From: a virus
IMG/VR virus record: IMGVR_UViG_3300031539_000035
Location: 1-56,561 of that record
Direction: 5' to 3' (one strand)
Length of the DNA: 56,561 bases
Of the stretch, positions 1 to 56,561 are shown piece by piece. Made by a program: the position numbers and the translations under genes. The first letter of the stretch is position 1; each line of letters begins with the position of its first letter. The notes below the pieces were generated by a model. It saw nothing but the letters and a program-made list of their open reading frames with translations. It was not told the DNA's origin and made no database searches.

Positions 1-2
1 TG

Positions 3-425
3 GTGCGCATGGCGCGCGCGGAGGAAGTGCGCGAGACCTGGACCGAGCGGGAACGCGCACTATACGATCTGGTGAGCGCCTATCGGTTGTACGTGGTGCG
101 TAAAGAGGATCGCTACTGGCAAGGACAGGCGGTAGGGGTGTATCCTACCTGTGACGAGGCGATGGGCGCGGCGGAGGAGATCGCCAGTCACGCGGCGGAG
201 CCGATATTGGCCGCTCGCCGCACGGCATGGCGGTCGAGCAACGTGAGCAGCCCGCAGATTCTGTATATGCGGAGGCTGGGGATCGACGTGCCGGACGGCT
301 GCACCAAAGGACAGGCAGCGCAGTTGATCAGCCAGGCGTTGTGCAGGCGGGCGGTTGAGGGTGTGCGACACGAACAGGAGCAAGCGACATGGCAGACGAT
401 CCGCGAGCGGTTGGACTGCATCTGA
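3..425 (+). CDS. C-terminal part of a probable helicase (5' end outside window)
   Basis: The frame is open to the window edge, so the first codon seen is probably internal. The final 50 residues (SPQILYMRRLGI, then KGQAAQLI) resemble the short helical tail found at the C-terminus of many phage DEAD/ResIII helicases, where a TPKQ...LRRLG...KGEAS pattern is common. No ATPase motif is inside the window, so the helicase label rests on this tail and on the primase two genes downstream. It overlaps the next gene by 37 bases. It could also be a small stand-alone protein starting at the GTG at 3 or the ATG at 9. Confidence 0.5.
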   Translation: MRMARAEEVRETWTERERALYDLVSAYRLYVVRKEDRYWQGQAVGVYPTCDEAMGAAEEIASHAAEPILAARRTAWRSSNVSSPQILYMRRLGIDVPDGCTKGQAAQLISQALCRRAVEGVRHEQEQATWQTIRERLDCI

Positions 426-631
426 TTTATCCTGGGATCATTCCCTGCCGGGTAGATATCTGGCTGGCCAAGGCGGGCGTCCATAAAGCATCGGATGTTC
501 TGGCGCATATCCGTGCTGGTACGCTACAGACATTGCACGGGATCGGCCCGTATCGCGAGTCACGGATCGTGTTGTACCACACCGATTCGCGGGACTGGGA
601 TTATGTGAGGCGAACATATGGACACTCATAG
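389..631 (+). CDS. Small helix-hairpin-helix-like protein
   Basis: 80 residues. The segment LQTLHGIGPYRESRI looks like a helix-hairpin-helix (GIGP hairpin) that usually contacts the DNA backbone, and resembles the C-terminal domain of RNA polymerase alpha in spacing. The start ATG lies inside the preceding gene with AGGAG about 10 bases upstream. The 3' end overlaps the primase gene by 14 bases, so the three are translated as a coupled replication block. Exact role unknown. Confidence 0.6.
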   Translation: MADDPRAVGLHLIYPGIIPCRVDIWLAKAGVHKASDVLAHIRAGTLQTLHGIGPYRESRIVLYHTDSRDWDYVRRTYGHS

Positions 632-1640
632 TCTGACGGATGAGCAGATCTACTGGCAACTAGTGGATGCGCTCGGTGCTCAGGTGGCCAGCGATGGTGA
701 GGCGCACTGCACCTGTCCCGCCTGTAGTAAGGAAGCCAAACGCGGCCAGACGCACTTCTCGTTCTCGCTGCGCGGCGGGAAATGCATGGTATGTGGGCAG
801 GGATGGGGTTTGCGCGGCCTGGCACGACAAGTGCTCGGCGGTATGCCCGACAAGTACATGCCTAAGCCGCAGAGAACAGTGCCGCCAAAGCGTGCGCGCA
901 TATTCGACGTGGATGGCTGGGAGCGCTTACTAGGGGAGTATGACCGGGCCGGTCGTTACGACTGGGAAGCCTACGCGCCCACGTTGTCGGATGCGGTACG
1001 GCAGGAGCGCGGTTGGACGGTCGGTGCCATGTTGACTGGCACGAGCAAGTGCCGCCATCGGCGTCTCATTCTGCCGCTGCGAGTGGGCGGGACACTGGTG
1101 GGCATCCGCAGCCGAGCGATAGACTGCGACTGCGGCAAGTGGTTGAGCGCATTGGGCACGCGCTCGGTCCTCTACAACGGGGCACGCCTCCTGACTCCAG
1201 GGGCTCCACAGCCGGACGACGTGGGCGATGCGTCTGGCAAGTGGCGAGCGCAGGGCACGTGGCTATGGATCGTCGAGAATCCGGTGGACGCGATCCTGAT
1301 CGAGAATCAGGTGAGCAAGGCAAGCGCGGTAGCCACCCTCGGCGTGAGCATGTGGCGGGATGGGTGGACTACGCTGGTGCGAGATTGCGGTGCGCTCGGC
1401 GTGATCGTGGCCTACGACAACGACGCGCCCGGGAACGTGACGCCAGGATGCGCCGGAATGATCGCGCGGTCGTGGGGCGAGGATCATGGGAGCGAGCCGC
1501 CGGCCAACGGCAATAGGCTGGTGAACCGGTTGCTTGAGGCGGGCGTCAAAGCAAGGTTGTTCGGCTGGCCAGAGGGGACGCCGCTGAAGGCCGATCTGGG
1601 AGATACCCTGAGGAAGAAAGCCTTGGAGGTATCGGAATGA
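618..1640 (+). CDS. Phage DNA primase with zinc finger and TOPRIM domain
   Basis: 340 residues. The N-terminus has a DnaG-type zinc-binding pattern, CTCPAC at 31-36 and CMVC at 56-59. The second half has TOPRIM features: a glutamate in IVENPVD near residue 217 and an acidic DND in VAYDND near residue 270, the metal ligands used for RNA primer synthesis. No helicase domain is attached, so it would work with a separate helicase, plausibly the one ending just upstream. Length fits stand-alone phage primases lacking the DnaB-binding domain. Start ATG overlaps the previous stop. Confidence 0.8.
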   Translation: MDTHSLTDEQIYWQLVDALGAQVASDGEAHCTCPACSKEAKRGQTHFSFSLRGGKCMVCGQGWGLRGLARQVLGGMPDKYMPKPQRTVPPKRARIFDVDGWERLLGEYDRAGRYDWEAYAPTLSDAVRQERGWTVGAMLTGTSKCRHRRLILPLRVGGTLVGIRSRAIDCDCGKWLSALGTRSVLYNGARLLTPGAPQPDDVGDASGKWRAQGTWLWIVENPVDAILIENQVSKASAVATLGVSMWRDGWTTLVRDCGALGVIVAYDNDAPGNVTPGCAGMIARSWGEDHGSEPPANGNRLVNRLLEAGVKARLFGWPEGTPLKADLGDTLRKKALEVSE

Positions 1641-1831
1641 CATGCTGGTTACAATGTGAGGTATGTAACAGGAAGAGTGGCCCAGGCAGTTGGCCCACGT
1701 TCCAAAGTGCTGGCTGGCGAGCTACCGGTGAGCACTGCTACTGCCCAGCGCACCGATGGAGAGGGATGCTGACGAAGACACAACGGCGACTAGCGCACAG
1801 ACGGGGTGCGCAGGTGGAGGCTGGGACGTGA
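1637..1831 (+). CDS. Small cysteine-rich protein, probable zinc binder
   Basis: 64 residues beginning MTCWLQCEVCNRK, with Cys pairs at CEVC and CYC plus a following His, enough for one zinc site. Overlaps the primase stop by four bases (ATGA), indicating translational coupling. No family recognised. Confidence 0.55.
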   Translation: MTCWLQCEVCNRKSGPGSWPTFQSAGWRATGEHCYCPAHRWRGMLTKTQRRLAHRRGAQVEAGT

Positions 1832-2133
1832 AAGAAGAGAAGATCATCATAGCGTCGTGGAGGCCATCGTCCCGCGAGTACGTGGATGTGGAGGTGTCGG
1901 CATCGGTGAAGGGCGGGCTGGCGATTCACGAGGCTACCACTGGGGTAGCGGGTTTGCACACGCTGACTGTAGTTGCCTGTGGGCTGGCCATGACCAGTGG
2001 CAAGAAGCGCACTTTGCAGGCCATGCGGCGGGCGCTTCTGGAGACTGCCATTCCATGGAATGAGTTAATAAGTAAAGAGGCCGCGAAACCATACATGAAC
2101 GAGATGATCCGTGTCATGAACTCGACACGATGA
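1828..2133 (+). CDS. Hypothetical protein
   Basis: 101 residues from GTG 1828, chosen because GGAGG lies at 1816-1820 with seven-base spacing; a longer ATG frame from 1756 would lie wholly inside the preceding gene. The beginning is beta-rich (KIIIASWRP, VDVEVSASV) and the end helical. No family recognised. Overlaps both neighbours. Confidence 0.6.
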   Translation: MKEEKIIIASWRPSSREYVDVEVSASVKGGLAIHEATTGVAGLHTLTVVACGLAMTSGKKRTLQAMRRALLETAIPWNELISKEAAKPYMNEMIRVMNSTR

Positions 2134-2372
2134 CCACAGAGGTGTCAATCATGGATGGCGAGATCCTACGGCGGAGCGTCTGCGAGGTGTTGGGGCCTGG
2201 CGCCGAGGTGACGGTGGTAGTCGGGCGACAGGGGCAGGTGGACGTGCGACTGGACGCGGCACAGTGGCAGCGGATACGAGACGCGCTGACCGAATGCGAA
2301 CGGCGATGGCCACCACGGTATAGCATCGATGATGTCGTGCAGCGGACTATGATAAGGGTGAAGAGAAAATGA
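2130..2372 (+). CDS. Hypothetical protein
   Basis: 80 residues with an alpha/beta look (GAEVTVVVGRQGQVDVRLD followed by helices). Start ATG overlaps the upstream TGA; an internal ATG at 2151 is an alternative. No recognised family. Confidence 0.55.
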   Translation: MTTEVSIMDGEILRRSVCEVLGPGAEVTVVVGRQGQVDVRLDAAQWQRIRDALTECERRWPPRYSIDDVVQRTMIRVKRK

Positions 2373-2581
2373 GCTTTAGGATATTGTTCGACATTAGTGC
2401 TGATACTATGTTTTCCAGCAAGACCGTGGCTATTGCTGGCCACAATAACGATTGGGCGGCCTACCGAGGTCCAAGTGATTGGTCTGATGAGGCGGTTGTG
2501 GCTGATGGCGATAAGCTGTCCAAGAGAGAAGCCGAGCCGCTGTTTTGGGTAATGATCTGTAGTGGCAGAACCTATCGGTGA
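2369..2581 (+). CDS. Hypothetical protein
   Basis: 70 residues, overlapping the upstream stop by four bases. Its DNA is visibly more AT-rich than its neighbours, which may indicate later acquisition. A CTGATGAGGC string inside it lacks the other elements of a hammerhead and is treated as coding. Confidence 0.45.
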   Translation: MSFRILFDISADTMFSSKTVAIAGHNNDWAAYRGPSDWSDEAVVADGDKLSKREAEPLFWVMICSGRTYR

Positions 2582-2618
2582 TAGATGTAGCGGACTAAGC
2601 GTTGACAAGGGAGGCAAG

Positions 2619-2993
2619 GTGAGCGACCTGGAGAACGTGCAAAAGGGCGATACCGTGATCTACTGGCCAGCCAGCGAGTTCGAGCCACCGGAGTTCGTGC
2701 CAGTGGAGCACGCGACCAAAACCGTGATCGTGGCCAAGGGGCAGCGCTGGCAGCGCAAAACGGGGCGCAGTGTCGCACATAATGCGCGCGTCTGGTGGCC
2801 GGACTTTCTGCGAATCGAGGATGTAACGGAGGAGTCACGCCACAAGGCCGAGATAGCCATTGCGGCATACGTCGAGAGGCAGCGGCGGCGCGATGCGGAG
2901 AGAACTATCCGATATGCGCGGCTGGAACTCGTGCCGGTGGATGTGCTGGAATCTGTGGCGATATTGTTGCGTGAGGCCGGAGGAGAGGCATGA
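2619..2993 (+). CDS. Hypothetical protein with N-terminal beta-barrel-like segment
   Basis: 124 residues from GTG 2619, supported by GGGAGG at 2609-2614. The first half (VQKGDTVIYWPASE, then KTVIVAKGQRWQ) reads like a small SH3-type barrel; the second half is helical and very basic (ERQRRRDAERTIRYAR). Function unknown. Confidence 0.6.
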   Translation: MSDLENVQKGDTVIYWPASEFEPPEFVPVEHATKTVIVAKGQRWQRKTGRSVAHNARVWWPDFLRIEDVTEESRHKAEIAIAAYVERQRRRDAERTIRYARLELVPVDVLESVAILLREAGGEA

Positions 2994-3316
2994 CGACCAT
3001 GCTGGAGGTTTTGCTGGCCGTGGCCCTGGCGATGCACGGCCTGAGCGCGGAGTACGACTATGCCGCCTGCATCGTTCAGCGCGAATCTAACTGGCAGGTC
3101 GATGCCCTGGGTGCCGCAGGCGAGATTGGGTTGAGTCAGATCAAGTCGAGCACCGCTGCTTGGTGGGCGGGCCAGCTGGGGTGGGGCGAGGAGTGGGACG
3201 CGGGCACGCGGCTCTACGATCCGGCGGTAAACCTCTATCTGCTCGCGTATGGCCTGGCGAACGGCTATGGTGCGCATTGGTCCGTTGCGCGACTTTGCCA
3301 GGAGTATCTACCATGA
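2990..3316 (+). CDS. Small lytic transglycosylase (SLT type)
   Basis: 108 residues. A hydrophobic N-terminus (MLEVLLAVALAMHGLSA) could be a signal or signal-anchor. The catalytic motif of SLT transglycosylases is clear: VQRESNWQ with catalytic Glu32, followed by GLSQIKSSTA as the downstream GLMQ-type motif. Such enzymes cleave the MurNAc-GlcNAc bond without water. Cut off from the main lysis genes near 46-48 kb, it may act in DNA entry or be exported. Overlaps both neighbours. Confidence 0.75.
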   Translation: MTTMLEVLLAVALAMHGLSAEYDYAACIVQRESNWQVDALGAAGEIGLSQIKSSTAAWWAGQLGWGEEWDAGTRLYDPAVNLYLLAYGLANGYGAHWSVARLCQEYLP

Positions 3317-3816
3317 GAGATAAGAGGGTGCGGAGCGGGGTATATCAAATCCGTAACATAGTAACGGGCGGGCGGTATGTTGGCAGCACGATTCATCTGA
3401 AGAAACGATGGGCTATTCATCGCTGGATGCTTATTTATGGACGGCATGATAACAAGCCATTGCAACGTGCACATGATGAATACGGATTGGATGCACTGCT
3501 ATTCGAGATTTTGGAAGAGACAGCGGACTTGATTATGCGTGAGCAGTTTTATCTTGACACATTGCGGCCAGAATACAACCGCCATCCGAATGCGGGGTCT
3601 GCCTTGGGATACAAGGTTTCAGAGGAGGGGCGACGGAATATCAGTGCTGCGCAGATAGGGCACTCAGTTGGAAACAAAACTCGTTTCGCAGTGGCAGAAG
3701 CAAACAGGCGTCGTCATCAGTCCGATGAAACGCGGAGGCGCATTAGTGAAGGGCTCAAACGTGCCTACAGCGAAGGACGACGGTCGGGTTTTGCTAAGCC
3801 GATATCGCATCTATGA
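3313..3816 (+). CDS. Free-standing GIY-YIG homing endonuclease
   Basis: 167 residues. The GIY-YIG core is visible as GVYQI at 9-13 and RYVGS at 21-25, followed by KKRW with the conserved Arg. The C-terminal half holds NUMOD3-like DNA-binding repeats (SEEGRRNISAAQIG, SDETRRRISEGLKRA), the architecture of Seg/I-TevI-like endonucleases. It sits between a transglycosylase and an unrelated helical protein, and its codons are more AT-rich, consistent with a mobile gene. Start ATG overlaps the upstream stop. Confidence 0.85.
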   Translation: MRDKRVRSGVYQIRNIVTGGRYVGSTIHLKKRWAIHRWMLIYGRHDNKPLQRAHDEYGLDALLFEILEETADLIMREQFYLDTLRPEYNRHPNAGSALGYKVSEEGRRNISAAQIGHSVGNKTRFAVAEANRRRHQSDETRRRISEGLKRAYSEGRRSGFAKPISHL

Positions 3817-3830
3817 TGCAGGAGGAACAG

Positions 3831-4202
3831 ATGACCGAGTACAAGCCCGACGTAGATGAGGCGCTAGAGAGATTCCTGCAGCAGCGGAAGGCGATGCTGG
3901 AATCGGCGACACAATCAATGCGGTCCTTTATGGAGATACTGCTGCCTGCATTCGAGGCCTTTGACAAAGCACTGCATGCAATGCACGCGAGGTATTGGGA
4001 GGAATACCTGGCAGCTGGGGCGCCGTATGATCGCACGGAAGAGGGGTTCGACCGCTGGCTGGACGAGCTGACTGGCAGGGCCGAGATTGAAGCGGCGATT
4101 GAAGAAGCCCAGGAGCGCGAGGAACATCGGTGCTGGTTGAAACAGCTTGCACAGCGATTCCGCAAGACGGAGGACGCGGATGGTACGGCGCAAACAGATT
4201 GA
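3831..4202 (+). CDS. Helical, charged hypothetical protein
   Basis: 123 residues from ATG 3831, preferred over ATG 3813 because GGAGG sits six bases upstream. Strongly alpha-helical with many Glu, Arg and Gln; no transmembrane segment. The 3' end overlaps the radical SAM gene. Function unknown. Confidence 0.6.
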   Translation: MTEYKPDVDEALERFLQQRKAMLESATQSMRSFMEILLPAFEAFDKALHAMHARYWEEYLAAGAPYDRTEEGFDRWLDELTGRAEIEAAIEEAQEREEHRCWLKQLAQRFRKTEDADGTAQTD

Positions 4203-5100
4203 ACAATTGGTGAAGGAGGCGGCCGTGAGCGATTGGCGTGGCGGCCTTGCCGAGTGGGTTGAGGGTGATACGGCGTATCTGTCGGTGCCGTTCACATGGG
4301 AGCTCCAAAACGCCCATCAGCGCGCCGTCTGGCTGCGCGAGAGTGGCTATCGCGTCCGTGCTGGCGGGCCAGCTGTCTCGCTCATGCCCGAAATGATGGC
4401 CGACGTGGCCGAACTCGGTGGCGAGGTGGATGCCCTACCGCACCACAATCCGCGGGCGACGTTTACCAGTCGGGGATGTATTCGGCGATGCCCATTCTGC
4501 GCCGTGCCTAAGATTGAGGGCGACCTGCGCGAACTGGCCGATTGGGAACCGCGCCCGATCGTTTGTGACAACAACCTGCTGGCGTGCTCACAGAAGCACT
4601 TTGATACCGTGATTGACCGGCTCAAGCCGCTCGAGGCCATCGACTTCAACCAGGGCCTCGACGCGCGGCTGTTGACCAAACATCACGCCGAGCGGTTGGC
4701 GGAACTGGACTGCACGGTACGGTTGGCCTGGGACCACATCGACACGGGCAATGCGTTCATGGCGGGGTATGAGAAGTTGCGGCGTGCTCACATCCCGAAA
4801 AAACAGATACGAGTCTATGTGCTGATCGGCTACAAAGATACGCCGGATGATGCATGGTTCCGATTGCGCACGGTATGGAACCTCGGCGTCAAGCCGAACC
4901 CGATGCGGTATAACCCGCTAGACGTGATGGTACGCGATGCCTATGTCGGACCTGATTGGACTGACGATCTGTTGCGCCAGTACATGCGCTATTGGGCGAA
5001 CCTGATCTACACGGCAGGGGTGCCGTTTGGCGAGTGGTTGGGCCTTCTCGCTGGGTACCAAGCGATGAGGAGGATGGATGGTACGGCGCGCGATATCTGA
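4180..5100 (+). CDS. Radical SAM protein
   Basis: 306 residues from ATG 4180 (GGAGG at 4168-4172); GTG 4225, also with GGAGG, is an equally good start. The motif SRGCIRRCPFCAVPK holds the CxxxCxxC ligands of the [4Fe-4S] cluster that cleaves S-adenosylmethionine. Later segments (LDARLLTKHH, RVYVLIGYKDT) fit the TIM-barrel strands of the family. The substrate cannot be read from sequence; phage members are often suspected in base or tRNA modification, which is inference. Followed by a zinc/HTH protein with 23-base overlap. Confidence 0.8.
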   Translation: MVRRKQIEQLVKEAAVSDWRGGLAEWVEGDTAYLSVPFTWELQNAHQRAVWLRESGYRVRAGGPAVSLMPEMMADVAELGGEVDALPHHNPRATFTSRGCIRRCPFCAVPKIEGDLRELADWEPRPIVCDNNLLACSQKHFDTVIDRLKPLEAIDFNQGLDARLLTKHHAERLAELDCTVRLAWDHIDTGNAFMAGYEKLRRAHIPKKQIRVYVLIGYKDTPDDAWFRLRTVWNLGVKPNPMRYNPLDVMVRDAYVGPDWTDDLLRQYMRYWANLIYTAGVPFGEWLGLLAGYQAMRRMDGTARDI

Positions 5101-5590
5101 GGAAGCTGCCCGCGAGGCGCACGCCTGGTACATGGCCGAGTCTTTTCGCACGCTGGCTCAGGCGGCGACTCAGTACGGCTTGAACCGGGAGTCTCTGCGG
5201 CTGAAGGCGCACACGCTCGACCTGCCGATGAAGGCGCGCGGCCCGGAAAAGAACGGGCCAGATCGACCAAAGTGCACCAGTTATAATGGCATACTGGAGG
5301 CCTACCGCGCGGGTACGTCGGTGGAGAAGTTGAGCATTCGCCTGGGGTTGCGAGCGGACGCCATTGTTGAGATTCTGCGGGCAGGTGGCGAGGCCTGCGC
5401 CAGGTGCAAAGTCCTACTCCGGGAGCACACTCCGTACGGGATTGCCGTATTGGCGAACGGCAGGCGGGTTTGCCAGGAGTGCGTGGAGGAAGCGCACTAT
5501 CAGGTAGTGAGATGGGATCGCCCGCCGGTGGAGATCGTACGCGACTATTGCGAGATATCCGATGTGTATGCGTGGCAGGGGGAGAGGTAA
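5078..5590 (+). CDS. Two-HTH protein with zinc finger, probable DNA-binding protein
   Basis: 170 residues. Two helix-turn-helix-like segments (SFRTLAQAATQYGLNRESLR and TSVEKLSIRLGLRADAIVEI) precede a treble-clef-like zinc site, CARC near 132 and CQEC near 156. The repeated HTH arrangement resembles sigma-region-4 or transposase-like DNA readers. Overlaps the radical SAM gene and is followed immediately by a terminator, so it ends this operon. Confidence 0.65.
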   Translation: MVRRAISEEAAREAHAWYMAESFRTLAQAATQYGLNRESLRLKAHTLDLPMKARGPEKNGPDRPKCTSYNGILEAYRAGTSVEKLSIRLGLRADAIVEILRAGGEACARCKVLLREHTPYGIAVLANGRRVCQECVEEAHYQVVRWDRPPVEIVRDYCEISDVYAWQGER

Positions 5591-5594
5591 ACAA

Positions 5595-5619
5595 CTGTCG
5601 CCTTTAGGCGACAGCTTTT
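5595..5619 (+). terminator. Rho-independent terminator
   Basis: Perfect 8-bp stem CTGTCGCC/GGCGACAG with TTTA loop, followed by CTTTTCC. Ends the operon five bases after the stop at 5590. Confidence 0.8.
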
Positions 5620-5623
5620 CCCT

Positions 5624-5640
5624 AGTCGGTGTTACCGACT
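5624..5640 (+). other. Second short hairpin behind the terminator
   Basis: AGTCGGT/ACCGACT, 7 bp with a GTT loop, directly behind the terminator and upstream of the next gene's RBS. May back up termination or protect the 5' end of a downstream mRNA. No promoter is evident in 5640-5715. Confidence 0.5.
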
Positions 5641-5715
5641 GAGAAGTACGGCCGGCTTACAGCGGCCCAGCGGGCAATGTTTCCCGCCGCGATTGCCAGA
5701 AAAGGGAGGGGAGAG

Positions 5716-6372
5716 ATGAGGCGACTAGATGGGCAGGATATGCGGAATGCTTATGAGGTGGCGAGGCGTTTCAATGAGTTGGCGGAGGAGGTGGATGCCA
5801 AGTTGGACCACCTGTTCGAGCGGATGGACTCGATCGAGGGGGTTATGGAGCACGGTCATCACGAGGCGCCCGTTCTTACGATTGTCGGCTCGCTGGCGCC
5901 AGAGCGGGAGGCGGCCGACATCGACGACGAGGGCGACCCTGGCGAGTGCCCCGAGTGCGGCGCGCCGTACCAGATCGTGCGGCCGGGCAAGGTCCAGGAT
6001 ACGTGCCGGTGCGAGGAGGTGAGGCAACTCACGGATGAAGTGGTCGAGCTGCGGCGGCGCCTGGCTGAGAAGCCAGTGGGCGTACTGGCCGAGATCGAGC
6101 GGCGGCTGGCGTCCAGGGCCGAGGTGCTGACGGCGGTGGATGAGTTGAGAAAGCAGGTGGCCGAGGTACAGCAAGAATGCGCGGCGGTGATGGCCCACAG
6201 TGGGCAGCTAATGGCGGAGAACGAGCGGCTGCGTACCGATAACGCCCGGCTTGCCTGTGGCTATGCAGAGCGGCTAGGAGACCATCAGGAGAACGAGCGC
6301 CTGCGGGCCGACAATGCGGTGGTGCGAGGTTCCAACGATCGGCTGTGGGGTACACCAGTAGGGGAAGGGTGA
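5716..6372 (+). CDS. Coiled-coil protein with zinc ribbon
   Basis: 218 residues from ATG 5716 (AAGGGAGGGGAGAG upstream). A helical N-terminus is followed by a CPECGAPY...CRC zinc ribbon near residues 80-98, then long heptad-rich coiled coil with near-repeats ENERLRTDNARL, ENERLRADNAVV. Probably oligomeric. No specific family recognised. Confidence 0.65.
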   Translation: MRRLDGQDMRNAYEVARRFNELAEEVDAKLDHLFERMDSIEGVMEHGHHEAPVLTIVGSLAPEREAADIDDEGDPGECPECGAPYQIVRPGKVQDTCRCEEVRQLTDEVVELRRRLAEKPVGVLAEIERRLASRAEVLTAVDELRKQVAEVQQECAAVMAHSGQLMAENERLRTDNARLACGYAERLGDHQENERLRADNAVVRGSNDRLWGTPVGEG

Positions 6373-6375
6373 AAG

Positions 6376-6594
6376 ATGCTATCGGAAAGGACCAAGAAAG
6401 TCATTGAAAGTGCCCGTAGGCAGCTCGACAGGGACCCGCACTTAGCCAACTACATGCTCCGGGACCTGCCCGAAGTCAAGGAGTTGGGCCTGAGTGAGTT
6501 GGCATGGGCGATGCATCGAGACGGTAGTCTATCGAAGAACGATGTACTGGGTTTGATCGAGGCGCTGGAGGCCGCGCAGGTGGAGGAAGGCTGA
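6376..6594 (+). CDS. Small helical hypothetical protein
   Basis: 72 residues, all helical, ending in an acidic tail (ALEAAQVEEG). The start follows the previous stop by three bases and shares its translation unit. No recognised family. Confidence 0.55.
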   Translation: MLSERTKKVIESARRQLDRDPHLANYMLRDLPEVKELGLSELAWAMHRDGSLSKNDVLGLIEALEAAQVEEG

Positions 6595-6595
6595 C

Positions 6596-6883
6596 ATGCA
6601 AAGAAAGATTGTAGAGCGCCTGACCGACACCTGCCCGACATGCGACGGCAACGGCAATACGATGGACGCCAGGGGCCATCGCTTTATGCCGTGCTGGCGT
6701 TGCCATCAACGCGGCTGGGTCACTTGTGAGGAGCGCGACGTGACCGCCGAGCACGACGCGGCCATGGCCGAGCTGGCTTGGTTGCGAGTAGAGAATGACG
6801 CGCTGCGAGCGGATGACGTCATGATACGCGGCGCACTGGATACGATCAGGCGGTGGTACGAGGCGGTGGAGGAGGGACGATGA
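6596..6883 (+). CDS. Small zinc-finger/coiled-coil protein
   Basis: 95 residues. CPTCDGNG and CWRCHQRGWV form a half DnaJ-type CxxCxGxG zinc site, followed by a coiled coil (ELAWLRVENDALRADD) like that of the 5716 gene. Overlaps the next start (ATGA). Confidence 0.6.
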   Translation: MQRKIVERLTDTCPTCDGNGNTMDARGHRFMPCWRCHQRGWVTCEERDVTAEHDAAMAELAWLRVENDALRADDVMIRGALDTIRRWYEAVEEGR

Positions 6884-7071
6884 GCCAGACTAGCACGACG
6901 GCACCGACTCTCGACCTGGGGCAGGTGATAGCGCCCTCGTACTACGAGCTGGTGCTGCTGATGCGCCGCTTCACTGCGTGCACCTCCACGGAGGTGGTCG
7001 GCCTGGACGGCTGGCGCGACGTGCGCGTGCCGGAGGAGTTGTGGCGCCAGGTGCAGGAGGTGATGGGATGA
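6880..7071 (+). CDS. Small hypothetical protein
   Basis: 63 residues from ATG 6880, set by GGAGG six bases upstream; a longer frame from 6853 lies inside the previous gene. No motif recognised. Overlaps the next start. Confidence 0.55.
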   Translation: MSQTSTTAPTLDLGQVIAPSYYELVLLMRRFTACTSTEVVGLDGWRDVRVPEELWRQVQEVMG

Positions 7072-7496
7072 TTCTGGCGATGACGATATTTATTGCTACG
7101 TTGCTTCTCGCCTTTGTTGCGGTAGGGCGGTTTCTAGACGAGTGCTTAGAATATCATCCGCCAGACCGCCCGAAGGACTACTGGGCATGTCTGGATCAGT
7201 TTCTTGGTATGGCAGAGCAGCTTTGTCCAGACATTCTCTGGACTGGCCACGTGGTCCCAGATAAGGCTCTGATTGAGGTTGGCGCTATGACCCATGGTCC
7301 TCATGGGACTGTGGCAATGCGTAAACTTTGGACGTATGAGCACACGTGGCATCGTCCGGAGGATATTGCGATGGTGATGGCGGAGGATCTGCGCAGGAAG
7401 TTGGGGGAGAGATATGCCATGGTGGGGATTCGCGCTGATTCTGGTGGGCCTGATTCTGCTGCTGGTAGTCTATTGTGTGCTGCGCATCGCCAGTGA
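7068..7496 (+). CDS. Membrane-anchored hypothetical protein
   Basis: 142 residues. One N-terminal membrane helix (MTIFIATLLLAFVAVGRF) followed by a soluble domain rich in aromatic and acidic residues. The last 80 bases overlap the next, very short membrane-protein gene in another frame. Confidence 0.55.
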   Translation: MILAMTIFIATLLLAFVAVGRFLDECLEYHPPDRPKDYWACLDQFLGMAEQLCPDILWTGHVVPDKALIEVGAMTHGPHGTVAMRKLWTYEHTWHRPEDIAMVMAEDLRRKLGERYAMVGIRADSGGPDSAAGSLLCAAHRQ

Positions 7497-7527
7497 TGCG
7501 GACGACAGAATGGAGGGGGGACTGTGA
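7414..7527 (+). CDS. 37-residue single-pass membrane protein
   Basis: ATG 7414 with GGGGGAGAG upstream. Begins MPWWGFALILVGLILLLVV, one strong membrane helix, then a short polar tail. Too short to annotate by family. It lies out of frame inside the 3' end of the 7068 gene and overlaps the next start by four bases, so three tiny genes are interlocked here. Could be a small holin-like or regulatory peptide. Confidence 0.5.
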   Translation: MPWWGFALILVGLILLLVVYCVLRIASDADDRMEGGL

Positions 7528-7694
7528 TCTCACCAGGCTGGGCATTGTTACTCGGGATAGTCGGCGGCGGCATTGGGGCATTGATCGGCATGGTCTTTGT
7601 GGCGTTCCTGATGGGGCGGTGGATGAAACGCCAGGAGGCGCAGCAGGCGGCGGACCGCATTCTGCGGGGGATCCGCGACAATGGGAGTTCGTGA
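7524..7694 (+). CDS. 56-residue single-pass membrane protein
   Basis: GTG start overlapping the TGA of the preceding gene. Hydrophobic, glycine-rich N-terminus (ALLLGIVGGGIGALIGMVFV) followed by a basic, helical tail (RWMKRQEAQQAADRIL), an anchor with a cytoplasmic helix. No recognised family. Confidence 0.5.
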   Translation: MISPGWALLLGIVGGGIGALIGMVFVAFLMGRWMKRQEAQQAADRILRGIRDNGSS

Positions 7695-7866
7695 GCACCT
7701 GGAGGCGGCCAGGGCGTTTCGCACGGCGGGATACGCGCTATTGGCACTGGCCAGCGACGCGGAGCGGTGCATGAACGGGGAGTGGGCAGAGCAGAAGGAC
7801 GGTATTCTGGCGAGGCTAGGCGAGGTCGTCGCGCGGGTGATGAACGGGAGGATACATGCCCAATAA
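7681..7866 (+). CDS. Small helical hypothetical protein
   Basis: 61 residues, start inside the preceding gene. Amphipathic helical pattern; no motif recognised. Overlaps the following nuclease gene by 11 bases. Confidence 0.5.
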   Translation: MGVREHLEAARAFRTAGYALLALASDAERCMNGEWAEQKDGILARLGEVVARVMNGRIHAQ

Positions 7867-8197
7867 GACGTGGAAAAACGTGGAGCGGAAGATCGCGGAG
7901 CGCATCGGTGGAACGCGCACCAGCAAGGGCGGCCAGGGGGAAGCGACGCCGGACGTGGAGAACGATTGGCTGTCAGTCGAGGTCAAGACGCGGCGTACGT
8001 TTCCCGGCTGGATGATAGATGCAATGGCGCAGGCGGAGACGAATGCTACGCCGGGCAAACTGCCCACCGTGCGATGTCACGGTATTGGCTGGCGGCATCG
8101 TCGGGACATTATCATGCTGCGGGCGGGTGACTTCGAGGACTACTTTGGGGGCTATGGGACCGACACGGTGGCGAACGAGGGAACGGAGGACCAGTGA
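7856..8197 (+). CDS. PD-(D/E)XK nuclease, Holliday-junction-resolvase-like
   Basis: 113 residues. N-terminal KNVERKIAERIGGTRT, then TPDVENDWLSVEVKTRR: the Asp and the ExK of a PD-(D/E)XK core, as in Hjc-type resolvases and related small phage nucleases. The size fits a single catalytic domain. It probably handles branched DNA before packaging or during recombination; a DNA-modification role cannot be excluded. Confidence 0.65.
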   Translation: MPNKTWKNVERKIAERIGGTRTSKGGQGEATPDVENDWLSVEVKTRRTFPGWMIDAMAQAETNATPGKLPTVRCHGIGWRHRRDIIMLRAGDFEDYFGGYGTDTVANEGTEDQ

Positions 8198-8931
8198 GTG
8201 AGCTGCTGTCCTTCGGCGCGGGCGTGAACAGCGTGGCCCTCGCGATCCTGCTGGTCAACGAAGGCTGGCGCGGGCCAATCGTGTTTGCCGACACGGGCTG
8301 CGAGTGGCCGGAGACGTACTGCTACCTGAGCTATTTCGAGGGCGGCTGGCTGGCGCCGCGGGGGCTGAGTGTGACGACGCTGGGCGGGGAGTGGCGGCCG
8401 GGAAAACGGGCCAGGGAGCTGAGCCTCATAGAGTACGCCGAATGGTATGCCTACGTGCCTCTGGCCGGCATCCGTTGGTGCACCCGGACATATAAGGCCG
8501 ATCCGATGGCCCGATATGCGCAGGCTAACGGCATTGAGACGCAGTTCCTTGGTATCGCGGCGGACGAGTCCCACCGGCAACCGCTCAGGAGCCGGCCCTT
8601 GGTGGACAGGAATATCACGCGTCAGGGATGCATCGACATTATCGTCGCTGAGGGGCTGGACGTGCCGCAGAAGAGCGGCTGCTACATCTGCCCATTCCAG
8701 CGCGACAACCAGTGGCGGGAGTTGTGGCGCTTGCATCCCGATCTATTCGATCGGGCGGCCAGGCTGGAAGAGGCGGCGACGGCCAGGCGCGGGATATTCA
8801 CGACGCTGGACCCGGCGGGCAAGATCACGCTGCGTGACCGCCAGTATCGGTACGAGCATCAGGGCAGCCTGCTGGACGACTCCGACTGGGACGCGCTGCT
8901 GGCCTACCGGCCGTGTGTGTGCGGCCTGTGA
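8194..8931 (+). CDS. PAPS-reductase-like (adenine nucleotide alpha hydrolase) protein
   Basis: 245 residues. PP-loop SFGAGVNSVAL near the N-terminus, FADTGCEWPET, RWCTRTYK and the C-terminal KSGCYICPFQ pattern identify the phage branch of the PAPS reductase superfamily. Members activate a substrate with ATP and often handle sulfur. Whether this one reduces PAPS, thiolates DNA/tRNA or has another role is unknown; no Dnd partners are present. Start overlaps the upstream stop. Confidence 0.75.
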   Translation: MSELLSFGAGVNSVALAILLVNEGWRGPIVFADTGCEWPETYCYLSYFEGGWLAPRGLSVTTLGGEWRPGKRARELSLIEYAEWYAYVPLAGIRWCTRTYKADPMARYAQANGIETQFLGIAADESHRQPLRSRPLVDRNITRQGCIDIIVAEGLDVPQKSGCYICPFQRDNQWRELWRLHPDLFDRAARLEEAATARRGIFTTLDPAGKITLRDRQYRYEHQGSLLDDSDWDALLAYRPCVCGL

Positions 8932-8935
8932 CACC

Positions 8936-8964
8936 TTGACAATGCCATAAGCATATGTTATACT
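8936..8964 (+). promoter_or_regulatory. Strong sigma-70 promoter
   Basis: TTGACA, 17-base spacer, TATACT, starting four bases after the stop of the PAPS-reductase-like gene. Drives the genes from 8996; expected transcript start near 8971. Confidence 0.85.
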
Positions 8965-8995
8965 AGGGCTCAAGCGGTAGCGACAAGGAGGCGAC

Positions 8996-9277
8996 ATGAG
9001 GATCAAGACGGTTTCAGTAACTTACGGGCGGAAGCTGAATCTCGGGGAATACAATTCTGCCACAGTCGAATGCTCCATGTGGGCCGATCTGGACGTGGAG
9101 GATGACCTGGACGTGGCCATGCACGGACTCTGGGACATGGCCAAGGAGAACGTGAAGGCACAGTGTCTGCCATTGGCCAACAAGGGCAAAGCCGAGGTCC
9201 GCGAGTTCTATCTTGGCGTGCCGGTGGCGAATCCGCGTGAAAAGGAGGTAGTACCGGTACAAGATGAGGCTCTATGA
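8996..9277 (+). CDS. Conserved small phage protein of unknown function
   Basis: 93 residues with AAGGAGG seven bases before the ATG. Beta strands (IKTVSVTYGRKLNLGEYNSA) followed by a helix (WDMAKENVKAQCLPLA). I have the impression of a widespread phage/MGE family of unknown function next to recombination genes. First gene of a strongly promoted unit. Confidence 0.6.
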   Translation: MRIKTVSVTYGRKLNLGEYNSATVECSMWADLDVEDDLDVAMHGLWDMAKENVKAQCLPLANKGKAEVREFYLGVPVANPREKEVVPVQDEAL

Positions 9278-9318
9278 GCGGCGTGTATCACTGACGCTAG
9301 CATAACAGGAGGCATAGC

Positions 9319-10392
9319 ATGAGCCCGATTCTCGGACTGACTCAAGACACGGATCGCATCGCGCAGTTCCCCAGCCTTGGCCGCCTTCGCAAAGGGGCGC
9401 CCATGGACCCGAACAAAAAAGGGCCGGGGCGCGAGCTGCGCTACTTCCGATTCACGAGCGACCTGCCCGACGTACAGACCGCCTTCGAGACAGCCCACGG
9501 CAAGGAACCGTCTATCCTCACTATCTACCTGCCCTATCCTGGCCTCGACGAGAACTTTGCCACCTGGCGTGAGGAGTGGAAAGCCGGGGGGCTCCAGCAC
9601 CGCTGCAACGGCGCTGACTGCACCGTCTGGCTGGAGAATGGCGCCTACGTGCTGGCTGACGCTACGCACAAGAAGGCCTGCCCCTATGCCGACAAGGCGC
9701 AGCGGGAGTGTAAAGTGATCGGGCGCCTCACGGTGATCGTCCCGGAGCTATGGGCTGCCGGCTACGTCGGTTACGTGACGCTTGGGACTGGGAGCATCCA
9801 TGATGTTACCAGTATCTACGACAGCCTCAACGCCATTGCCGAGTCGCAGATGCATGGCGGACGTTCGGTGGACCTGCGCGGGATCCCGATGGTACTGCGG
9901 AGGGTTGAACGGGAGATCTCGACGCCGGGGACTGACGGCAAGCGGGCACGACGAAAGCACTGGCTGGTGACGCTCGAGCCAGCGGCCAAGTGGGTGCGGG
10001 GATTGCAGCAGATCACGAAGTTGAGCCTACCTATGCTCAAGTCGGGCGTCGAGCAGGACGTGTCAACCGACCAAGGGCCCGCGGAGTTTGAGGACACCGA
10101 AGTAGTGGACGCCGAAGTGGTGGACGAGGCCACCGGCGAGATCGTTGAGGAGCAGATCGAGGAACAGGTCGAGGCGCCTCATTGGGCCAAGGATGAGGCC
10201 AAGCAGAAGGCGCTTCTGGACAAGGGTAAGAAACTTAAGCTGTCCAAGGCCGAGCTTCTGCGCCGGCTCGGCGTGGCGGAAGGCCAGACCATCAGCGACC
10301 TGCCCATCACTTTCGAGCAGGCCATGGCCCTACTGGACACGGAACCGCTGGCGGTCGGCCCGGATCTGGCTCAGGAGTCGATGCCGTTCTAA
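9319..10392 (+). CDS. Recombination-directionality-factor-like (phage gp3-like) protein
   Basis: 357 residues. The N-terminal half has GRLRKG, a YFRF motif, AFETAHGKEPSILTIYLP and GGLQHRCNG followed by further Cys residues, matching what I know of the gp3/RDF-like phage family, which controls serine-integrase excision. The C-terminal quarter is acidic (EVVDAEVVDE, EEQIEEQVE) and ends in a KLSKAELLRRLG helix segment. No integrase is visible, so either it lies outside the window or the protein has another DNA role. Confidence 0.6.
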   Translation: MSPILGLTQDTDRIAQFPSLGRLRKGAPMDPNKKGPGRELRYFRFTSDLPDVQTAFETAHGKEPSILTIYLPYPGLDENFATWREEWKAGGLQHRCNGADCTVWLENGAYVLADATHKKACPYADKAQRECKVIGRLTVIVPELWAAGYVGYVTLGTGSIHDVTSIYDSLNAIAESQMHGGRSVDLRGIPMVLRRVEREISTPGTDGKRARRKHWLVTLEPAAKWVRGLQQITKLSLPMLKSGVEQDVSTDQGPAEFEDTEVVDAEVVDEATGEIVEEQIEEQVEAPHWAKDEAKQKALLDKGKKLKLSKAELLRRLGVAEGQTISDLPITFEQAMALLDTEPLAVGPDLAQESMPF

Positions 10393-10424
10393 GCTGGGGG
10401 ATGTCTAGCCTGGCGGGGGGAAAG

Positions 10425-10655
10425 ATGAGCAAGAAAGAGGGCGGTGGCGAGGAATCTGTGGGGAGTACTATCTTGCAGATAGTAGTCTTGACATGTGTGA
10501 TAGTGTTTCTCGCCATGATGGTGCGAGAGAGCGGTGCCCAGGCGCGGACACAGTGGATCCGCGAGAGCATGGCTGAGCAGGGGTACACACTGATACTAGA
10601 AGACTCTGGTGCCGGAGAGACATGGCGGATGATCTGCGAGGAGATCGGTCGGTGA
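10425..10655 (+). CDS. Single-pass membrane protein
   Basis: 76 residues from ATG 10425 (GGGGGGAAAG upstream). One membrane helix, TILQIVVLTCVIVFLAMMV, then a soluble tail. No recognised family. Confidence 0.55.
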   Translation: MSKKEGGGEESVGSTILQIVVLTCVIVFLAMMVRESGAQARTQWIRESMAEQGYTLILEDSGAGETWRMICEEIGR

Positions 10656-10733
10656 TGGGATATTGTGGCATTGGGGCATATCATCCGAAAACGTCGGCGC
10701 ATTGCGGCAGCCGACCACCCTCTGGAGGGCGAC

Positions 10734-11093
10734 ATGGAAAGCAACACGGTATTACGGGTCGCGGGCACGTCAAACCCGCGCAAGTTGGCTGGCGCGATCG
10801 CTCATGGATTGCGCCAGTACAAAGAGATCGAGATGGTGGCGTGCGGGGCGCTGGCGGTAAATCAGGCAGTGAAAGGTATCTGTGTGGCCCGGCAATATCT
10901 GGAGCCGGACGGCTATGACTTGGTGAGCCAGCCAGCCTTCACTATTTTGGATCCCGAAGCGGCTGAGCATCGCACGGCGATCCGCTTTTGGCTCACGCTC
11001 TCAGATCGCTGGGGCCCAGTCCAGCCCTTACGGCGGGTAGAGCGGACGCCGCTTCTAGGGGACTGCACTCCATTGGGGGCGGCTGATGCTTAG
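10734..11093 (+). CDS. SpoVS-like (Alba-superfamily) protein
   Basis: 119 residues from ATG 10734 (GGAGGGCGAC upstream). LRVAGTSNPRKLAGAIAHGL, GALAVNQAVKGICVARQYL and a PAFT segment follow the stage V sporulation protein S family almost throughout, including NQAVKA-like and ARG-like positions. SpoVS proteins are small nucleic-acid-binding proteins acting in sporulation and cell division. In a phage it may tune host differentiation or bind RNA. The last 40 residues extend beyond the usual family length. Confidence 0.8.
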   Translation: MESNTVLRVAGTSNPRKLAGAIAHGLRQYKEIEMVACGALAVNQAVKGICVARQYLEPDGYDLVSQPAFTILDPEAAEHRTAIRFWLTLSDRWGPVQPLRRVERTPLLGDCTPLGAADA

Positions 11094-11499
11094 CACCTAC
11101 TGCGATAACCCGATGGGCCACGATCCGCGCCCAGAACTGATAGAGGATCACGAGCGGTGGGAGGTGCTCCTGCTGGTGGCTGAGCGCGCCTGCGTCGACG
11201 ACCGCACGCTAGTACACGTTCTGCATACGATGCGTTGCCTAGGGGCTGGACTGGTGGAGGAAGGAGCTGGCCTGCGCATTGTGCCGGGCGAGATCCTGGC
11301 GGCCGAGTACGGGGCGCTGAAAGCCAAGTGGCTGATACCGCACTTGCGAGAACTCAGTGACGTACTCATTCTGGCGAAGCAGCGGCTGGAGGGCATTGGG
11401 CGGGGCTGCCCGATCTGTGCTGGACAGATGAAGCAGCGGCCCAATGCGATGCGCGTCTGCGATCGGTGCGGTATTGCGGACTTGCGGCGTGGTACGTGA
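11086..11499 (+). CDS. Helical protein with C-terminal zinc ribbon
   Basis: 137 residues. Mostly helical; the end carries CPIC...CDRC, a four-Cys zinc ribbon. Start overlaps the SpoVS-like gene by eight bases. Function unknown. Confidence 0.55.
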   Translation: MLSTYCDNPMGHDPRPELIEDHERWEVLLLVAERACVDDRTLVHVLHTMRCLGAGLVEEGAGLRIVPGEILAAEYGALKAKWLIPHLRELSDVLILAKQRLEGIGRGCPICAGQMKQRPNAMRVCDRCGIADLRRGT

Positions 11500-11504
11500 G
11501 TAGC

Positions 11505-11574
11505 GGGATGCCGGGCGCTCCAAGCGCATATGGTCATCTTTGGAGCCTCCGGAAGGCAGGAGCCCCGGCATCCC
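11505..11574 (+). ncRNA. Predicted three-way-junction RNA element
   Basis: The 70 bases fold into a closing stem of 11 bp (11505-11515 with 11564-11574, GGGATGCCGGG/CCCGGCATCCC), a second stem GCTCCAA/TTGGAGC (11517-11523 with 11540-11546) and a third CTCC/GGAG (11547-11550 with 11559-11562). It lies between two genes directly upstream of the RBS of a 34-residue ORF. It could be a 5' regulatory structure, a processing site or a structured leader. No known riboswitch recognised. Confidence 0.5.
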
Positions 11575-11587
11575 AGGGAGGAATAGC

Positions 11588-11692
11588 GTGGCGTTCTGGG
11601 AGGTATTTCTAGCCTGTGTCTTAGGTGGGGTGATTGGCGGCGTGTTCGCGCTCATGCTTTGGGGCTGGGTATGCGACGCGCGGGAGGAATAG
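11588..11692 (+). CDS. 34-residue single-pass membrane protein
   Basis: GTG 11588 with GGGAGGAATAGC directly upstream, stop TAG at 11690. Sequence begins MAFWEVFLACVLGGVIGGVF and continues hydrophobic, with a short DAREE tail. The strong RBS is the main support. Its stop is two bases from the next start. Confidence 0.5.
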   Translation: MAFWEVFLACVLGGVIGGVFALMLWGWVCDAREE

Positions 11693-11694
11693 CG

Positions 11695-11949
11695 ATGCGC
11701 GTGATGATCCATGGTTACGTGTACGATACAGTGAAGGCGGAGAAAATCGCCGAACTGGGTTGGGCCACTCTTATGAGGGGTGAACAACTGTACTTTTTGG
11801 CGCGGCTTGCTGGGGATGTTGTTACCCTCAACAGGGAGGAAGCCTTTAACTATTATCAGGAAGCTGTGAGAGGCGTAGACTATCTACCTAAACGATTTGC
11901 CGTGTACATGGATGAAAAAGCCGCGTTCGGGGAAGTCGAGGAGGCGTGA
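11695..11949 (+). CDS. Hypothetical protein
   Basis: 84 residues from ATG 11695, with GGGAGG just upstream. Begins MRVMIHGYVYDTVKAEKIAE, alpha/beta. A Tyr- and Glu-rich second half. No family recognised. Confidence 0.55.
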   Translation: MRVMIHGYVYDTVKAEKIAELGWATLMRGEQLYFLARLAGDVVTLNREEAFNYYQEAVRGVDYLPKRFAVYMDEKAAFGEVEEA

Positions 11950-11973
11950 GCGGCAAGACAATTCCTCGGGCTA

Positions 11974-12002
11974 TTGACAATGATAGCATGATGTGGTACA
12001 AT
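11974..12002 (+). promoter_or_regulatory. Sigma-70 promoter for the Y-type RNA
   Basis: TTGACA, 17-base spacer, TACAAT. The expected start, about seven bases past the -10, falls at 12009, essentially the first base of the tRNA-like fold. Confidence 0.9.
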
Positions 12003-12139
12003 GCTCATTGTGGACGTAGCTCAACGGCAGAGTGCCTAAACGCCCTCGCCAAATCCTTACCCGATTACGGGTCGGCTGGATGAGGGTTACCACTTGAAAT
12101 GGGGTGATGCAGGTTCAACTCCTGCCGTCCACAATGAGC
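12003..12139 (+). ncRNA. tRNA-like Y RNA (YrlA-type candidate)
   Basis: A 14-bp perfect helix joins 12003-12016 to 12126-12139; its inner seven pairs act as an acceptor stem. Next come TA, a canonical D-arm (12019-12033, stem GCTC/GAGT, loop AACGGCA) and, on the 3' side, a perfect T-arm (12109-12125, GCAGG/CCTGC, loop TTCAACT). Between them, where a tRNA has its anticodon arm, are 75 bases forming another long hairpin (CCCTC/GAGGG at 12043-12047 and 12082-12086, ATCC/GGAT, ACCCG/CGGGT). No CCA and no convincing anticodon arm. The Ro60 gene follows 117 bases later. Bacterial YrlA RNAs are known tRNA mimics encoded beside Ro60 genes, so this reading fits better than a tRNA. Confidence 0.75.
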
Positions 12140-12255
12140 GTCGGGGTCGATCTTATCCGATGCGTCGTGTGATAGTCGGGCCGGCTGACTACGGTTATCA
12201 GGATAAATACCCGTGGTCAATACATTTGCCCGACTTTTTCTTTTGGGGAGGAACG

Positions 12256-13842
12256 ATGAACTACGGGCGACACTATTCGACGTTGGAGACGCCGCAGTCG
12301 GAGCCGCTGGCGGGCCAGGTCCAGAACTCGGCCGGGGGCCACGCCTATCCGGTGGACGATTGGGTGCGGCTGGACAGGTTCCTGATCCTCGGCTCGGAGG
12401 GAGGCTCGTACTATGCCACCGAGCACAAGTTGACTCGCGACAACGCCAAGGCGGTCGAGCGGTGTATTGCTGCGGATGCCGCTCGCGTCGTGCGGCGGGT
12501 GGTCGAGATCAGCGATTCCGGCAGGGCCGCGAAGAACGATCCGGCCCTGTTCGCCTTGGCGCTATGCACCACGTCTGCGGCCAAGGCGGACGCTTTCGCC
12601 GCGCTGCCCAAGGTGGCGCGCATTGGCACCCATCTCTACCATTTTGCTGAGTACGTCGAGGGCTTTCGCGGCTGGGGACGCGGCCTGCGCACGGCGGTTG
12701 CCAGGTGGTACGACGAGAAGTCGGTTGAGAATCTGTCCTACCAGGTGATCAAGTACCGTCAGCGGGACGGCTGGACGCACCGGGATATGCTGCGGCTGTC
12801 GCACCCGAAGAGCGCGCGCAATAACGCTGTCTACCACTGGATCACCAAGGGGGAGTCCGCCGGGTTACCGCTGATCGATGCGTACGTGAAGGCGGCGGCG
12901 GCGGAGACTGAGAAGGAAGTCGTCTCGCTTATCGAGGGGTACGGATTGCCCTGGGAGGCCATCGATACCAAGTGGTTGGGATCCGCCGCTGTCTGGGGTG
13001 CGCTCTTGCCACACCTTCCGGCGATGGCCATGGTTCGCAACCTGGGGCGGATGACGGCCAACGGCCTGTTGGGCCCCTTTGCCGACGCGAACAAGCGCGT
13101 TCTGTCCGTGCTGACCGGGGAACTACCGCGCGTGCACCCGTTCGCCGTTCTGTTGGCGCTGAAGACCTACGCGCAGGGGCATGGGATGAAGGGATCCCTC
13201 AACTGGCAGCCCGTTTCGGCCATTGTGGACGCTCTCGACGCGGCTTTCTATAATGCGTTTGGTAACGTGACGCCGACCAACAAGCGGATCGTGCTCGCCA
13301 TTGACGTGTCCGGATCGATGGATAGCCCGATGATGGGGTCTCCTCTGACGTGCCGGGAGACGGCGGCGGCGATGGCGCTCATCACGGCGCGGACCGAGCC
13401 GCAGCACGAGATCATGGCGTTCGCGGAACGGTTCGTGCGGCTGGAGATCTCACCGCGAGAGAGGCTGGACGACGTGGTGAACAAGACAGCCGCGTTGCGG
13501 ATGGGGGGCACCGACTGCGCTCTGCCGATGATGTGGGCGCTTGGATACGATGAGAAGATGGATAGTTACAGGGATAGCGGCTACGAGAAGAAGCGGCAGT
13601 CGATCTACAAGGCGGATGCGTTCGTGGTCTACACCGACTCTGAGACCTGGTGCGGGGCCATCCACCCGACGCAGGCGTTGGCAAAGTATCGCAAGGAATC
13701 GGGAATCAACGCCAAGTTGGCGGTTGTGGCCATCGTGCCCAACGAGTTCAGCATTGCGGATCCGAACGATGGTGGGATGATGGACGTGTGCGGTTTCGAC
13801 ACTGCGGCGCCCGGGATCATCGGCGACTTTGTGGGGAGTTGA
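12256..13842 (+). CDS. rsr: Ro60 ortholog (TROVE and von Willebrand A domains)
   Basis: 528 residues from ATG 12256 (GGGGAGGAACG upstream). The N-terminal two thirds match the TROVE ring of Ro60/Rsr proteins (segments such as NSAGGHAYPVDDW, RFLILGSEGGSYY, NDPALFALALC). The C-terminal third is a vWA domain with an intact MIDAS: DVSGS near 350, Thr in GGTDCALPM near 420 and TDSE near 459. Ro60 binds Y RNA and misfolded RNA; in bacteria it works with exoribonucleases such as PNPase in RNA decay and rRNA maturation. The Y-type RNA and its promoter lie directly upstream, giving a complete phage RNP module. Confidence 0.9.
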   Translation: MNYGRHYSTLETPQSEPLAGQVQNSAGGHAYPVDDWVRLDRFLILGSEGGSYYATEHKLTRDNAKAVERCIAADAARVVRRVVEISDSGRAAKNDPALFALALCTTSAAKADAFAALPKVARIGTHLYHFAEYVEGFRGWGRGLRTAVARWYDEKSVENLSYQVIKYRQRDGWTHRDMLRLSHPKSARNNAVYHWITKGESAGLPLIDAYVKAAAAETEKEVVSLIEGYGLPWEAIDTKWLGSAAVWGALLPHLPAMAMVRNLGRMTANGLLGPFADANKRVLSVLTGELPRVHPFAVLLALKTYAQGHGMKGSLNWQPVSAIVDALDAAFYNAFGNVTPTNKRIVLAIDVSGSMDSPMMGSPLTCRETAAAMALITARTEPQHEIMAFAERFVRLEISPRERLDDVVNKTAALRMGGTDCALPMMWALGYDEKMDSYRDSGYEKKRQSIYKADAFVVYTDSETWCGAIHPTQALAKYRKESGINAKLAVVAIVPNEFSIADPNDGGMMDVCGFDTAAPGIIGDFVGS

Positions 13843-13867
13843 CATGGAGGTTTGGATATGATATGAT
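13839..13867 (+). promoter_or_regulatory. Sigma-70 promoter giving a leaderless mRNA
   Basis: TTGACA, 17-base spacer, TATGAT; the -35 overlaps the stop codon of the Ro60 gene. The -10 ends seven bases before the ATG at 13874, so transcription should start at or next to the start codon. No Shine-Dalgarno sequence precedes that ATG. Confidence 0.85.
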
Positions 13868-13873
13868 ATTCTC

Positions 13874-14326
13874 ATGGACGTAGAGACGGCGGCCAGGGTG
13901 CAAGAGAGCCAGGTAGAGCATGGCGGTGCTTTGCCTGGCTCGCGCCTTCTCACGCGCCGGCAGGTGGCGCAACGTCTGGGGTATAGCGTGAGTTACATGG
14001 CGGTCCTGGCCTGTCATGGCAGGGGGCCCCAGGCTCACGGGCGCATCGGGCGCTCGCTGCTGTATCGGGTGGATGAGGTGGACGCCTGGAGGGCCGCGCA
14101 TCCGCGCAGGTCCGGGGGCAGGCCCAGCAGGCCGCGGGAGTTCGGGCCCGACCAACTGACTCTGAAAGAGGCGGCGGCGCTATTGGGACTGACGCCTGCC
14201 AAGATGGCTAAGCGGATGGCGGACGGGATAGTGGTGCCTGGTGGTAAAATAGCCGGGTCCTGGTGGTTTGACAAGGCGGAGATGGAGGCGCTGCGCGGCG
14301 CTTTGCCGGAGTTGCGCGGGGAGTAG
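13874..14326 (+). CDS. Double HTH_17/MerR-like regulator (excisionase-like)
   Basis: 150 residues with two winged-HTH units of the excisionase/MerR N-terminal type: LLTRRQVAQRLGYSVSYM...LLYRVDEVDAW, and LTLKEAAALLGLTPAKM...WWFDKAEMEAL. Each has the usual pattern of HTH, basic wing and closing helix. Such tandem units bind paired DNA sites; it may be a repressor or packaging-module regulator. It has its own promoter, appears leaderless, and is followed by a strong terminator, so it is a one-gene unit. Confidence 0.75.
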   Translation: MDVETAARVQESQVEHGGALPGSRLLTRRQVAQRLGYSVSYMAVLACHGRGPQAHGRIGRSLLYRVDEVDAWRAAHPRRSGGRPSRPREFGPDQLTLKEAAALLGLTPAKMAKRMADGIVVPGGKIAGSWWFDKAEMEALRGALPELRGE

Positions 14327-14330
14327 AGGG

Positions 14331-14352
14331 GGGCCGGAGACGGCCCTTTTTT
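14331..14352 (+). terminator. Rho-independent terminator
   Basis: GGGCCG/CGGCCC stem, GAGA tetraloop, six T. Lies three bases after the HTH gene stop. Confidence 0.9.
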
Positions 14353-14355
14353 GAT

Positions 14356-14604
14356 ATGGACGATTTCGGTGCTATCTGCGAGGCATACGGTAATCGCTGT
14401 CTGCGGTGCGGGTCCGAAGTGGACTTGACGCGGGATCACGTGCTGCCGCGCAGCCGTGGCGGGAGCGATGCGGTGGCCAACATCCAGCCGCTCTGTCGGC
14501 GGTGCAACAGCGTGAAGGGCGTGGGTGAGACGGACTACCGACCCGGGGCGGAAGTGAACCAGGCGCACTTTATCCTGGAGTTCTATCTGGGCGGGCGAAG
14601 ATGA
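14356..14604 (+). CDS. HNH endonuclease, packaging-associated
   Basis: 82 residues. Zinc-bound HNH core: CLRC, DHVLPRSRGG, then NIQPLCRRCNSVKG. Small HNH proteins next to terminase genes are common in phages and can support cos cleavage. The start ATG lies three bases after the T tract of a terminator and has no visible Shine-Dalgarno, so its expression is unclear; read-through of the terminator is needed unless a promoter overlaps. Confidence 0.8.
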   Translation: MDDFGAICEAYGNRCLRCGSEVDLTRDHVLPRSRGGSDAVANIQPLCRRCNSVKGVGETDYRPGAEVNQAHFILEFYLGGRR

Positions 14605-14720
14605 GGACCGTCTCCTTGCAGTGCCTAGCTGGCATGGGAGTAGATCCGCGGCGGACTGAGGGCACTGTGCGCTGGCTGGGAACCCCCATGCAAGCTCAGG
14701 ACCCCCATGCAAGAAAATAA
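14601..14720 (+). CDS. 39-residue ORF overlapping HNH and small terminase genes
   Basis: ATG 14601 overlaps the HNH stop and the ORF runs to TAA 14718-14720, 14 bases into the next gene. It may serve mainly to couple translation, because the following gene also lacks a clear RBS. Contains two copies of ACCCCCATGCAAG (14682-14694, 14701-14713); the second holds the next start codon. Real protein product uncertain. Confidence 0.35.
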   Translation: MRTVSLQCLAGMGVDPRRTEGTVRWLGTPMQAQDPHARK

Positions 14721-15348
14721 TAAACGCTGTGGTGCCAGGACGCGGGGCCAGACCCCGTGCCGTAACTGGGCCATGCCCAACGGGCGCTGTCGGATGCATG
14801 GGGGCATGACGCCAGGAGGCATGGCGTTACCGCAATTCAAGCATGGTCGCTACAGCAAGTACCTGCCGGCGCGCCTTGTGGACCGCTATCAGGCGGGGCG
14901 GTCGGACCCCGAGCTGTTGGCCATGCGCGACGAGATCGCAGCGCTTGACGCCCGCCTGAGCGAACTGCTGGAGCGTGTGGATAGCGGCGAAAGCGGGCTG
15001 TTATGGATAGCTCTGCGAGATGCTTGGACAGAGCTACAGGAGGCACGCCGGGCTGGGGACAACTTGAAGCTGGCCGCGGCCCTAACCATGGTTGGGGATC
15101 TCATCGAGCAGGGCTTTGACGACCGCGCAGCATGGGCGGACGTGCTGGCCCTATTTCAGGATCGCCGGCGACTGGTGGAATCCGAGCGTCGGCGTCTGGT
15201 GGATCTGCAGCAGATGATCACAGCCGAGCAGGCCATGACCTTCCTGGCGGCCATCACCGATGCGGTGAAGAAGCATGTCGATGACCGAGACACTCTGGCG
15301 GCCATCAGCGCCGACCTTATTCGACTCACTGTTGCGCCAAGCCGCTAA
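14707..15348 (+). CDS. Probable terminase small subunit (HGG zinc motif)
   Basis: 213 residues. The N-terminus has the CGARTRGQTPCRN...CRMHGGM pattern, a Cys3His-type motif ending in HGG that I associate with phage small terminase or packaging accessory proteins. The rest is helical with a coiled-coil region (EIAALDARLSELLERVD). It precedes and overlaps the large terminase gene by 74 bases. Its role, recognising packaging sites on DNA, is inferred from position and motif. Confidence 0.65.
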   Translation: MQENNKRCGARTRGQTPCRNWAMPNGRCRMHGGMTPGGMALPQFKHGRYSKYLPARLVDRYQAGRSDPELLAMRDEIAALDARLSELLERVDSGESGLLWIALRDAWTELQEARRAGDNLKLAAALTMVGDLIEQGFDDRAAWADVLALFQDRRRLVESERRRLVDLQQMITAEQAMTFLAAITDAVKKHVDDRDTLAAISADLIRLTVAPSR

Positions 15349-16843
15349 CGGTCTTCTCGGTAACGGACATTTCAGCCAGACCTACCGCGACGATCCCGTG
15401 GCATGGGTCCGCGACTGCATCGACTGGAAGCAAGGCGAGGGGCCGGCCGCCTACCAGAACGAGATATTGGCCGCTCTACAGGAACACAAGCGCGTCGCCG
15501 TGCGGGCTCCTCACGGCAGTGGGAAAACCGCGATCGCCTCCTGGGCGCTCCTGTGGCTGGCCACTACCAGAGATGGCGACGACTGGAAGGTGCTAACAAC
15601 GGCCTCCGCTTGGCGGCAGCTTGTCTACTTCCTCTGGCCGGAAGTACACAAGTGGATACGGCAACTGCGCTGGGACAAGCTGGGCCGGGCGCCCTTCCGA
15701 GAGGGGCACGAACTTCTCGGATCGGCACTACGTCTCAGCACTGGCGAGGCGTTCGCCGTAGCAAGCGACAAGAGCGAGAACATCGAGGGCGCCCACGCGA
15801 CGCACCTGGCCTATATCTACGATGAGGCCAAGGCCATCCCCGACGCGATATGGGACGGCACCGAGGGCGCGTTCAGCAGTGCCAGCAAGGGCGGAGACGC
15901 CGAGGCCCTGGCGCTGGCCATCAGCACGCCGGCCGGCAAGCGGGGCCGATTCTACCAGATATGCTCGCACCAACCAGGTTACGAGGATTGGTGGACGCGG
16001 CACATCACCGTCGAGGAGACGATCTCCGCTGGCCGCGTGAGCGCCGAATGGGTGGAGCAGCGCAAGCTTCAGTGGGGAGCCGATAGCGGCGTCTACCGCA
16101 ACCGCGTTCTGGCCGAGTTCGCCGAAGAGGGCAACGTCGGCGTCATCCCAATGGAATGGCTGGAGGCGGCGAACGCGCGCTGGCAAGAGTGGCGCGAGGC
16201 GGGTTTCCCCGGTACGCTGACCGCTCTGGGCGCGGACTTTGGCGAGTATGCCGTTGGTGGGGATGCCACAACCATCGCCTTGTGCTACAATCACATCAAG
16301 ATCAAAGAGGTGCTGGTGCTGAGCGAGGCGCCGTCTAACGCGGTGCTGGCTCAGGCGGTGGAGGTCCTCACGCGGCTGTTGCAGGATCATCCTAGCGCGG
16401 TGGCTCTACCGGATACCATCGGCCTGGGGGCTGGCGTGCATCAGATGCTCGTGGCGAGGCGATTGCGCAGCAGGCCGTTCGTGGCCTCACGAGGGGTTGA
16501 CTTGCTGGACGAAGCGGGGCTCTATGGGTTCGCCAACGCCCGCAGCGCGGCTTGGTGGACGGTGCGCGAGATGCTGGACCCGAAGAACGGGCTGGACGTC
16601 TGCATCCCGGACGACGACCGGCTGACGGGCGAGTTGCTGGCACCTGGATACAGCGTGACCGGGCGGGCGGTCTACCAGGTGGAGCCGAAGTTGAGCATCC
16701 GGCGCAGGCTCGGGCGCTCGACGGACTTGGCGGACTCGGTGGTGCAGGCGCTGGCGGGGCCGGCGATCTGCGATCACCTGGACTCGCTGGACTCTGGCGA
16801 GGGGATGCTGATGCGAGCGCCGGACTACTGGGCGCGGTACTGA
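15275..16843 (+). CDS. terL: Terminase large subunit
   Basis: 522 residues. Packaging ATPase with Walker A APHGSGKT at 78-85 and Walker B LAYIYDEA near 178-185 (Asp183, Glu184). The C-terminal RNase H-like nuclease shows GADFGEYAVGGDATT near 315 and a later acidic SIRRRLGRSTDLADS segment carrying the final Asp residues. Starts at ATG 15275 or 15281 within the small-subunit gene. It docks on the portal encoded downstream and translocates and cuts DNA. Confidence 0.9.
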   Translation: MSMTETLWRPSAPTLFDSLLRQAANGLLGNGHFSQTYRDDPVAWVRDCIDWKQGEGPAAYQNEILAALQEHKRVAVRAPHGSGKTAIASWALLWLATTRDGDDWKVLTTASAWRQLVYFLWPEVHKWIRQLRWDKLGRAPFREGHELLGSALRLSTGEAFAVASDKSENIEGAHATHLAYIYDEAKAIPDAIWDGTEGAFSSASKGGDAEALALAISTPAGKRGRFYQICSHQPGYEDWWTRHITVEETISAGRVSAEWVEQRKLQWGADSGVYRNRVLAEFAEEGNVGVIPMEWLEAANARWQEWREAGFPGTLTALGADFGEYAVGGDATTIALCYNHIKIKEVLVLSEAPSNAVLAQAVEVLTRLLQDHPSAVALPDTIGLGAGVHQMLVARRLRSRPFVASRGVDLLDEAGLYGFANARSAAWWTVREMLDPKNGLDVCIPDDDRLTGELLAPGYSVTGRAVYQVEPKLSIRRRLGRSTDLADSVVQALAGPAICDHLDSLDSGEGMLMRAPDYWARY

Positions 16844-16844
16844 G
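16815..16844 (+). repeat. 30-base direct repeat, copy 1
   Basis: The end of the terminase gene (encoding APDYWARY and stop) is repeated at 17146-17175 with only two G-to-A differences, bracketing the 16856 gene. Confidence 0.85.
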
Positions 16845-16855
16845 GAGATAGTATA

Positions 16856-17128
16856 ATGACAACCGAGGTTGGATACTTGGCACTATCAGAGGATCGGTTG
16901 CTCAGAAGGCTTGATGATGCTGGTGGCCGGCCAAAGTGGAAGATTATCCGCCGGCCAGACGAGTTGACTGACGAGGAGGCTGCCGGGTTCCGGGGGAAAG
17001 CCATCCTCGCCTACTTTTATAAGCAGGGCTATATTGATGGCAAAGAGCGTTCACAAGCAATCGGCATTGGGTTGGCCTGTGCAGGTCTGCTTCCCGCATT
17101 GATAGCCCTCACTATGATCCTATTATAA
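16856..17128 (+). CDS. Hypothetical protein with C-terminal membrane helix, repeat-flanked
   Basis: 90 residues. Polar N-terminus (LRRLDDAGGRPKWKIIRRPDE) and a C-terminal membrane helix (GIGLACAGLLPALIALTMILL). Flanked by 30-base near-identical direct repeats derived from the terminase 3' end, and slightly more AT-rich, which suggests it arrived by insertion or duplication between head genes. Confidence 0.55.
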   Translation: MTTEVGYLALSEDRLLRRLDDAGGRPKWKIIRRPDELTDEEAAGFRGKAILAYFYKQGYIDGKERSQAIGIGLACAGLLPALIALTMILL

Positions 17129-17145
17129 TGGCGTGACTCAGGATT

Positions 17146-17175
17146 GAGCACCGGACTACTGGGCGCGATACTGAG
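17146..17175 (+). repeat. 30-base direct repeat, copy 2
   Basis: Copy of 16815-16844 outside any accepted gene; a remnant of the terminase 3' end. Confidence 0.85.
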
Positions 17176-17179
17176 AATG

Positions 17180-17188
17180 TGGTATGAT
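17180..17188 (+). promoter_or_regulatory. Possible extended -10 promoter
   Basis: TGGTATGAT is an extended -10 element; no good -35. Would start transcription near 17195, ahead of the RBS GGAGGG for the gene at 17214. Confidence 0.35.
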
Positions 17189-17213
17189 GTGGACATAAGC
17201 AGGGAGGGACAGA

Positions 17214-17444
17214 ATGAGCAATGAGAACGCGAGCGTAGGGGATGGCCTGAGTGAGCCTGAGAAAGTGAGCATGGCCGTGGCTTTGCCAATCTTTTGGAGG
17301 CGAGCGGAGCGTACTGTAGTGCAGGCAACAGAAGGAATGTACAAACTGGGACATGCCTATGAGGTCGCGTCGGCTGCCGTATTGGTGGCGTTCGGCGAGA
17401 TGGCGGAGCAAGCACGTCGGGAACATGCTCAGTTTGATGGGTAG
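17214..17444 (+). CDS. Hypothetical protein
   Basis: 76 residues with AGGGAGGG upstream. Helical (ERTVVQATEGMYKLGHAY), no motif recognised. Confidence 0.55.
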   Translation: MSNENASVGDGLSEPEKVSMAVALPIFWRRAERTVVQATEGMYKLGHAYEVASAAVLVAFGEMAEQARREHAQFDG

Positions 17445-17770
17445 GTAGGCCAATGTAGATAGGGGCCTGCCGCACCGAAGTCGGTGGTTATGCCGCCGAT
17501 ACTGGTTACAGGTGTGCGCATCTGTACCCGTAGGTGCGGTGGGCCAGCGCGACGCCGTAAGATACCTGGTGACCCTAGTCCCGGTGACCGGGACCCAGCC
17601 GTCGCTGCAATGCGAGAGCGAGACAGAGTGAAATCGGGGCCCAGGTTGGCGTGCGTTGGTAAGTAGGAGGACGGCGTGCACGGGAGAGCCTACCGGCGGC
17701 ACACCGAGCGCGTAGTCAAGGCGAGAGCGTGCCGCCTATGTCGCACACATCAAGAAGGGAGTAAACGCCG
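17445..17770 (+). other. 326-base intergenic stretch, no convincing gene
   Basis: No ORF with a credible RBS. Holds a short hairpin TCCCGGT/ACCGGGA near 17578-17592 and a 19-base stretch (17643-17661) repeated with one mismatch at 18278-18296. Probably regulatory or decayed sequence. A good RBS (AAGAAGGGAG) for the next gene is at its end. Confidence 0.5.
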
Positions 17771-17953
17771 ATGGGCTTGTTTGGTCAATGGCGCGTCCGG
17801 GAGTTGGAATATCGGGTGGCTTGTCTGAAGTACGACCTAGAGGAGCTAAGGAAGCAGCTGGAGACGAAGGGGCTGTTGGTACCCGAAAGGAAGCCGCCGG
17901 AGATCAGGCCCAATCCGCATCTCATGGGACCAGATCACTATCGTGGGCGCTGA
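17771..17953 (+). CDS. Short coiled-coil protein
   Basis: 60 residues: MGLFGQWRVRELEYRV, then KYDLEELRKQLETKG, one coiled coil with a Pro-rich tail. GAAGGGAG upstream. Function unknown. Confidence 0.5.
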   Translation: MGLFGQWRVRELEYRVACLKYDLEELRKQLETKGLLVPERKPPEIRPNPHLMGPDHYRGR

Positions 17954-18032
17954 CAGGTCCGTGATCACCAGCACGCCCGGCCCTGTGCATTGGGTCGGGG
18001 GGCCTCCGCAGCTGTTGCCGGAGGTCATATAC

Positions 18033-18371
18033 ATGCCGTCAAGGTATCTGCCCGCTTGCCTCATCCCGCCAGGACGAACCATCGCCAACGAACTGGAGGC
18101 CCGCGGCTGGAGCCAGTGTCACCTCGCCGAGGCCATGGGCTGCGCGGAGGAGACCGTGAGCGGGATCGTTGACAGGCAGGAGGCGATCACCCCCGAGACG
18201 GCGGGGCAGCTGGCCAGCGCCTTCGGTACCTCGGCGGAGTTCTGGACCAACCTGGAGGCCAACTACCGCCGGGGTCTAGGTTGGCGTGCGCTGGTAGGCG
18301 TGACTGGCAATGCGCATGAAGGGCGCCAGGTGCACGAGCAAAAGGAAAAAAGCATTAGTAGTATCTACTAA
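18033..18371 (+). CDS. Orphan HigA/VapI-like antitoxin (XRE family HTH)
   Basis: 112 residues from ATG 18033, set by GGAGGT at 18020-18025; a longer GTG frame from 17943 is less likely. IPPGRTIANELEARGWSQ, LAEAMGCAEETVSGI and TPETAGQLASAFGTSAEFW are characteristic of HigA antitoxins, which repress their own operon. No HigB toxin is adjacent. It may be a repurposed regulator or an anti-toxin guarding the phage against a host HigB. Its 3' end runs into a large AT-rich inverted repeat. Confidence 0.75.
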   Translation: MPSRYLPACLIPPGRTIANELEARGWSQCHLAEAMGCAEETVSGIVDRQEAITPETAGQLASAFGTSAEFWTNLEANYRRGLGWRALVGVTGNAHEGRQVHEQKEKSISSIY

Positions 18372-18390
18372 TGTAATTTTCCTTTTGCTC
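18336..18390. repeat. 55-base AT-rich inverted repeat
   Basis: GAGCAAAAGGAAAA (18336-18349) pairs perfectly with 18377-18390; after a 4/4 internal loop ATTAGTAG (18354-18361) pairs with CTACTAAT (18365-18372), loop TAT. It covers the last codons and stop of the HigA-like gene. Could be a bidirectional terminator, an operator for the HTH protein or an RNA stability element. Confidence 0.7.
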
Positions 18391-18455
18391 ATCAGTAGGG
18401 GCCTTACTGGCAGAAGTTTCGGCACTGATTGGCTACCGGCGGGGTCTCTCGGGGC

Positions 18456-18464
18456 TGGTATACT
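18456..18464 (+). promoter_or_regulatory. Possible extended -10 promoter ahead of the portal gene
   Basis: TGGTATACT, an extended -10 element without a recognisable -35. Predicted start near 18471, leader about 83 bases. Confidence 0.35.
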
Positions 18465-18553
18465 GATCTATGGAGAATGGCTCTTGTTCTATAACTTTGG
18501 GCGCCGATGTGAAAAGATTGTGAACTCACAAACCGGGGGGCTTGGAGGCAGGT

Positions 18554-21226
18554 ATGGCGAGCATCGTCGAGCGGCTGGAGGGAGGCCTTTCGCGCGCAGC
18601 GGGCAGGCTGCTCCCCAGCGTGCGAGCGCAGGCCGCAGAGGCTCAGGCGTTCAGGGTGGCCTTCCGCGACAAACCGTGGGAGTTTGACGCCTACAACGGC
18701 CTCCTGAGCGAACTGGATGCCGAGACTCTGGCCTTCCTAGTGGACCAGCTCCAGTACGAGGAGGTTCTGCACCTAGGAGGCGCTGGCAAGCCGTCGTCAG
18801 AGTCCGACCGGATGCGCCAGGTGGAGCGTTCCCGCTGGCAATATCGGTGGGACCCGCTCACGCGCTGGGTGGTACGACTCTGGACGTATTTTGGCTACGG
18901 GCTGAACGTGGACATCGTGCCAGACGACGAAGCGGCGGTGCCGGTCTGGGAGGAATACTGGACGGCCAAACGAAACCGGCCAGTGTTCGGGCAGCGGCGG
19001 TTGCGTTACAACTCGGACGTCCTGCTGAGGGACGGCGAGTTGTTTTTCGTGAACTTTGTGTCCGAGGTAACCGGAGAGGTGACGACGCGGCGGTTGCTCA
19101 CGGACGAGGTGACCGAGATCGTGCGGCACCCGGACGACCGGGACACGGTGCTATTCTACAAGCGGGCGATCACCAATGGGCCCATGGCGGGCCAGGCGCT
19201 CTACTATCCCGACTGGACGGCTGAGCCTGACGAGCTGGACGCTTGGTGGGAGAAGGCTATCGGCACCGCGACCGGCGCTATTCGGATGGACGTCGCCATG
19301 CCGGAGACGGGCAGAGCCTACACGACCTGTAACGTGGTGGCCGTGCAGATCAACCTTGGCACCGAGGGGCGCGGCTGGCCGCAGATGACCAGCGGCCTGA
19401 CATGGAGCAGCGCCTACGGGAAGATCCTCCAGGACCGAGCGGCGGTGGTGCGCAAGCGCGCCATGTACGATAGTAAGGTGAAGGTGAAGGGGGGCCAGCG
19501 AGCCTTGGCCTACGTACAGGGGCGCGTGCAGTCGAGCAACGTCACCCAGGGCGGCATGGAGCGCAACCCACCAGCGTCCGCCGGTTCCGACTGGCTAGAG
19601 AACGAGGCGGTGGATAGGTCGCCGATCAACATGGGGAACTCTGGCGCGCAGGAGGCCGAGCTGGACAGCACGGCCATCTTCGGCATGGCCACACTGGCCG
19701 GCGGCCTGTTCCCTCACTACGCCGGCAAGGGCGAGGCGTTCCGGCTGGCAACTGCGTGCTACAGTGATGATACTGAGGTCCTGACCGAGAACGGATGGAA
19801 GCGCTATGAGGACTATCGGCCTGGAGAGCGGATAGCAGCTTATGACCATGAACATCGCCGTATCGTGTACACGGTTCCACGGGCCATGCACCTGTACGAG
19901 TACGAGGGACCGATGGTGCACCTACGAGGACGCACCGTGGATGCGCTGGTGACTCCCAATCACCGGATGCTTGTGCTGAACGAGAATAACGAGCCCCGCT
20001 GGGAAATCGTGGAGGCGGGCCAGTTGCCCAGCCGGTTTGCCTTGCCAAGCAAGGCTCTACTGGGCAATGCGGATGGGGTCTCGCATTTTCTGTTGCCTGC
20101 TGCGGGTTATAAGCCGGCACGATTCCTGCCAATGAATCGGTGGCTCCAGTTCCTTGGATGGTGGATTGCTGAGGGCTCAGCCTATGAGAGCAAGACGGGC
20201 ATAGTGCAGACATCTCTCGTGCAGATGGCGAGCAATGTGGATGAATGTCAGGAGATAGAGCGTGTTCTGGCCGACTTGCCATTTAACTTTTGCTGCGATG
20301 TGAATGCCCATGGTATGAAGCGTTGGCGCACCTCAGAGCGAGCACTCTTTGACTGGCTGGTACAATATTGCGGGCGACTCCAACCAGAACGCAGGATACC
20401 CGAGTTCGTGTTTGGCATGGATACTTGCCAGAGCAAACTATTGGTGGACGCTCTTTGGCAAGGAGACGGCTTCAGTGATGATCGGGAGCACTATCGGGGA
20501 GCACTGACCTCCACAAGCCTGGGGTTGCTAGATGATGTGCAGCGGCTTTTGATCCTATATGGTGAATGGGGGCAGATCACCGTACAGCGAGAGGCGGGAA
20601 CCCATCCCCAATGTCCGAACAGTCTTGCTTGTTATTATCTCTATCGAGCAGACAGAGATAAACTCTCTCTAGCACGCACGAAGAATGTGACGGAGGAGCA
20701 GTATAGCGGAATGGTCTGGTGCTTCGATGCCTCACCATACGGCATGTTCATAACGAGGCGAAATGGCTATCCACTTATCGCAGGCAACAGCGCAATGGAA
20801 ACGCCGATTCGGCGTGGCTTCTCCGACTACCAGTTGACGTGGGCTGACGTGTTCCGGGATGTCTGCCAGATCGTGCTAGAGGCGGCGCAGAAGTACGGCG
20901 GGGCGTCCTTTGAGACCATTGCTTGCGACGTGAACCAGGATGCTCTCGTGAACATGGACCCGCTGGCGGTGCAGCAGGCGGCCACGGCCATCGCGGCGAT
21001 TGCGACGACCGGGGCCGTGCCGATGGACGAAGTGGAGCGGGCCGGGAATCGCGTGCTGGTGCTGGCCTTGCAGAGCCTTGGCGTGGGGGACGCGGACGAT
21101 GTGGTGAACCCGCCTGAGGAAGAGGGCGAGGGGCTGCCGCCGGTGGTTGAGCGGAACCTGATTGGCGAGGCGGCGGACCGGATCATCGCTGGTTTGGAGT
21201 TGGAGGGCAACCATGCGGAAGCGTGA
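18554..21226 (+). CDS. Portal protein precursor containing a LAGLIDADG intein
   Basis: 890 residues from ATG 18554 (GGAGG at 18544-18548). The flanking exteins add to about 546 residues and look like a phage portal of the long type (KPWEFDAYNGLLSELDAE, RWQYRWDPLTRWVVRLW, and a C-terminal SDYQLTWADVFRDV segment). The intein occupies residues 402-745, between Ala-Thr-Ala and Ser-Ala-Met. The portal dodecamer forms the DNA channel and terminase dock. Placement after terminase and before the minor head gene supports the call. Confidence 0.85.
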   Translation: MASIVERLEGGLSRAAGRLLPSVRAQAAEAQAFRVAFRDKPWEFDAYNGLLSELDAETLAFLVDQLQYEEVLHLGGAGKPSSESDRMRQVERSRWQYRWDPLTRWVVRLWTYFGYGLNVDIVPDDEAAVPVWEEYWTAKRNRPVFGQRRLRYNSDVLLRDGELFFVNFVSEVTGEVTTRRLLTDEVTEIVRHPDDRDTVLFYKRAITNGPMAGQALYYPDWTAEPDELDAWWEKAIGTATGAIRMDVAMPETGRAYTTCNVVAVQINLGTEGRGWPQMTSGLTWSSAYGKILQDRAAVVRKRAMYDSKVKVKGGQRALAYVQGRVQSSNVTQGGMERNPPASAGSDWLENEAVDRSPINMGNSGAQEAELDSTAIFGMATLAGGLFPHYAGKGEAFRLATACYSDDTEVLTENGWKRYEDYRPGERIAAYDHEHRRIVYTVPRAMHLYEYEGPMVHLRGRTVDALVTPNHRMLVLNENNEPRWEIVEAGQLPSRFALPSKALLGNADGVSHFLLPAAGYKPARFLPMNRWLQFLGWWIAEGSAYESKTGIVQTSLVQMASNVDECQEIERVLADLPFNFCCDVNAHGMKRWRTSERALFDWLVQYCGRLQPERRIPEFVFGMDTCQSKLLVDALWQGDGFSDDREHYRGALTSTSLGLLDDVQRLLILYGEWGQITVQREAGTHPQCPNSLACYYLYRADRDKLSLARTKNVTEEQYSGMVWCFDASPYGMFITRRNGYPLIAGNSAMETPIRRGFSDYQLTWADVFRDVCQIVLEAAQKYGGASFETIACDVNQDALVNMDPLAVQQAATAIAAIATTGAVPMDEVERAGNRVLVLALQSLGVGDADDVVNPPEEEGEGLPPVVERNLIGEAADRIIAGLELEGNHAEA
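19757..20788 (+). mobile_element. Portal intein with LAGLIDADG endonuclease
   Basis: 344 residues. Begins with Cys1 (CYSDDTEVLTENGW, block A), has block B TPNH, LAGLIDADG helices FLGWWIAEG and LVDALWQGDGF, block F VWCFDASPYGMFI and ends LIAGN before Ser+1. The usual penultimate His is a Gly, a tolerated but less common variant. Excises from the portal after translation and should cut intein-free portal genes to spread. Confidence 0.9.
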
Positions 21227-21491
21227 TATGATGGCGCGCATCGAGGCACTTGAGCGCCGAGTGGCACAGTTAGAGGCGCAGATAGAGGCACAGCGGACAG
21301 GGCCCTATGTGGAGCCGTGGCCAGTGATTCCGACAACTGCACCAGATTATCCGCCGCCACAGACCACACGGTTCACGTGTTCTACAGTGAATACGGGCTA
21401 CGATCCGCTAACTACCACTGTTGCGCCGTATGATAAAGACTACACGTATGAGGGTATGTTCTTGGAGGATCGGGATGCCTACGCGGGCTGA
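21213..21491 (+). CDS. Short coiled-coil protein with Pro/Thr-rich tail
   Basis: 92 residues from ATG 21213 (GGAGGGCAACC upstream), overlapping the portal stop. Coiled coil ALERRVAQLEAQIEAQ, then a Pro-, Thr- and Tyr-rich tail. Possibly a head accessory protein. Confidence 0.55.
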   Translation: MRKRDMMARIEALERRVAQLEAQIEAQRTGPYVEPWPVIPTTAPDYPPPQTTRFTCSTVNTGYDPLTTTVAPYDKDYTYEGMFLEDRDAYAG

Positions 21492-21503
21492 GGAGGGGGG
21501 CAC

Positions 21504-21743
21504 ATGGCAAGGCTAAAGACGCTAATGGTAAGCCAGTGGTTGTGGGAGCGGCTTAACACAGAGGGCTCCGAGATTCACGTGCGCTGTGTCAAAGGGCTGC
21601 CAGCAAGGGCCGAGATGGTGAACAGTTTCTATGATGGGGATCGTGGTTGCGTATGCTTTACGTACCGGCACGAGAGCTGGCCCGACTTACAGGAAGCTGA
21701 GATAATCCAGCGCTTCACACCCGAGTTCGAGGAAGCCAAGTGA
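21504..21743 (+). CDS. Hypothetical protein
   Basis: 79 residues, GAGGGGGG upstream. Alpha/beta, no motif recognised. Lies in the head gene cluster. Confidence 0.5.
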   Translation: MARLKTLMVSQWLWERLNTEGSEIHVRCVKGLPARAEMVNSFYDGDRGCVCFTYRHESWPDLQEAEIIQRFTPEFEEAK

Positions 21744-21756
21744 CAGGAGGCTGAGC

Positions 21757-22029
21757 ATGCCCGTCTCCCGTAAGGAGATCGAGGCTCAGATAGCGGCGCT
21801 GATCGACCTTGGCGATTCGCCCGCCGACGCGGAGGCGGCCGTGCGAGACGCCTTGACTGGTACTGGCGAGCTGACCGGTGAGGTGGACTCCAACCTACTA
21901 GAGGCGCTGAGCGAGATCATGCCGGACGATATCGCCGAGGCGCGGTTGGACTGGTACGCCAACCCGGACGTGGGGGCCGAGTTCAAGCGCCTGCTGGACG
22001 CGGCAGAGGAGTCTCGTGGCAAAGCGTAA
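21757..22029 (+). CDS. Small acidic helical protein, head cluster
   Basis: 90 residues, acidic and helical, with a UBA-like start (EIEAQIAALIDLGDSPADAE). Overlaps the minor head gene by 14 bases. Possibly a connector or scaffold accessory. Confidence 0.5.
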   Translation: MPVSRKEIEAQIAALIDLGDSPADAEAAVRDALTGTGELTGEVDSNLLEALSEIMPDDIAEARLDWYANPDVGAEFKRLLDAAEESRGKA

Positions 22030-23653
22030 GACGAGCATCTTGCGCGGCTACGTCTGGGCTCCCGATAGCCAGCGCTACCGGGATAGCGCCGGGCGCTACG
22101 TGGCCCGCACCCGGATCACGGCCCTCCTGGAGCGTTCGATCAACGGGCGAGAGCGACGCATCCTCGACGGCGCGCAGGCGCTCTACGATGGCAAGATCAC
22201 GCCCAAAGTTTACGCAGCGCGAACGGCTGAGTTGGTAAAGCGCCAGCACCTCCAGAACAGCGCGCTGGCTGCCGGCGGTTGGGACAGACTCACGCCAGCG
22301 GACTATGGGCGTATCGGCGGCAACCTGCGGTCCGAGTACAAGCACTTGGCCAACCTGGCGAACGGCATTGCCGATGGCACGGTGTCCACAGCACAGGCAC
22401 AGAATCGGCTGCACATGTACATGGGGAACGCGCGCAAGGAGTTTTACCAGGTCGAGCGGGCGCACTTGCCTAAACCGAAGGCGGGCATGTCGCGGCTGGA
22501 GCGAAGGCAGCTCAATCCGGCGGACTCCTGTGACGACTGCATCGGCTATGCCGCGCAAGGATGGCAGGCTGAGGGTGTATTGCCTGTGCCGGGAGAGGGG
22601 AGCCAGTGTTTCCCTGGAAGTTTATTGGTCATGGCCGAAGGCATTGTCAAAGGCTTTAAACGAGAATATATTGGTGATCTAGTCGAGATCACCACATCCA
22701 GTGGCCACAAGCTGTCCGCTACCCCGAATCACCCGATAGCGACCCCGTCTGGTTGGGTTGCTATCAGTGCTCTGCATGAAGGCAACCAAATCATCTGTGA
22801 CTTGCGAGCAAAATTGGTGACTGGGACTTATCCAAATATAGTAAACATCCCAACCCCAATTAGTGAGGTCTTTGATGCGCTTGCGTTCGCGGGCCATGTG
22901 CAAAGGATTCCCTCTTCGCCTGTGGACTTCCACGGCGATGGTCGGCATCAAGAGATCCACGTTGTATGGGCCGATGACTGCTTGCCGAACAGGATGAAGG
23001 CTCTTTGCTATGAGAGCCTCCCGGACTTGCGCTTCCCCCATGCCTATAACGGCGAAATGTGCACCACGTGTCTGATGTCCTCTGGCGATTTCAGTGTGCA
23101 TATGGGCATCCAAAAGCTCGCGGGGGCGGCGGGGGGCAAACCCTTCTTTCTCAAGGATTCTCTTGACTGTATGAGGGGAAGTGCCGTATCTCCGGCATAC
23201 GCCACGCAGGGATTGCCCGGAAGCATAGGCGTTGGCGATCTCGGCACAGGGAAGCATGGCGATTCTGGCTTTAGAACGGGCTTTGTTGATCAGAACATTT
23301 TGTCCGAACCCACGGACACGGATCCCTGCATTGAGCAATCGCCTACGGATAGTGACTCGGCAGACGCCATACCTTTTGGAGAGAGAAAGCTCGGACTCGC
23401 CATCGATATACCGCTTGACGATCTCATCAATTGGCAGAGCGATCCTGACTTTGGCGTTACTTCGATAGTCAGCGCTCACAGAATTCCTTTCGCGGGATGT
23501 GTCTACAATTTGACCACGGAACGCCACTATTATACAACGGCTGGTATCATTGTCAAAAATTGCAATGGAAATTGTCGCTGCGCTCTTGACCGAAAGGAAA
23601 CGCCGATAGCGGACGCGGGCAACATGATCGGCACGGGAGGGGCGACGGCGTGA
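22016..23653 (+). CDS. Minor head protein (SPP1 gp7/Mu F type) precursor with intein
   Basis: 545 residues from GTG 22016. Exteins total 227 residues: a helical N-terminus (NAQALYDGKITPKVYAAR-type segments) and the Cys-rich end of phage head morphogenesis proteins, DSCDDC...PGEGSQ joined to CNGNCRCAL. The intein, residues 198-515, interrupts exactly before CNGNC, the most conserved part. These proteins attach to the portal and are needed for head assembly or DNA ejection. Without splicing the Cys cluster would be split. Confidence 0.85.
   Translation: MAKRKTSILRGYVWAPDSQRYRDSAGRYVARTRITALLERSINGRERRILDGAQALYDGKITPKVYAARTAELVKRQHLQNSALAAGGWDRLTPADYGRIGGNLRSEYKHLANLANGIADGTVSTAQAQNRLHMYMGNARKEFYQVERAHLPKPKAGMSRLERRQLNPADSCDDCIGYAAQGWQAEGVLPVPGEGSQCFPGSLLVMAEGIVKGFKREYIGDLVEITTSSGHKLSATPNHPIATPSGWVAISALHEGNQIICDLRAKLVTGTYPNIVNIPTPISEVFDALAFAGHVQRIPSSPVDFHGDGRHQEIHVVWADDCLPNRMKALCYESLPDLRFPHAYNGEMCTTCLMSSGDFSVHMGIQKLAGAAGGKPFFLKDSLDCMRGSAVSPAYATQGLPGSIGVGDLGTGKHGDSGFRTGFVDQNILSEPTDTDPCIEQSPTDSDSADAIPFGERKLGLAIDIPLDDLINWQSDPDFGVTSIVSAHRIPFAGCVYNLTTERHYYTTAGIIVKNCNGNCRCALDRKETPIADAGNMIGTGGATA
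22679..23479 (-). CDS. Vsr-like homing endonuclease with two HTH domains, antisense inside the intein
   Basis: 266 residues on the - strand from GTG 23479, preceded by AAAGGAA (23484-23490); stop at 22681-22679. Two HTH units come first (LPIDEIVKRYIDGESELSLS at about 16-35 and SLRGVCRRYGTSPHTVKRI at about 90-108). The C-terminal domain has GPYNVDLLMPTIAVEV (Asp175, Glu184), then RERKRIKDLTNWGWDVYYIW, the Vsr/EDxHD-type PD-(D/E)XK nuclease pattern used by some homing endonucleases. Its codons are exactly in register with the sense codons. It covers nearly all of the intein and has its own promoter. The longer GTG start at 23527 would lie upstream of the predicted transcript start. Confidence 0.88.
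   Translation of the reverse strand: MSADYRSNAKVRIALPIDEIVKRYIDGESELSLSKRYGVCRVTIRRRLLNAGIRVRGFGQNVLINKARSKARIAMLPCAEIANAYASGQSLRGVCRRYGTSPHTVKRILEKEGFAPRRPRELLDAHMHTEIARGHQTRGAHFAVIGMGEAQVREALIAKSLHPVRQAVIGPYNVDLLMPTIAVEVHRRRGNPLHMARERKRIKDLTNWGWDVYYIWISPSHQFCSQVTDDLVAFMQSTDSNPTRRGRYRVIRGSGQLVATGCGDLD
23529..23556 (-). promoter_or_regulatory. Perfect sigma-70 promoter on the - strand, inside intein blocks F/G
   Basis: Read on the - strand: TTGACA (23556-23551), 16-base spacer, TATAAT (23534-23529). Transcription should start near 23522 and run into the endonuclease RBS and GTG at 23479. The same bases encode YYTTAGIIVK of the intein on the + strand. Confidence 0.85.
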
Positions 23654-23874
23654 GCGATAGCGTCCAGCAGTGGGACAACCTCCTGGCCCGCCTGCGCAGC
23701 GTGGCCGGCTGTCGGAACGACGGCCATATCGTCGTGCAGATCACCGTGGCATTCTGTGGCGGCGTGCCGCGTATCTGGACCGAGCCCCGCGTGGTGCGCT
23801 TGGAGCCGCGCAGCATGGGTAGCACCGTCGATCTGCTGGAGGCACTTGCCGGGAATGGACGGCTGGATAGTTGA
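23650..23874 (+). CDS. Hypothetical protein
   Basis: 74 residues, GTG start overlapping the minor-head stop. Beta-rich centre (GHIVVQITVAFCGGVPRIW). Last four bases overlap a promoter -35. Function unknown. Confidence 0.5.
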   Translation: MSDSVQQWDNLLARLRSVAGCRNDGHIVVQITVAFCGGVPRIWTEPRVVRLEPRSMGSTVDLLEALAGNGRLDS

Positions 23875-23899
23875 CAATTTGTGACATATATCGTATGAT
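23871..23899 (+). promoter_or_regulatory. Sigma-70 promoter
   Basis: TTGACA, 17-base spacer, TATGAT. Predicted start near 23906, only about 20 bases before a strong terminator. Confidence 0.85.
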
Positions 23900-23905
23900 G
23901 CTCTT

Positions 23906-23969
23906 GTAACCTAGCGCCACCATAACGGGGCGCGGCCTGCACACCAGCGGGCCGTGGCCCCGTTTTTTT
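23906..23969 (+). ncRNA. Short promoter-terminator transcript (sRNA or attenuated leader)
   Basis: The predicted transcript from the 23871 promoter to the terminator is about 64 bases: an 18-base single strand and the terminator hairpin. Either a small RNA, a decoy, or the attenuated leader of the virion operon that begins at 23987. Confidence 0.5.
23925..23969 (+). terminator. Strong rho-independent terminator
   Basis: Stem 23925-23937 with 23950-23963 (one bulged G), about 13 bp of mostly G-C pairs, then seven T. It stands between the portal/minor-head block and the capsid block. Confidence 0.9.
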
Positions 23970-23986
23970 GTGCCTGAGAGGTGATT

Positions 23987-24478
23987 ATGTCTATCGGATA
24001 TGGGCCGAGCGCATACGGTGAGCCGACGATTGTGGCGCGTGTGCTGGCGATCCTTCCGGCGGCGGGGGCTTGGGATGCTAACCCTGTAGAGTTCAGCGTG
24101 GCCGGTTACGACGCCATGATGCTCTATTTGACCTATGAGCCCGCGGCGGACGGCGGGGCGGTAGACTGGCAGGTGCAGTACAGCCCATATTCAGCAGATG
24201 TGGTTGGTGTACTCAGCTGGTTTGAGGAAACGGCGGAGACGGTCGCGGCGGTTGTAGCTGGGACTACTACGCTTGCGACCGTGCAGGGTGCATATTCGAG
24301 TTATGCGGAGGAAGCGGTTGCGGTTGCGGGCATCACTTATGGGCCGATCCTCCTGCACAAGCTCGGCGCGGAGCGGGTGCGTATCCGGGCACGCGAGAGC
24401 GGACTGGATGACCCAGGCGAAGGGGACGATCCGGGCGAGTGCGGTATCCTGGTCAAGCTGAGCCAGGGGGAATACTAG
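23987..24478 (+). CDS. Hypothetical virion-module protein
   Basis: 163 residues from ATG 23987 (GAGAGGTGATT upstream). Beta-rich N-terminus, Ala-rich middle and an acidic loop (DDPGEGDDPGECG). Lies first in the capsid operon. No family recognised. Confidence 0.55.
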   Translation: MSIGYGPSAYGEPTIVARVLAILPAAGAWDANPVEFSVAGYDAMMLYLTYEPAADGGAVDWQVQYSPYSADVVGVLSWFEETAETVAAVVAGTTTLATVQGAYSSYAEEAVAVAGITYGPILLHKLGAERVRIRARESGLDDPGEGDDPGECGILVKLSQGEY

Positions 24479-24479
24479 A

Positions 24480-24635
24480 ATGAGGCAGGGTGCGGCGACG
24501 CGTGGCGCGACGCACTTTATATCCTCTGTGCGGAACGGGCGGCAAGTCGGCATTGCGACGCGGGAGACAACGTATCCCACAAGACATGATAACCAGCGTG
24601 GGCCGACGCGCATGAGCCCGCCGATGCCAACGTAG
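24480..24635 (+). CDS. 51-residue basic ORF
   Basis: ATG 24480 with AGGGGGA nine bases upstream, stop at 24633. Arg- and Thr-rich, ending TRMSPPMPT. Fills the gap before the protease gene. Supported only by RBS and position. Confidence 0.4.
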   Translation: MRQGAATRGATHFISSVRNGRQVGIATRETTYPTRHDNQRGPTRMSPPMPT

Positions 24636-24647
24636 AGGGAGGCGGCT

Positions 24648-26180
24648 ATGCCTTGGACGGCTAAAGATGTCGAGCGACATAAGAAGGGTCTGAGCGATAA
24701 GGACAAGGCACAGTGGGTCGCCACTGCGAACAGCGTCCTCAAGACTTGTCTGGCCGATGGTGGCGAGCTGGACGAATGTGATGGGCGAGCTATCCGCATC
24801 GCCAACGCGGCGGTAGCCGAGGCCGACAAGCCGACGGCGGAGAACGTGGCTGAGGACGATATGGAGCGACCCGAGGTGCTTCCCGAGTGGGTGCCCTATG
24901 GCATATACACGTTCGTGGACCTGCACGCGCGCCGCGAGGTGGAGGCTAAGGCCCAGAACGTGCGTACCGTCACCGAGCAATTCAAGCAGATGGTAGGCAA
25001 CATTCTCGATAATTATTCGTTTGAGCCCGAGGGGATGAAAGCGGCCACCCCTCAGGAGCGCATCGCCAAGATCCGCGCCCTTCTCTCCGAGATGGAAGCC
25101 GAGCTGAACGTGGCCTTCGAGGAGCCGACCACAGAGGCCGAGCCGATTGGCGAACCGGAGGTCCTGGCCGAGGCCACGGTTGGGCGAGTGATCCGCCTGG
25201 CCGAGGGGGACAACCGGCAAGGACCCCTGACGCTCATCGCCGAGCTTATCCGTCCTGGTTGGGGCAACACGAAGGACGGCCACTACTATCCGGACGAAAC
25301 CCTGCGCGGGGACTCCATTCGCATCTGGGAAGGTACCAAGATGCACGAAGTCGACCACCGCGAGGACCAGCGCTCGAACGAGAACTGGGTGAGCACGGTG
25401 GGGCCGCATGTGGGCTACAGCGATAGCGGCGGAGCTATATTCGAGGTTGCCGTCCACGATCCGGCGTTCGCCGAGAGGGCGCGCAATCTGAAAGAGCTGG
25501 GCCTGCTGGACAAGCTCGAATGCAGCATCCTCGGTGACGGACTGGTGCGCAAGGGCTTCGAGAAAGATGGGCGCAAGGGGAAACTGGTAGAGCGATTTAC
25601 CATCGCCCGAAATGTAGACTGGGTGAGTCATGCCGGGGCCGGCGGCAGAGCCGTGGGCCTGGCGGAGAGCGGTACGCCGGATGCCCGGCAGGAGGTGAAC
25701 ATTGTGAAGGTGGATAGGGCGAAACTGTTGGAGGCACTGTCCAAGGCGCTGTTAGAGGCGAAGGACGCGCAACTGGACGAGCTGGTGCAGGAGGCCATCG
25801 CCGAGGCGGAGGTCCCCGAGACGGTTGAGTCCGTCGTGACCGAGCCGGTCGTCACGGAGCCGGTTGTCGAGCCAACCGTTGAGGCGGAGCCAGTGATCGT
25901 CACCGTGAGCGCGGAGCGGGTGCGGGAACTCTGCGCGGTGGCCAAGCTGCCCGAGGCGCTGACCGGCCTCCTGGCCGAGATCGCGTTTCCCGACGAGACG
26001 GCCGTCATCGCGCGGATCGCCGAGCAGAAGACGTGGCTCCAACAGGCTACGCGCGCGGGGAGGCCCTGGGCACTATCGGAGGGCGATCAGCCCGTGGGAC
26101 CTCAAGGTCCTCTGACCAGCGAGGAGTTCGCGGAGCGTTCCAAGGCGGTTATCACCAAGTACACGGGTCGGCAGGTATAA
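24648..26180 (+). CDS. Capsid maturation protease with C-terminal scaffold region
   Basis: 510 residues. The first 55 residues (WTAKDVERHKKGLSDKDKAQ, then CDGRAIRIANAAV) form the short ChaB-like domain often fused to phage proteases. A central domain (LIAELIRPGWGN, KMHEVDHRED, ECSILGDGLV, HAGAGGRAVGL) fits the capsid protease position, with His in MHEVDH and Ser in ECSILG as catalytic candidates. The Glu/Val-rich end (EPVVTEPVVEPTVEAEP) is scaffold-like. It would shape and then trim the prohead. Confidence 0.65.
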   Translation: MPWTAKDVERHKKGLSDKDKAQWVATANSVLKTCLADGGELDECDGRAIRIANAAVAEADKPTAENVAEDDMERPEVLPEWVPYGIYTFVDLHARREVEAKAQNVRTVTEQFKQMVGNILDNYSFEPEGMKAATPQERIAKIRALLSEMEAELNVAFEEPTTEAEPIGEPEVLAEATVGRVIRLAEGDNRQGPLTLIAELIRPGWGNTKDGHYYPDETLRGDSIRIWEGTKMHEVDHREDQRSNENWVSTVGPHVGYSDSGGAIFEVAVHDPAFAERARNLKELGLLDKLECSILGDGLVRKGFEKDGRKGKLVERFTIARNVDWVSHAGAGGRAVGLAESGTPDARQEVNIVKVDRAKLLEALSKALLEAKDAQLDELVQEAIAEAEVPETVESVVTEPVVTEPVVEPTVEAEPVIVTVSAERVRELCAVAKLPEALTGLLAEIAFPDETAVIARIAEQKTWLQQATRAGRPWALSEGDQPVGPQGPLTSEEFAERSKAVITKYTGRQV

Positions 26181-26211
26181 ACACCGCTAGATAGCGGGTA
26201 GGAGGTTCTCG

Positions 26212-26772
26212 ATGGACGAATTTGTGCATGGGCCTGATTGGCAGGGTTCAAGCGGGCCGTATGTGAATCGGATGCTGTCTACGGCGGACATCTGGCCCGA
26301 GGGGCTGGCGTCTGAAGTGGGCGGTGGCAACAAGGACATCCTGGCTGGCGGCCTGCATCCGATCGTGGCCATCGGTGGGCAAACAGCGGCGGACGGTCGC
26401 CAGGTTGGCCAGTTGTGCGGGGTCGTGGTGAGTTTCGAGAACGCCAACCTCGTGCAGGTCAACATCGCCAAGGGAATGGTGGTCAAGGCCAAGGTAGCCA
26501 ATATCTTGACGCATCCGGATACCTACGAGGCGGCTCCGGTGATCGGGCAACCGGTCTACGTGGATGATAGCGCGGCCTTGAGTGCCGGCGTGACGCTGAG
26601 CCTTGCTGCGGCAAACAGTGCGGCACTCGTAAATCCGCTGGCCGGCTGGCTCTGGTACGATCAAGACGAGTATCTGGACAGTGGTGTCGGCGGGGCGAAC
26701 GCGGCGGCTCTATGGCCAAAGGCATGGTCGGTGGCGTTCGCCGAGTACGACGTCTATGTGCTGATGAAGTAG
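26212..26772 (+). CDS. Head decoration-like protein, copy 1
   Basis: 186 residues with GTAGGAGG before the start. Paralogous over its whole length to the next protein: shared SSGPYV, WPEGL, KDILAGGLHP, GGQTAADGRQVGQL, PVIGQPVYVDDS and LWYDQDEYLD. Small beta-rich proteins between protease and capsid usually stabilise the head; function inferred from position. Confidence 0.65.
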   Translation: MDEFVHGPDWQGSSGPYVNRMLSTADIWPEGLASEVGGGNKDILAGGLHPIVAIGGQTAADGRQVGQLCGVVVSFENANLVQVNIAKGMVVKAKVANILTHPDTYEAAPVIGQPVYVDDSAALSAGVTLSLAAANSAALVNPLAGWLWYDQDEYLDSGVGGANAAALWPKAWSVAFAEYDVYVLMK

Positions 26773-26784
26773 GGGAGGAATACC

Positions 26785-27363
26785 ATGCCCGATGATTTCC
26801 TGAGCGGAACGGACTGGGAAAGCTCAAGTGGCCCCTACATCGAGAGGCAAGTCGCGCTGGCCGATCTCTGGCCGGAGGGGCTGAATAGCGAGTCGGACGG
26901 TGCCGGCGACAAGGATATCCTGGCCGATGGGCTGCATCCTGTGTTGGCGATTGGCGGGCAGACCGCCGCGGACGGGCGGCAGGTGGGCCAACTGACCGGC
27001 GTGGTGGTGCACTATCGGACTACTGGCCTGGTGCAGATGAATATCGCGCGCGGGATGATCGTCAAAGCCTACGTGGCAAACGTATTGACCTACGACCAGA
27101 GGGCAGCGGCCACGTTCGAGATTGCGCCGATCATCGGTCAGCCGGTGTACGTGGATGACAGCGACCCACTGGCTTCTGGCGTGACGTTGAGCCTGAGTGC
27201 GCTCAACAACGATGGTCTCGTAAACCCGTTGGCGGGCTGGCTCTGGTACGATCAGGACGAGTATCTGGACGCGGGTGTTGGTGGGCCGAATGTGGCGGCC
27301 ATCTGGCCACTGACTTGGGCGAACGAGTTGGTCGAAGCTGAAGTGTGCGTTTTGCTGAAATAG
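26785..27363 (+). CDS. Head decoration-like protein, copy 2
   Basis: 192 residues, tandem duplicate of the 26212 protein (IGGQTAADGRQVGQL and GWLWYDQDEYLD are identical). Divergence in the remaining positions indicates an old duplication; the pair may decorate distinct capsid sites or form a heteromer. Confidence 0.65.
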   Translation: MPDDFLSGTDWESSSGPYIERQVALADLWPEGLNSESDGAGDKDILADGLHPVLAIGGQTAADGRQVGQLTGVVVHYRTTGLVQMNIARGMIVKAYVANVLTYDQRAAATFEIAPIIGQPVYVDDSDPLASGVTLSLSALNNDGLVNPLAGWLWYDQDEYLDAGVGGPNVAAIWPLTWANELVEAEVCVLLK

Positions 27364-27402
27364 GTCGCGCGGCGGGCGCGGCCAGGCAGAGGAGGACAAA
27401 CA

Positions 27403-28542
27403 ATGCGACGAATCGTTGGGATGCTGAGCGAGCTGCGCGCACTCCAGCTGCAGAGGCAGGGGCTGGAGAGCCGGATCGCTGAGTCAAGGGAAATGTTCAC
27501 GTACCTGGATCGTGGGTTGAACGGACTCGACCCGCAGATCATGCCCGAGCGACTGGGCGAGGTCATGGTCTCGGCGGACTTTACCTACGCCATCCAGGAG
27601 TTCGTCCAGCGCGAGATGTGGGGTCCGTACAACGCCAAGCGGTTCGCGTTCGAACCGCTGGTGAAGCCCGACACTCTGCCCAACTTCATGCAGGTCACGC
27701 GCTACCAGCAGCGAGGTAGCCTGGATGATCTGGAGTACGTGGGCGAGAAGGGGGAGGCGCGAGCGGGTTCCGTGGATGATGTTGTGAAACGTCAGTACAG
27801 GGTCTACAAGTGGGAGAAGCAGTTCGAGTTCGCGATGGAGACCCTGGTCAATGATGATATCGGTCTCTTGACCGATCAGGCGCGCAACATGGGCCAGGCG
27901 GCGCGGCGGACACTTGAGAAGTATGTGAGCCGGATGTATACCAACGCGACGACCATCGCCAGGTTGGTGCTGCTCGGGGCGCTGTACTCGACCACTGGGC
28001 GACTGACCTCCGCGCGCATTTCGACGGCGCGGATGGCCTTCAACCAGCGGGTCGATGCTGACGGAGAACCGATCTCGGCCACCATGACCTACCTGGTGTA
28101 CCATCCGGGGCTGGTCGATCAGGTGCGCACGATCCGGCAGTCTCAGTTGGTGCCCGAGCTGGCGACCAACGCGGTCAACGTCGTGGCGGGCGATTTCACC
28201 CCCATCGAGGACCCGTACATCGCTGGCGCGGCTCCGAACTTGCCATGGTACGCGTTCACCGACTGGCAGACTAGCGGGATCGTCCCGTTCGTGCTGGCCA
28301 GGCGGCAGGGCGTGCCCGCTCCCATGATCCTTCGCAAGAAGAGCGACATGGAGAGCGTGGCGACCATGCTGGGTGCAGGCGCGGACGTGGCCCCGATCAT
28401 GGGCGACTTTGCCACCGGCAACGTCGTGATCAAAGTCCACGACGAGTGGGGCACGTACATCGACACGACCGTGGGCGTCACGAACGAGGGCAACATGTTT
28501 GACGCGAACGGATGCTTCTACTCCAGCGGCACGGCGCCGTAA
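27403..28542 (+). CDS. Major capsid protein, probable HK97 fold
   Basis: 379 residues. Short N-terminal helix region (LQLQRQGLESRIAESREM), then long segments typical of capsid proteins, such as EFVQREMWGPYNAKRF, YKWEKQFEFAMETLVNDD, YLVYHPGLVDQVRTI and PFVLARRQGVPAPMILRKKS. Size and position after protease and decoration genes fit. A 13-bp hairpin follows, which may stabilise its abundant mRNA. Confidence 0.8.
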   Translation: MRRIVGMLSELRALQLQRQGLESRIAESREMFTYLDRGLNGLDPQIMPERLGEVMVSADFTYAIQEFVQREMWGPYNAKRFAFEPLVKPDTLPNFMQVTRYQQRGSLDDLEYVGEKGEARAGSVDDVVKRQYRVYKWEKQFEFAMETLVNDDIGLLTDQARNMGQAARRTLEKYVSRMYTNATTIARLVLLGALYSTTGRLTSARISTARMAFNQRVDADGEPISATMTYLVYHPGLVDQVRTIRQSQLVPELATNAVNVVAGDFTPIEDPYIAGAAPNLPWYAFTDWQTSGIVPFVLARRQGVPAPMILRKKSDMESVATMLGAGADVAPIMGDFATGNVVIKVHDEWGTYIDTTVGVTNEGNMFDANGCFYSSGTAP

Positions 28543-28571
28543 CGTGAGAAAGCCGGACATGGCCGGATGAC

Positions 28572-28600
28572 CTGGGCTCCTGCAATGTGCAGGAGCCCAG
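28572..28600 (+). other. Perfect 13-bp hairpin behind the capsid gene
   Basis: CTGGGCTCCTGCA/TGCAGGAGCCCAG with a three-base ATG loop, no T tract. Probably a 3' stability or processing hairpin rather than a terminator. Confidence 0.75.
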
Positions 28601-28630
28601 CGGGGGACACAAGAAACGAGGGAGCGAGAG

Positions 28631-28897
28631 ATGGCAAGAGAAAAGAAGCCGCCGTACCGAATCATCGAGCACGGTGGTCCGGAGCACGCTGCCCTGCTGG
28701 GGCTGGTGGCGGTTGGGGACAGTTACGAACTGGCCGATCCCACGCCGTACATTCAGACGGACCCGACTGGGCGGCTGGAGTCGATCGTCACCAGGCAGCG
28801 GGTGGCGGAGTTGCAGGGCGGGTTCCCGAAGCTGCAGAGTACGGACCCGCTGAAGCCGAACTACGCGCCGCCGATCTGGCGACCCACGGACGAATAG
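28631..28897 (+). CDS. Small hypothetical protein, head cluster
   Basis: 88 residues with GAGGGAGCGAG upstream. Pro-rich C-terminus. Sequence YRIIEHGGPEHAALLGLVAV; no known family. Confidence 0.5.
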   Translation: MAREKKPPYRIIEHGGPEHAALLGLVAVGDSYELADPTPYIQTDPTGRLESIVTRQRVAELQGGFPKLQSTDPLKPNYAPPIWRPTDE

Positions 28898-28943
28898 GCG
28901 GTATGATCAAAGACGGCGTGTGTGAACGCGCTGGGAGGGGACA

Positions 28944-29927
28944 ATGTACGGAATCGGACTTCCGCTCTTGAGGGCGGCGCCCTGGTTTCCTGGACAGATG
29001 GGCGTGCCCGGCTCGGACGTGCCGCGCGGTCTGCGCACGGCCCCCACGGGCATCGTGCTATACGTGGACGATGAGCACCCGAACGCCACGGCAACGGCAG
29101 ACGGCACGGACCCCGAGAACCCACTGAGCACGATAGCGGCCGCGGTGGCCAGCCCGTTTCTGACCGAGGGCAGCGTGATCGTGGTGGCTAATCAGGCGAC
29201 GATCGCCGAGAGCGTGCTGGTGCCTATCACCGCTCCGGCGCACGTAGCCATTGTGGGCGCTGGGGATACGCGGCATCAGCCGACCTGGACGAGCGCGCTG
29301 GCGACGACCCCGTGCTTGACTATCCGACAGATCGGCTGGACGGTGAGCGGATTTACGTTCACCGTGCCGGCGAGTTCTGCGGCAATCCTTCTGCAGGACA
29401 CCGTACTGGGCGGCCTGGCCTACAAGAACGTGATCGAGGACTGCATCTTCGACGGGTTCTGGTCTGGTAAATACGGTATCGAGTTGCAGGGGGCGCCGCA
29501 TCGCTTGACGGTCCGGAACTGCCAGTTCCTTGAGCTGCATCAGGCCGGGAACGATGCTTTCGCCATTATCGTGACGAGTACGCCGAACGCCAGCCCGTAC
29601 GAGTGTGAGATCCTGAACAACCTGTTCTGGGAGAACGACAATCACATCGGCGGCCTAGGCGCGGTGCGCGGGTTCAATGTGAGCGTGTTCGCTGGGAATG
29701 TTTTCGCCGTCGCGGGGCTGATTGCGGCGGCGCTCAAGTTGGACTTGCGTGGCGGCACCCTCGGGCGCAATATCGTCTACGGGAACGTGTTCCCTGGCGA
29801 CTACTCCAATATCGGTGGGTACTGGGACGGGGCAGCCGGGGCTGGCACGTGGATCGGCAACTTGGCTGAGGACACCGCCGAAGCGGAAGTTGGCGATAAC
29901 GGGTTCACCATTCTGCCACCGGCATAG
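28944..29927 (+). CDS. Right-handed beta-helix virion protein, copy 1
   Basis: 327 residues. The first 40 residues (GLPLLRAAPWFPGQMGVPGS) are shared with the next protein. The rest shows the Asn-rich ladder of a parallel beta-helix (ENPLSTIAAAV, NVIEDCIFDGF, LTVRNCQFLEL, ECEILNNLFWEN, GRNIVYGNVF), as in pectin-lyase-fold and NosD-like proteins. In this position it may form head fibers or spikes binding host glycans. Confidence 0.7.
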   Translation: MYGIGLPLLRAAPWFPGQMGVPGSDVPRGLRTAPTGIVLYVDDEHPNATATADGTDPENPLSTIAAAVASPFLTEGSVIVVANQATIAESVLVPITAPAHVAIVGAGDTRHQPTWTSALATTPCLTIRQIGWTVSGFTFTVPASSAAILLQDTVLGGLAYKNVIEDCIFDGFWSGKYGIELQGAPHRLTVRNCQFLELHQAGNDAFAIIVTSTPNASPYECEILNNLFWENDNHIGGLGAVRGFNVSVFAGNVFAVAGLIAAALKLDLRGGTLGRNIVYGNVFPGDYSNIGGYWDGAAGAGTWIGNLAEDTAEAEVGDNGFTILPPA

Positions 29928-29939
29928 AGGAGGTGATCT

Positions 29940-30920
29940 GTGAACATAGGATTGCCTCTTACGAGGGCAAAGCCCTGGTACCCCGGACAGATGGGGGTGC
30001 CAGGGACCGATACCGAACGTGGGCTCCGCACGCATACTACGGGAACCGTGTTCTATGTGGACCCCAACTATCCTGGTGTTAGCGACTTGCGGGATGGTAC
30101 CGATCCGGAGGATCCGCTGACGACGGTGGCGGCGGCGCTGACCAAGTGCCAGGCATACCGGGGTGACGTGATCCTGGTGATGGCTAACGGAAGTTGGCAG
30201 TATGCTGGCCCGAATGATTACGCTACGGTGATCGCCGAGAGCGTGATCGTGACGGTGCCCGGCGTGAGCATCATCGGCGTGTGCCCCTCCAGTCCGGTGG
30301 GCGTCTTGTGGACGCCGGCTGCGGACTTGGGTTGGTGCATCGAAATCCGGGCTTGCGACGTGACGGTGGATGGGTTCGCGTTCGTTGGCGAGCCACAGGA
30401 CACTGGCGCGAATGGCATTTTGGCGGAGTATAGCGCAGGACGGTATGGCGATAATGCTGTGATCCGCAACTGTTACTTTGACAGTGCCATAGTGACCGGC
30501 GTGCAGCTGGAGTTCAGTTGGCAGACCATAATCGAGGGCTGCAAGTTCGATGGTTGCGGCTATGGGGTGTACGTGGACCCCGAGGGTCTAGGGGCGGCCT
30601 ACTGCGACATCTACAACAACGAGTTTCGCAATTGTACGGTAGGGGCCATCTACGCGGCTGGAATCGATGATAGTCGAATCCATCATAACAGCGTGTACAA
30701 CTCTGCTGCACAGGCTGGGGCAGCGGCTACCGACGAGGGGATCATCACGACTGACGGCGTGGAGCCAGACGGTGTACGGAATATCGTCTACGAGAACTGG
30801 CTCAGTTGCGCCCTGCCCGTCGGAGTCGGGGACTATAACGATCTCTGCTCTGGTAGCCCGACGGACGCTTGGGTACAGAACTTTTGTATGAATGGCCCAA
30901 CGACCACTAACCCGACCTAG
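29940..30920 (+). CDS. Right-handed beta-helix virion protein, copy 2
   Basis: 326 residues, paralog of the preceding gene: shared start GLPLTRAKPWYPGQMGVPGT, DGTDPEDPLTTVAAAL and later ladder rungs (AVIRNCYFDSAIV, TIIEGCKFDGCGY, CDIYNNEFRNC, IHHNSVYNS). Conserved N-termini with divergent helices suggest a common virion anchor and different ligands. Confidence 0.7.
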   Translation: MNIGLPLTRAKPWYPGQMGVPGTDTERGLRTHTTGTVFYVDPNYPGVSDLRDGTDPEDPLTTVAAALTKCQAYRGDVILVMANGSWQYAGPNDYATVIAESVIVTVPGVSIIGVCPSSPVGVLWTPAADLGWCIEIRACDVTVDGFAFVGEPQDTGANGILAEYSAGRYGDNAVIRNCYFDSAIVTGVQLEFSWQTIIEGCKFDGCGYGVYVDPEGLGAAYCDIYNNEFRNCTVGAIYAAGIDDSRIHHNSVYNSAAQAGAAATDEGIITTDGVEPDGVRNIVYENWLSCALPVGVGDYNDLCSGSPTDAWVQNFCMNGPTTTNPT

Positions 30921-30929
30921 GAGGACTAG

Positions 30930-31124
30930 ATGCGTGATAGACTGACAGATCGATTCGTCGCGATGCTGGCGAACAAGTTGAGCTTGGCCGAGCCGCAGGC
31001 GCAGGCGTTGTATGAGGCCGGCTACGCGGATCCTCGTGACGTGCGGGCGCTCAAGGACGCCGAGTTGCTGGCGATACCGGGCATTGGGCAGGCGTCTGTG
31101 AACAAGATCCGGCGGAAGGCGTAA
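30930..31124 (+). CDS. Small helix-hairpin-helix protein
   Basis: 64 residues ending LLAIPGIGQASVNKIRRK, a clear helix-hairpin-helix. AGGAGG precedes the start. DNA-binding connector or head accessory; position is that of small head-tail genes. Confidence 0.6.
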   Translation: MRDRLTDRFVAMLANKLSLAEPQAQALYEAGYADPRDVRALKDAELLAIPGIGQASVNKIRRKA

Positions 31125-31126
31125 CG

Positions 31127-31783
31127 ATGGGTTTGAGCCAACTCGACGCGATCAGCCCCTTCGACTTTGTGGTCTACTGGGGCATCGACATGATCATCGC
31201 CGGCATCGACGATAGCGGCGGCGGTCCCAGTGTGTTCGTGACCGACGCGGATGGGTTGTTCGTGGAGCGGAACATTCTTCCCGGGGCGATAATCCGCAAC
31301 CTGACCACGGGCGTCGAAGGGCGCGTGACGACGGTCACCAGCCAGTCGGTCTTGCAGACTAGCACGGCCACCTGGACCACCGGCGACGAGTACAACCTTG
31401 CGCCGATGGATTGGGCCGAGTATCGGGTAGTCGAGCTGAGCCTGAAGAAAGCCATCGGCACGGTGGCCATGGCCTTGACCGCGGCAGGGGCAGGCAGTGA
31501 GACATACAGTTCCTACGGCTTGGACTACCTGAAGAACCTGGTGATGCTGATCGCGGTTGTGGTCCATAACGCGCCCTGCAAGGGCGCCCGATTGGACCCG
31601 GCGCAGCGCGAGAGCTACATGCAGTGGATTCAGACGGAGTTGAGCAACCTGCGGAGCGGCAAGACAGAAGTGGTGTCGGGATACACCGGGGCAGAGTTCC
31701 CGGCGATTGGATGGGCGGAGCAAGCGGTGACAGAGTGGGGCGCGGCGCAGATCGCCTTCAACCGGATTCGGAGGACACCCTAG
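31127..31783 (+). CDS. Head-tail connector candidate
   Basis: 218 residues, beta-rich first half and helical second half (YGLDYLKNLVMLIAVVVHNA). No motif recognised; its place between head and tail genes suggests an adaptor or stopper. Confidence 0.45.
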   Translation: MGLSQLDAISPFDFVVYWGIDMIIAGIDDSGGGPSVFVTDADGLFVERNILPGAIIRNLTTGVEGRVTTVTSQSVLQTSTATWTTGDEYNLAPMDWAEYRVVELSLKKAIGTVAMALTAAGAGSETYSSYGLDYLKNLVMLIAVVVHNAPCKGARLDPAQRESYMQWIQTELSNLRSGKTEVVSGYTGAEFPAIGWAEQAVTEWGAAQIAFNRIRRTP

Positions 31784-31834
31784 ATGGCTTGAGGCTGCTG
31801 GGTGCGGCGCGGGCGCGCCGCTCAGGAGGCTCCG

Positions 31835-32020
31835 GTGATTCGGTTGGGCGAAAAGGGCCTAGTCCTGCTCGAGTACGTGGGCGGCCTACGGAGCATCCGA
31901 GTGAGAGGGCCGGCGACCTGCCAACGGTATCTGTTTGGGGATGCGCGTCGGGTAGGGTACGTGGATGCGCGAGACGCGGGGCCGATAGTGCTGGGCGGTT
32001 ACTTTCGAAAGGCCGGGTAG
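31835..32020 (+). CDS. Small conserved virion-module protein
   Basis: 61 residues from GTG 31835 with AGGAGG five bases upstream. LEYVGGLRSIRVRGPATCQR, YLFGD and GYVDARDAG form a compact beta pattern that I have seen in other phage head-tail regions. Function unknown. Confidence 0.55.
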   Translation: MIRLGEKGLVLLEYVGGLRSIRVRGPATCQRYLFGDARRVGYVDARDAGPIVLGGYFRKAG

Positions 32021-32021
32021 C

Positions 32022-32549
32022 ATGGCGATCCTGTTCAAGGTCATCAAACCTAAGAGGCTGGACGACGCGGCCATGCGGAAGCAACTGCGCAACGGCCTGG
32101 AGCGCATGGGGCCGCGCCTCCTGAGAGACTTCCAGGCGACTACGGCGACGTGGGAGCACAAAGTAGTATTCGAGCGGCATACGCGGGTGCGGATGCGCGA
32201 GGACGCCGTATGGCTGGAGGTGACGACTCACGATCCTATCTACGGGTACGTGGACAGGGGCACCAAGCCGCACCTGATCTTCGCGGGCATCTATACCGGC
32301 AAGAGCAACAAGAGGGCGCTGGCATTCCATCCTGGTTCCAGTCCGAAGACGACGCCGAACGTCCTGAGCAGCGGGCCGGGGAGCGTGGGTGGGCCACTGA
32401 TTATGCGGCCTTACGTCCACCATCCGGGCACTAAGCCGCGCAATTTTACCAAGATGATCGAGACCAAGTGGCGGCCAAAGTTTTTGGCAGAGATGCACAA
32501 GAGCATGAAGGCGGCGGCCAAGGCCAGCGGGCATGGAGTAAGCCGATGA
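32022..32549 (+). CDS. Tail completion/neck protein (HK97 gp10-like)
   Basis: 175 residues. Helical N-terminus (MRKQLRNGLERMGPRLLRDF), a GYVDRGTKPH motif typical of gp10-like proteins (YxxxxxxGTxPH) and MRPYVHHPGTKPRNF. Position before the tail tube gene fits. Joins tail to head. Confidence 0.7.
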   Translation: MAILFKVIKPKRLDDAAMRKQLRNGLERMGPRLLRDFQATTATWEHKVVFERHTRVRMREDAVWLEVTTHDPIYGYVDRGTKPHLIFAGIYTGKSNKRALAFHPGSSPKTTPNVLSSGPGSVGGPLIMRPYVHHPGTKPRNFTKMIETKWRPKFLAEMHKSMKAAAKASGHGVSR

Positions 32550-32881
32550 GGGTGACGATATTGGAGGACAGGGGCCCATCGCTCCTGGTGGAGTGGACGC
32601 AGGATGAGCGGATTCACCGGGCGATCCTGCCCAAGGACGTCGTCCAGGACGGCGAGATCGACGACGAAGAGGCCGCGAAGGGGATCGCCTACGGCCTGGA
32701 CTATGAGCGGCTGATCGCCATCACGGTGACGCCCGAGCAGATAGCGGCGGCATTGAGGGCACGAGGATACTGGACGGTAGAGGACTTGGAGCGGAACTGG
32801 GCGAAGGTGCAGAGGGTATTCGCACTGGCGGTATATCAGGACGCGGCGGCTATGCTGAGCGCGGCTAGGAGGTCTAGATGA
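32546..32881 (+). CDS. Hypothetical tail-region protein
   Basis: 111 residues from ATG 32546, overlapping the upstream stop. N-terminal beta hairpins (RVTILEDRGPSLLVEW), helical end. Could be a tail terminator-like protein by position. Confidence 0.5.
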   Translation: MRVTILEDRGPSLLVEWTQDERIHRAILPKDVVQDGEIDDEEAAKGIAYGLDYERLIAITVTPEQIAAALRARGYWTVEDLERNWAKVQRVFALAVYQDAAAMLSAARRSR

Positions 32882-34413
32882 CTAGTCAAGGTGATGTGTT
32901 GGGCGGACTGAAGGGACTGGTTTGGGTGCAGCCGGGCGGGCCGAATACCGAGATGTACCCGCTGGCGTGTCACGAAATGGGCGACGTGACCCAGCCCCAC
33001 GAGACGGTGACACAGCGGTACTGCCCGGACCCGCGGCGGCCAGGCAAGTACCGGCCGGTTTACAAGGCGGCGGAAGCGCCAGGCCGTGCGGGCGGCAGCC
33101 TGACGACCTACCTGGAGCGGACGGCCGACTGGCTGGAAAAGATCGCGGATGTCGGTTGCGAGACGCCGATCTACCTGAACCTGTGGGTGGACGGGCGTGG
33201 CACCGCGTTCTCGACCTACACGCGCGGCGAGTTGTCGCTGGCCAGGATCGGGCAGGAGTCCCGGACCGGCATGATGACCAGGGAGAGCGACCCGGCAGCG
33301 GAGCAGACGTTCACCTACACGGCGGACGAGATCTGGAAATACTTCAAGCTCATTCGCAGCGAGCAACTTCTGGCGCTTGTGGCTCCTGAGCCCGGAGATG
33401 CGCTGGACATCGCCTTCGTGAACCGGCAGTCATGCCGGGCCGCTGGCGGTATTCAGGCGGAGGAATGCACCGAGGGGATTATCGGTTGTGAGGTCGAGGC
33501 GGCGGCGGATGCCGGTGTCTACTACACCCTGGACGGCGGGGCGACTTGGACCTTGTGCGCGGCGGTGCCCTTTGCCAACCCGTCCAACTCTGGAGCGGTG
33601 GCTGGGTTCCCGATCGATACTGGGGTGAACCGTTACCTGGTTGGGCGTACGAGCACGGTGGCCGCTACTTTGCCACAGATCGCCTACTCGGACGATCACG
33701 GTGCCAACTGGACCGTAGTGGACCTGCCGGGAACGGTGATAGAGTATTTGCAGGGTGGCGCGGCGCTTTGGGCGCTGGACAGCACGCACATCTGGTGCGT
33801 GACCGATGGCGGCGATATCTTCTTCTCCGATGATGGCGGTGAGAGCTACACGCAGCAGGCGAGCGCGAACGTCGCGGCGCTCTGGTGCATTCACTTCCGG
33901 GACGAGCGATATGGCCTGCTGGGTGGCGCGACCAATGTGATGTATTCCTCGGTAGACGGTGGGGAACACTGGTCGGCCGTTACGGGCCCTGCCGCTCAGG
34001 CTGCCGTAACGATCCTGTCCTGTTGCGTCATTGACGATATGGACTGGTGGATCGGCTATGCGGACGGTACGCTCTGGTTCACCCAGGACGGCGGCGCGAC
34101 CTGGACTCAGCGAGTCTTTACCGTGCCGGGCGCGGCCAGTGTCAACGTCGTGAACGACATCCAGTTTGAGAATGCCTACTTTGGCGCGGTTGCGGTGAAC
34201 TGGACGGACGGAAGCGGTGACGAGTGGGGCGCGATCCTACGAACGGTGAACGGTGGGCGCAACTGGGAGGTCTACCTGCCCAATGCCTCGTTCGATGAGG
34301 CGGCGGCGCCTGGCTACAACGCCCTCTGGCTCTGCGACCGGAACAAGGTCTACGCGGTTGGTGACATTATCGATGCGGTGGCGAGTGTCCACGTGTTCAG
34401 CGGAAACTTCTAG
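32878..34413 (+). CDS. Tail tube protein fused to a BNR/Asp-box beta-propeller
   Basis: 511 residues. The first 190 fit a tail tube protein in size and position. From about residue 195 there are repeated Asp-box motifs (YYTLDGGATWTL, YSDDHGANWTVV, FFSDDGGESYTQ, YSSVDGGEHWSA, WFTQDGGATWTQ, RTVNGGRNWEVY), that is a six- to seven-bladed propeller. The tube surface would thus be covered with carbohydrate-binding-type domains. Confidence 0.7.
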   Translation: MTSQGDVLGGLKGLVWVQPGGPNTEMYPLACHEMGDVTQPHETVTQRYCPDPRRPGKYRPVYKAAEAPGRAGGSLTTYLERTADWLEKIADVGCETPIYLNLWVDGRGTAFSTYTRGELSLARIGQESRTGMMTRESDPAAEQTFTYTADEIWKYFKLIRSEQLLALVAPEPGDALDIAFVNRQSCRAAGGIQAEECTEGIIGCEVEAAADAGVYYTLDGGATWTLCAAVPFANPSNSGAVAGFPIDTGVNRYLVGRTSTVAATLPQIAYSDDHGANWTVVDLPGTVIEYLQGGAALWALDSTHIWCVTDGGDIFFSDDGGESYTQQASANVAALWCIHFRDERYGLLGGATNVMYSSVDGGEHWSAVTGPAAQAAVTILSCCVIDDMDWWIGYADGTLWFTQDGGATWTQRVFTVPGAASVNVVNDIQFENAYFGAVAVNWTDGSGDEWGAILRTVNGGRNWEVYLPNASFDEAAAPGYNALWLCDRNKVYAVGDIIDAVASVHVFSGNF

Positions 34414-34456
34414 GCGGCGGATTGATAGCAGCGGGGGCAATTAACTTTGGGCGTAG

Positions 34457-34500
34457 GGCCAGTTGTGGCGTGTGGGTGCCCCCCGGCGCTATGACTGGCC
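34457..34500 (+). other. Hairpin in the intergenic gap before the chaperone gene
   Basis: GGCCAGT (34457-34463) pairs with ACTGGCC (34494-34500); the loop holds a run of C that could pair with the upstream GGGGGC. The 115-base gap 34414-34528 shows no gene and no good promoter. Confidence 0.4.
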
Positions 34501-34528
34501 TTATGCTAAATACAGGGGGGCTAGAGCA

Positions 34529-35173
34529 ATGAAGACCGGGACGTTTACGACCAAGAATGGAACGGAAATCGCCATTCAGGGCGTGAGCCCGCTGGTGATG
34601 CGCGAGGTCACCGTACAGGTAGAAGAGCGCCTGCGCATGGAAGGCCTGCCCATTGACCCGCCGCGGTATAGTGTGGAGGCCATTGGTGGGGACATCATCT
34701 GGCACGAGCACAATCCGACCACGCTGGTTGTGGAGGACAACCCCCAGGAGACGGCGGAGAACCGCCGCCTTTGGCGCGAGCATGAGGCGGCGCTGCGACG
34801 GCTAGAGCATGAGAATGCGAATGCTCTAGCGGCGGCCATGCTCATCGGCGGACTCGTGGATTTTCCCACCATGCCCAAGGGGGAAGACTATTGGCGGCGG
34901 CGCACTATGATGGGCATAGAGGATCCCAAGACACCGGCGGGACGCTATCAGGCATGGATCATGGCTGAGTACATGCCGGATGCAGAGGATTTCGAGGCGC
35001 TCTTAATGGCGATCCGGGGACTCAGTTTCGAGGGCGTCGATTGGGCACGGGTGGCCACGGTGAGGTCCTTGTTTCCGGGTACGGTACAAGGGGAAGCCCC
35101 TGGACCAGGTGTCGATAGCGAGCGGGTCGTGGACGACGGACAGGTGGATCCTGGAGGTGCAAGCAGCGCGTAG
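34529..35173 (+). CDS. Tail assembly chaperone (gpG-like)
   Basis: 214 residues from ATG 34529. Located between tail tube and tape measure, where the chaperone pair always lies. Helical C-terminal half (RYQAWIMAEYMPDAEDFEAL). Its 3' end overlaps an alternative frame that continues into the next ORF, the usual G/GT layout. Confidence 0.65.
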   Translation: MKTGTFTTKNGTEIAIQGVSPLVMREVTVQVEERLRMEGLPIDPPRYSVEAIGGDIIWHEHNPTTLVVEDNPQETAENRRLWREHEAALRRLEHENANALAAAMLIGGLVDFPTMPKGEDYWRRRTMMGIEDPKTPAGRYQAWIMAEYMPDAEDFEALLMAIRGLSFEGVDWARVATVRSLFPGTVQGEAPGPGVDSERVVDDGQVDPGGASSA

Positions 35174-35189
35174 TTGGGGTCTGCACTCG

Positions 35190-35336
35190 ATGAGTGAGTT
35201 TTGGGCGCTCGACGCGGAGGATAAGGCCATCATCGTCGCACTGCACGAGACCGAGATGATGATGCAGGCGATAGAGATACAGGCGCAGAACAAGGCCAAG
35301 AAGGCTGACGTGAACTTTGGCCAAGTGGAGGGCTGA
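35190..35336 (+). CDS. Tail assembly chaperone T-part, probably made by frameshift
   Basis: 48 residues from ATG 35190, but the frame is open back to 35064 inside the upstream gene, and the ATG has a weak RBS. A +1 slip at CAA-GGG-GAA (35087-35095), where tRNA-Gly can move from GGG to GGG, would fuse the upstream chaperone to this end (KAIIVALHETEMMMQAIE). The shift direction is +1 or -2, not the -1 of lambda. Overlaps the tape measure start. Confidence 0.5.
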   Translation: MSEFWALDAEDKAIIVALHETEMMMQAIEIQAQNKAKKADVNFGQVEG

Positions 35337-38317
35337 TGGATAGGCCAACTGGCGGGGTAGAGCGGATTGGGATGGAGGCCTATCTCGGGCTGGCCGACTT
35401 CAACAAGAACCTCTCATCCTACAATAAGAGCATTGAGGCGGCTGTATCCAAAACCGAGAAGGCGGCGCAGGCGAGCGGAAAGGCCAGCGCCGCTATAACA
35501 GGTAGGGGGGGGCTCGGCGGTGCGCTGGGCTCCCTCATTCCTGTGCTCGGCGGCGTCGGCGCTTCGCTGATATCGATAGCGGGTCCGCTACTGGCCGCCG
35601 GTACCGGGCTCTTCGCGCTGGGCAAAACCGTCGTCGAAGTGAAGGAGATGATCGCCGAGGCGCTGCCGATGGAGGGTGTGCAGAAGGCATTTTACGCTAT
35701 GGCGGCGTCGGCTGGCAGCAGTGGCCAAGAGATGCTGGCGGCGTTCCGAGTGGCCAGTGGCGGCATGATTGATGAACTGGCCCTGATGCAGCGATTCAAT
35801 AAGGCGGCGCAGCTGGTAAGCCTTGACTTTGCCGTGAACCTGCCAGAAGCGATCGGGTATCTAGGGAAAGTGAGCGCGGCGACCGGCGAGAGCATGGACT
35901 ATCTCTACAACTCTCTGATCACCGGCGTGGGCAGGCTGAGCAAGCCGATTCTCGACAACCTCATGGTGATGGTCGACTTGGAACTTGCGTACCAGGATTG
36001 GGCCGCCGCCAACGGGAAGGTCGCGGACAGCCTGACTCAGACCGAGAAGCAGGCGGCGGTCATGGCCCAGGTGATGGCCCAGCTGCGGGTAAACACGGCG
36101 GCCTTGGCCAGCCCGACCGAACTGGCCTCCGGCGCGGTGGCCGCGCTGGGCGCCGAATTCGCCAACTTGCGGCGGGACATCGGCTCCGTATTCCTGCCGG
36201 CGGTGCAGGCGGGGGCCACGGCGCTTCGGCAGATAGTCCTGCGAATCCGCGAGGCCATCGACGTTGGCGGCGAGTGGCGCGCGGGACTCGTGGAGCTGGG
36301 TGCCTGGCTCAAGGCCATTGTGGTAACAATCGGAAACTTTGGTATCAGCGTGACGGAGGGCCTTATCGGGCCACTCGGCAAGGGCTTCTCTGGGCTCATG
36401 GTTTTTCTGGGCAAGGTGGCCATGGCGGCGGCGCAGTGGGGCGCGAATATCGTTTCCGCCCTGGCGATGGGCATGGTCTCCGCCATGCGCATCGTCCTCG
36501 TTCCGGTGTTTACCTCGCTTGCCAAGCTAATGGCCTACTGGCTGGCCCCCGGTTCACCTCCGCGATTTGCCCCCGATATCTACGACTGGGGCACGGCGGC
36601 GATGGGCGAGTTCATCCGCGGCATGACCGACGCGGACTTTGGCGCGCTGAATAAGATTCAGAAGCCTCTCCAAGAAGTGCTCGACCTGTTCGCCGCTCAG
36701 GGCAGGATGGAGAAGGGCGAGGTCGGCCCGACCTACGTGTCTATCAGTAAGCGGATCATCGCCGATCTGCAGGGGACCGGCAAGGTCACTGAGGAGACGC
36801 TGGCGGCGCTTCGAGAGACGACCGGTGAATATGCGGAGGATGTGGTAGCGCTGGTGCGGGCCGAGCTGGAGTTGGCGCAAGCGACCGAGGCGGTTGAGCG
36901 CGCCGAGAAGGCTTTGGACGACGCGCGCAAGCGGCGGACGCAGACTCAGGAAGAGTTGGGCGATGCGGTCCGCGAGTACAACCGGTTACTGAGGATGGGG
37001 GCCCCAACCGAGAAGTTGGCCGGTCAACTGGCGGCGATACGGGCGGCCGAGAAGCAGGTGACGCTCGCCAAGCAGCAGGAAGCGGTTGCCGAGGCGAACG
37101 TCGAGACGGAGAGGGATGGACTGGACGCGCTAGAGGAGAGCGTGCAGGTGCGGCGCGCGGCCCTGGACGAGATGCTGGAAATGGCGCGGGCGCTCATTCC
37201 GCCCATCGAAAGCGTGGCTAAGATATTAAAGGAGGCTGCGGAAGCCAAGATAGAGATACCTGAACCCGTGTTGCCGAAGGTGGACTTTGGCGTCATGTTC
37301 GCGGGACTTAGCGGCGAAATCAATGAGCGCTCCCGCACTATCGAGTTTGAGCTGTGGAAGACCGTTCAGCGGATCACCGGATTCGGCGGGCCGCTCGATC
37401 ATCTCAAGGCGCAGATAGAACTCATGCGCCTGACCTGGCAATACCAGATGATGAAGGCAGGCGCCAGCACGGACGCCTTGGGCAAAAAGCTCGATGACTT
37501 GCGAGAGAAGTGGGATACCCTAGCCAAGGCGCTTACACTTGGGGTGCTCCCAAATCTGGCCGATGTTGGGAAGGTGATCGCGTTCCTCGCGGATATCCAG
37601 ATCGAGCAGTTGAACAAGAAGCTGATTGCAGCGGCTCAGATGGCCGATGTCGCGCGGTGGGCCTACGACCGACTGGCAGCCGCGTTTAATGCGGAAAAGG
37701 GGCCGATTAAGATGGTAGAGGCCCTGATCGGCAGGGTGGACGGCCTGAAGGCATCGCTGGAGGGGATTGTCAGTCCCGCGTTCCGGGAAGTCGTGCGGCG
37801 CGGTATCGAGATGCTGTTCGATCCCTTGGGCGCCATAATGACCTGGGCAAGCGACCTGATTGGGATGTTGTTGAAGGTGCTTGAAGTATACAACGAGTTC
37901 ACCGGCCTGAATATCCAAGTGCCCGCACTGGAGGGCTTGAGGGAGTGGTTGGGTAGGACAAAAAAGCCTCCCGTGTCCGAAGAGGAGAAGGAAGAAACGG
38001 CTCCTCGCACTGGCGGGAGTCGCATTGCGACAGGCACGAAAGACTTTATTGGCGGCCTAGCTCTCGTGGGCGAGCGCGGGCCGGAGCTGGTAGTATTGCC
38101 CAAGGGGAGTACCGTGTTCACCGCCTCGGAGACGGCGCGGATGCTGCGCCAGGACTATGCGCATCCGGACCGCTCATTGGCAGACTACGCCAGTATGCAG
38201 GCCCAGCCAAGCAAAATGGTAAACCTGACCTTCGGGGACGTGCGGATAGCGAACGACATGGACTGGATCACGTTCAAGGCCGGCGTGCATAAGGCCGTCC
38301 TGGAGGGCATAGCATGA
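35336..38317 (+). CDS. Tape measure protein
   Basis: 993 residues, the longest gene. Hydrophobic segments near 60-105 (GGLGGALGSLIPVLGGVGAS and following), long helical and coiled-coil regions (ELELAQATEAVERAEKALDD, RAAEKQVTLAKQQEA), and a C-terminus with GLALVGERGPELVVLPKGST, a motif common at tape-measure ends. It sets tail length and is ejected with the DNA; by the usual 1.5 angstrom per residue the tail would be about 150 nm. Confidence 0.9.
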   Translation: MDRPTGGVERIGMEAYLGLADFNKNLSSYNKSIEAAVSKTEKAAQASGKASAAITGRGGLGGALGSLIPVLGGVGASLISIAGPLLAAGTGLFALGKTVVEVKEMIAEALPMEGVQKAFYAMAASAGSSGQEMLAAFRVASGGMIDELALMQRFNKAAQLVSLDFAVNLPEAIGYLGKVSAATGESMDYLYNSLITGVGRLSKPILDNLMVMVDLELAYQDWAAANGKVADSLTQTEKQAAVMAQVMAQLRVNTAALASPTELASGAVAALGAEFANLRRDIGSVFLPAVQAGATALRQIVLRIREAIDVGGEWRAGLVELGAWLKAIVVTIGNFGISVTEGLIGPLGKGFSGLMVFLGKVAMAAAQWGANIVSALAMGMVSAMRIVLVPVFTSLAKLMAYWLAPGSPPRFAPDIYDWGTAAMGEFIRGMTDADFGALNKIQKPLQEVLDLFAAQGRMEKGEVGPTYVSISKRIIADLQGTGKVTEETLAALRETTGEYAEDVVALVRAELELAQATEAVERAEKALDDARKRRTQTQEELGDAVREYNRLLRMGAPTEKLAGQLAAIRAAEKQVTLAKQQEAVAEANVETERDGLDALEESVQVRRAALDEMLEMARALIPPIESVAKILKEAAEAKIEIPEPVLPKVDFGVMFAGLSGEINERSRTIEFELWKTVQRITGFGGPLDHLKAQIELMRLTWQYQMMKAGASTDALGKKLDDLREKWDTLAKALTLGVLPNLADVGKVIAFLADIQIEQLNKKLIAAAQMADVARWAYDRLAAAFNAEKGPIKMVEALIGRVDGLKASLEGIVSPAFREVVRRGIEMLFDPLGAIMTWASDLIGMLLKVLEVYNEFTGLNIQVPALEGLREWLGRTKKPPVSEEEKEETAPRTGGSRIATGTKDFIGGLALVGERGPELVVLPKGSTVFTASETARMLRQDYAHPDRSLADYASMQAQPSKMVNLTFGDVRIANDMDWITFKAGVHKAVLEGIA

Positions 38318-40374
38318 GCCGAGCCATCCTGAGAATCACAGACGGCACGAACAGCGTCGATCTGCTGAGCGGCGAGGTCGGTTTCGTCGTCTCGCGCTGG
38401 CGACCGGTACAGGCCGCGTTCAAGGGCGATGGCGTGTGGAAAGACAACCCCATGGCGGACGGTCGCCGGCTGGCCATGGTGCGGCACGACAACATCATTG
38501 ACACCTGGGACGTGCACCTTACCGACCGGAACATGGATGGCGTGATCGAGCAGGCGCAGAACCTCGACCGCCTGCTGATGCGCGCGGTAGCCTACTGGAC
38601 AACCGCCTGGCAGCCGTTGCCGGTCTACATCGTGGCGCGCGGGGCGGAGGAGACCAACACCAGGTACGCGCTCATTCACTCGTACCGGTGGACGGAGCTG
38701 GGGGACCCGACCAATCAGCCGTTCGCCACGGCGTTCGGGATGCGGGCGATGAGCGACCTGACCATCGCCGTGGAGCACGGGCCGTGGCTGGAGAGCGCGC
38801 CTGGCACCGGCGTGGCCGTGGAGGTGGGGAACGAGTACGAGATAGGGGCGCAGGCGTATCAGCGGGCGCCGACTACGGCGGACGAGGTGTACGTCGCCAA
38901 TTTCAACGCTATTGATAACCTGACGCATATCTGGGTCTACGATGCCCTGGACGGCACCTACACGAACCAGCTGGGTGTCGCGCCGCCATACAACCTGCTG
39001 CCGGATCCCGCCGAGGATGGGGACATGCTCTACTTGGGTATTGCTGGTGCAACCAGCAATCCCTTTTGCAGTGTGATCTTTGACCTGAGCCAAGAGTGGG
39101 CCATGACTGGCACCACGAGCGCTCAGTGGCAATACTATGACAATGCGGCGGCGGCATGGGTCGCTTTCGACGCGGCTAACCGATTGGACCACAAGGACCA
39201 CACGGTCACACTCACGGAGTTGGGCGTGAACGGCGTGCATTGGGAGGCGAACATCGTTCTCGCCTACATGCAGGAAGTCGCGGTAAATCTGGTGACTGGC
39301 TTCTGGATCCGGTTGGTGGTCACGACAGACGAACCACAGGTGCAAGTGCCTTATCAGCAGCATAGGGACGTGTATTCTGCGCGCAAGGCCTACGTGGAGA
39401 TCACGGACGACCAGGCTACTGGTGACATGGCGGCGCTCGCCCAGGTATACGCGCGTGAGTTGGTATATGAGACGGCTGGGGCGATCACCGGGACGTATGT
39501 GAACCGTATGCTCATCGGATTGCGGAGCACGATTCGCGGCGAGGACTTTAGCGCGTATCTGAATTGCGCGCAGACCAATAACCCGACCGGTTGCACGGTA
39601 GGGGCTGAGGACGATAGCGCCTTCGTTGCAATGCTGGACAGCCCGGTGCATGAGGCGGTGCGTTGGCAGGGTGCTATCGACCTGGACTATGAGACGCGGG
39701 TATCGTTCGCGCTCGATGCGGCTTTGGCCGCGCAGTACCTTGGCGTGTTCCGTGCGTTCGTTCGCATCATTCCGCTCAATGCCGCCGGAGTGAGTTTCCG
39801 ATTGCTGGTGCAGTCTGGCTCTGGCGCGGTAACGAGCACGATAGGGGTTTATGGTGCCTCCTATGCCGGGGCGAATTGGGGCGTGATCGACTTCGGCAAG
39901 GTCAAGATCCCGACGACGGACGTGCTTGGTGGCACGGCCGGGTTGGACGCCCTGACCATCTCTATCCAAACGTATGAGGTCGCGGGCGCGGCGGATATCT
40001 ATTTCTACGACTTGATCTTGTTGCCGTCTGACGAGTGGGCGGGCGACTTTTCCAACCAAAGTCCTCCGGCTGGCGTGAACACCGGCACGCTGAAGGACAA
40101 TATGTGGCTGTTGACGGATAGCGTTGGGAGTCCGCGCAACGATCTACGGGCGCTGCTGCTGAATACTGTGGACTCCAGCGTGCGGGGCGTGTGGCAGAAC
40201 GTGTCGCCCAGCCCGTGCGTGCTGGAGGTTGGATTGGACCAACGGCTATGGTTCTTCAGTATGCAGGTCAGCGTGGCGAACGGCGCGGTGGTCGATCTAG
40301 GTCGTTGGGAAATCCCGTTGCGGGTGCAGGTGCGGCGGCAGGCGCGGTATATGGGCATGAGAGGTGGTAGGTAG
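38314..40374 (+). CDS. Large tail protein (distal tail-like N-terminus)
   Basis: 686 residues, start overlapping the tape measure stop. The N-terminus (LRITDGTNSVDLLSGEVGF) resembles the start of distal-tail-type proteins; the rest is beta-sandwich-like, probably host-contact or carbohydrate-binding domains. First tail-tip gene after the tape measure. Confidence 0.6.
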   Translation: MSRAILRITDGTNSVDLLSGEVGFVVSRWRPVQAAFKGDGVWKDNPMADGRRLAMVRHDNIIDTWDVHLTDRNMDGVIEQAQNLDRLLMRAVAYWTTAWQPLPVYIVARGAEETNTRYALIHSYRWTELGDPTNQPFATAFGMRAMSDLTIAVEHGPWLESAPGTGVAVEVGNEYEIGAQAYQRAPTTADEVYVANFNAIDNLTHIWVYDALDGTYTNQLGVAPPYNLLPDPAEDGDMLYLGIAGATSNPFCSVIFDLSQEWAMTGTTSAQWQYYDNAAAAWVAFDAANRLDHKDHTVTLTELGVNGVHWEANIVLAYMQEVAVNLVTGFWIRLVVTTDEPQVQVPYQQHRDVYSARKAYVEITDDQATGDMAALAQVYARELVYETAGAITGTYVNRMLIGLRSTIRGEDFSAYLNCAQTNNPTGCTVGAEDDSAFVAMLDSPVHEAVRWQGAIDLDYETRVSFALDAALAAQYLGVFRAFVRIIPLNAAGVSFRLLVQSGSGAVTSTIGVYGASYAGANWGVIDFGKVKIPTTDVLGGTAGLDALTISIQTYEVAGAADIYFYDLILLPSDEWAGDFSNQSPPAGVNTGTLKDNMWLLTDSVGSPRNDLRALLLNTVDSSVRGVWQNVSPSPCVLEVGLDQRLWFFSMQVSVANGAVVDLGRWEIPLRVQVRRQARYMGMRGGR

Positions 40375-40375
40375 G

Positions 40376-41581
40376 ATGGCCTGGCCACTGCGAACATGGG
40401 CGGCGACAACGGCATTGGGCGTGTACTACACAATGGACTCGCTCGACCCTGCGGCGGCGCAACCGACCTGGGTGGCGGTGAATGATGGTCTGAGCAATAC
40501 GGACATCCGTTCTTTTTGCCTGGACCGGCATGAGACCGTGCCCGATAGCCGCATGTTCTGCATTGACAACACGACGAAGACGGTCTGGCGACGGACTGGC
40601 GGGAACTGGTCTAGCGTGTTGACGAGTGCCGACGCGAGGGCCATTGCCGGATTCACTCACGGCGAAACGCTGACTTCGGTGATCGTTGATGACGTGACCG
40701 GTTACGTGTACGCCCTGCTCAATAATGCTGCCGCGAGCGGTTCTGCGGACAAGGGGGTTATGCGGTCGGTCGATAACGGGACTACCTGGACGGCGGTAAC
40801 ACAGGGCGCTTACGAGAACTCCTACTACTACAGCAACATCGATGCCTACAACGGTTTGGTGGTCTACTCGAAGCAATATGGCGCTGTTTCTGCGCGCGAA
40901 TGGTACTCCACAGATCATGGGGCGACGTGGAGCGTTGTCAACATGCTCGGCATGACGAGCGCTCCAAAGTGCACTCGGATTCACCATGCGGCCGGGGATA
41001 CCTGGTACGGATCGTGGTTCGCCGTTGGCGCGGCATACGATCTGTTGCGCGGAAACACGGGCGGCGTGATTTCTCAAATGATGGCCACACAGGTGAACGG
41101 TCCTCAGGTTACTGCGGGAGGCATATGGCCTGACCCGGTTGACGCCAATCACCTATTGATAGCAGCGCGTCAAATCACCGTACACATTATCGAGTCCGTG
41201 GACGCCGGTGTTTCCGCCAGTAGCGATACAATCGTATCTGTCCAGTACATGTACGAAATCGCGGACGGCTGCGAGTACGACTACTGGGTACAAGGATGCG
41301 TCAGCCCTTATGCGATCGGGGCTCGGGCGATAGTATACGCGTCTCCAGATGCCGTAACTCTAACGAACAAGTCCGGCTCGAACTGGAATACGCCGCCCTA
41401 TACCGATGCGATTCCGGTAACGTGCGGCGGGGTTACGCAGCGCGGGCTCTGGGTGGTGCCAGAGGGTCCGCCCGTGCCTCCTGTTCCTACGGTACCGCCC
41501 GTTCCGCCTTTCCGCCCGCACTCGGGCCAGCACGGCATCAGTATGAGCGTCTTCAAGCCGCGGATCACCATAGCGCCATGA
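40376..41581 (+). CDS. Propeller-like tail protein with proline-rich end
   Basis: 401 residues from ATG 40376. Asp-box-like segments (RSVDNGTTWTAV, YSTDHGATWSVV) indicate another beta-propeller related to that of the tail tube. The end (PPVPTVPPVPPFRPHSG) is a proline-rich linker and tail. Probable receptor-binding or tail-tip adhesion protein. Confidence 0.6.
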   Translation: MAWPLRTWAATTALGVYYTMDSLDPAAAQPTWVAVNDGLSNTDIRSFCLDRHETVPDSRMFCIDNTTKTVWRRTGGNWSSVLTSADARAIAGFTHGETLTSVIVDDVTGYVYALLNNAAASGSADKGVMRSVDNGTTWTAVTQGAYENSYYYSNIDAYNGLVVYSKQYGAVSAREWYSTDHGATWSVVNMLGMTSAPKCTRIHHAAGDTWYGSWFAVGAAYDLLRGNTGGVISQMMATQVNGPQVTAGGIWPDPVDANHLLIAARQITVHIIESVDAGVSASSDTIVSVQYMYEIADGCEYDYWVQGCVSPYAIGARAIVYASPDAVTLTNKSGSNWNTPPYTDAIPVTCGGVTQRGLWVVPEGPPVPPVPTVPPVPPFRPHSGQHGISMSVFKPRITIAP

Positions 41582-41590
41582 GGATATAGT

Positions 41591-42742
41591 ATGGCAGTGA
41601 TATGGGATCCGCGCGGAACGATGCTCGGCAGTCTCACGGCGGAGATCACCTCGTGTACGTTCTCTACGCGGGCCATCGGCGGATATTGGGAGGCGACGCT
41701 CACATTGGACCTGGGCCGGGAAGGTTTCGAGGAGTGGATTGCCGACGGTTTGGGCAGGCATATCGAAATCTACGGCGACGCGATGCAGAAGGTGTGGGAG
41801 GGCTGGGTCAACCGCATTGACGGCAGCGCTGGGGCGCTCAGCGTGACGCGCGGTCCCCTCCTGGACGTGGCCAATCGGGTGGCCGTCGTCTATCGCGCCA
41901 AGGATACGAGTACCACGCCGCCGACATTGGGTGGCCAAGAGATCACGACGATTGTAGAGAATGCCGCCAGCCAACTGGCTTTCGGGATTTTCGAGCAGAT
42001 CATCTCGGGCGGTGAACTGGATAATACCGCGCCAGCACCATTGGAGGCCGATCAGGTGCGGGATACCTACCTGGCCGAGAACGCCTGGCCGCGGACTGGT
42101 AAGGCGTGGAATGCTGGCAACCTTGGCGGGGGCGGGCCAAGCGTAACGCTCTATTGCCTCGGCTACGTGCACCTCCTGGCCGCCTACACCTACGAGGACG
42201 TGGCTGGTAGCGGCACTGTGGCAACGGAGACGAAGTTGGCCAGCGTGTTGGATGCGGACCCGAACGGCCTCTTTGCCAGCACGAACGCGGACTTGGACGC
42301 CTGTGGTGTTCCCATCGCTGAATACGAAGGCGAGGGACGCACCGGCTGGGATGTGCTGCAGGATATCATTGAGATGGGCGGGCCGACAAACGGGCGCTGG
42401 CTGCTGATGGTCGGCAACGACCGGCGGGTAACGTATGAGGCAGCTCCAGAGACTGTAGAGTACCTACAATCTGTGTACGATGCAGATATGCAGGTCACGA
42501 CGGTAACGGGCGACGTGGTGGAGCCGTGGGACGTGAAGCCAGGAAAATGGCTGCTTTTCAGCGATTTTCTGACCGGCCTACCGCCGCCCGACTATGCCAG
42601 CCTGGAGCAGGACATGCGCACGATGTTCATAGAAGAGATAGTCTACAACATGCCGCGCAGTGTGAGCCTTCGGGGCAACCCGTACGATACGGTGAAGGCG
42701 CGGCTGGCACAGTTGACGATGACGGGAAGGATCGCTCCCTGA
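41591..42742 (+). CDS. Baseplate hub-like tail protein
   Basis: 383 residues. WDPRGTMLGSLTAEITSCTF then GYWEATLTLDL is the beta-barrel start seen in tail hub (gp27/Tal-like) proteins; no peptidase motif seen. Position after tail-tip genes and before fibers fits. Confidence 0.55.
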   Translation: MAVIWDPRGTMLGSLTAEITSCTFSTRAIGGYWEATLTLDLGREGFEEWIADGLGRHIEIYGDAMQKVWEGWVNRIDGSAGALSVTRGPLLDVANRVAVVYRAKDTSTTPPTLGGQEITTIVENAASQLAFGIFEQIISGGELDNTAPAPLEADQVRDTYLAENAWPRTGKAWNAGNLGGGGPSVTLYCLGYVHLLAAYTYEDVAGSGTVATETKLASVLDADPNGLFASTNADLDACGVPIAEYEGEGRTGWDVLQDIIEMGGPTNGRWLLMVGNDRRVTYEAAPETVEYLQSVYDADMQVTTVTGDVVEPWDVKPGKWLLFSDFLTGLPPPDYASLEQDMRTMFIEEIVYNMPRSVSLRGNPYDTVKARLAQLTMTGRIAP

Positions 42743-44070
42743 TGCCGATAAACAAGCAAGTCTACGACCTGGTGGGACTCCTGTCGCCGTACTTTGCGCG
42801 CACTGGCGGGGCGGGTACGGGCGGAGGGGCGGGCCTGGACTGGGCTCCCGCGACGACAACGGCTGGCGTGGACAAGGACGGCGCGGAGGACAACGGCGGC
42901 GCCGGTTGGACGCGCATGGCGGGGCACACCTATCTCTGGGCGCCGCTCAAGATCACCGAGATACTCTGGGATATTTCCGTGGCTGGCACCTATGCGATGT
43001 ACATCTCTTCCGGGCCGAGCGCCGTGGTACAGAGGACCGTGGTGGCGGCTCAGGTCGTGGCGGCGCCGGGCACGGAAGTGAGCTTCGTGCCGGATGCCGG
43101 GGTCCTCTGCCTGGACGCCGGGGAGTACTGGCTAACGGTAGAGATAAGTGCAGGGACCTGCGCCTGGGACGTGTTCCACGGCGATGCTGAGAATGTGCTC
43201 TACTATGCCTTTGACAGCTACATGGATGCCGTGGTCAAGCCTGACTGGGTGGCCCCGTTCAAGATGGTGGCACATATCGGGACCTGGCTTGGGACCGTGG
43301 CTCCGGGGACTACGCTGGCGCACGGCGATCTGACAGGGGTGCTGCCGGATCAGCATCATGCGAGAGGGCATACGCTAGATTCCGAGACGGATCATACGGA
43401 CGTCGAGAACGCAGCCAAGGCCGATGGGCGGCTACTTGTCTGGCGAGATATTCCTGCAAAGCACGGGTACGAGGACTTGATTCCAGGGCCACAGGGCGAC
43501 CAGGGGGATCCCGGTCCGCAAGGGGATCAAGGCGCTGTCGGGGCGCAAGGTGATCAGGGCGATCAGGGAGCGGCTGGAGCCCAAGGCAACCAAGGCAACC
43601 AGGGCGATCAAGGAGATCAGGGCGACCAAGGCGGAACCGGAGGATATACTGAGGGCGCGCGAGTCTATAACAATGCAGACATCAGCATTGCCAAAGACAC
43701 AGAGACAAAACTAACTTTCAACTCCGAGAACTATGACACTGATACGATACACGACACTGGCGCAAATACTAGCCGCCTAACGTGTAAAACCGCGGGCAAG
43801 TACCTAATTACCGCATACGTAGAATATGCGGCCAGCAGTACCGGGGTACGCTACATGTGGCTACTGCTAGACAACACAACGATTATTGCCTTTGACCGCG
43901 AGCCTCAGCCCTTTACTTATTATTATGCGGGACTCCGCATAACGACTATTTACGACCTAGCGGTAAATCAGTACGTAGAGCTCGGTACCTATCAGAACAG
44001 TGGTGGTGCCCTGGCAGTCAAGTACGCCAGCGCCTTCACCCCATGGTTTATGATGCAGCGTATCGGGTAG
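42742..44070 (+). CDS. Collagen-like fiber with C1q-like head
   Basis: 442 residues from ATG 42742, overlapping the upstream stop. Residues about 250-300 are Gly-X-Y collagen-like repeats (GPQGDQGDPGPQGDQG and on), which should form a trimeric stalk. The C-terminal 140 residues (TKLTFNSENYDTDTIHD, LTCKTAGKYLITAYVEYA) resemble a C1q/TNF-type trimeric beta-sandwich. The DNA for this last domain has more A/T-ending codons than its neighbours, consistent with separate acquisition. Probable receptor-binding fiber. Confidence 0.75.
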   Translation: MPINKQVYDLVGLLSPYFARTGGAGTGGGAGLDWAPATTTAGVDKDGAEDNGGAGWTRMAGHTYLWAPLKITEILWDISVAGTYAMYISSGPSAVVQRTVVAAQVVAAPGTEVSFVPDAGVLCLDAGEYWLTVEISAGTCAWDVFHGDAENVLYYAFDSYMDAVVKPDWVAPFKMVAHIGTWLGTVAPGTTLAHGDLTGVLPDQHHARGHTLDSETDHTDVENAAKADGRLLVWRDIPAKHGYEDLIPGPQGDQGDPGPQGDQGAVGAQGDQGDQGAAGAQGNQGNQGDQGDQGDQGGTGGYTEGARVYNNADISIAKDTETKLTFNSENYDTDTIHDTGANTSRLTCKTAGKYLITAYVEYAASSTGVRYMWLLLDNTTIIAFDREPQPFTYYYAGLRITTIYDLAVNQYVELGTYQNSGGALAVKYASAFTPWFMMQRIG

Positions 44071-44081
44071 GAGGAATTGCG

Positions 44082-44495
44082 GTGCAACTGACCTACGCAG
44101 GCACGTACAAACTGGGCTTGCTAATGGACGAACTTCTTGCCGCCTATCCCGAGTGGCTGGTCGGGGATGCACCAACGCGCCATTGCCTATTGCGCCTAGA
44201 GGGCAACGAGCTCGGTGTCCGACTCTCCGTCCCAGACGATAGTGACGCCGGCGCGATTGCGGCGGTTGTGGCAGCACACGACCCGACTGTACTCACTGCT
44301 GGCGAGGTGCTTGACGCCGAGTCGGCCGACGCCAAGGCGCGCATCCTTGGAGCCATCGACGCGGCACTGACCGACTATGCGGCGGCACTGGAGCGATGGG
44401 ATGTGCTCACGGCGGTGCAGCAGAAGGCGGTACTGAGGCGGCTGGTAGAGACGCAGGCGCAACTCCTGCGCTATCACCGAAGGGAGTGGCTGTGA
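44082..44495 (+). CDS. Hypothetical protein
   Basis: 137 residues from GTG 44082 (AGGAGGAATTGCG upstream). Helical C-terminus; the N-terminus has LTYAGTYKLGLLMDELLAAY. Function unknown; lies between the fiber and a glycosyltransferase. Confidence 0.5.
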   Translation: MQLTYAGTYKLGLLMDELLAAYPEWLVGDAPTRHCLLRLEGNELGVRLSVPDDSDAGAIAAVVAAHDPTVLTAGEVLDAESADAKARILGAIDAALTDYAAALERWDVLTAVQQKAVLRRLVETQAQLLRYHRREWL

Positions 44496-45763
44496 CCGTT
44501 TCCGTTATCACGCCGACTCACAGGGGCATGCCCATCTTGCAGGATGCCTACGATAGTCTGCTGGCACAGACCTACGGCGAGTGGGAGTGGGTGCTGGCTC
44601 CCAACAATGGGGCGCAGATATCCGAGATGATCGCCAACGATCCTCGCGTGCGTCTCTACCCATACGAGAACCCGGCGGGCGAGTCGTTTTCGATTGGGGC
44701 GCTGAAGCACTTCTGCTGCGATCACGCGACTGGCGATGTCTACCTGGAGCTGGACGACGACGACGTTCTGGGTCCCGACTGTTTGCAAGAAGTGGCAGAT
44801 GCGTTCGCCGACCCCATGGTGCAGATGGCCTACGGCAACTGCTGCGAGTACAAGTGGCCGAGTCTAGAGCCGATTGTCTTTAGCCCGTACTGGGGCTGGC
44901 ACCATCGGGACTGCGTTTTTATGGGCCAGCCGATGAAAGAAGCACGGGCCTGGCCACCGGGGCCGTGGGGTCTGCGCCAGATCTGGTGGAGCCCAAATCA
45001 TCCTCGCGCCTGGCGGGCCACAGCCTACCATGCGATTGGTGGGCACGACAGGGTGCTGGCGCTGGTGGACGATCACGACCTGAACATCCGCATGTACCTG
45101 GCCTACGGGCAGCAGGGGATGCGGCACATGGACAAGCCGATCTACGGCTATCGCGTGCTGGCGGACTCTACCTGCAAGGAGTACAGCAAGCAGATTCAGG
45201 CGTCCAACCGCGAGTGCTATCACAAGTACGTGGAAAAGCTGTTCATGCGCTGGGCGCGGGATAATGGACTGCGGATGCTGAATCTCGGTGGGGCGCTTGG
45301 GCCGCGGAACGGGTACGAGACGGTGGACATCCGACCAGGCGCGAACGTCGTCTGCAACCTGGAACAGGACTGGCCGTTTGCGGACTCTTCCGTCGGCGTC
45401 GTCTACGCCTCACACGTGTTCGAGCACCTGCGCGATTCGATTCACACGATGAACGAGTTATTCCGCGTGCTGGCACCTGGAGGCATGGCGTTCATCGACG
45501 TGCCGAGTACCGACGGGCGAGGGGCCTTCCAGGACCCGACGCACGTGTCCTGGTGGAACCAGAATTCCTTCCTATACTACACGAGGACGGCCCAGGCGCG
45601 CTACATTCAGCCGCAGTTTCGAGGGCGCTTCCAGCAATCATACCTGCACACAGGCTTCCCCAACGAATGGCTCCGCACCAACGATATCCCTGTGGTGAAC
45701 GCGCATCTTATCGCGCTCAAGCCGGGTTACGAGGAATGGCGGGCCGGCGAGGCGTTGATCTAG
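44492..45763 (+). CDS. Glycosyltransferase (GT2) fused to SAM methyltransferase
   Basis: 423 residues from GTG 44492, overlapping the upstream stop. N-terminal GT-A fold: VSVITPTHRGMPILQDAYDS, then YLELDDDDVLGPDCL with the metal-binding DDD. From about residue 265 a class I methyltransferase (LRMLNLGGALGPRNGYETVD, FEHLRDSIHTMNELFRVLAP, GGMAFIDVPS). It may glycosylate and methylate virion fibers or host surface sugars to block superinfection; the substrate is unknown. Confidence 0.75.
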   Translation: MTVSVITPTHRGMPILQDAYDSLLAQTYGEWEWVLAPNNGAQISEMIANDPRVRLYPYENPAGESFSIGALKHFCCDHATGDVYLELDDDDVLGPDCLQEVADAFADPMVQMAYGNCCEYKWPSLEPIVFSPYWGWHHRDCVFMGQPMKEARAWPPGPWGLRQIWWSPNHPRAWRATAYHAIGGHDRVLALVDDHDLNIRMYLAYGQQGMRHMDKPIYGYRVLADSTCKEYSKQIQASNRECYHKYVEKLFMRWARDNGLRMLNLGGALGPRNGYETVDIRPGANVVCNLEQDWPFADSSVGVVYASHVFEHLRDSIHTMNELFRVLAPGGMAFIDVPSTDGRGAFQDPTHVSWWNQNSFLYYTRTAQARYIQPQFRGRFQQSYLHTGFPNEWLRTNDIPVVNAHLIALKPGYEEWRAGEALI

Positions 45764-45771
45764 GAGGGTAG

Positions 45772-46197
45772 ATGCTACAGCATCCGTGTCCAGGGGCGAG
45801 GCGCACCAACCCGTTCGGCTCGCGGACGGTGGACTATAGCGCGTTCGGGTTGACCGCTCACAATGGCGAAGATTTTGCTGGCTGCGATGCTGCGCGCGCC
45901 ATGGCCACTGGCGTCGTCGAGCGCGTTGGCAACGATCCGGCCGGCTACGGGATATACGTCACTCTGCGCCACGATTGGCAGGGCGGACAGCACTACCGCA
46001 CGCGCTACGCGCACCTGGCGCGGGCTTACGTGCGCGAGGGCGATATCCTGCAACAGGGCGACGCGCTCGGACAGGTGGGGGCCACTGGCAACACGACAGG
46101 TCCGCACCTGCACGCCGAGTTCGAGCCGGGGTTGGTGACTGCGGACGGGTTGAAGGGACGGCGGGCGTTCTGGCACATGCTGGAGGGGGGCGCATGA
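45772..46197 (+). CDS. M23/LytM-type metallopeptidase (endolysin or virion lysin)
   Basis: 141 residues. Zinc ligands visible: HNGEDF (His30, Asp34) and GPHLHAEF (HxH near 112-114), with RYAHLARAYVREGD between. No signal peptide. Cleaves peptide cross-links in the cell wall. Located with a glycosidase and holin-like genes in a lysis cluster. Confidence 0.85.
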   Translation: MLQHPCPGARRTNPFGSRTVDYSAFGLTAHNGEDFAGCDAARAMATGVVERVGNDPAGYGIYVTLRHDWQGGQHYRTRYAHLARAYVREGDILQQGDALGQVGATGNTTGPHLHAEFEPGLVTADGLKGRRAFWHMLEGGA

Positions 46198-46679
46198 AGA
46201 AAATACTCCTTACACAGGGGAAAGTGAGCCTAGTCGATGATGATGACTATGAGCGCCTCGCCCGATACCCATGGTGTTATAAGGGCTCTGGCTATGCCGT
46301 GCGCCGAGGGCCGGTCACAGATGGGAAACAGAGCCTTCTGTACATGCACAAGGAGATTCTGAACATTGGCCCCGAGAAAGAGGTAGACCATATCAATCAC
46401 GATCGTCTGGACAACCGCAGGGCTAATCTACGAGTCTGTGACCACAAACAGAACGCGCGAAACATGAAGCGGCGCGAGAGAAAGACTTCGCAATTCATTG
46501 GCGTGTATTGGGAGCGCGCCAGACGCAAGTGGCATGCCCAGGTCAAGTTGAATTATCGGGCACGGTTCATTGGGCGGTTCGACTCTGAGGAAGAGGCGGC
46601 AAGGGCATACGACCAAGCAGCGGTCATGCTACATGGTGAGTTCGCCTCCACGAACGAAAGAGAGGGCCTCTATGGGTAA
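46194..46679 (+). CDS. HNH homing endonuclease with AP2 DNA-binding domain
   Basis: 161 residues. HNH core EVDHINHDRLDNRRANLR...NARNMKRR, followed by an AP2/ERF-like domain FIGVYWERARRKWHAQV...FDSEEEAARAYDQAAVMLHG. This is the classical free-standing phage homing endonuclease. It separates the peptidase and glycosidase genes, overlapping both by a few bases, and its DNA is more AT-rich. Confidence 0.9.
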   Translation: MKKILLTQGKVSLVDDDDYERLARYPWCYKGSGYAVRRGPVTDGKQSLLYMHKEILNIGPEKEVDHINHDRLDNRRANLRVCDHKQNARNMKRRERKTSQFIGVYWERARRKWHAQVKLNYRARFIGRFDSEEEAARAYDQAAVMLHGEFASTNEREGLYG

Positions 46680-47910
46680 CATGTTGGGATACCACATCGG
46701 AAACGAGGGGCCTATCACGGATATCGACTGGCAGATCATGGAGGCGGTTAAGCCCGGTTACGTGACGTTGTTGCCCAACTATGGGATGCATGGGCAGCCG
46801 ATAGGCCGGAGGGATATCAACTGTATCCTGACTATCAATCCAGGCTGCCATTTTGTGCTGCGGCCTTACCTGCCCGGTACTGCCGTGAGCACGAGCGTTG
46901 CCGAGTTTGGCAATGCGATTGATCGCCTGCTGGACGAATGGAGCGATTGGGTGCCGGCCGGGCAGAAGCACTTGCAGCTGTTCAACGAGCCCAACATGCC
47001 GATCAGCGCGGAACAGTGGGAGGGCTTTGGCGACCAGCTGGCGGACATGATGCGCTACAACGAGGTCTGGCTAGGCTTGGTGCGGCGACTGCGGGCGAAC
47101 CACCCCGACTGGCTCTACGGCTGGGGGCCGCTCACAATCGGGAACCGGGACGTCTGGTTCCCGGGCGACGCGGTGGGGCATTATTATCTGCACGGGCCGG
47201 CTGGGTGTCAGGCGAGCCTCACGGCGGCGCAGCTTGGCGAGGCGATGCGGACCGGACCCTGCTACGCCAGTCTGATGGAGGCGGACGAATTCTACGCGCA
47301 CGTGTACATCCATCGGATACCGGAGAACACGCACGATGGGCGCGTGAACTTTGGGGACGCGGCGATCGGGTTGAGGCACGAGCGGATGCAGTTGTTCCTC
47401 CCGAGGCCGATGCCGACGGTGATCACCGAGGCGGGCTATCCGAACACGGGGAACTGGCCGACGTGGGCAGGACCTGCGCTCCTGGATTGGCTGGACATTC
47501 TGCACACGCGAAACAACGTGGCGGGGGTATGCCTATGGATACTGGGTGAGCATTGGGGAGGCATGTGGTACTCGGGGGGAGCGCCACGTGCTGAGGTCGG
47601 ACAGTTGGCTCAGTGGCAGTGCGCGCATTCGGGGGTGCCCATGACAGACGCGGAACTCGAGCGGATACTGGGTGACGAGTTGCAGTTGTATATCGTTCCG
47701 CTGAACCCGGATGCGGCGTTGGAAAAGGCGGCGGCTCGCCGGGGGCTGCTGCCAGCGAGTGACGAAAAGCGGAAGGCCGTAGGAGGTACGGTGTGGGTGG
47801 CACAGGCGTTCCGCAAAGCGGCGGATGCCAAGACGACCCAGCACCTAGTCCGCACACGAGAAGGGGAGTGGGCTGAGGGGGATATGCGATGGTGGATACG
47901 GGAGAACTAG
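46672..47910 (+). CDS. Glycoside-hydrolase-like TIM-barrel protein
   Basis: 412 residues from ATG 46672. QLFNEPNM (Glu106) and VITEAGYP (Glu near 252) give the two catalytic Glu at the strand-4 and strand-7 positions of a clan GH-A barrel. Between them WLYGWGPLTIG and YAHVYIHR are further strands. The C-terminus includes a helical segment. Probably a cell-wall or capsule glycosidase of the lysis cluster; substrate unknown. Confidence 0.65.
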   Translation: MGNMLGYHIGNEGPITDIDWQIMEAVKPGYVTLLPNYGMHGQPIGRRDINCILTINPGCHFVLRPYLPGTAVSTSVAEFGNAIDRLLDEWSDWVPAGQKHLQLFNEPNMPISAEQWEGFGDQLADMMRYNEVWLGLVRRLRANHPDWLYGWGPLTIGNRDVWFPGDAVGHYYLHGPAGCQASLTAAQLGEAMRTGPCYASLMEADEFYAHVYIHRIPENTHDGRVNFGDAAIGLRHERMQLFLPRPMPTVITEAGYPNTGNWPTWAGPALLDWLDILHTRNNVAGVCLWILGEHWGGMWYSGGAPRAEVGQLAQWQCAHSGVPMTDAELERILGDELQLYIVPLNPDAALEKAAARRGLLPASDEKRKAVGGTVWVAQAFRKAADAKTTQHLVRTREGEWAEGDMRWWIREN

Positions 47911-48287
47911 CGGGGGGAGAAAAAGGCGTTGAGATGCCAGTCGAAATGGAAGACGTGGAGCGGCTGTTAGAGGATACCAGGCGCCAGTTCACTAGGGTGG
48001 AGAGGGGGCTGGATCGGCAGGACGCCCAGCAGCGCGCCATGGACGTTGCGGTCGCCAAGCTCCAGCAGATCATGGCGGATCGGGGTGCCTCGTGTCCATG
48101 GCGCGTGGACATTGCGGACGTGGCCAAGTCGGCGAAGGTCCACGCTAGTGAGATACGGCAGTTGACTGGGGCGGTGAGCGACCTGAAAGTCAAGGTCGCG
48201 ACGATCGCTGCCGGGGGCGGGGTGGCCGGTGGGCTAGTGGCCGTGGTAGTGCGGCTGGTTGTGGATGCGATCGGTCGAGGAGGGTAG
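47889..48287 (+). CDS. Coiled-coil protein with C-terminal membrane helix (XhlA-like)
   Basis: 132 residues. Coiled coil VERLLEDTRRQFTRVERGLD and a C-terminal membrane segment (GGGVAGGLVAVVVRLVVDAI). This layout resembles XhlA-type holin partners. Overlaps the glycosidase 3' end. Confidence 0.55.
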   Translation: MVDTGELAGGEKGVEMPVEMEDVERLLEDTRRQFTRVERGLDRQDAQQRAMDVAVAKLQQIMADRGASCPWRVDIADVAKSAKVHASEIRQLTGAVSDLKVKVATIAAGGGVAGGLVAVVVRLVVDAIGRGG

Positions 48288-48288
48288 A

Positions 48289-48624
48289 ATGACGCTCCGA
48301 GAAGGGCTGCTATGGCTTATGGGGATTGGGGCTGGGGTTCTGGCGTTCTACGCTATCGATAGGCTGGAGAATCAGAATCGGTGGCCGATCATCGCCGCTT
48401 GGCTGGCGATGCTGCGCCCTGACGATAAGCGGGCGCTAGCGTTTGCGGTGACGGCCGGGGTTGCTGTTATCGCGTATCTGGGCACGCTCCTGATGCTGTA
48501 CGAGATCACGCCTACCAGTTGGCGGATGTGGGTTGAGGAGCTGTTCAAGGTTTGCGCGGCGGCCATCGTGGCTGGCCAGGTCGCACATGGGCGGGTGGTG
48601 CTTCGACGCCGAGTGCCCGATTGA
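48289..48624 (+). CDS. Holin-like membrane protein
   Basis: 111 residues from ATG 48289 (GAGGAGGGTAGA upstream). Three hydrophobic segments: LLWLMGIGAGVLAFYAI, FAVTAGVAVIAYLGTLLMLY and LFKVCAAAIVAGQVAHG, and a basic C-terminus. Follows the lysins and the XhlA-like protein and precedes a terminator, as expected for a holin. Confidence 0.6.
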   Translation: MTLREGLLWLMGIGAGVLAFYAIDRLENQNRWPIIAAWLAMLRPDDKRALAFAVTAGVAVIAYLGTLLMLYEITPTSWRMWVEELFKVCAAAIVAGQVAHGRVVLRRRVPD

Positions 48625-48643
48625 TTGGTGATCTCGTAAAATG

Positions 48644-48672
48644 GGCGCGCTCGTAGGGGTGCGCCTTTTTTT
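48644..48672 (+). terminator. Rho-independent terminator of the late operon
   Basis: GGCGC.../...GCGCC stem (48644-48650 with 48659-48665) followed by seven T. Ends the 24-48.6 kb virion and lysis operon. Confidence 0.85.
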
Positions 48673-48706
48673 GTGTCCTGGGAACCGGCCATGCGTAGAA
48701 ACAATT

Positions 48707-48725
48707 ATTAACCTAATATTAACCT
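48707..48725. promoter_or_regulatory. Direct repeats, possible operator
   Basis: Two copies of ATTAACCT at 48707-48714 and 48718-48725, exactly 11 bp apart (one helical turn), in an AT-rich gap 19 bases upstream of the -35 of the 48744 promoter. Suits an activator or repressor binding side by side. Confidence 0.5.
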
Positions 48726-48743
48726 TATGACATTGGAAAGCCC

Positions 48744-48772
48744 TTGACAACCTGATTTACTTGTGCTATAAT
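48744..48772 (+). promoter_or_regulatory. Perfect consensus sigma-70 promoter
   Basis: TTGACA, 17-base spacer, TATAAT. Predicted start near 48779. Drives the ribozyme-containing operon of small genes. Confidence 0.95.
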
Positions 48773-48779
48773 GATTGCA

Positions 48780-48956
48780 GGATAAGGAAACGGAACCTTA
48801 ACAAACGAGCGCCGAGCGAGAGCGGGAGCCCAAAGGGCCGCCACACTAGACTCCGGGGCCGAGAGGCACCACCTCCAAAGTCACTACAGGGACCAGGGGG
48901 GCGGGAGAAAGGGCCGAATAGCCCAGAGGGGCCGCGAACGCAAGGCAATCCAAAGA
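48780..48956 (+). other. Non-coding 5' leader of the small-gene operon
   Basis: About 177 bases of purine-rich leader between promoter and first hammerhead, with no credible gene (an ORF across it starts inside the promoter and is low-complexity). Would be cut away from the first mRNA if the ribozyme is active. Confidence 0.6.
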
Positions 48957-49022
48957 GCCGAAACCCCAGGCGGGAAGCCGGTTGGGGTCTGGCTAGGACG
49001 GCAACCTAGCTACTGATGAGGC
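48957..49022 (+). ncRNA. Type II hammerhead ribozyme A
   Basis: All core elements in type II order: GCC (stem II), GAAA, stem III CCCCA/TGGGG, GTC cleavage triplet (cut after C 48989), stem I TGGCTAGG/CCTAGCTA with loop ACGGCAA, CTGATGA, GGC (stem II). Lies 21 bases before the GTG at 49044, so the cleaved mRNA would begin with the stem I hairpin. Confidence 0.88.
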
Positions 49023-49043
49023 AAGCCAAGAGGGAGAGACGAA

Positions 49044-49337
49044 GTGGGCGCCAAGAAGCAGATCAGCGAGGCTGTTCGTGCCATTCGTGGTTTGGCACGG
49101 AAGTACGGCATGGCTGCCTTGAACGAGGCCACGATTTACAGACTGTGGGAAGAGCTTGCGGGATATCAGCCCGAGTCGGAGTTCGCACGGTTCTACTTCC
49201 AATGTACTGGCCGAGAGTCTAGGCAAGTGGCCCGCGAGGTTATGTGCACCTATCGGCGCGATGATTGGACCGTTACTGTTACGGCGCGGCTCATGGATGG
49301 TTCCGAGTATTGCTTCAAGGCCAATGAGAACGCATAG
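49044..49337 (+). CDS. Orphan early protein
   Basis: 97 residues from GTG 49044 (GAGGGAGAG upstream). Helical start (SEAVRAIRGLARKYGM) and beta end (TVTVTARLMDGSEYC). Stop overlaps the first base of hammerhead B. Function unknown; likely an early host-takeover protein by promoter strength. Confidence 0.6.
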   Translation: MGAKKQISEAVRAIRGLARKYGMAALNEATIYRLWEELAGYQPESEFARFYFQCTGRESRQVAREVMCTYRRDDWTVTVTARLMDGSEYCFKANENA

Positions 49338-49400
49338 CCGAATCCCCGGAAGCCCTTTTCCGGGGACTGGCTAGGACGGCAACCTAGCCACTGACGAGGC
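49337..49400 (+). ncRNA. Type II hammerhead ribozyme B
   Basis: GCC, GAAT, stem III CCCCGGAA/TTCCGGGG, AC cleavage site (after 49367), stem I TGGCTAGG/CCTAGCCA, CTGACGA, GGC. The pair next to the cut is T-A instead of A-T, swapped on both sides, so pairing is kept but activity may be lower. Confidence 0.75.
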
Positions 49401-49420
49401 AAGCCAAGAGGGAGGCAGCA

Positions 49421-49726
49421 ATGAAGGCACCGAGGATCGACGAGACGAAGCTCCGGTACGCGCACCAGGAAGTGCGCGAGATGGCGGAGAGCCTCTACGG
49501 GAGCAGTCGCAATTGGAAGCGGGCCCTGACCACAGCGGAGCGAATCATCTGCGAGCCTGGCCATGTCTACGTCGGCACGGGGGAGCAGCTGGAGCGCATA
49601 GATGGAATGATCGCCACCTACATCGCCGAAGGCGATCAGTGGAACCTTCTGGACCCAATGATTGCCTACGGCTACAGCGCCGTCAGCAAGCGCGGATGGG
49701 AAGCCTGGGGCATCGCGCAGGGATAA
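49421..49726 (+). CDS. Orphan early protein
   Basis: 101 residues, GGGAGGCAGCA upstream. Helical, acidic N-terminus (YAHQEVREMAESLYGSSRN) with a G-rich centre. Bounded by hammerheads B and C. No recognised family. Confidence 0.6.
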   Translation: MKAPRIDETKLRYAHQEVREMAESLYGSSRNWKRALTTAERIICEPGHVYVGTGEQLERIDGMIATYIAEGDQWNLLDPMIAYGYSAVSKRGWEAWGIAQG

Positions 49727-49728
49727 GA

Positions 49729-49792
49729 GCCGAATCCCCGGAGAGAAACCTCCGGGGACCGAGCGGGGTTGACCACCCGCCGCTGATGAGGC
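49729..49792 (+). ncRNA. Type II hammerhead ribozyme C
   Basis: GCC, GAAT, stem III CCCCGGAG/CTCCGGGG, AC (cut after 49759), stem I CG-bulge-GCGGG/CCCGCCG, CTGATGA, GGC. Stems I and III differ in sequence from A and B but keep pairing. Confidence 0.75.
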
Positions 49793-49814
49793 AGGTTACG
49801 AAAAGGAGAATCCA

Positions 49815-50051
49815 ATGAGTCATAATCACCTCCCTGAGATCAAGTTCGATACTAGCCTCTACACTAACCGATATGGCAAGCGGCCGCACGGTTACGGCCT
49901 CTGGGCATTCTCCTGGAAGAACACCAGTGGCGGCTATAATGTCACCGAGTGGACTGGTTGGTATTCTGACGCGAAGGCCAAGGCCCGCGAGGTCGCTCGC
50001 ATGAGCAAGCAGGCCTTCCCCTGGATTCGCACAGTCAACGTTCTGCCCTAG
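49815..50051 (+). CDS. Orphan early protein
   Basis: 78 residues, AAAAGGAGAATCC upstream. Aromatic-rich (YGLWAFSWKN, WTGWYSD). No recognised family. Confidence 0.55.
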   Translation: MSHNHLPEIKFDTSLYTNRYGKRPHGYGLWAFSWKNTSGGYNVTEWTGWYSDAKAKAREVARMSKQAFPWIRTVNVLP

Positions 50052-50096
50052 AGATCACGCCCAGCCAGTCGGGCAATAGACCGGCAGGAGGCTACG

Positions 50097-50387
50097 ATGG
50101 CTACATACACGATCACGACAAGATACACTGTCACGGCGAGCAGAGCGTATAACCTAAACCCGCATTTGCGAGATGCCCTTGCCGCGATTGCCAACAATCG
50201 CATAAGTATGACTTTCTCTCGTGAGGGGCAGGGGCGAGGCCGTGAGCTTCTCTGGGAAGTCCAGAATGTCCGATATGAGGATACGGCGCTGGTTGAGGCG
50301 CGGGTGCCAACTCTCACGGCACTGGAGGCCGGGTTTCTGGCCGGGTTTTTCGAGGCCCGCGGGGTTCCAGTAAGGATCACGAAATGA
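50097..50387 (+). CDS. Orphan early protein
   Basis: 96 residues with GGCAGGAGGCTACG before the ATG. Beta-rich start (YTITTRYTVTASRAY), then an alpha/beta domain. The 45-base spacer in front has no hammerhead, so this gene should share an mRNA with 49815. Stop abuts hammerhead D. Confidence 0.55.
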   Translation: MATYTITTRYTVTASRAYNLNPHLRDALAAIANNRISMTFSREGQGRGRELLWEVQNVRYEDTALVEARVPTLTALEAGFLAGFFEARGVPVRITK

Positions 50388-50448
50388 GCCGAAACCGCCA
50401 GGGAACTGGCGGTCCGAGCGGGGTTGACTACCCGCCGCCGAATGAGGC
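50388..50448 (+). ncRNA. Hammerhead-like element D, degenerate core
   Basis: GCC, GAAA, stem III CCGCCAG/CTGGCGG, TC (cut after 50414), stem I CG-bulge-GCGGG/CCCGCCG, but CCGAATGA in place of CTGATGA, then GGC. Stems covary with A-C; the altered core predicts weak or no cleavage. Confidence 0.6.
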
Positions 50449-50502
50449 AGGTCGAATACGCAAATGCGGGCAGAGTCGAGACACAGACGGAGGATCACAA
50501 TG

Positions 50503-50970
50503 GACACCAATGAGCGACCAGTTGCCGACCCCGAATACGCCGGGTACTGGCTCGGAGCCGGATACCGGTGGGATACCGAGGAGCGCGCGGCAATCGCTAT
50601 TCGAGACGTATACGCTGTTGACGTTGCAATGGCGCCGGTCCGGGCGCTCCCTGAGACATTGAGCCGCGATGAGTACGAGACTGCGGCAACAGAACTGGGA
50701 ATCGCCCAGCTGGCCGACACGGAGATCGTTCTGAGCCGACACAGTGTCCGCAACTGCCCCCGGCCCCCCGAGTCCCGACTGACCCGTTTTGTCCAAATGG
50801 CACTCGCGGAGCGCCGCCTCGACGGGATTGAGGCCGAGCGCGCTGCACAGCCGAAGCGGACAATCCACTACATCCACTGCGACTGCGGCCACGACGTCCC
50901 CGAGGGAGAGCGGATGAGCGCCTCACTCGGGAGCTCCTGTTTCGACTGCTACGACCGAATGAGCAACTAG
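50503..50970 (+). CDS. Orphan early protein with zinc site
   Basis: 155 residues from ATG 50503 (CGGAGGATCACA upstream). The C-terminus has CDCGHDVPEGE...CFDCYD, a probable zinc site. Otherwise unknown. Confidence 0.55.
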   Translation, partial: DTNERPVADPEYAGYWLGAGYRWDTEERAAIAIRDVYAVDVAMAPVRALPETLSRDEYETAATELGIAQLADTEIVLSRHSVRNCPRPPESRLTRFVQMALAERRLDGIEAERAAQPKRTIHYIHCDCGHDVPEGERMSASLGSSCFDCYDRMSN

Positions 50971-50982
50971 CCCTCCGAGTCT

Positions 50983-51010
50983 CAGGAGCCGAGCGCCAGT
51001 TCGGCTCCTG
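50983..51010 (+). other. 10-bp hairpin between operon genes
   Basis: CAGGAGCCGA pairs with TCGGCTCCTG. It stands where A-D have hammerheads but lacks the catalytic core; may be a decayed element or a simple mRNA-end hairpin. Confidence 0.55.
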
Positions 51011-51045
51011 GCCTGGGCGGACTAGAAGAATCAAGGAGGAAGATC

Positions 51046-51456
51046 ATGGGCACCTATCGTTTCGATCTGCAGCACACTGGCCGGCCGTTCGGTCCGTGCG
51101 AGGTCATCCCGGATTGGGCCTGGAAGGGGCTCTCACGGTACACGACCCTGAGTGCCGCGAGAAAGGCAGAGGATCGTGTACGGGGAGACATGCACGAGGC
51201 AGCCGGACCGGCCGCCTGGACCGACCACTTCCGAGTCATTCCGCTGCGGGATACTAGGTTGACCCAGACATACGTGTGTCTGGGAACGATTCGGCATGAT
51301 CCGTCGCCAGACTGCGCGGTATCCATTGATGTGACGATAACCTGGCCTGCTGGGAAATCGGAGCCCTTTCCAGCGACGCCTGGCGGCTGGGCCAGTCCCT
51401 ACCAGTGCGCGGCGTGTGCGGCGATAGACGAGGTGGCGCGACACGAGATGGCCTAG
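51046..51456 (+). CDS. Orphan early protein
   Basis: 136 residues with AAGGAGGAAGATC upstream. Last gene of the first early operon. One CAAC pair; no family recognised. Confidence 0.55.
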   Translation: MGTYRFDLQHTGRPFGPCEVIPDWAWKGLSRYTTLSAARKAEDRVRGDMHEAAGPAAWTDHFRVIPLRDTRLTQTYVCLGTIRHDPSPDCAVSIDVTITWPAGKSEPFPATPGGWASPYQCAACAAIDEVARHEMA

Positions 51457-51468
51457 TCCCCTCACCAC

Positions 51469-51494
51469 AGGCCGCCGAGACGGCTCGGCGGCCT
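51469..51494 (+). terminator. Strong hairpin at operon end
   Basis: AGGCCGCCGAG/CTCGGCGGCCT, 11 bp, ACGG loop, no T tract. Placed between the operon end and the next promoter; terminator or mRNA-end hairpin. Confidence 0.55.
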
Positions 51495-51512
51495 CCATGA
51501 GCGGATTGTCTA

Positions 51513-51541
51513 TTGACAACATGATACCTTTGCGCTATAAT
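51513..51541 (+). promoter_or_regulatory. Perfect consensus sigma-70 promoter
   Basis: TTGACA, 17-base spacer, TATAAT. Start near 51548; drives the second small-gene operon. Confidence 0.95.
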
Positions 51542-51573
51542 GACTGTGGGATTGGGAGATACAGGAGGCCACA

Positions 51574-51774
51574 ATGAGCGCTTACGCCAAGGTCGAGACT
51601 CGCAAGGATACGTTGGAGCGGACCGAGATGACTATCCGCACCCGCCATGGGGTGACCGACAGCCAGCTCACGCGCTGGCTGGTGAATGAGGGGATGCGGC
51701 GCTACGAGGCCGAGGACATCGTGGCCGAGGCCAGGGGAAACCTGGTCGGATGGCATGCGGGGAGGGCCCGATGA
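51574..51774 (+). CDS. Small hypothetical protein
   Basis: 66 residues, CAGGAGGCCACA upstream. HTH-like helices (TDSQLTRWLVNEGMRRYEAE). Overlaps the next ORF. Confidence 0.55.
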   Translation: MSAYAKVETRKDTLERTEMTIRTRHGVTDSQLTRWLVNEGMRRYEAEDIVAEARGNLVGWHAGRAR

Positions 51775-51929
51775 TAGCCTGCCGCTGCACGCGCTGTCAG
51801 GACACGGGCTACGTGTTGAGCGGGTCGGGCGAGGGCGACGACCCGTGCGAGGAGGTTGCCTGCCCGGTGTGCGGCCCGAAAGCCACCGAGGAACCCGAGT
51901 GGAGGGAGGATGACGATGGATGCTGCTGA
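51771..51929 (+). CDS. 52-residue Cys-rich zinc protein
   Basis: Starts ATG 51771 overlapping the upstream stop, ends 51929. CRCTRCQDTGY and CPVCG make a zinc ribbon or half DnaJ-type site; ends in two Cys. GGGAGGGCC lies just before the start. Confidence 0.55.
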   Translation: MIACRCTRCQDTGYVLSGSGEGDDPCEEVACPVCGPKATEEPEWREDDDGCC

Positions 51930-52200
51930 GATGCGTGCTCGATCCCTCGACCTGGAGACCGAGCGCCTCGCGCGGATCTCGCGGGCGATGAATAGGATGT
52001 GCTGCTACCAATGTGGCAGCATGGACGGGATGCAGGGTTACGACGAGGCCGCCACGCGCACGATGCCGGCGGAGCAGCAAACGGGGTACTACCGGCACAT
52101 CGGCGAGAGCGTGCCGGGGACGATCTACCGGCCGTGCACCGTGTGCCGGCGGACGGACGAGATCGGGATAAGCACCAGATACGAGGAGTGGACGCCATGA
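51916..52200 (+). CDS. Small zinc-binding protein
   Basis: 94 residues from ATG 51916 (GGAGGGAGG upstream; ATG 51910 is an alternative). CCYQCG and CTVCRR give a four-Cys site around a helical core. Overlaps neighbours at both ends. Confidence 0.55.
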   Translation: MDAAEMRARSLDLETERLARISRAMNRMCCYQCGSMDGMQGYDEAATRTMPAEQQTGYYRHIGESVPGTIYRPCTVCRRTDEIGISTRYEEWTP

Positions 52201-52445
52201 CACCGGATCTGGGCGGGGGATGGTCTGCCGAAGAGATACGCCGATTGCAGATAGAGAATAAGCGACTGCGCGCGGTGATCGAAACGGCGAACGCGAACTA
52301 CGCGCGGCTCCAGGTGATTCGTGACAATCAGCACGCTCTTATTATATGCACCTCACGACTCCTAGCATTGGGTGATCTGGACGTCGCTGAGTTGGCAGGG
52401 ATCAAAAGGGCGCTTGACAACGCATACAGGGGAGGGGAACAGTGA
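52197..52445 (+). CDS. Coiled-coil hypothetical protein
   Basis: 82 residues, ATGA overlap. IRRLQIENKRLRAVIETAN is a coiled coil. Function unknown. Confidence 0.55.
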   Translation: MTPDLGGGWSAEEIRRLQIENKRLRAVIETANANYARLQVIRDNQHALIICTSRLLALGDLDVAELAGIKRALDNAYRGGEQ

Positions 52446-52618
52446 TCGCATCATACCCGAAGGTACTCACCGTCGGCACGCGAGGGACCGAGTGCCTGCT
52501 GGAGGGCGAGGTCCTGGTCCAGGAGAAGATCGACGGCTCTATGTTCCGGTGGGCCGTGGCCGCCGTCGAGGCGACCATGTGCGCGGCGTGCGCGCGCCGG
52601 ATGATCGGCGTGCGTTAG
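52442..52618 (+). pseudogene. Truncated RNA ligase remnant
   Basis: 58 residues from GTG 52442. YPKVLTVGTRGTECLLEGEV followed by QEKIDGSMFRW carries nucleotidyltransferase motif I (KxDG), as in phage Rnl2-type RNA ligases. The reading then leaves the family and stops; motifs III-V are absent here and downstream. A full enzyme would exceed 200 residues. Remnant, or a short product of unknown use. Not to be expected to ligate. Confidence 0.6.
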
Positions 52619-52695
52619 GATGTACCGCTGCCCTGGCATGTGACGTGCCGAAGAACCAGTATGACTCCGAGGCTTGACGGCAGGGCGGCGGTAAT

Positions 52696-52751
52696 GCGGG
52701 CCACCGGCAGACGTAGGTGGCGTGGAGGAGCGCGTCTCCCAAAACAACGCG
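52696..52751 (+). ncRNA. Hairpin plus H-type pseudoknot, copy 1
   Basis: Hairpin GCCACC/GGTGGC, then stem GGAG/CTCC whose loop CGCGT can pair with ACGCG after the A-rich linker CAAAACA. Riboswitch- or frameshift-like geometry. Confidence 0.55.
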
Positions 52752-52752
52752 T

Positions 52753-52808
52753 GCGGGCTACCGGCGTACATAGGTAGCGGGTGGGGCGCGACACGCCAAA
52801 ACAACGCG
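52753..52808 (+). ncRNA. Hairpin plus H-type pseudoknot, copy 2
   Basis: Same length and layout as copy 1; the first hairpin covaries to GCTACC/GGTAGC, and CGCG/CGCG pairing across CCAAAACAA is kept, though the inner stem is weaker (GTG/CAC). One base separates the copies. Confidence 0.55.
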
Positions 52809-52844
52809 CAAAATACTGTCTATCAAAGAGAAAAGGAGATGGAA

Positions 52845-53129
52845 GTGAGGGCCCCAAAGGATCTGTTAGAAGCAGTCGCCCGCCGCAAGTTTTTCGAGAG
52901 CACTACCATCTGTGGGGCGTACACGGTGGTCACTCTGATCCAGGGGGAGATCGTTGGCGTTGGATTTTCCAGGTGCTCTCCCAAGGATAAGTGGGACATC
53001 GCCTTGGGACATCGGATCGCCCGAGGCAGAGCGCTTTTGGACTTCGCCCAGAAGGTCCATGCGCGACGCCAGAAGTCCATTGGTTCGGCGGCGGAAGTGA
53101 GGGACGGATCACAGGAGAAGGAGATCTAG
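52845..53129 (+). CDS. Hypothetical protein
   Basis: 94 residues from GTG 52845, six bases after AAAAGGAG; ATG 52839 touches the RBS and is less likely. Core TTICGAYTVVTLIQGEIVGV, then helical. Unknown family. Confidence 0.55.
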   Translation: MRAPKDLLEAVARRKFFESTTICGAYTVVTLIQGEIVGVGFSRCSPKDKWDIALGHRIARGRALLDFAQKVHARRQKSIGSAAEVRDGSQEKEI

Positions 53130-53396
53130 ATGGCTGATCAGACTGTCTTTTCCAGGCTAACGTCCGTGTTGCGTGGCAGGTTTCTGGACCAGATGCCTCC
53201 GCTGCCTCGCGGGGAGCGATTGAGCGGTTGGCGCCATATCAGGACCACCGCCAGGGGCTCTGGCAGGCGCTGGCGCAGTGGTGAGAGGCATTACGGTCTA
53301 AACGGACCGCAGGCCGTGGCCCGCCGGCGCCGACAGATCGCCAAAGGGATGATTATCAAAGGGAGTAAACATGTTCGTAAATCTGACACCACATGA
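53130..53396 (+). CDS. Very basic small protein
   Basis: 88 residues, Arg-rich (GRRWRSGERHYGLNG, AVARRRRQIAKG), likely nucleic-acid binding. Starts directly after the previous stop; overlaps the next gene. Confidence 0.5.
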   Translation: MADQTVFSRLTSVLRGRFLDQMPPLPRGERLSGWRHIRTTARGSGRRWRSGERHYGLNGPQAVARRRRQIAKGMIIKGSKHVRKSDTT

Positions 53397-53694
53397 GATT
53401 CACCTGCCGATTGGCATTGTATCGCCGTCGGGCGTCGTAGCACGATGTGATGAGGTAAGTGAGCAGTGTGGTGAGGTCGAGGGGGTGCCGATCATCTCCC
53501 GTCGTTATGGGGAGGTTCGCGGTTTGCCGTCGAATAAAATGGGCGTCTGGCTGATTGTGAGCCATATGTGCCGCGTAGCCTGTCCAGAGCGGCGGGACCT
53601 GCTGAGCCCTGGCGATCTGACGCGGGATGAGAAGGGCCAGATCACTGGATGTACAAACCTAGTGGTCAACATGGACCGTGAGCGGATGAGATAG
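53371..53694 (+). CDS. Conserved small phage/prokaryotic protein
   Basis: 107 residues. FVNLTPHEIHLPIG, SPSGVVARC, GEVRGLP, WLIVSHMCRVACPERRDLLSP and QITGC follow a conserved family of unknown function (NLTPH... GLP... IVS...DLL.PG pattern) common in phages and plasmids. AAAGGGAG upstream. Confidence 0.65.
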   Translation: MFVNLTPHEIHLPIGIVSPSGVVARCDEVSEQCGEVEGVPIISRRYGEVRGLPSNKMGVWLIVSHMCRVACPERRDLLSPGDLTRDEKGQITGCTNLVVNMDRERMR

Positions 53695-53724
53695 GATCTC
53701 GCTGTCCTGCGGCGGTTGGGATTA

Positions 53725-53857
53725 TGGCGGTGCCGCGCGGTGGGAACGCGCACACGAGCAGGTGTGGCCTGCCAGCCAGGGGAGATAAACCATTACCGTG
53801 CAAATCGGGAACGGCTGACCAAACAAAACGCACCGGGTCCGAATCCCGGCCCGCCAA
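53725..53857 (+). ncRNA. Second tRNA-like RNA with internal insertion
   Basis: Acceptor TGGCGG/CCGCCA, GC linker, D-arm CGCG/CGCG with GG-containing loop (53734-53750), and T-arm CCGGG/CCCGG with loop TCCGAAT (53833-53849). Between D- and T-arms are 82 bases (a tRNA has about 25) with a hairpin CACAC/GTGTG and CAGCC/GGCTG. Shares a TTACC...AAAT.GGG stretch with the RNA at 12003. No CCA, no anticodon arm. Possible second Y-type RNA; weaker than the first. Confidence 0.45.
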
Positions 53858-53892
53858 CTGGTCGAGATTGGCAGAGTATGGGAGGGATTGAC

Positions 53893-54234
53893 GTGATCAC
53901 GAAAGAGCAACTGGTGACAATGCTGGAGAGCCATGAGGAGGAGCTCAAGGCGAGCGTCCTCAAGGAGATTGAGCACAGCATCCTGCGGGACATTGAGTTG
54001 ACGTTGCGACAGGAGATCGGAGCGGTCGTGAAGAAGTTCATGACCGAAGAGATCGCTGGTGAGGTCCGTGCCGTTCTGGTCGAGAACAAGCCAGTGCTCC
54101 TCGCCGCCGTAGTCGAGGCGGCCAACGCGATCGGCGAGCTCACGTCCCAGGCCCTTGTGGAGCAGGTCAAAGAGAGCCTGAAGTCAGGCTCGTACCATCG
54201 GCAGGGCATCCTCAAGGCACTCCTCGGCTTGTGA
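53893..54234 (+). CDS. Amphipathic helical protein
   Basis: 113 residues from GTG 53893 (GGAGGG seven bases upstream; ATG 53878 possible). Continuous amphipathic helices (LESHEEELKASVLKEIE, AAVVEAANAIGELTSQALV). Unknown family. Confidence 0.55.
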   Translation: MITKEQLVTMLESHEEELKASVLKEIEHSILRDIELTLRQEIGAVVKKFMTEEIAGEVRAVLVENKPVLLAAVVEAANAIGELTSQALVEQVKESLKSGSYHRQGILKALLGL

Positions 54235-54439
54235 TAGTTTGGCGGCGCGGAGGACGACCAGGTGCTCGCCGCACCCGCCGCCACTGGCCTGAAGCGAATA
54301 CTGCTGTGGAAAGTAATTGGTGGCGTCCTGACGAACGGCGCCACAGCACAGGCCACACCCAAAGCGCACCCGAAGGGGTGCAACCGGGCCGGGACTAGTG
54401 ACGCTGGCGCCCGGCCCGGAGAGAACAGGGAGGGTAAAC
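54235..54439 (+). other. 205-base structured non-coding stretch
   Basis: Contains hairpin GCACCC/GGGTGC (near 54366-54380) and a perfect 10-bp inverted repeat CCGGGCCGGG/CCCGGCCCGG (54384-54393, 54410-54419). Its end resembles the leader elements at 55024 and 55357. No gene seen. Confidence 0.5.
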
Positions 54440-54637
54440 GTGTTGCACAAGATCACGAGCGAGTACGACGCGAACGAATCCTGGCTACATAACGCGATAG
54501 CGCGGGAAGGTCTGCGCTGGTTTCGGGCCGGCACGAAGTCGCCGCCGGCCCGCTTTGAGATGGGGCGAGCACAGGCCGCGCTGTGGCGTGCATGTAGCGA
54601 CCTGGACGCTTTTCTCAGAAAGGAGGAGGGACGATGA
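54440..54637 (+). CDS. Small hypothetical protein
   Basis: 65 residues from GTG 54440 (GGGAGGGTAAAC upstream). Helical; overlaps the next start. Confidence 0.5.
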   Translation: MLHKITSEYDANESWLHNAIAREGLRWFRAGTKSPPARFEMGRAQAALWRACSDLDAFLRKEEGR

Positions 54638-54903
54638 ATGCTCCGTGGCTAATGGCTGTCGAGGAAGACTCGTACCGAGAGAGCGTGCGGCTACGGGAGG
54701 AGGTGGAGCGACTGGGAGTACGGGTGCGGCAGTTAGAGCACGCTCTGCGCGAGGCTGCGCGCAACGATGTTGTTTGGCGGGTTGGTGGGCCACCAAACAT
54801 CGCTGGCACCTACTATTGCCGGCGGTGTCTTGTTCCTGCCGGAAACCTGCACCGTTCGGGGTGTCTGTACGAGGTTTTGGGGGAGGAGGTTGGCGATGGC
54901 TGA
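54634..54903 (+). CDS. Coiled-coil protein with zinc site
   Basis: 89 residues. Coiled coil RLREEVERLGVRVRQLEHAL, then CRRC and HRSGC. AAGGAGGAGGG upstream. Related in layout to the 5716 and 6596 proteins. Confidence 0.55.
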   Translation: MNAPWLMAVEEDSYRESVRLREEVERLGVRVRQLEHALREAARNDVVWRVGGPPNIAGTYYCRRCLVPAGNLHRSGCLYEVLGEEVGDG

Positions 54904-55333
54904 CGAGTATCGATGCGAGACCTGCGCGCATTGGCGGGCACCGGTTAGGGGCAGCCGGCGCATGTGCCGCGTATATTGTCGTATGACCAGCTCCGTCCCC
55001 GAGTGTGAACACTACACCCCTGCGGGTGCGCTGGCGCCCGGCCCGGATAGCAGGAGGAGGTTGACGATGAACAAGGGTGGCATCTATGTCCGGCGGTATA
55101 TGCGAGAGGTTATCGAGGACCATCGTGACCCCCTCACTGGCGAGGTGAGCCTAAGCACTCTGGCCGAGGACGCCTGCCAACACGTTGACGGCTACGAGAA
55201 TGACGACATCCCCGAGCGGTACTTTGAGTTGGCATTCGAGGTTGACGAGAGTGATCGTCGCCAGCGAAGCGGACAGATTGGCTCGGCGCTCGGGCATCTG
55301 ATGCTGGGCCCGGATGATTGCCTAAGAGGCTAG
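54896..55333 (+). CDS. CETCAxW zinc protein fused through a repeat to a helical protein
   Basis: 145 residues from ATG 54896 (GGAGG seven bases upstream). Residues 7-40 hold CETCAHW...CRVYC...CEHY, paralogous to the gene cut by the window end. The frame then runs without a stop through the leader-type repeat (encoding TPAGALAPGPDSRRR) into a second part starting at ATG 55067, which has its own AGGAGGAGG. Either one fused protein or two products from nested starts. Confidence 0.55.
   Translation: MADEYRCETCAHWRAPVRGSRRMCRVYCRMTSSVPECEHYTPAGALAPGPDSRRRLTMNKGGIYVRRYMREVIEDHRDPLTGEVSLSTLAEDACQHVDGYENDDIPERYFELAFEVDESDRRQRSGQIGSALGHLMLGPDDCLRG
55024..55060 (+). repeat. Leader repeat R, copy b
   Basis: GGGTGC-GCTG-GCGCCC hairpin followed by GGCCCGGATAGCAGGAGGAGG, a structured strong RBS. 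Near-identical to 55357-55393. Confidence 0.7.
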
Positions 55334-55356
55334 TGACACCCCTTCGGGTGCACCAT

Positions 55357-55393
55357 GGGTGCGCTGGCGCCCGGCCCGGATAGCAGGAGGAGG
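55357..55393 (+). repeat. Leader repeat R, copy c
   Basis: Identical core to copy b; preceded by a CACCC/GGGTG hairpin (55337-55350). Leads the gene at 55398. A partial copy (GGCCCGGATAAGCAGGAGG) is at 55618-55640 and a related one at 54399-54435. Confidence 0.7.
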
Positions 55394-55397
55394 GAGA

Positions 55398-55580
55398 ATG
55401 AGTACACGGAATGTCTGGGCGGTGGTGTATGGTAACTACGGTCCTCCAGAAGTACATAGTTTGTGGGAAACTGAGGAACTAGCGCAGAAACGAGCTGACA
55501 TGTTGGGCAGTCCGTGGCGGCCAGAGCAGTGGGTCGTGGGGGGAGAGGATGAGGGGAAGCATGGACGCGAAAACTGTTGA
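55398..55580 (+). CDS. Small hypothetical protein
   Basis: 60 residues from ATG 55398. NVWAVVYGNYGPPEVHSLWE, alpha/beta. Follows leader repeat c. Unknown. Confidence 0.55.
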   Translation: MSTRNVWAVVYGNYGPPEVHSLWETEELAQKRADMLGSPWRPEQWVVGGEDEGKHGRENC

Positions 55581-55643
55581 GGCGCCGACGGTCGGCGAGG
55601 GCTGCGAGTGGCACGTTGGCCCGGATAAGCAGGAGGAGGGAAC

Positions 55644-56003
55644 GTGGACGCAGAGGGGTTAGAGGAGATTCGCGGGCGGTGTGAGGCGGCGACGCCGGGC
55701 CCGTGGCTTGCGAACTGGTGCATTGCCCACACGGGCACAACGATCATCAAGGAAATCGCGTACTTCAACCTCATCGGGGGCGGGCGCAATCTCGCCGAGC
55801 AGCATCCAGACCTTCAGGCGGACTGGGCATTCCTGCGCAATGTCCGGGACGACGTGCCACGGCTACTGTCCGAGGTCGAGCGCTTGCAGGCCGAGGTGGA
55901 GCGGTTGACGGCGGCGTTGCACCAGGAGCGGTGCGGGTACGCGATTCTGGGGGACCTCGTAGATGCCGGCGTTGAGGCCGCAAAGGAGGCCGGCGATGAG
56001 TGA
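55644..56003 (+). CDS. ATPGPW-type phage accessory protein (Ea22-like pattern)
   Basis: 119 residues from GTG 55644 (AGGAGGAGGGAAC upstream). IRGRCEAATPGPW, NLAEQHPDLQADWAFLRNVRDD and VPRLLSEVERLQAEVERL are the start, centre and coiled-coil end of a very common phage accessory family of unknown function. Confidence 0.65.
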   Translation: MDAEGLEEIRGRCEAATPGPWLANWCIAHTGTTIIKEIAYFNLIGGGRNLAEQHPDLQADWAFLRNVRDDVPRLLSEVERLQAEVERLTAALHQERCGYAILGDLVDAGVEAAKEAGDE

Positions 56004-56346
56004 CGAACATGCGTGCCGGATAGAACGGATACGGGACAGAGCCGGCCGCTTAGGCAATTCTGTCGCCTATAACTGGCCTATTCGCCACGTTGAGATCAGG
56101 GATTGCCTCGTTGAGCTGTACTACCTCCTCGCGGAGGTGGAGCGGCTGGAGCAGCGCAACCGCCTCGAAGCTACCGTGGTGGCTGCGGCGCTGGCAGAGC
56201 GGCGGGCCGAGTTGGACTACATGCGCATGAACGGGATTACATACCGAGTGTTCAGGAAGGCAGGGAGCCCAGAGATGGAGCGCGCCTATGACCTCGCCGT
56301 CGATGCGCTGCTCGCGTTCAACGGCGAGGAGGCCGGCGATGAGTGA
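55996..56346 (+). CDS. Helical hypothetical protein
   Basis: 116 residues from ATG 55996 (AAAGGAGGCCGGCG upstream), overlapping the previous gene. Coiled coil (LLAEVERLEQRNRLEATVVA). Unknown. Confidence 0.55.
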   Translation: MSDEHACRIERIRDRAGRLGNSVAYNWPIRHVEIRDCLVELYYLLAEVERLEQRNRLEATVVAAALAERRAELDYMRMNGITYRVFRKAGSPEMERAYDLAVDALLAFNGEEAGDE

Positions 56347-56561
56347 CGATCGCCGCTGCGAGACGTGTGCGGGGTGGCAGCCGCCGGTTAGGAGTTATGG
56401 GCGCTGGTGTGTCGTCTTGCGTCACCACACCGGACCGATCGACACGTGTGACCACTACCGTGAGGCGGACGTACAGTTCACCTGTGAGACGTGCGCACAT
56501 TGGGGTACGACGTTAGGTCTAACGCCGAGGCGTGTATGCGACCTACCGATGCCCACGCCTG
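56339..56561 (+). CDS. CETCAxW zinc protein, cut by window end
   Basis: Begins ATG 56339 (GAGGAGGCCGGCG upstream) and runs off the window. CETCAGWQPPVR...CVVL...CDHY parallels the 54896 protein, and a second unit (CETCAHWG...CDLP) follows, so the motif is internally repeated as well as duplicated between genes. Confidence 0.6.
   Translation, partial: MSDDRRCETCAGWQPPVRSYGRWCVVLRHHTGPIDTCDHYREADVQFTCETCAHWGTTLGLTPRRVCDLPMPTP

Follow-up and report, generated by a model that had tools for sequence, protein, structure and literature searches.

An intein in a viral minor head gene very likely carries its homing endonuclease gene in antisense, with codon boundaries shared between the strands

The window analyzed here, a viral DNA stretch of 56,561 nucleotides (IMG/VR record IMGVR_UViG_3300031539_000035, positions 1 to 56,561), contains a minor head gene interrupted by an intein whose DNA also encodes, on the reverse strand and in exact codon register, a second protein with the hallmarks of a homing endonuclease (Table 1). 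A mobile intein with an antisense homing endonuclease gene is very likely the best explanation for this arrangement, although splicing, use of the promoter, timing of expression, and cleavage of the empty site are inferred, and no wet-lab evidence exists for splicing, cleavage, or antisense expression.

Table 1. Features of the intein-bearing head gene and of the antisense gene within it (window coordinates)
Feature	Position	Strand	Evidence or remark
Host gene, MuF/SPP1-gp7-type minor head protein, intein interrupted, 545 aa	22016..23653	+	
Intein, 318 aa, Cys1 to Asn318, followed by Cys+1	22607..23560	+	PF14890, E = 3e-6
N-terminal splicing blocks A and B, codons 1-60	22607..22786	+	Sense-strand selection
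Hairpin across antisense stop codon, possible terminator	22672..22694	-	z = -2.8 vs dinucleotide shuffles
Antisense homing endonuclease gene (very likely assignment), 266 aa, GTG start, TAG stop, codon boundaries in common with sense	22679..23479	-	
PD-(D/E)XK/Vsr-like nuclease domain, residues 147-238	22766..23041	-	AF2 pLDDT 91-98; Foldseek 3r3p, prob 1.00
Putative catalytic Glu184 (AVEV), opposite sense Phe108 of DFHGD	22928..22930	-	Invariant in A2
Putative catalytic Asp175 (YNVD)	22955..22957	-	Invariant in A1 and A2
Sense residues 126-267, disordered linker, likely for the most part a shadow of the antisense gene	22982..23407	+	pLDDT <50
Glu149	23033..23035	-	Invariant in A2; ≥90% in A1; outside scan pattern
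Second HTH unit, residues 78-111	23147..23248	-	PF13384, E = 7e-7; AF2
First HTH unit, residues 17-50	23330..23431	-	PF04218, E = 3.5e-6; AF2 three-helix unit
C-terminal splicing blocks F and G, residues 278-318	23438..23560	+	pLDDT ~95; sense-strand selection
Shine-Dalgarno-like AAAGGA, 5 nt 5' of GTG	23485..23490	-	
Sigma-70 promoter-like TTGACA-16-TATAAT, 12/12, opposite the C-terminal intein blocks	23529..23556	-	p = 0.025 vs synonymous shuffles

The head gene is located 3' of a portal gene that bears its own intein. Its N-extein matches PHROG phrog_24776 (E = 1.6e-33), and the gene also matches the head protein profile phrog_15127 (E = 7.6e-34). The insert has Cys1 (22607), the block B motif TPNHP, VYNL, a C-terminal Asn, and Cys+1, and thus satisfies the terminal-residue criterion for an intein. 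The profile of the sense-intein alignment (A3), in which C1 and N318 are invariant, matched the RadA, KlbA, and RecA inteins in the PDB, and an AlphaFold2 (AF2) model built with 46 relatives forms a HINT domain from both ends of the product (pLDDT ~95), which Foldseek matched to the RadA and RecA inteins. The criterion of a HINT fold with blocks A, B, F, and G is therefore met by Pfam (PF14890), profile matches, AF2, and Foldseek. Two residues differ from those of relatives: the penultimate position, mostly His (HN) in the family, is Lys (VKN), and Cys replaces the His preceding VYNL. Some active inteins are without a penultimate His. The insert is thus very likely an intein in a MuF-type minor head gene, with splicing inferred in the absence of wet-lab evidence. 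The sense product shows no endonuclease fused between blocks B and F: Pfam recognizes only Intein_splicing in this product, and the AF2 model is disordered from residue 126 to 267.

On the other strand, the TAG stop (22681 to 22679) lies opposite a sense CTA (Leu) codon, in identical register. Though the open frame extends upstream past the GTG at 23479, with a further GTG at 23527, the former, chosen as the start in a preliminary description made from the sequence alone, is the probable start because AAAGGA (23490 to 23485) precedes it. In the AF2 model of the antisense product (mean pLDDT 87), based on an alignment of 63 antisense protein sequences (A2), a pair of three-helix HTH units is accompanied by a long helix and by a domain of PD-(D/E)XK type. 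Foldseek ranked the catalytic domain of the homing endonuclease I-Bth0305I first among PDB structures (3r3p; probability 1.00, TM 0.62 on the target), at a modest E value of 0.02. Profile searches recovered the same structure (E = 2e-6) along with 3hrl (E = 7e-5) and the tandem-HTH protein 2lvs (E = 2.5e-9), and PF18741 (REase_MTES_1575) is matched by 30 of the 63 relatives. The invariance of Glu184 in A2 is conditional, this residue being part of the scan pattern; in A1, an alignment not selected by pattern, the position is Glu in 17 of 17 sequences. The criterion of a PD-(D/E)XK-like fold with the acidic residues of I-Bth0305I/Vsr-like enzymes is met, and profile and fold together make it very likely that the product is a nuclease of this group; that it cleaves the intein-free allele is inferred and untested.

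Most of the preliminary description is upheld by these results. It had claimed an intein at 22607 to 23560 with a complete splicing domain in a minor head gene (supported by Pfam, profiles, AF2, and the Foldseek HINT matches), no endonuclease motif in the central sense residues, two HTH units and a Vsr-like domain encoded from 23479 to 22679 on the reverse strand (supported by Pfam, profiles, and Foldseek), and codon boundaries shared between strands, with TAG opposite CTA. The homology searches it had suggested for both translations returned HINT for the sense product and an I-Bth0305I-type nuclease for the antisense product.

An antisense stop in the shared register requires a sense TTA, CTA, or TCA codon, and these are rare in GC-rich genes, so that an open mirror frame alone says little. 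The stop-free antisense run has a log10 P of -0.72 in the window and of about -0.5 to -1.7 in GC-rich members of the family, as opposed to -5 to -12 in AT-rich members (Vibrio, Aaphi23, and KMB36). Among 19 phage-record inteins found by tblastn, without recourse to the active-site pattern, every one has 0 interior antisense stops, whereas ~5 to 19 are expected from base composition; in one Vibrio phage, 18 reverse stops occur across the 320-codon N-extein but none inside the intein. Over 117 inteins, antisense stops number 682 in 48,793 extein codons and 1 in 28,488 interior codons (398 expected), with the caveat that the viral-contig part of this sample was chosen by the enzyme active-site pattern, which biases it toward intact copies.

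The exact register is itself accounted for by coding constraints. By dynamic programming over synonymous codons, all 109 enzymes tested can be encoded with the mirror frame open in register 0, since only TTA, CTA, and TCA need be avoided, whereas the two remaining antisense registers would each force a protein change on 74 of the 109. Translation through the intein therefore demands the exact register, which is the sole antisense register in which any enzyme can be fitted by synonymous choice while the other strand stays open.

Substitution patterns reveal which strand is selected. Because the window copy has no close nonidentical relative, these figures come from the family (21 independent intein pairs) and not from the window itself. 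The first position of a sense codon is the wobble position of the antisense codon. Substitutions at sense positions 1, 2, and 3 number 276, 114, and 415 in the N-terminal splicing part and 152, 99, and 256 in the C-terminal part, as opposed to 1,505, 708, and 1,113 in the middle (position 1 against position 3, binomial P = 2e-14), where position 1 exceeds position 3 in 19 of 21 pairs. The peak at position 3 in the splicing parts and at position 1 in the middle means that purifying selection switches strand within the element. Similarly, among codons of the middle with a single change, 731 changes are synonymous and 445 nonsynonymous when read as the antisense protein; read as the sense protein, 329 are synonymous and 847 nonsynonymous. 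In a family-wide BLOSUM profile, the conserved strand flips at codons ~60 and ~280, antisense similarity exceeding sense similarity across most of codons 61 to 270 and the reverse holding in the splicing parts. The switch of selection between strands within the intein family is thus shown.

These results bear on the preliminary suggestion that the sense intein must tolerate whatever the antisense enzyme dictates, which is supported but requires correction: the sense middle is likely to be largely a shadow of the enzyme. The near-invariant sense motif DFHGD, for instance, looks meaningful but is what results when the antisense active site (V/I)AVEV is read from the other strand. In the opposite direction, intein block B (sense TPNHP) gives rise to antisense YRVIRG, indicating that both genes truly overlap at their ends. 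That description would have been refuted by relatives in which the sense middle was conserved and the antisense frame broken; the search for relatives and the per-strand comparison of substitutions that it had proposed found the opposite over most of codons 61 to 270, with the antisense frame kept and the middle under antisense selection.

Putative expression signals for the antisense gene lie opposite the C-terminal splicing blocks. In relatives, its start codon is the complement of the block F histidine (CAT in 72 and CAC in 13 of 109, yielding ATG or GTG), and its Shine-Dalgarno sequence is the complement of the residues next after this histidine, TTGGAGGTTRTANACRTG. The HVYNL of block F reads RTR-NAC-RTG on the other strand and tends of itself to encode GAG-RTG there, for which reason the null model for these and for the promoter signals was a synonymous shuffle of the sense codons. 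Shine-Dalgarno-like cores occur opposite block F in 92 of 109 members, when 52 are expected (z = 8.4). The window copy (AAAGGA-N5-GTG) deviates from this pattern, as Lys replaces the penultimate His and Cys the His before VYNL. Promoter scores reach P < 0.05 in 25 of 109 members (~5 expected), and the claim of a promoter, which rests on sequence signals without expression data, is confined to the window and part of the family. A terminator at the antisense stop was tested for family-wide and not found (mean z = -0.25), so the hairpin in the window is not a family trait.

A second correction to the preliminary description is that the element is no isolated case: inteins with antisense endonucleases form a widespread class. 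In tblastn searches, the sense query found 124 phage records and the antisense query 109. Single-protein scans of viral and genome contigs returned only the identical contig or no match, and A1 was too diverse for locus searching, so a degenerate DNA pattern (YN-x-D...AVE) was used in its place. This identified at least 120 IMG/VR stretches, 114 of them in the family, and at least 119 matches in bacterial genomes, 20 of them family members (prophage-type loci); these counts are lower bounds, and the 114 of 120 figure is conditional on the pattern, which holds two active-site motifs. The opposite strand is open in the identical register in all 114 viral loci. Both N- and C-terminal splicing motifs stand in one frame in 104, and the remaining 10 are without just one, mostly because the fetched stretch stops inside the intein. 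In bacterial genomes, the other strand encodes the N-terminal splicing motif, in register 0, at 19 of the 20 loci (19 were testable, all in the same register). A Salmonella copy with fragmented frames (GE_vB_HIL) was excluded, its record being marked UNVERIFIED.

Members occur at enterobacterial, Vibrio, Pseudomonas, environmental, and actinobacteriophage (Vivi2 and Sedona) loci. Host genes are mostly MuF-type head genes, and the others encode the large terminase, head maturation protease, uracil-DNA glycosylase (one with a DNA polymerase A domain), and dCMP deaminase. A free-standing relative is present in Acinetobacter phage IME285 (L016, MH853786.1, 455-1348), where it converges on an adjacent intein-free MuF head gene; the strand opposite the free-standing gene is broken by 15 stops.

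Several loci merit separate mention. One viral gene (L025, 149-943 and ~1395) apparently contains two family inteins, its open reading frame having two antisense nuclease motifs and two Intein_splicing stretches. The REQ3 member (L022, 1306-3084) is shortened, with an intein of ~225 aa that seems to start with Ala instead of Cys and an antisense frame from which most of the HTH part is gone. A gene of Virus Rctr197k (L006, KX853510.1, 616-1968) annotated as "head morphogenesis" is actually a dCMP deaminase (PF00383) with an intein of this family in its zinc-binding motif, and the annotation apparently derives from the intein. The phrog_15127 profile poses a similar annotation trap: because it includes the intein, unrelated intein-bearing genes (protease and terminase) match it as "head protein." In the window itself, the portal gene (18542-21226, + strand), two genes upstream of the head gene, has a second intein of the ordinary type (Hint_2 and LAGLIDADG_3 matches), such that neighboring structural genes contain one intein with a sense and one with an antisense endonuclease.

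Comparisons among phages indicate that these inteins move. With a Jersey-type head gene plus intein as the query, 504 phage records match, of which 70 cover ≥80%; the rest of the listed matches mostly comprise two flanking pieces with no insert between them. Phage K1G, for example, has the intein-free site HPN^CRS where ZCSE7 has HPN-intein-CRS. Nucleotide identity between Salmonella phage ZCSE7 and Escherichia phage E2010 is 96.2% in the intein, against 71.9% in the exteins, and Sedona and Vivi2 present the opposite case, with exteins 94.9% and inteins 48.5% identical at the same insertion site. These two pairs carry the signature of homing and of reinvasion, and intein-free sister phages together with inteins more alike than their host genes point to mobility and horizontal transfer, with cleavage of empty sites inferred.

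In the mechanism proposed, a mobile intein would have its homing endonuclease encoded by a gene of its own, antisense to the intein and aligned with it codon for codon. Ribosomes would translate the head gene through the intein, and the HINT domain (residues 1 to 120 and 278 to 318) would excise an insert containing a floppy linker of 140 residues. A reverse-strand promoter and ribosome-binding site opposite the C-terminal splicing blocks would drive a two-HTH, Vsr-like nuclease of the I-Bth0305I type, which would cut the intein-free head gene, with repair copying the intein in. A reverse promoter of its own would permit early production of the enzyme through host polymerase, with the head gene late. 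Both folds, the strand switch of selection, the family-wide register, the Shine-Dalgarno enrichment, the intein-free alleles, and horizontal transfer are established computationally. A bolder reading, on which we would not commit either way, is that these elements constitute a large undescribed class of inteins in which the antisense start and ribosome-binding site lie opposite block F and the promoter can overlap blocks F and G; if so, a single stretch of DNA would have one strand serving protein splicing and the opposite strand serving gene expression.

Three other explanations were considered. The endonuclease frame could be a relic, an antisense gene once captured that is now decaying without homing. 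Homing cycles normally include a phase of decay, the window copy does not have the canonical start site of the family, and the REQ3 copy is shortened (225-aa intein). This is nevertheless very unlikely, given the near absence of interior stops (1 in 28,488 codons), the invariant catalytic residues, the suppression of antisense nonsynonymous changes (731 synonymous to 445 nonsynonymous, compared to 329 to 847 for sense), and recent transfer (ZCSE7 and E2010). A second possibility is that the enzyme has a role other than homing: as a regulator (given its two HTH units), as a nuclease against intein-free competitors in coinfection, or in collaboration with free-standing copies. Phage homing endonucleases do exclude competitors, and a free-standing homologue sits beside the intein-free head gene in IME285, but the enzyme is consistently found within inteins, at conserved positions of several unrelated genes, as would suit homing, and this renders the alternative similarly improbable; moreover, an attack on intein-free competitors would be the very reaction that homing involves, so that the alternative is only in part a rival. 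Finally, the idea that the antisense frame arises merely by accident from the coding of the sense protein, as a GC-rich mirror frame with a conserved mirror image, draws on the weakness of the stop-free run in GC-rich members (log10 P of -0.72 in the window) and the genuine mirror similarity at block B (TPNHP to YRVIRG), but it is all but excluded by the AT-rich members (log10 P of -5 to -12), the Shine-Dalgarno excess over synonymous shuffles, the HTH and nuclease homology and confident fold of an antisense product facing a sense middle with neither, and the excess of middle substitutions at the antisense wobble position, the codon-position test by itself refuting it.

The mobile intein with an antisense endonuclease gene, the reading we prefer, resembles several known systems in part. 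I-Bth0305I/EDxHD (Vsr-like) homing endonucleases (3r3p) have the same nuclease fold and acidic residues, but I-Bth0305I, which its PDB title calls a homing endonuclease, carries the annotation of a mobile intron protein, whereas the antisense nuclease follows two HTH units and is encoded by the reverse strand of an intein. Canonical inteins (PI-SceI and PI-PfuI type), of which the portal intein is one, likewise have HINT, insertion at conserved motifs, and presence or absence among sister phages. Their LAGLIDADG or HNH endonuclease normally forms part of the sense protein, fused between blocks B and F, a criterion that the head gene element does not meet: its enzyme is antisense and separate, and its sense middle is unstructured. 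The nearest published idea in the literature searched is the ShiLan domain (PMC11855218), also an in-frame insertion in a phage gene with an endonuclease readable solely in another frame. It differs in having an HNH endonuclease in an alternative frame relative to the host gene and no splicing domain, and its defining features are not met by the window element, with its HINT domain and antisense Vsr-like nuclease; neither "antisense" nor "opposite strand" is mentioned in the text of PMC11855218.

For overlapping reading frames, PMC11855218 cites Gosselin, Arsenault, and Gogarten (bioRxiv 2025, 10.1101/2025.01.02.630785), whose title announces a noncanonical intein architecture in phages of the Vivi2/Sedona group; its actinobacteriophage scope cannot cover the enterobacterial, Vibrio, Pseudomonas, and environmental members. 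Minor head inteins of Jerseyvirus and KMB36 (PMC8425127 and PMC11162368) are the same elements and belong to the family (L005 and L013), but they were reported as inteins alone, the antisense gene going unmentioned in the intein passages of both papers. Papers on cryoconite and on Lactobacillus matched the literature terms and were rejected as not concerning an antisense endonuclease in an intein. The preliminary claim that no intein with this arrangement had been described is thus partly upheld: no description was found in the literature searched, but the 2025 preprint, which lay outside that search, may hold Gordonia cases.

The family is a clear example from nature of opposite strands of the same codons encoding two functional, unrelated proteins, and selection has been measured to shift from one strand to the other inside one element. 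It also explains the exact register, in which only synonymous codons need change. Surveys of inteins restricted to the sense frame would label such elements "mini-inteins" or endonuclease free. The arrangement also suggests how selfish elements residing in late structural genes could produce their enzyme early, and the family is a source of compact two-HTH nucleases with natural targets in conserved phage genes.
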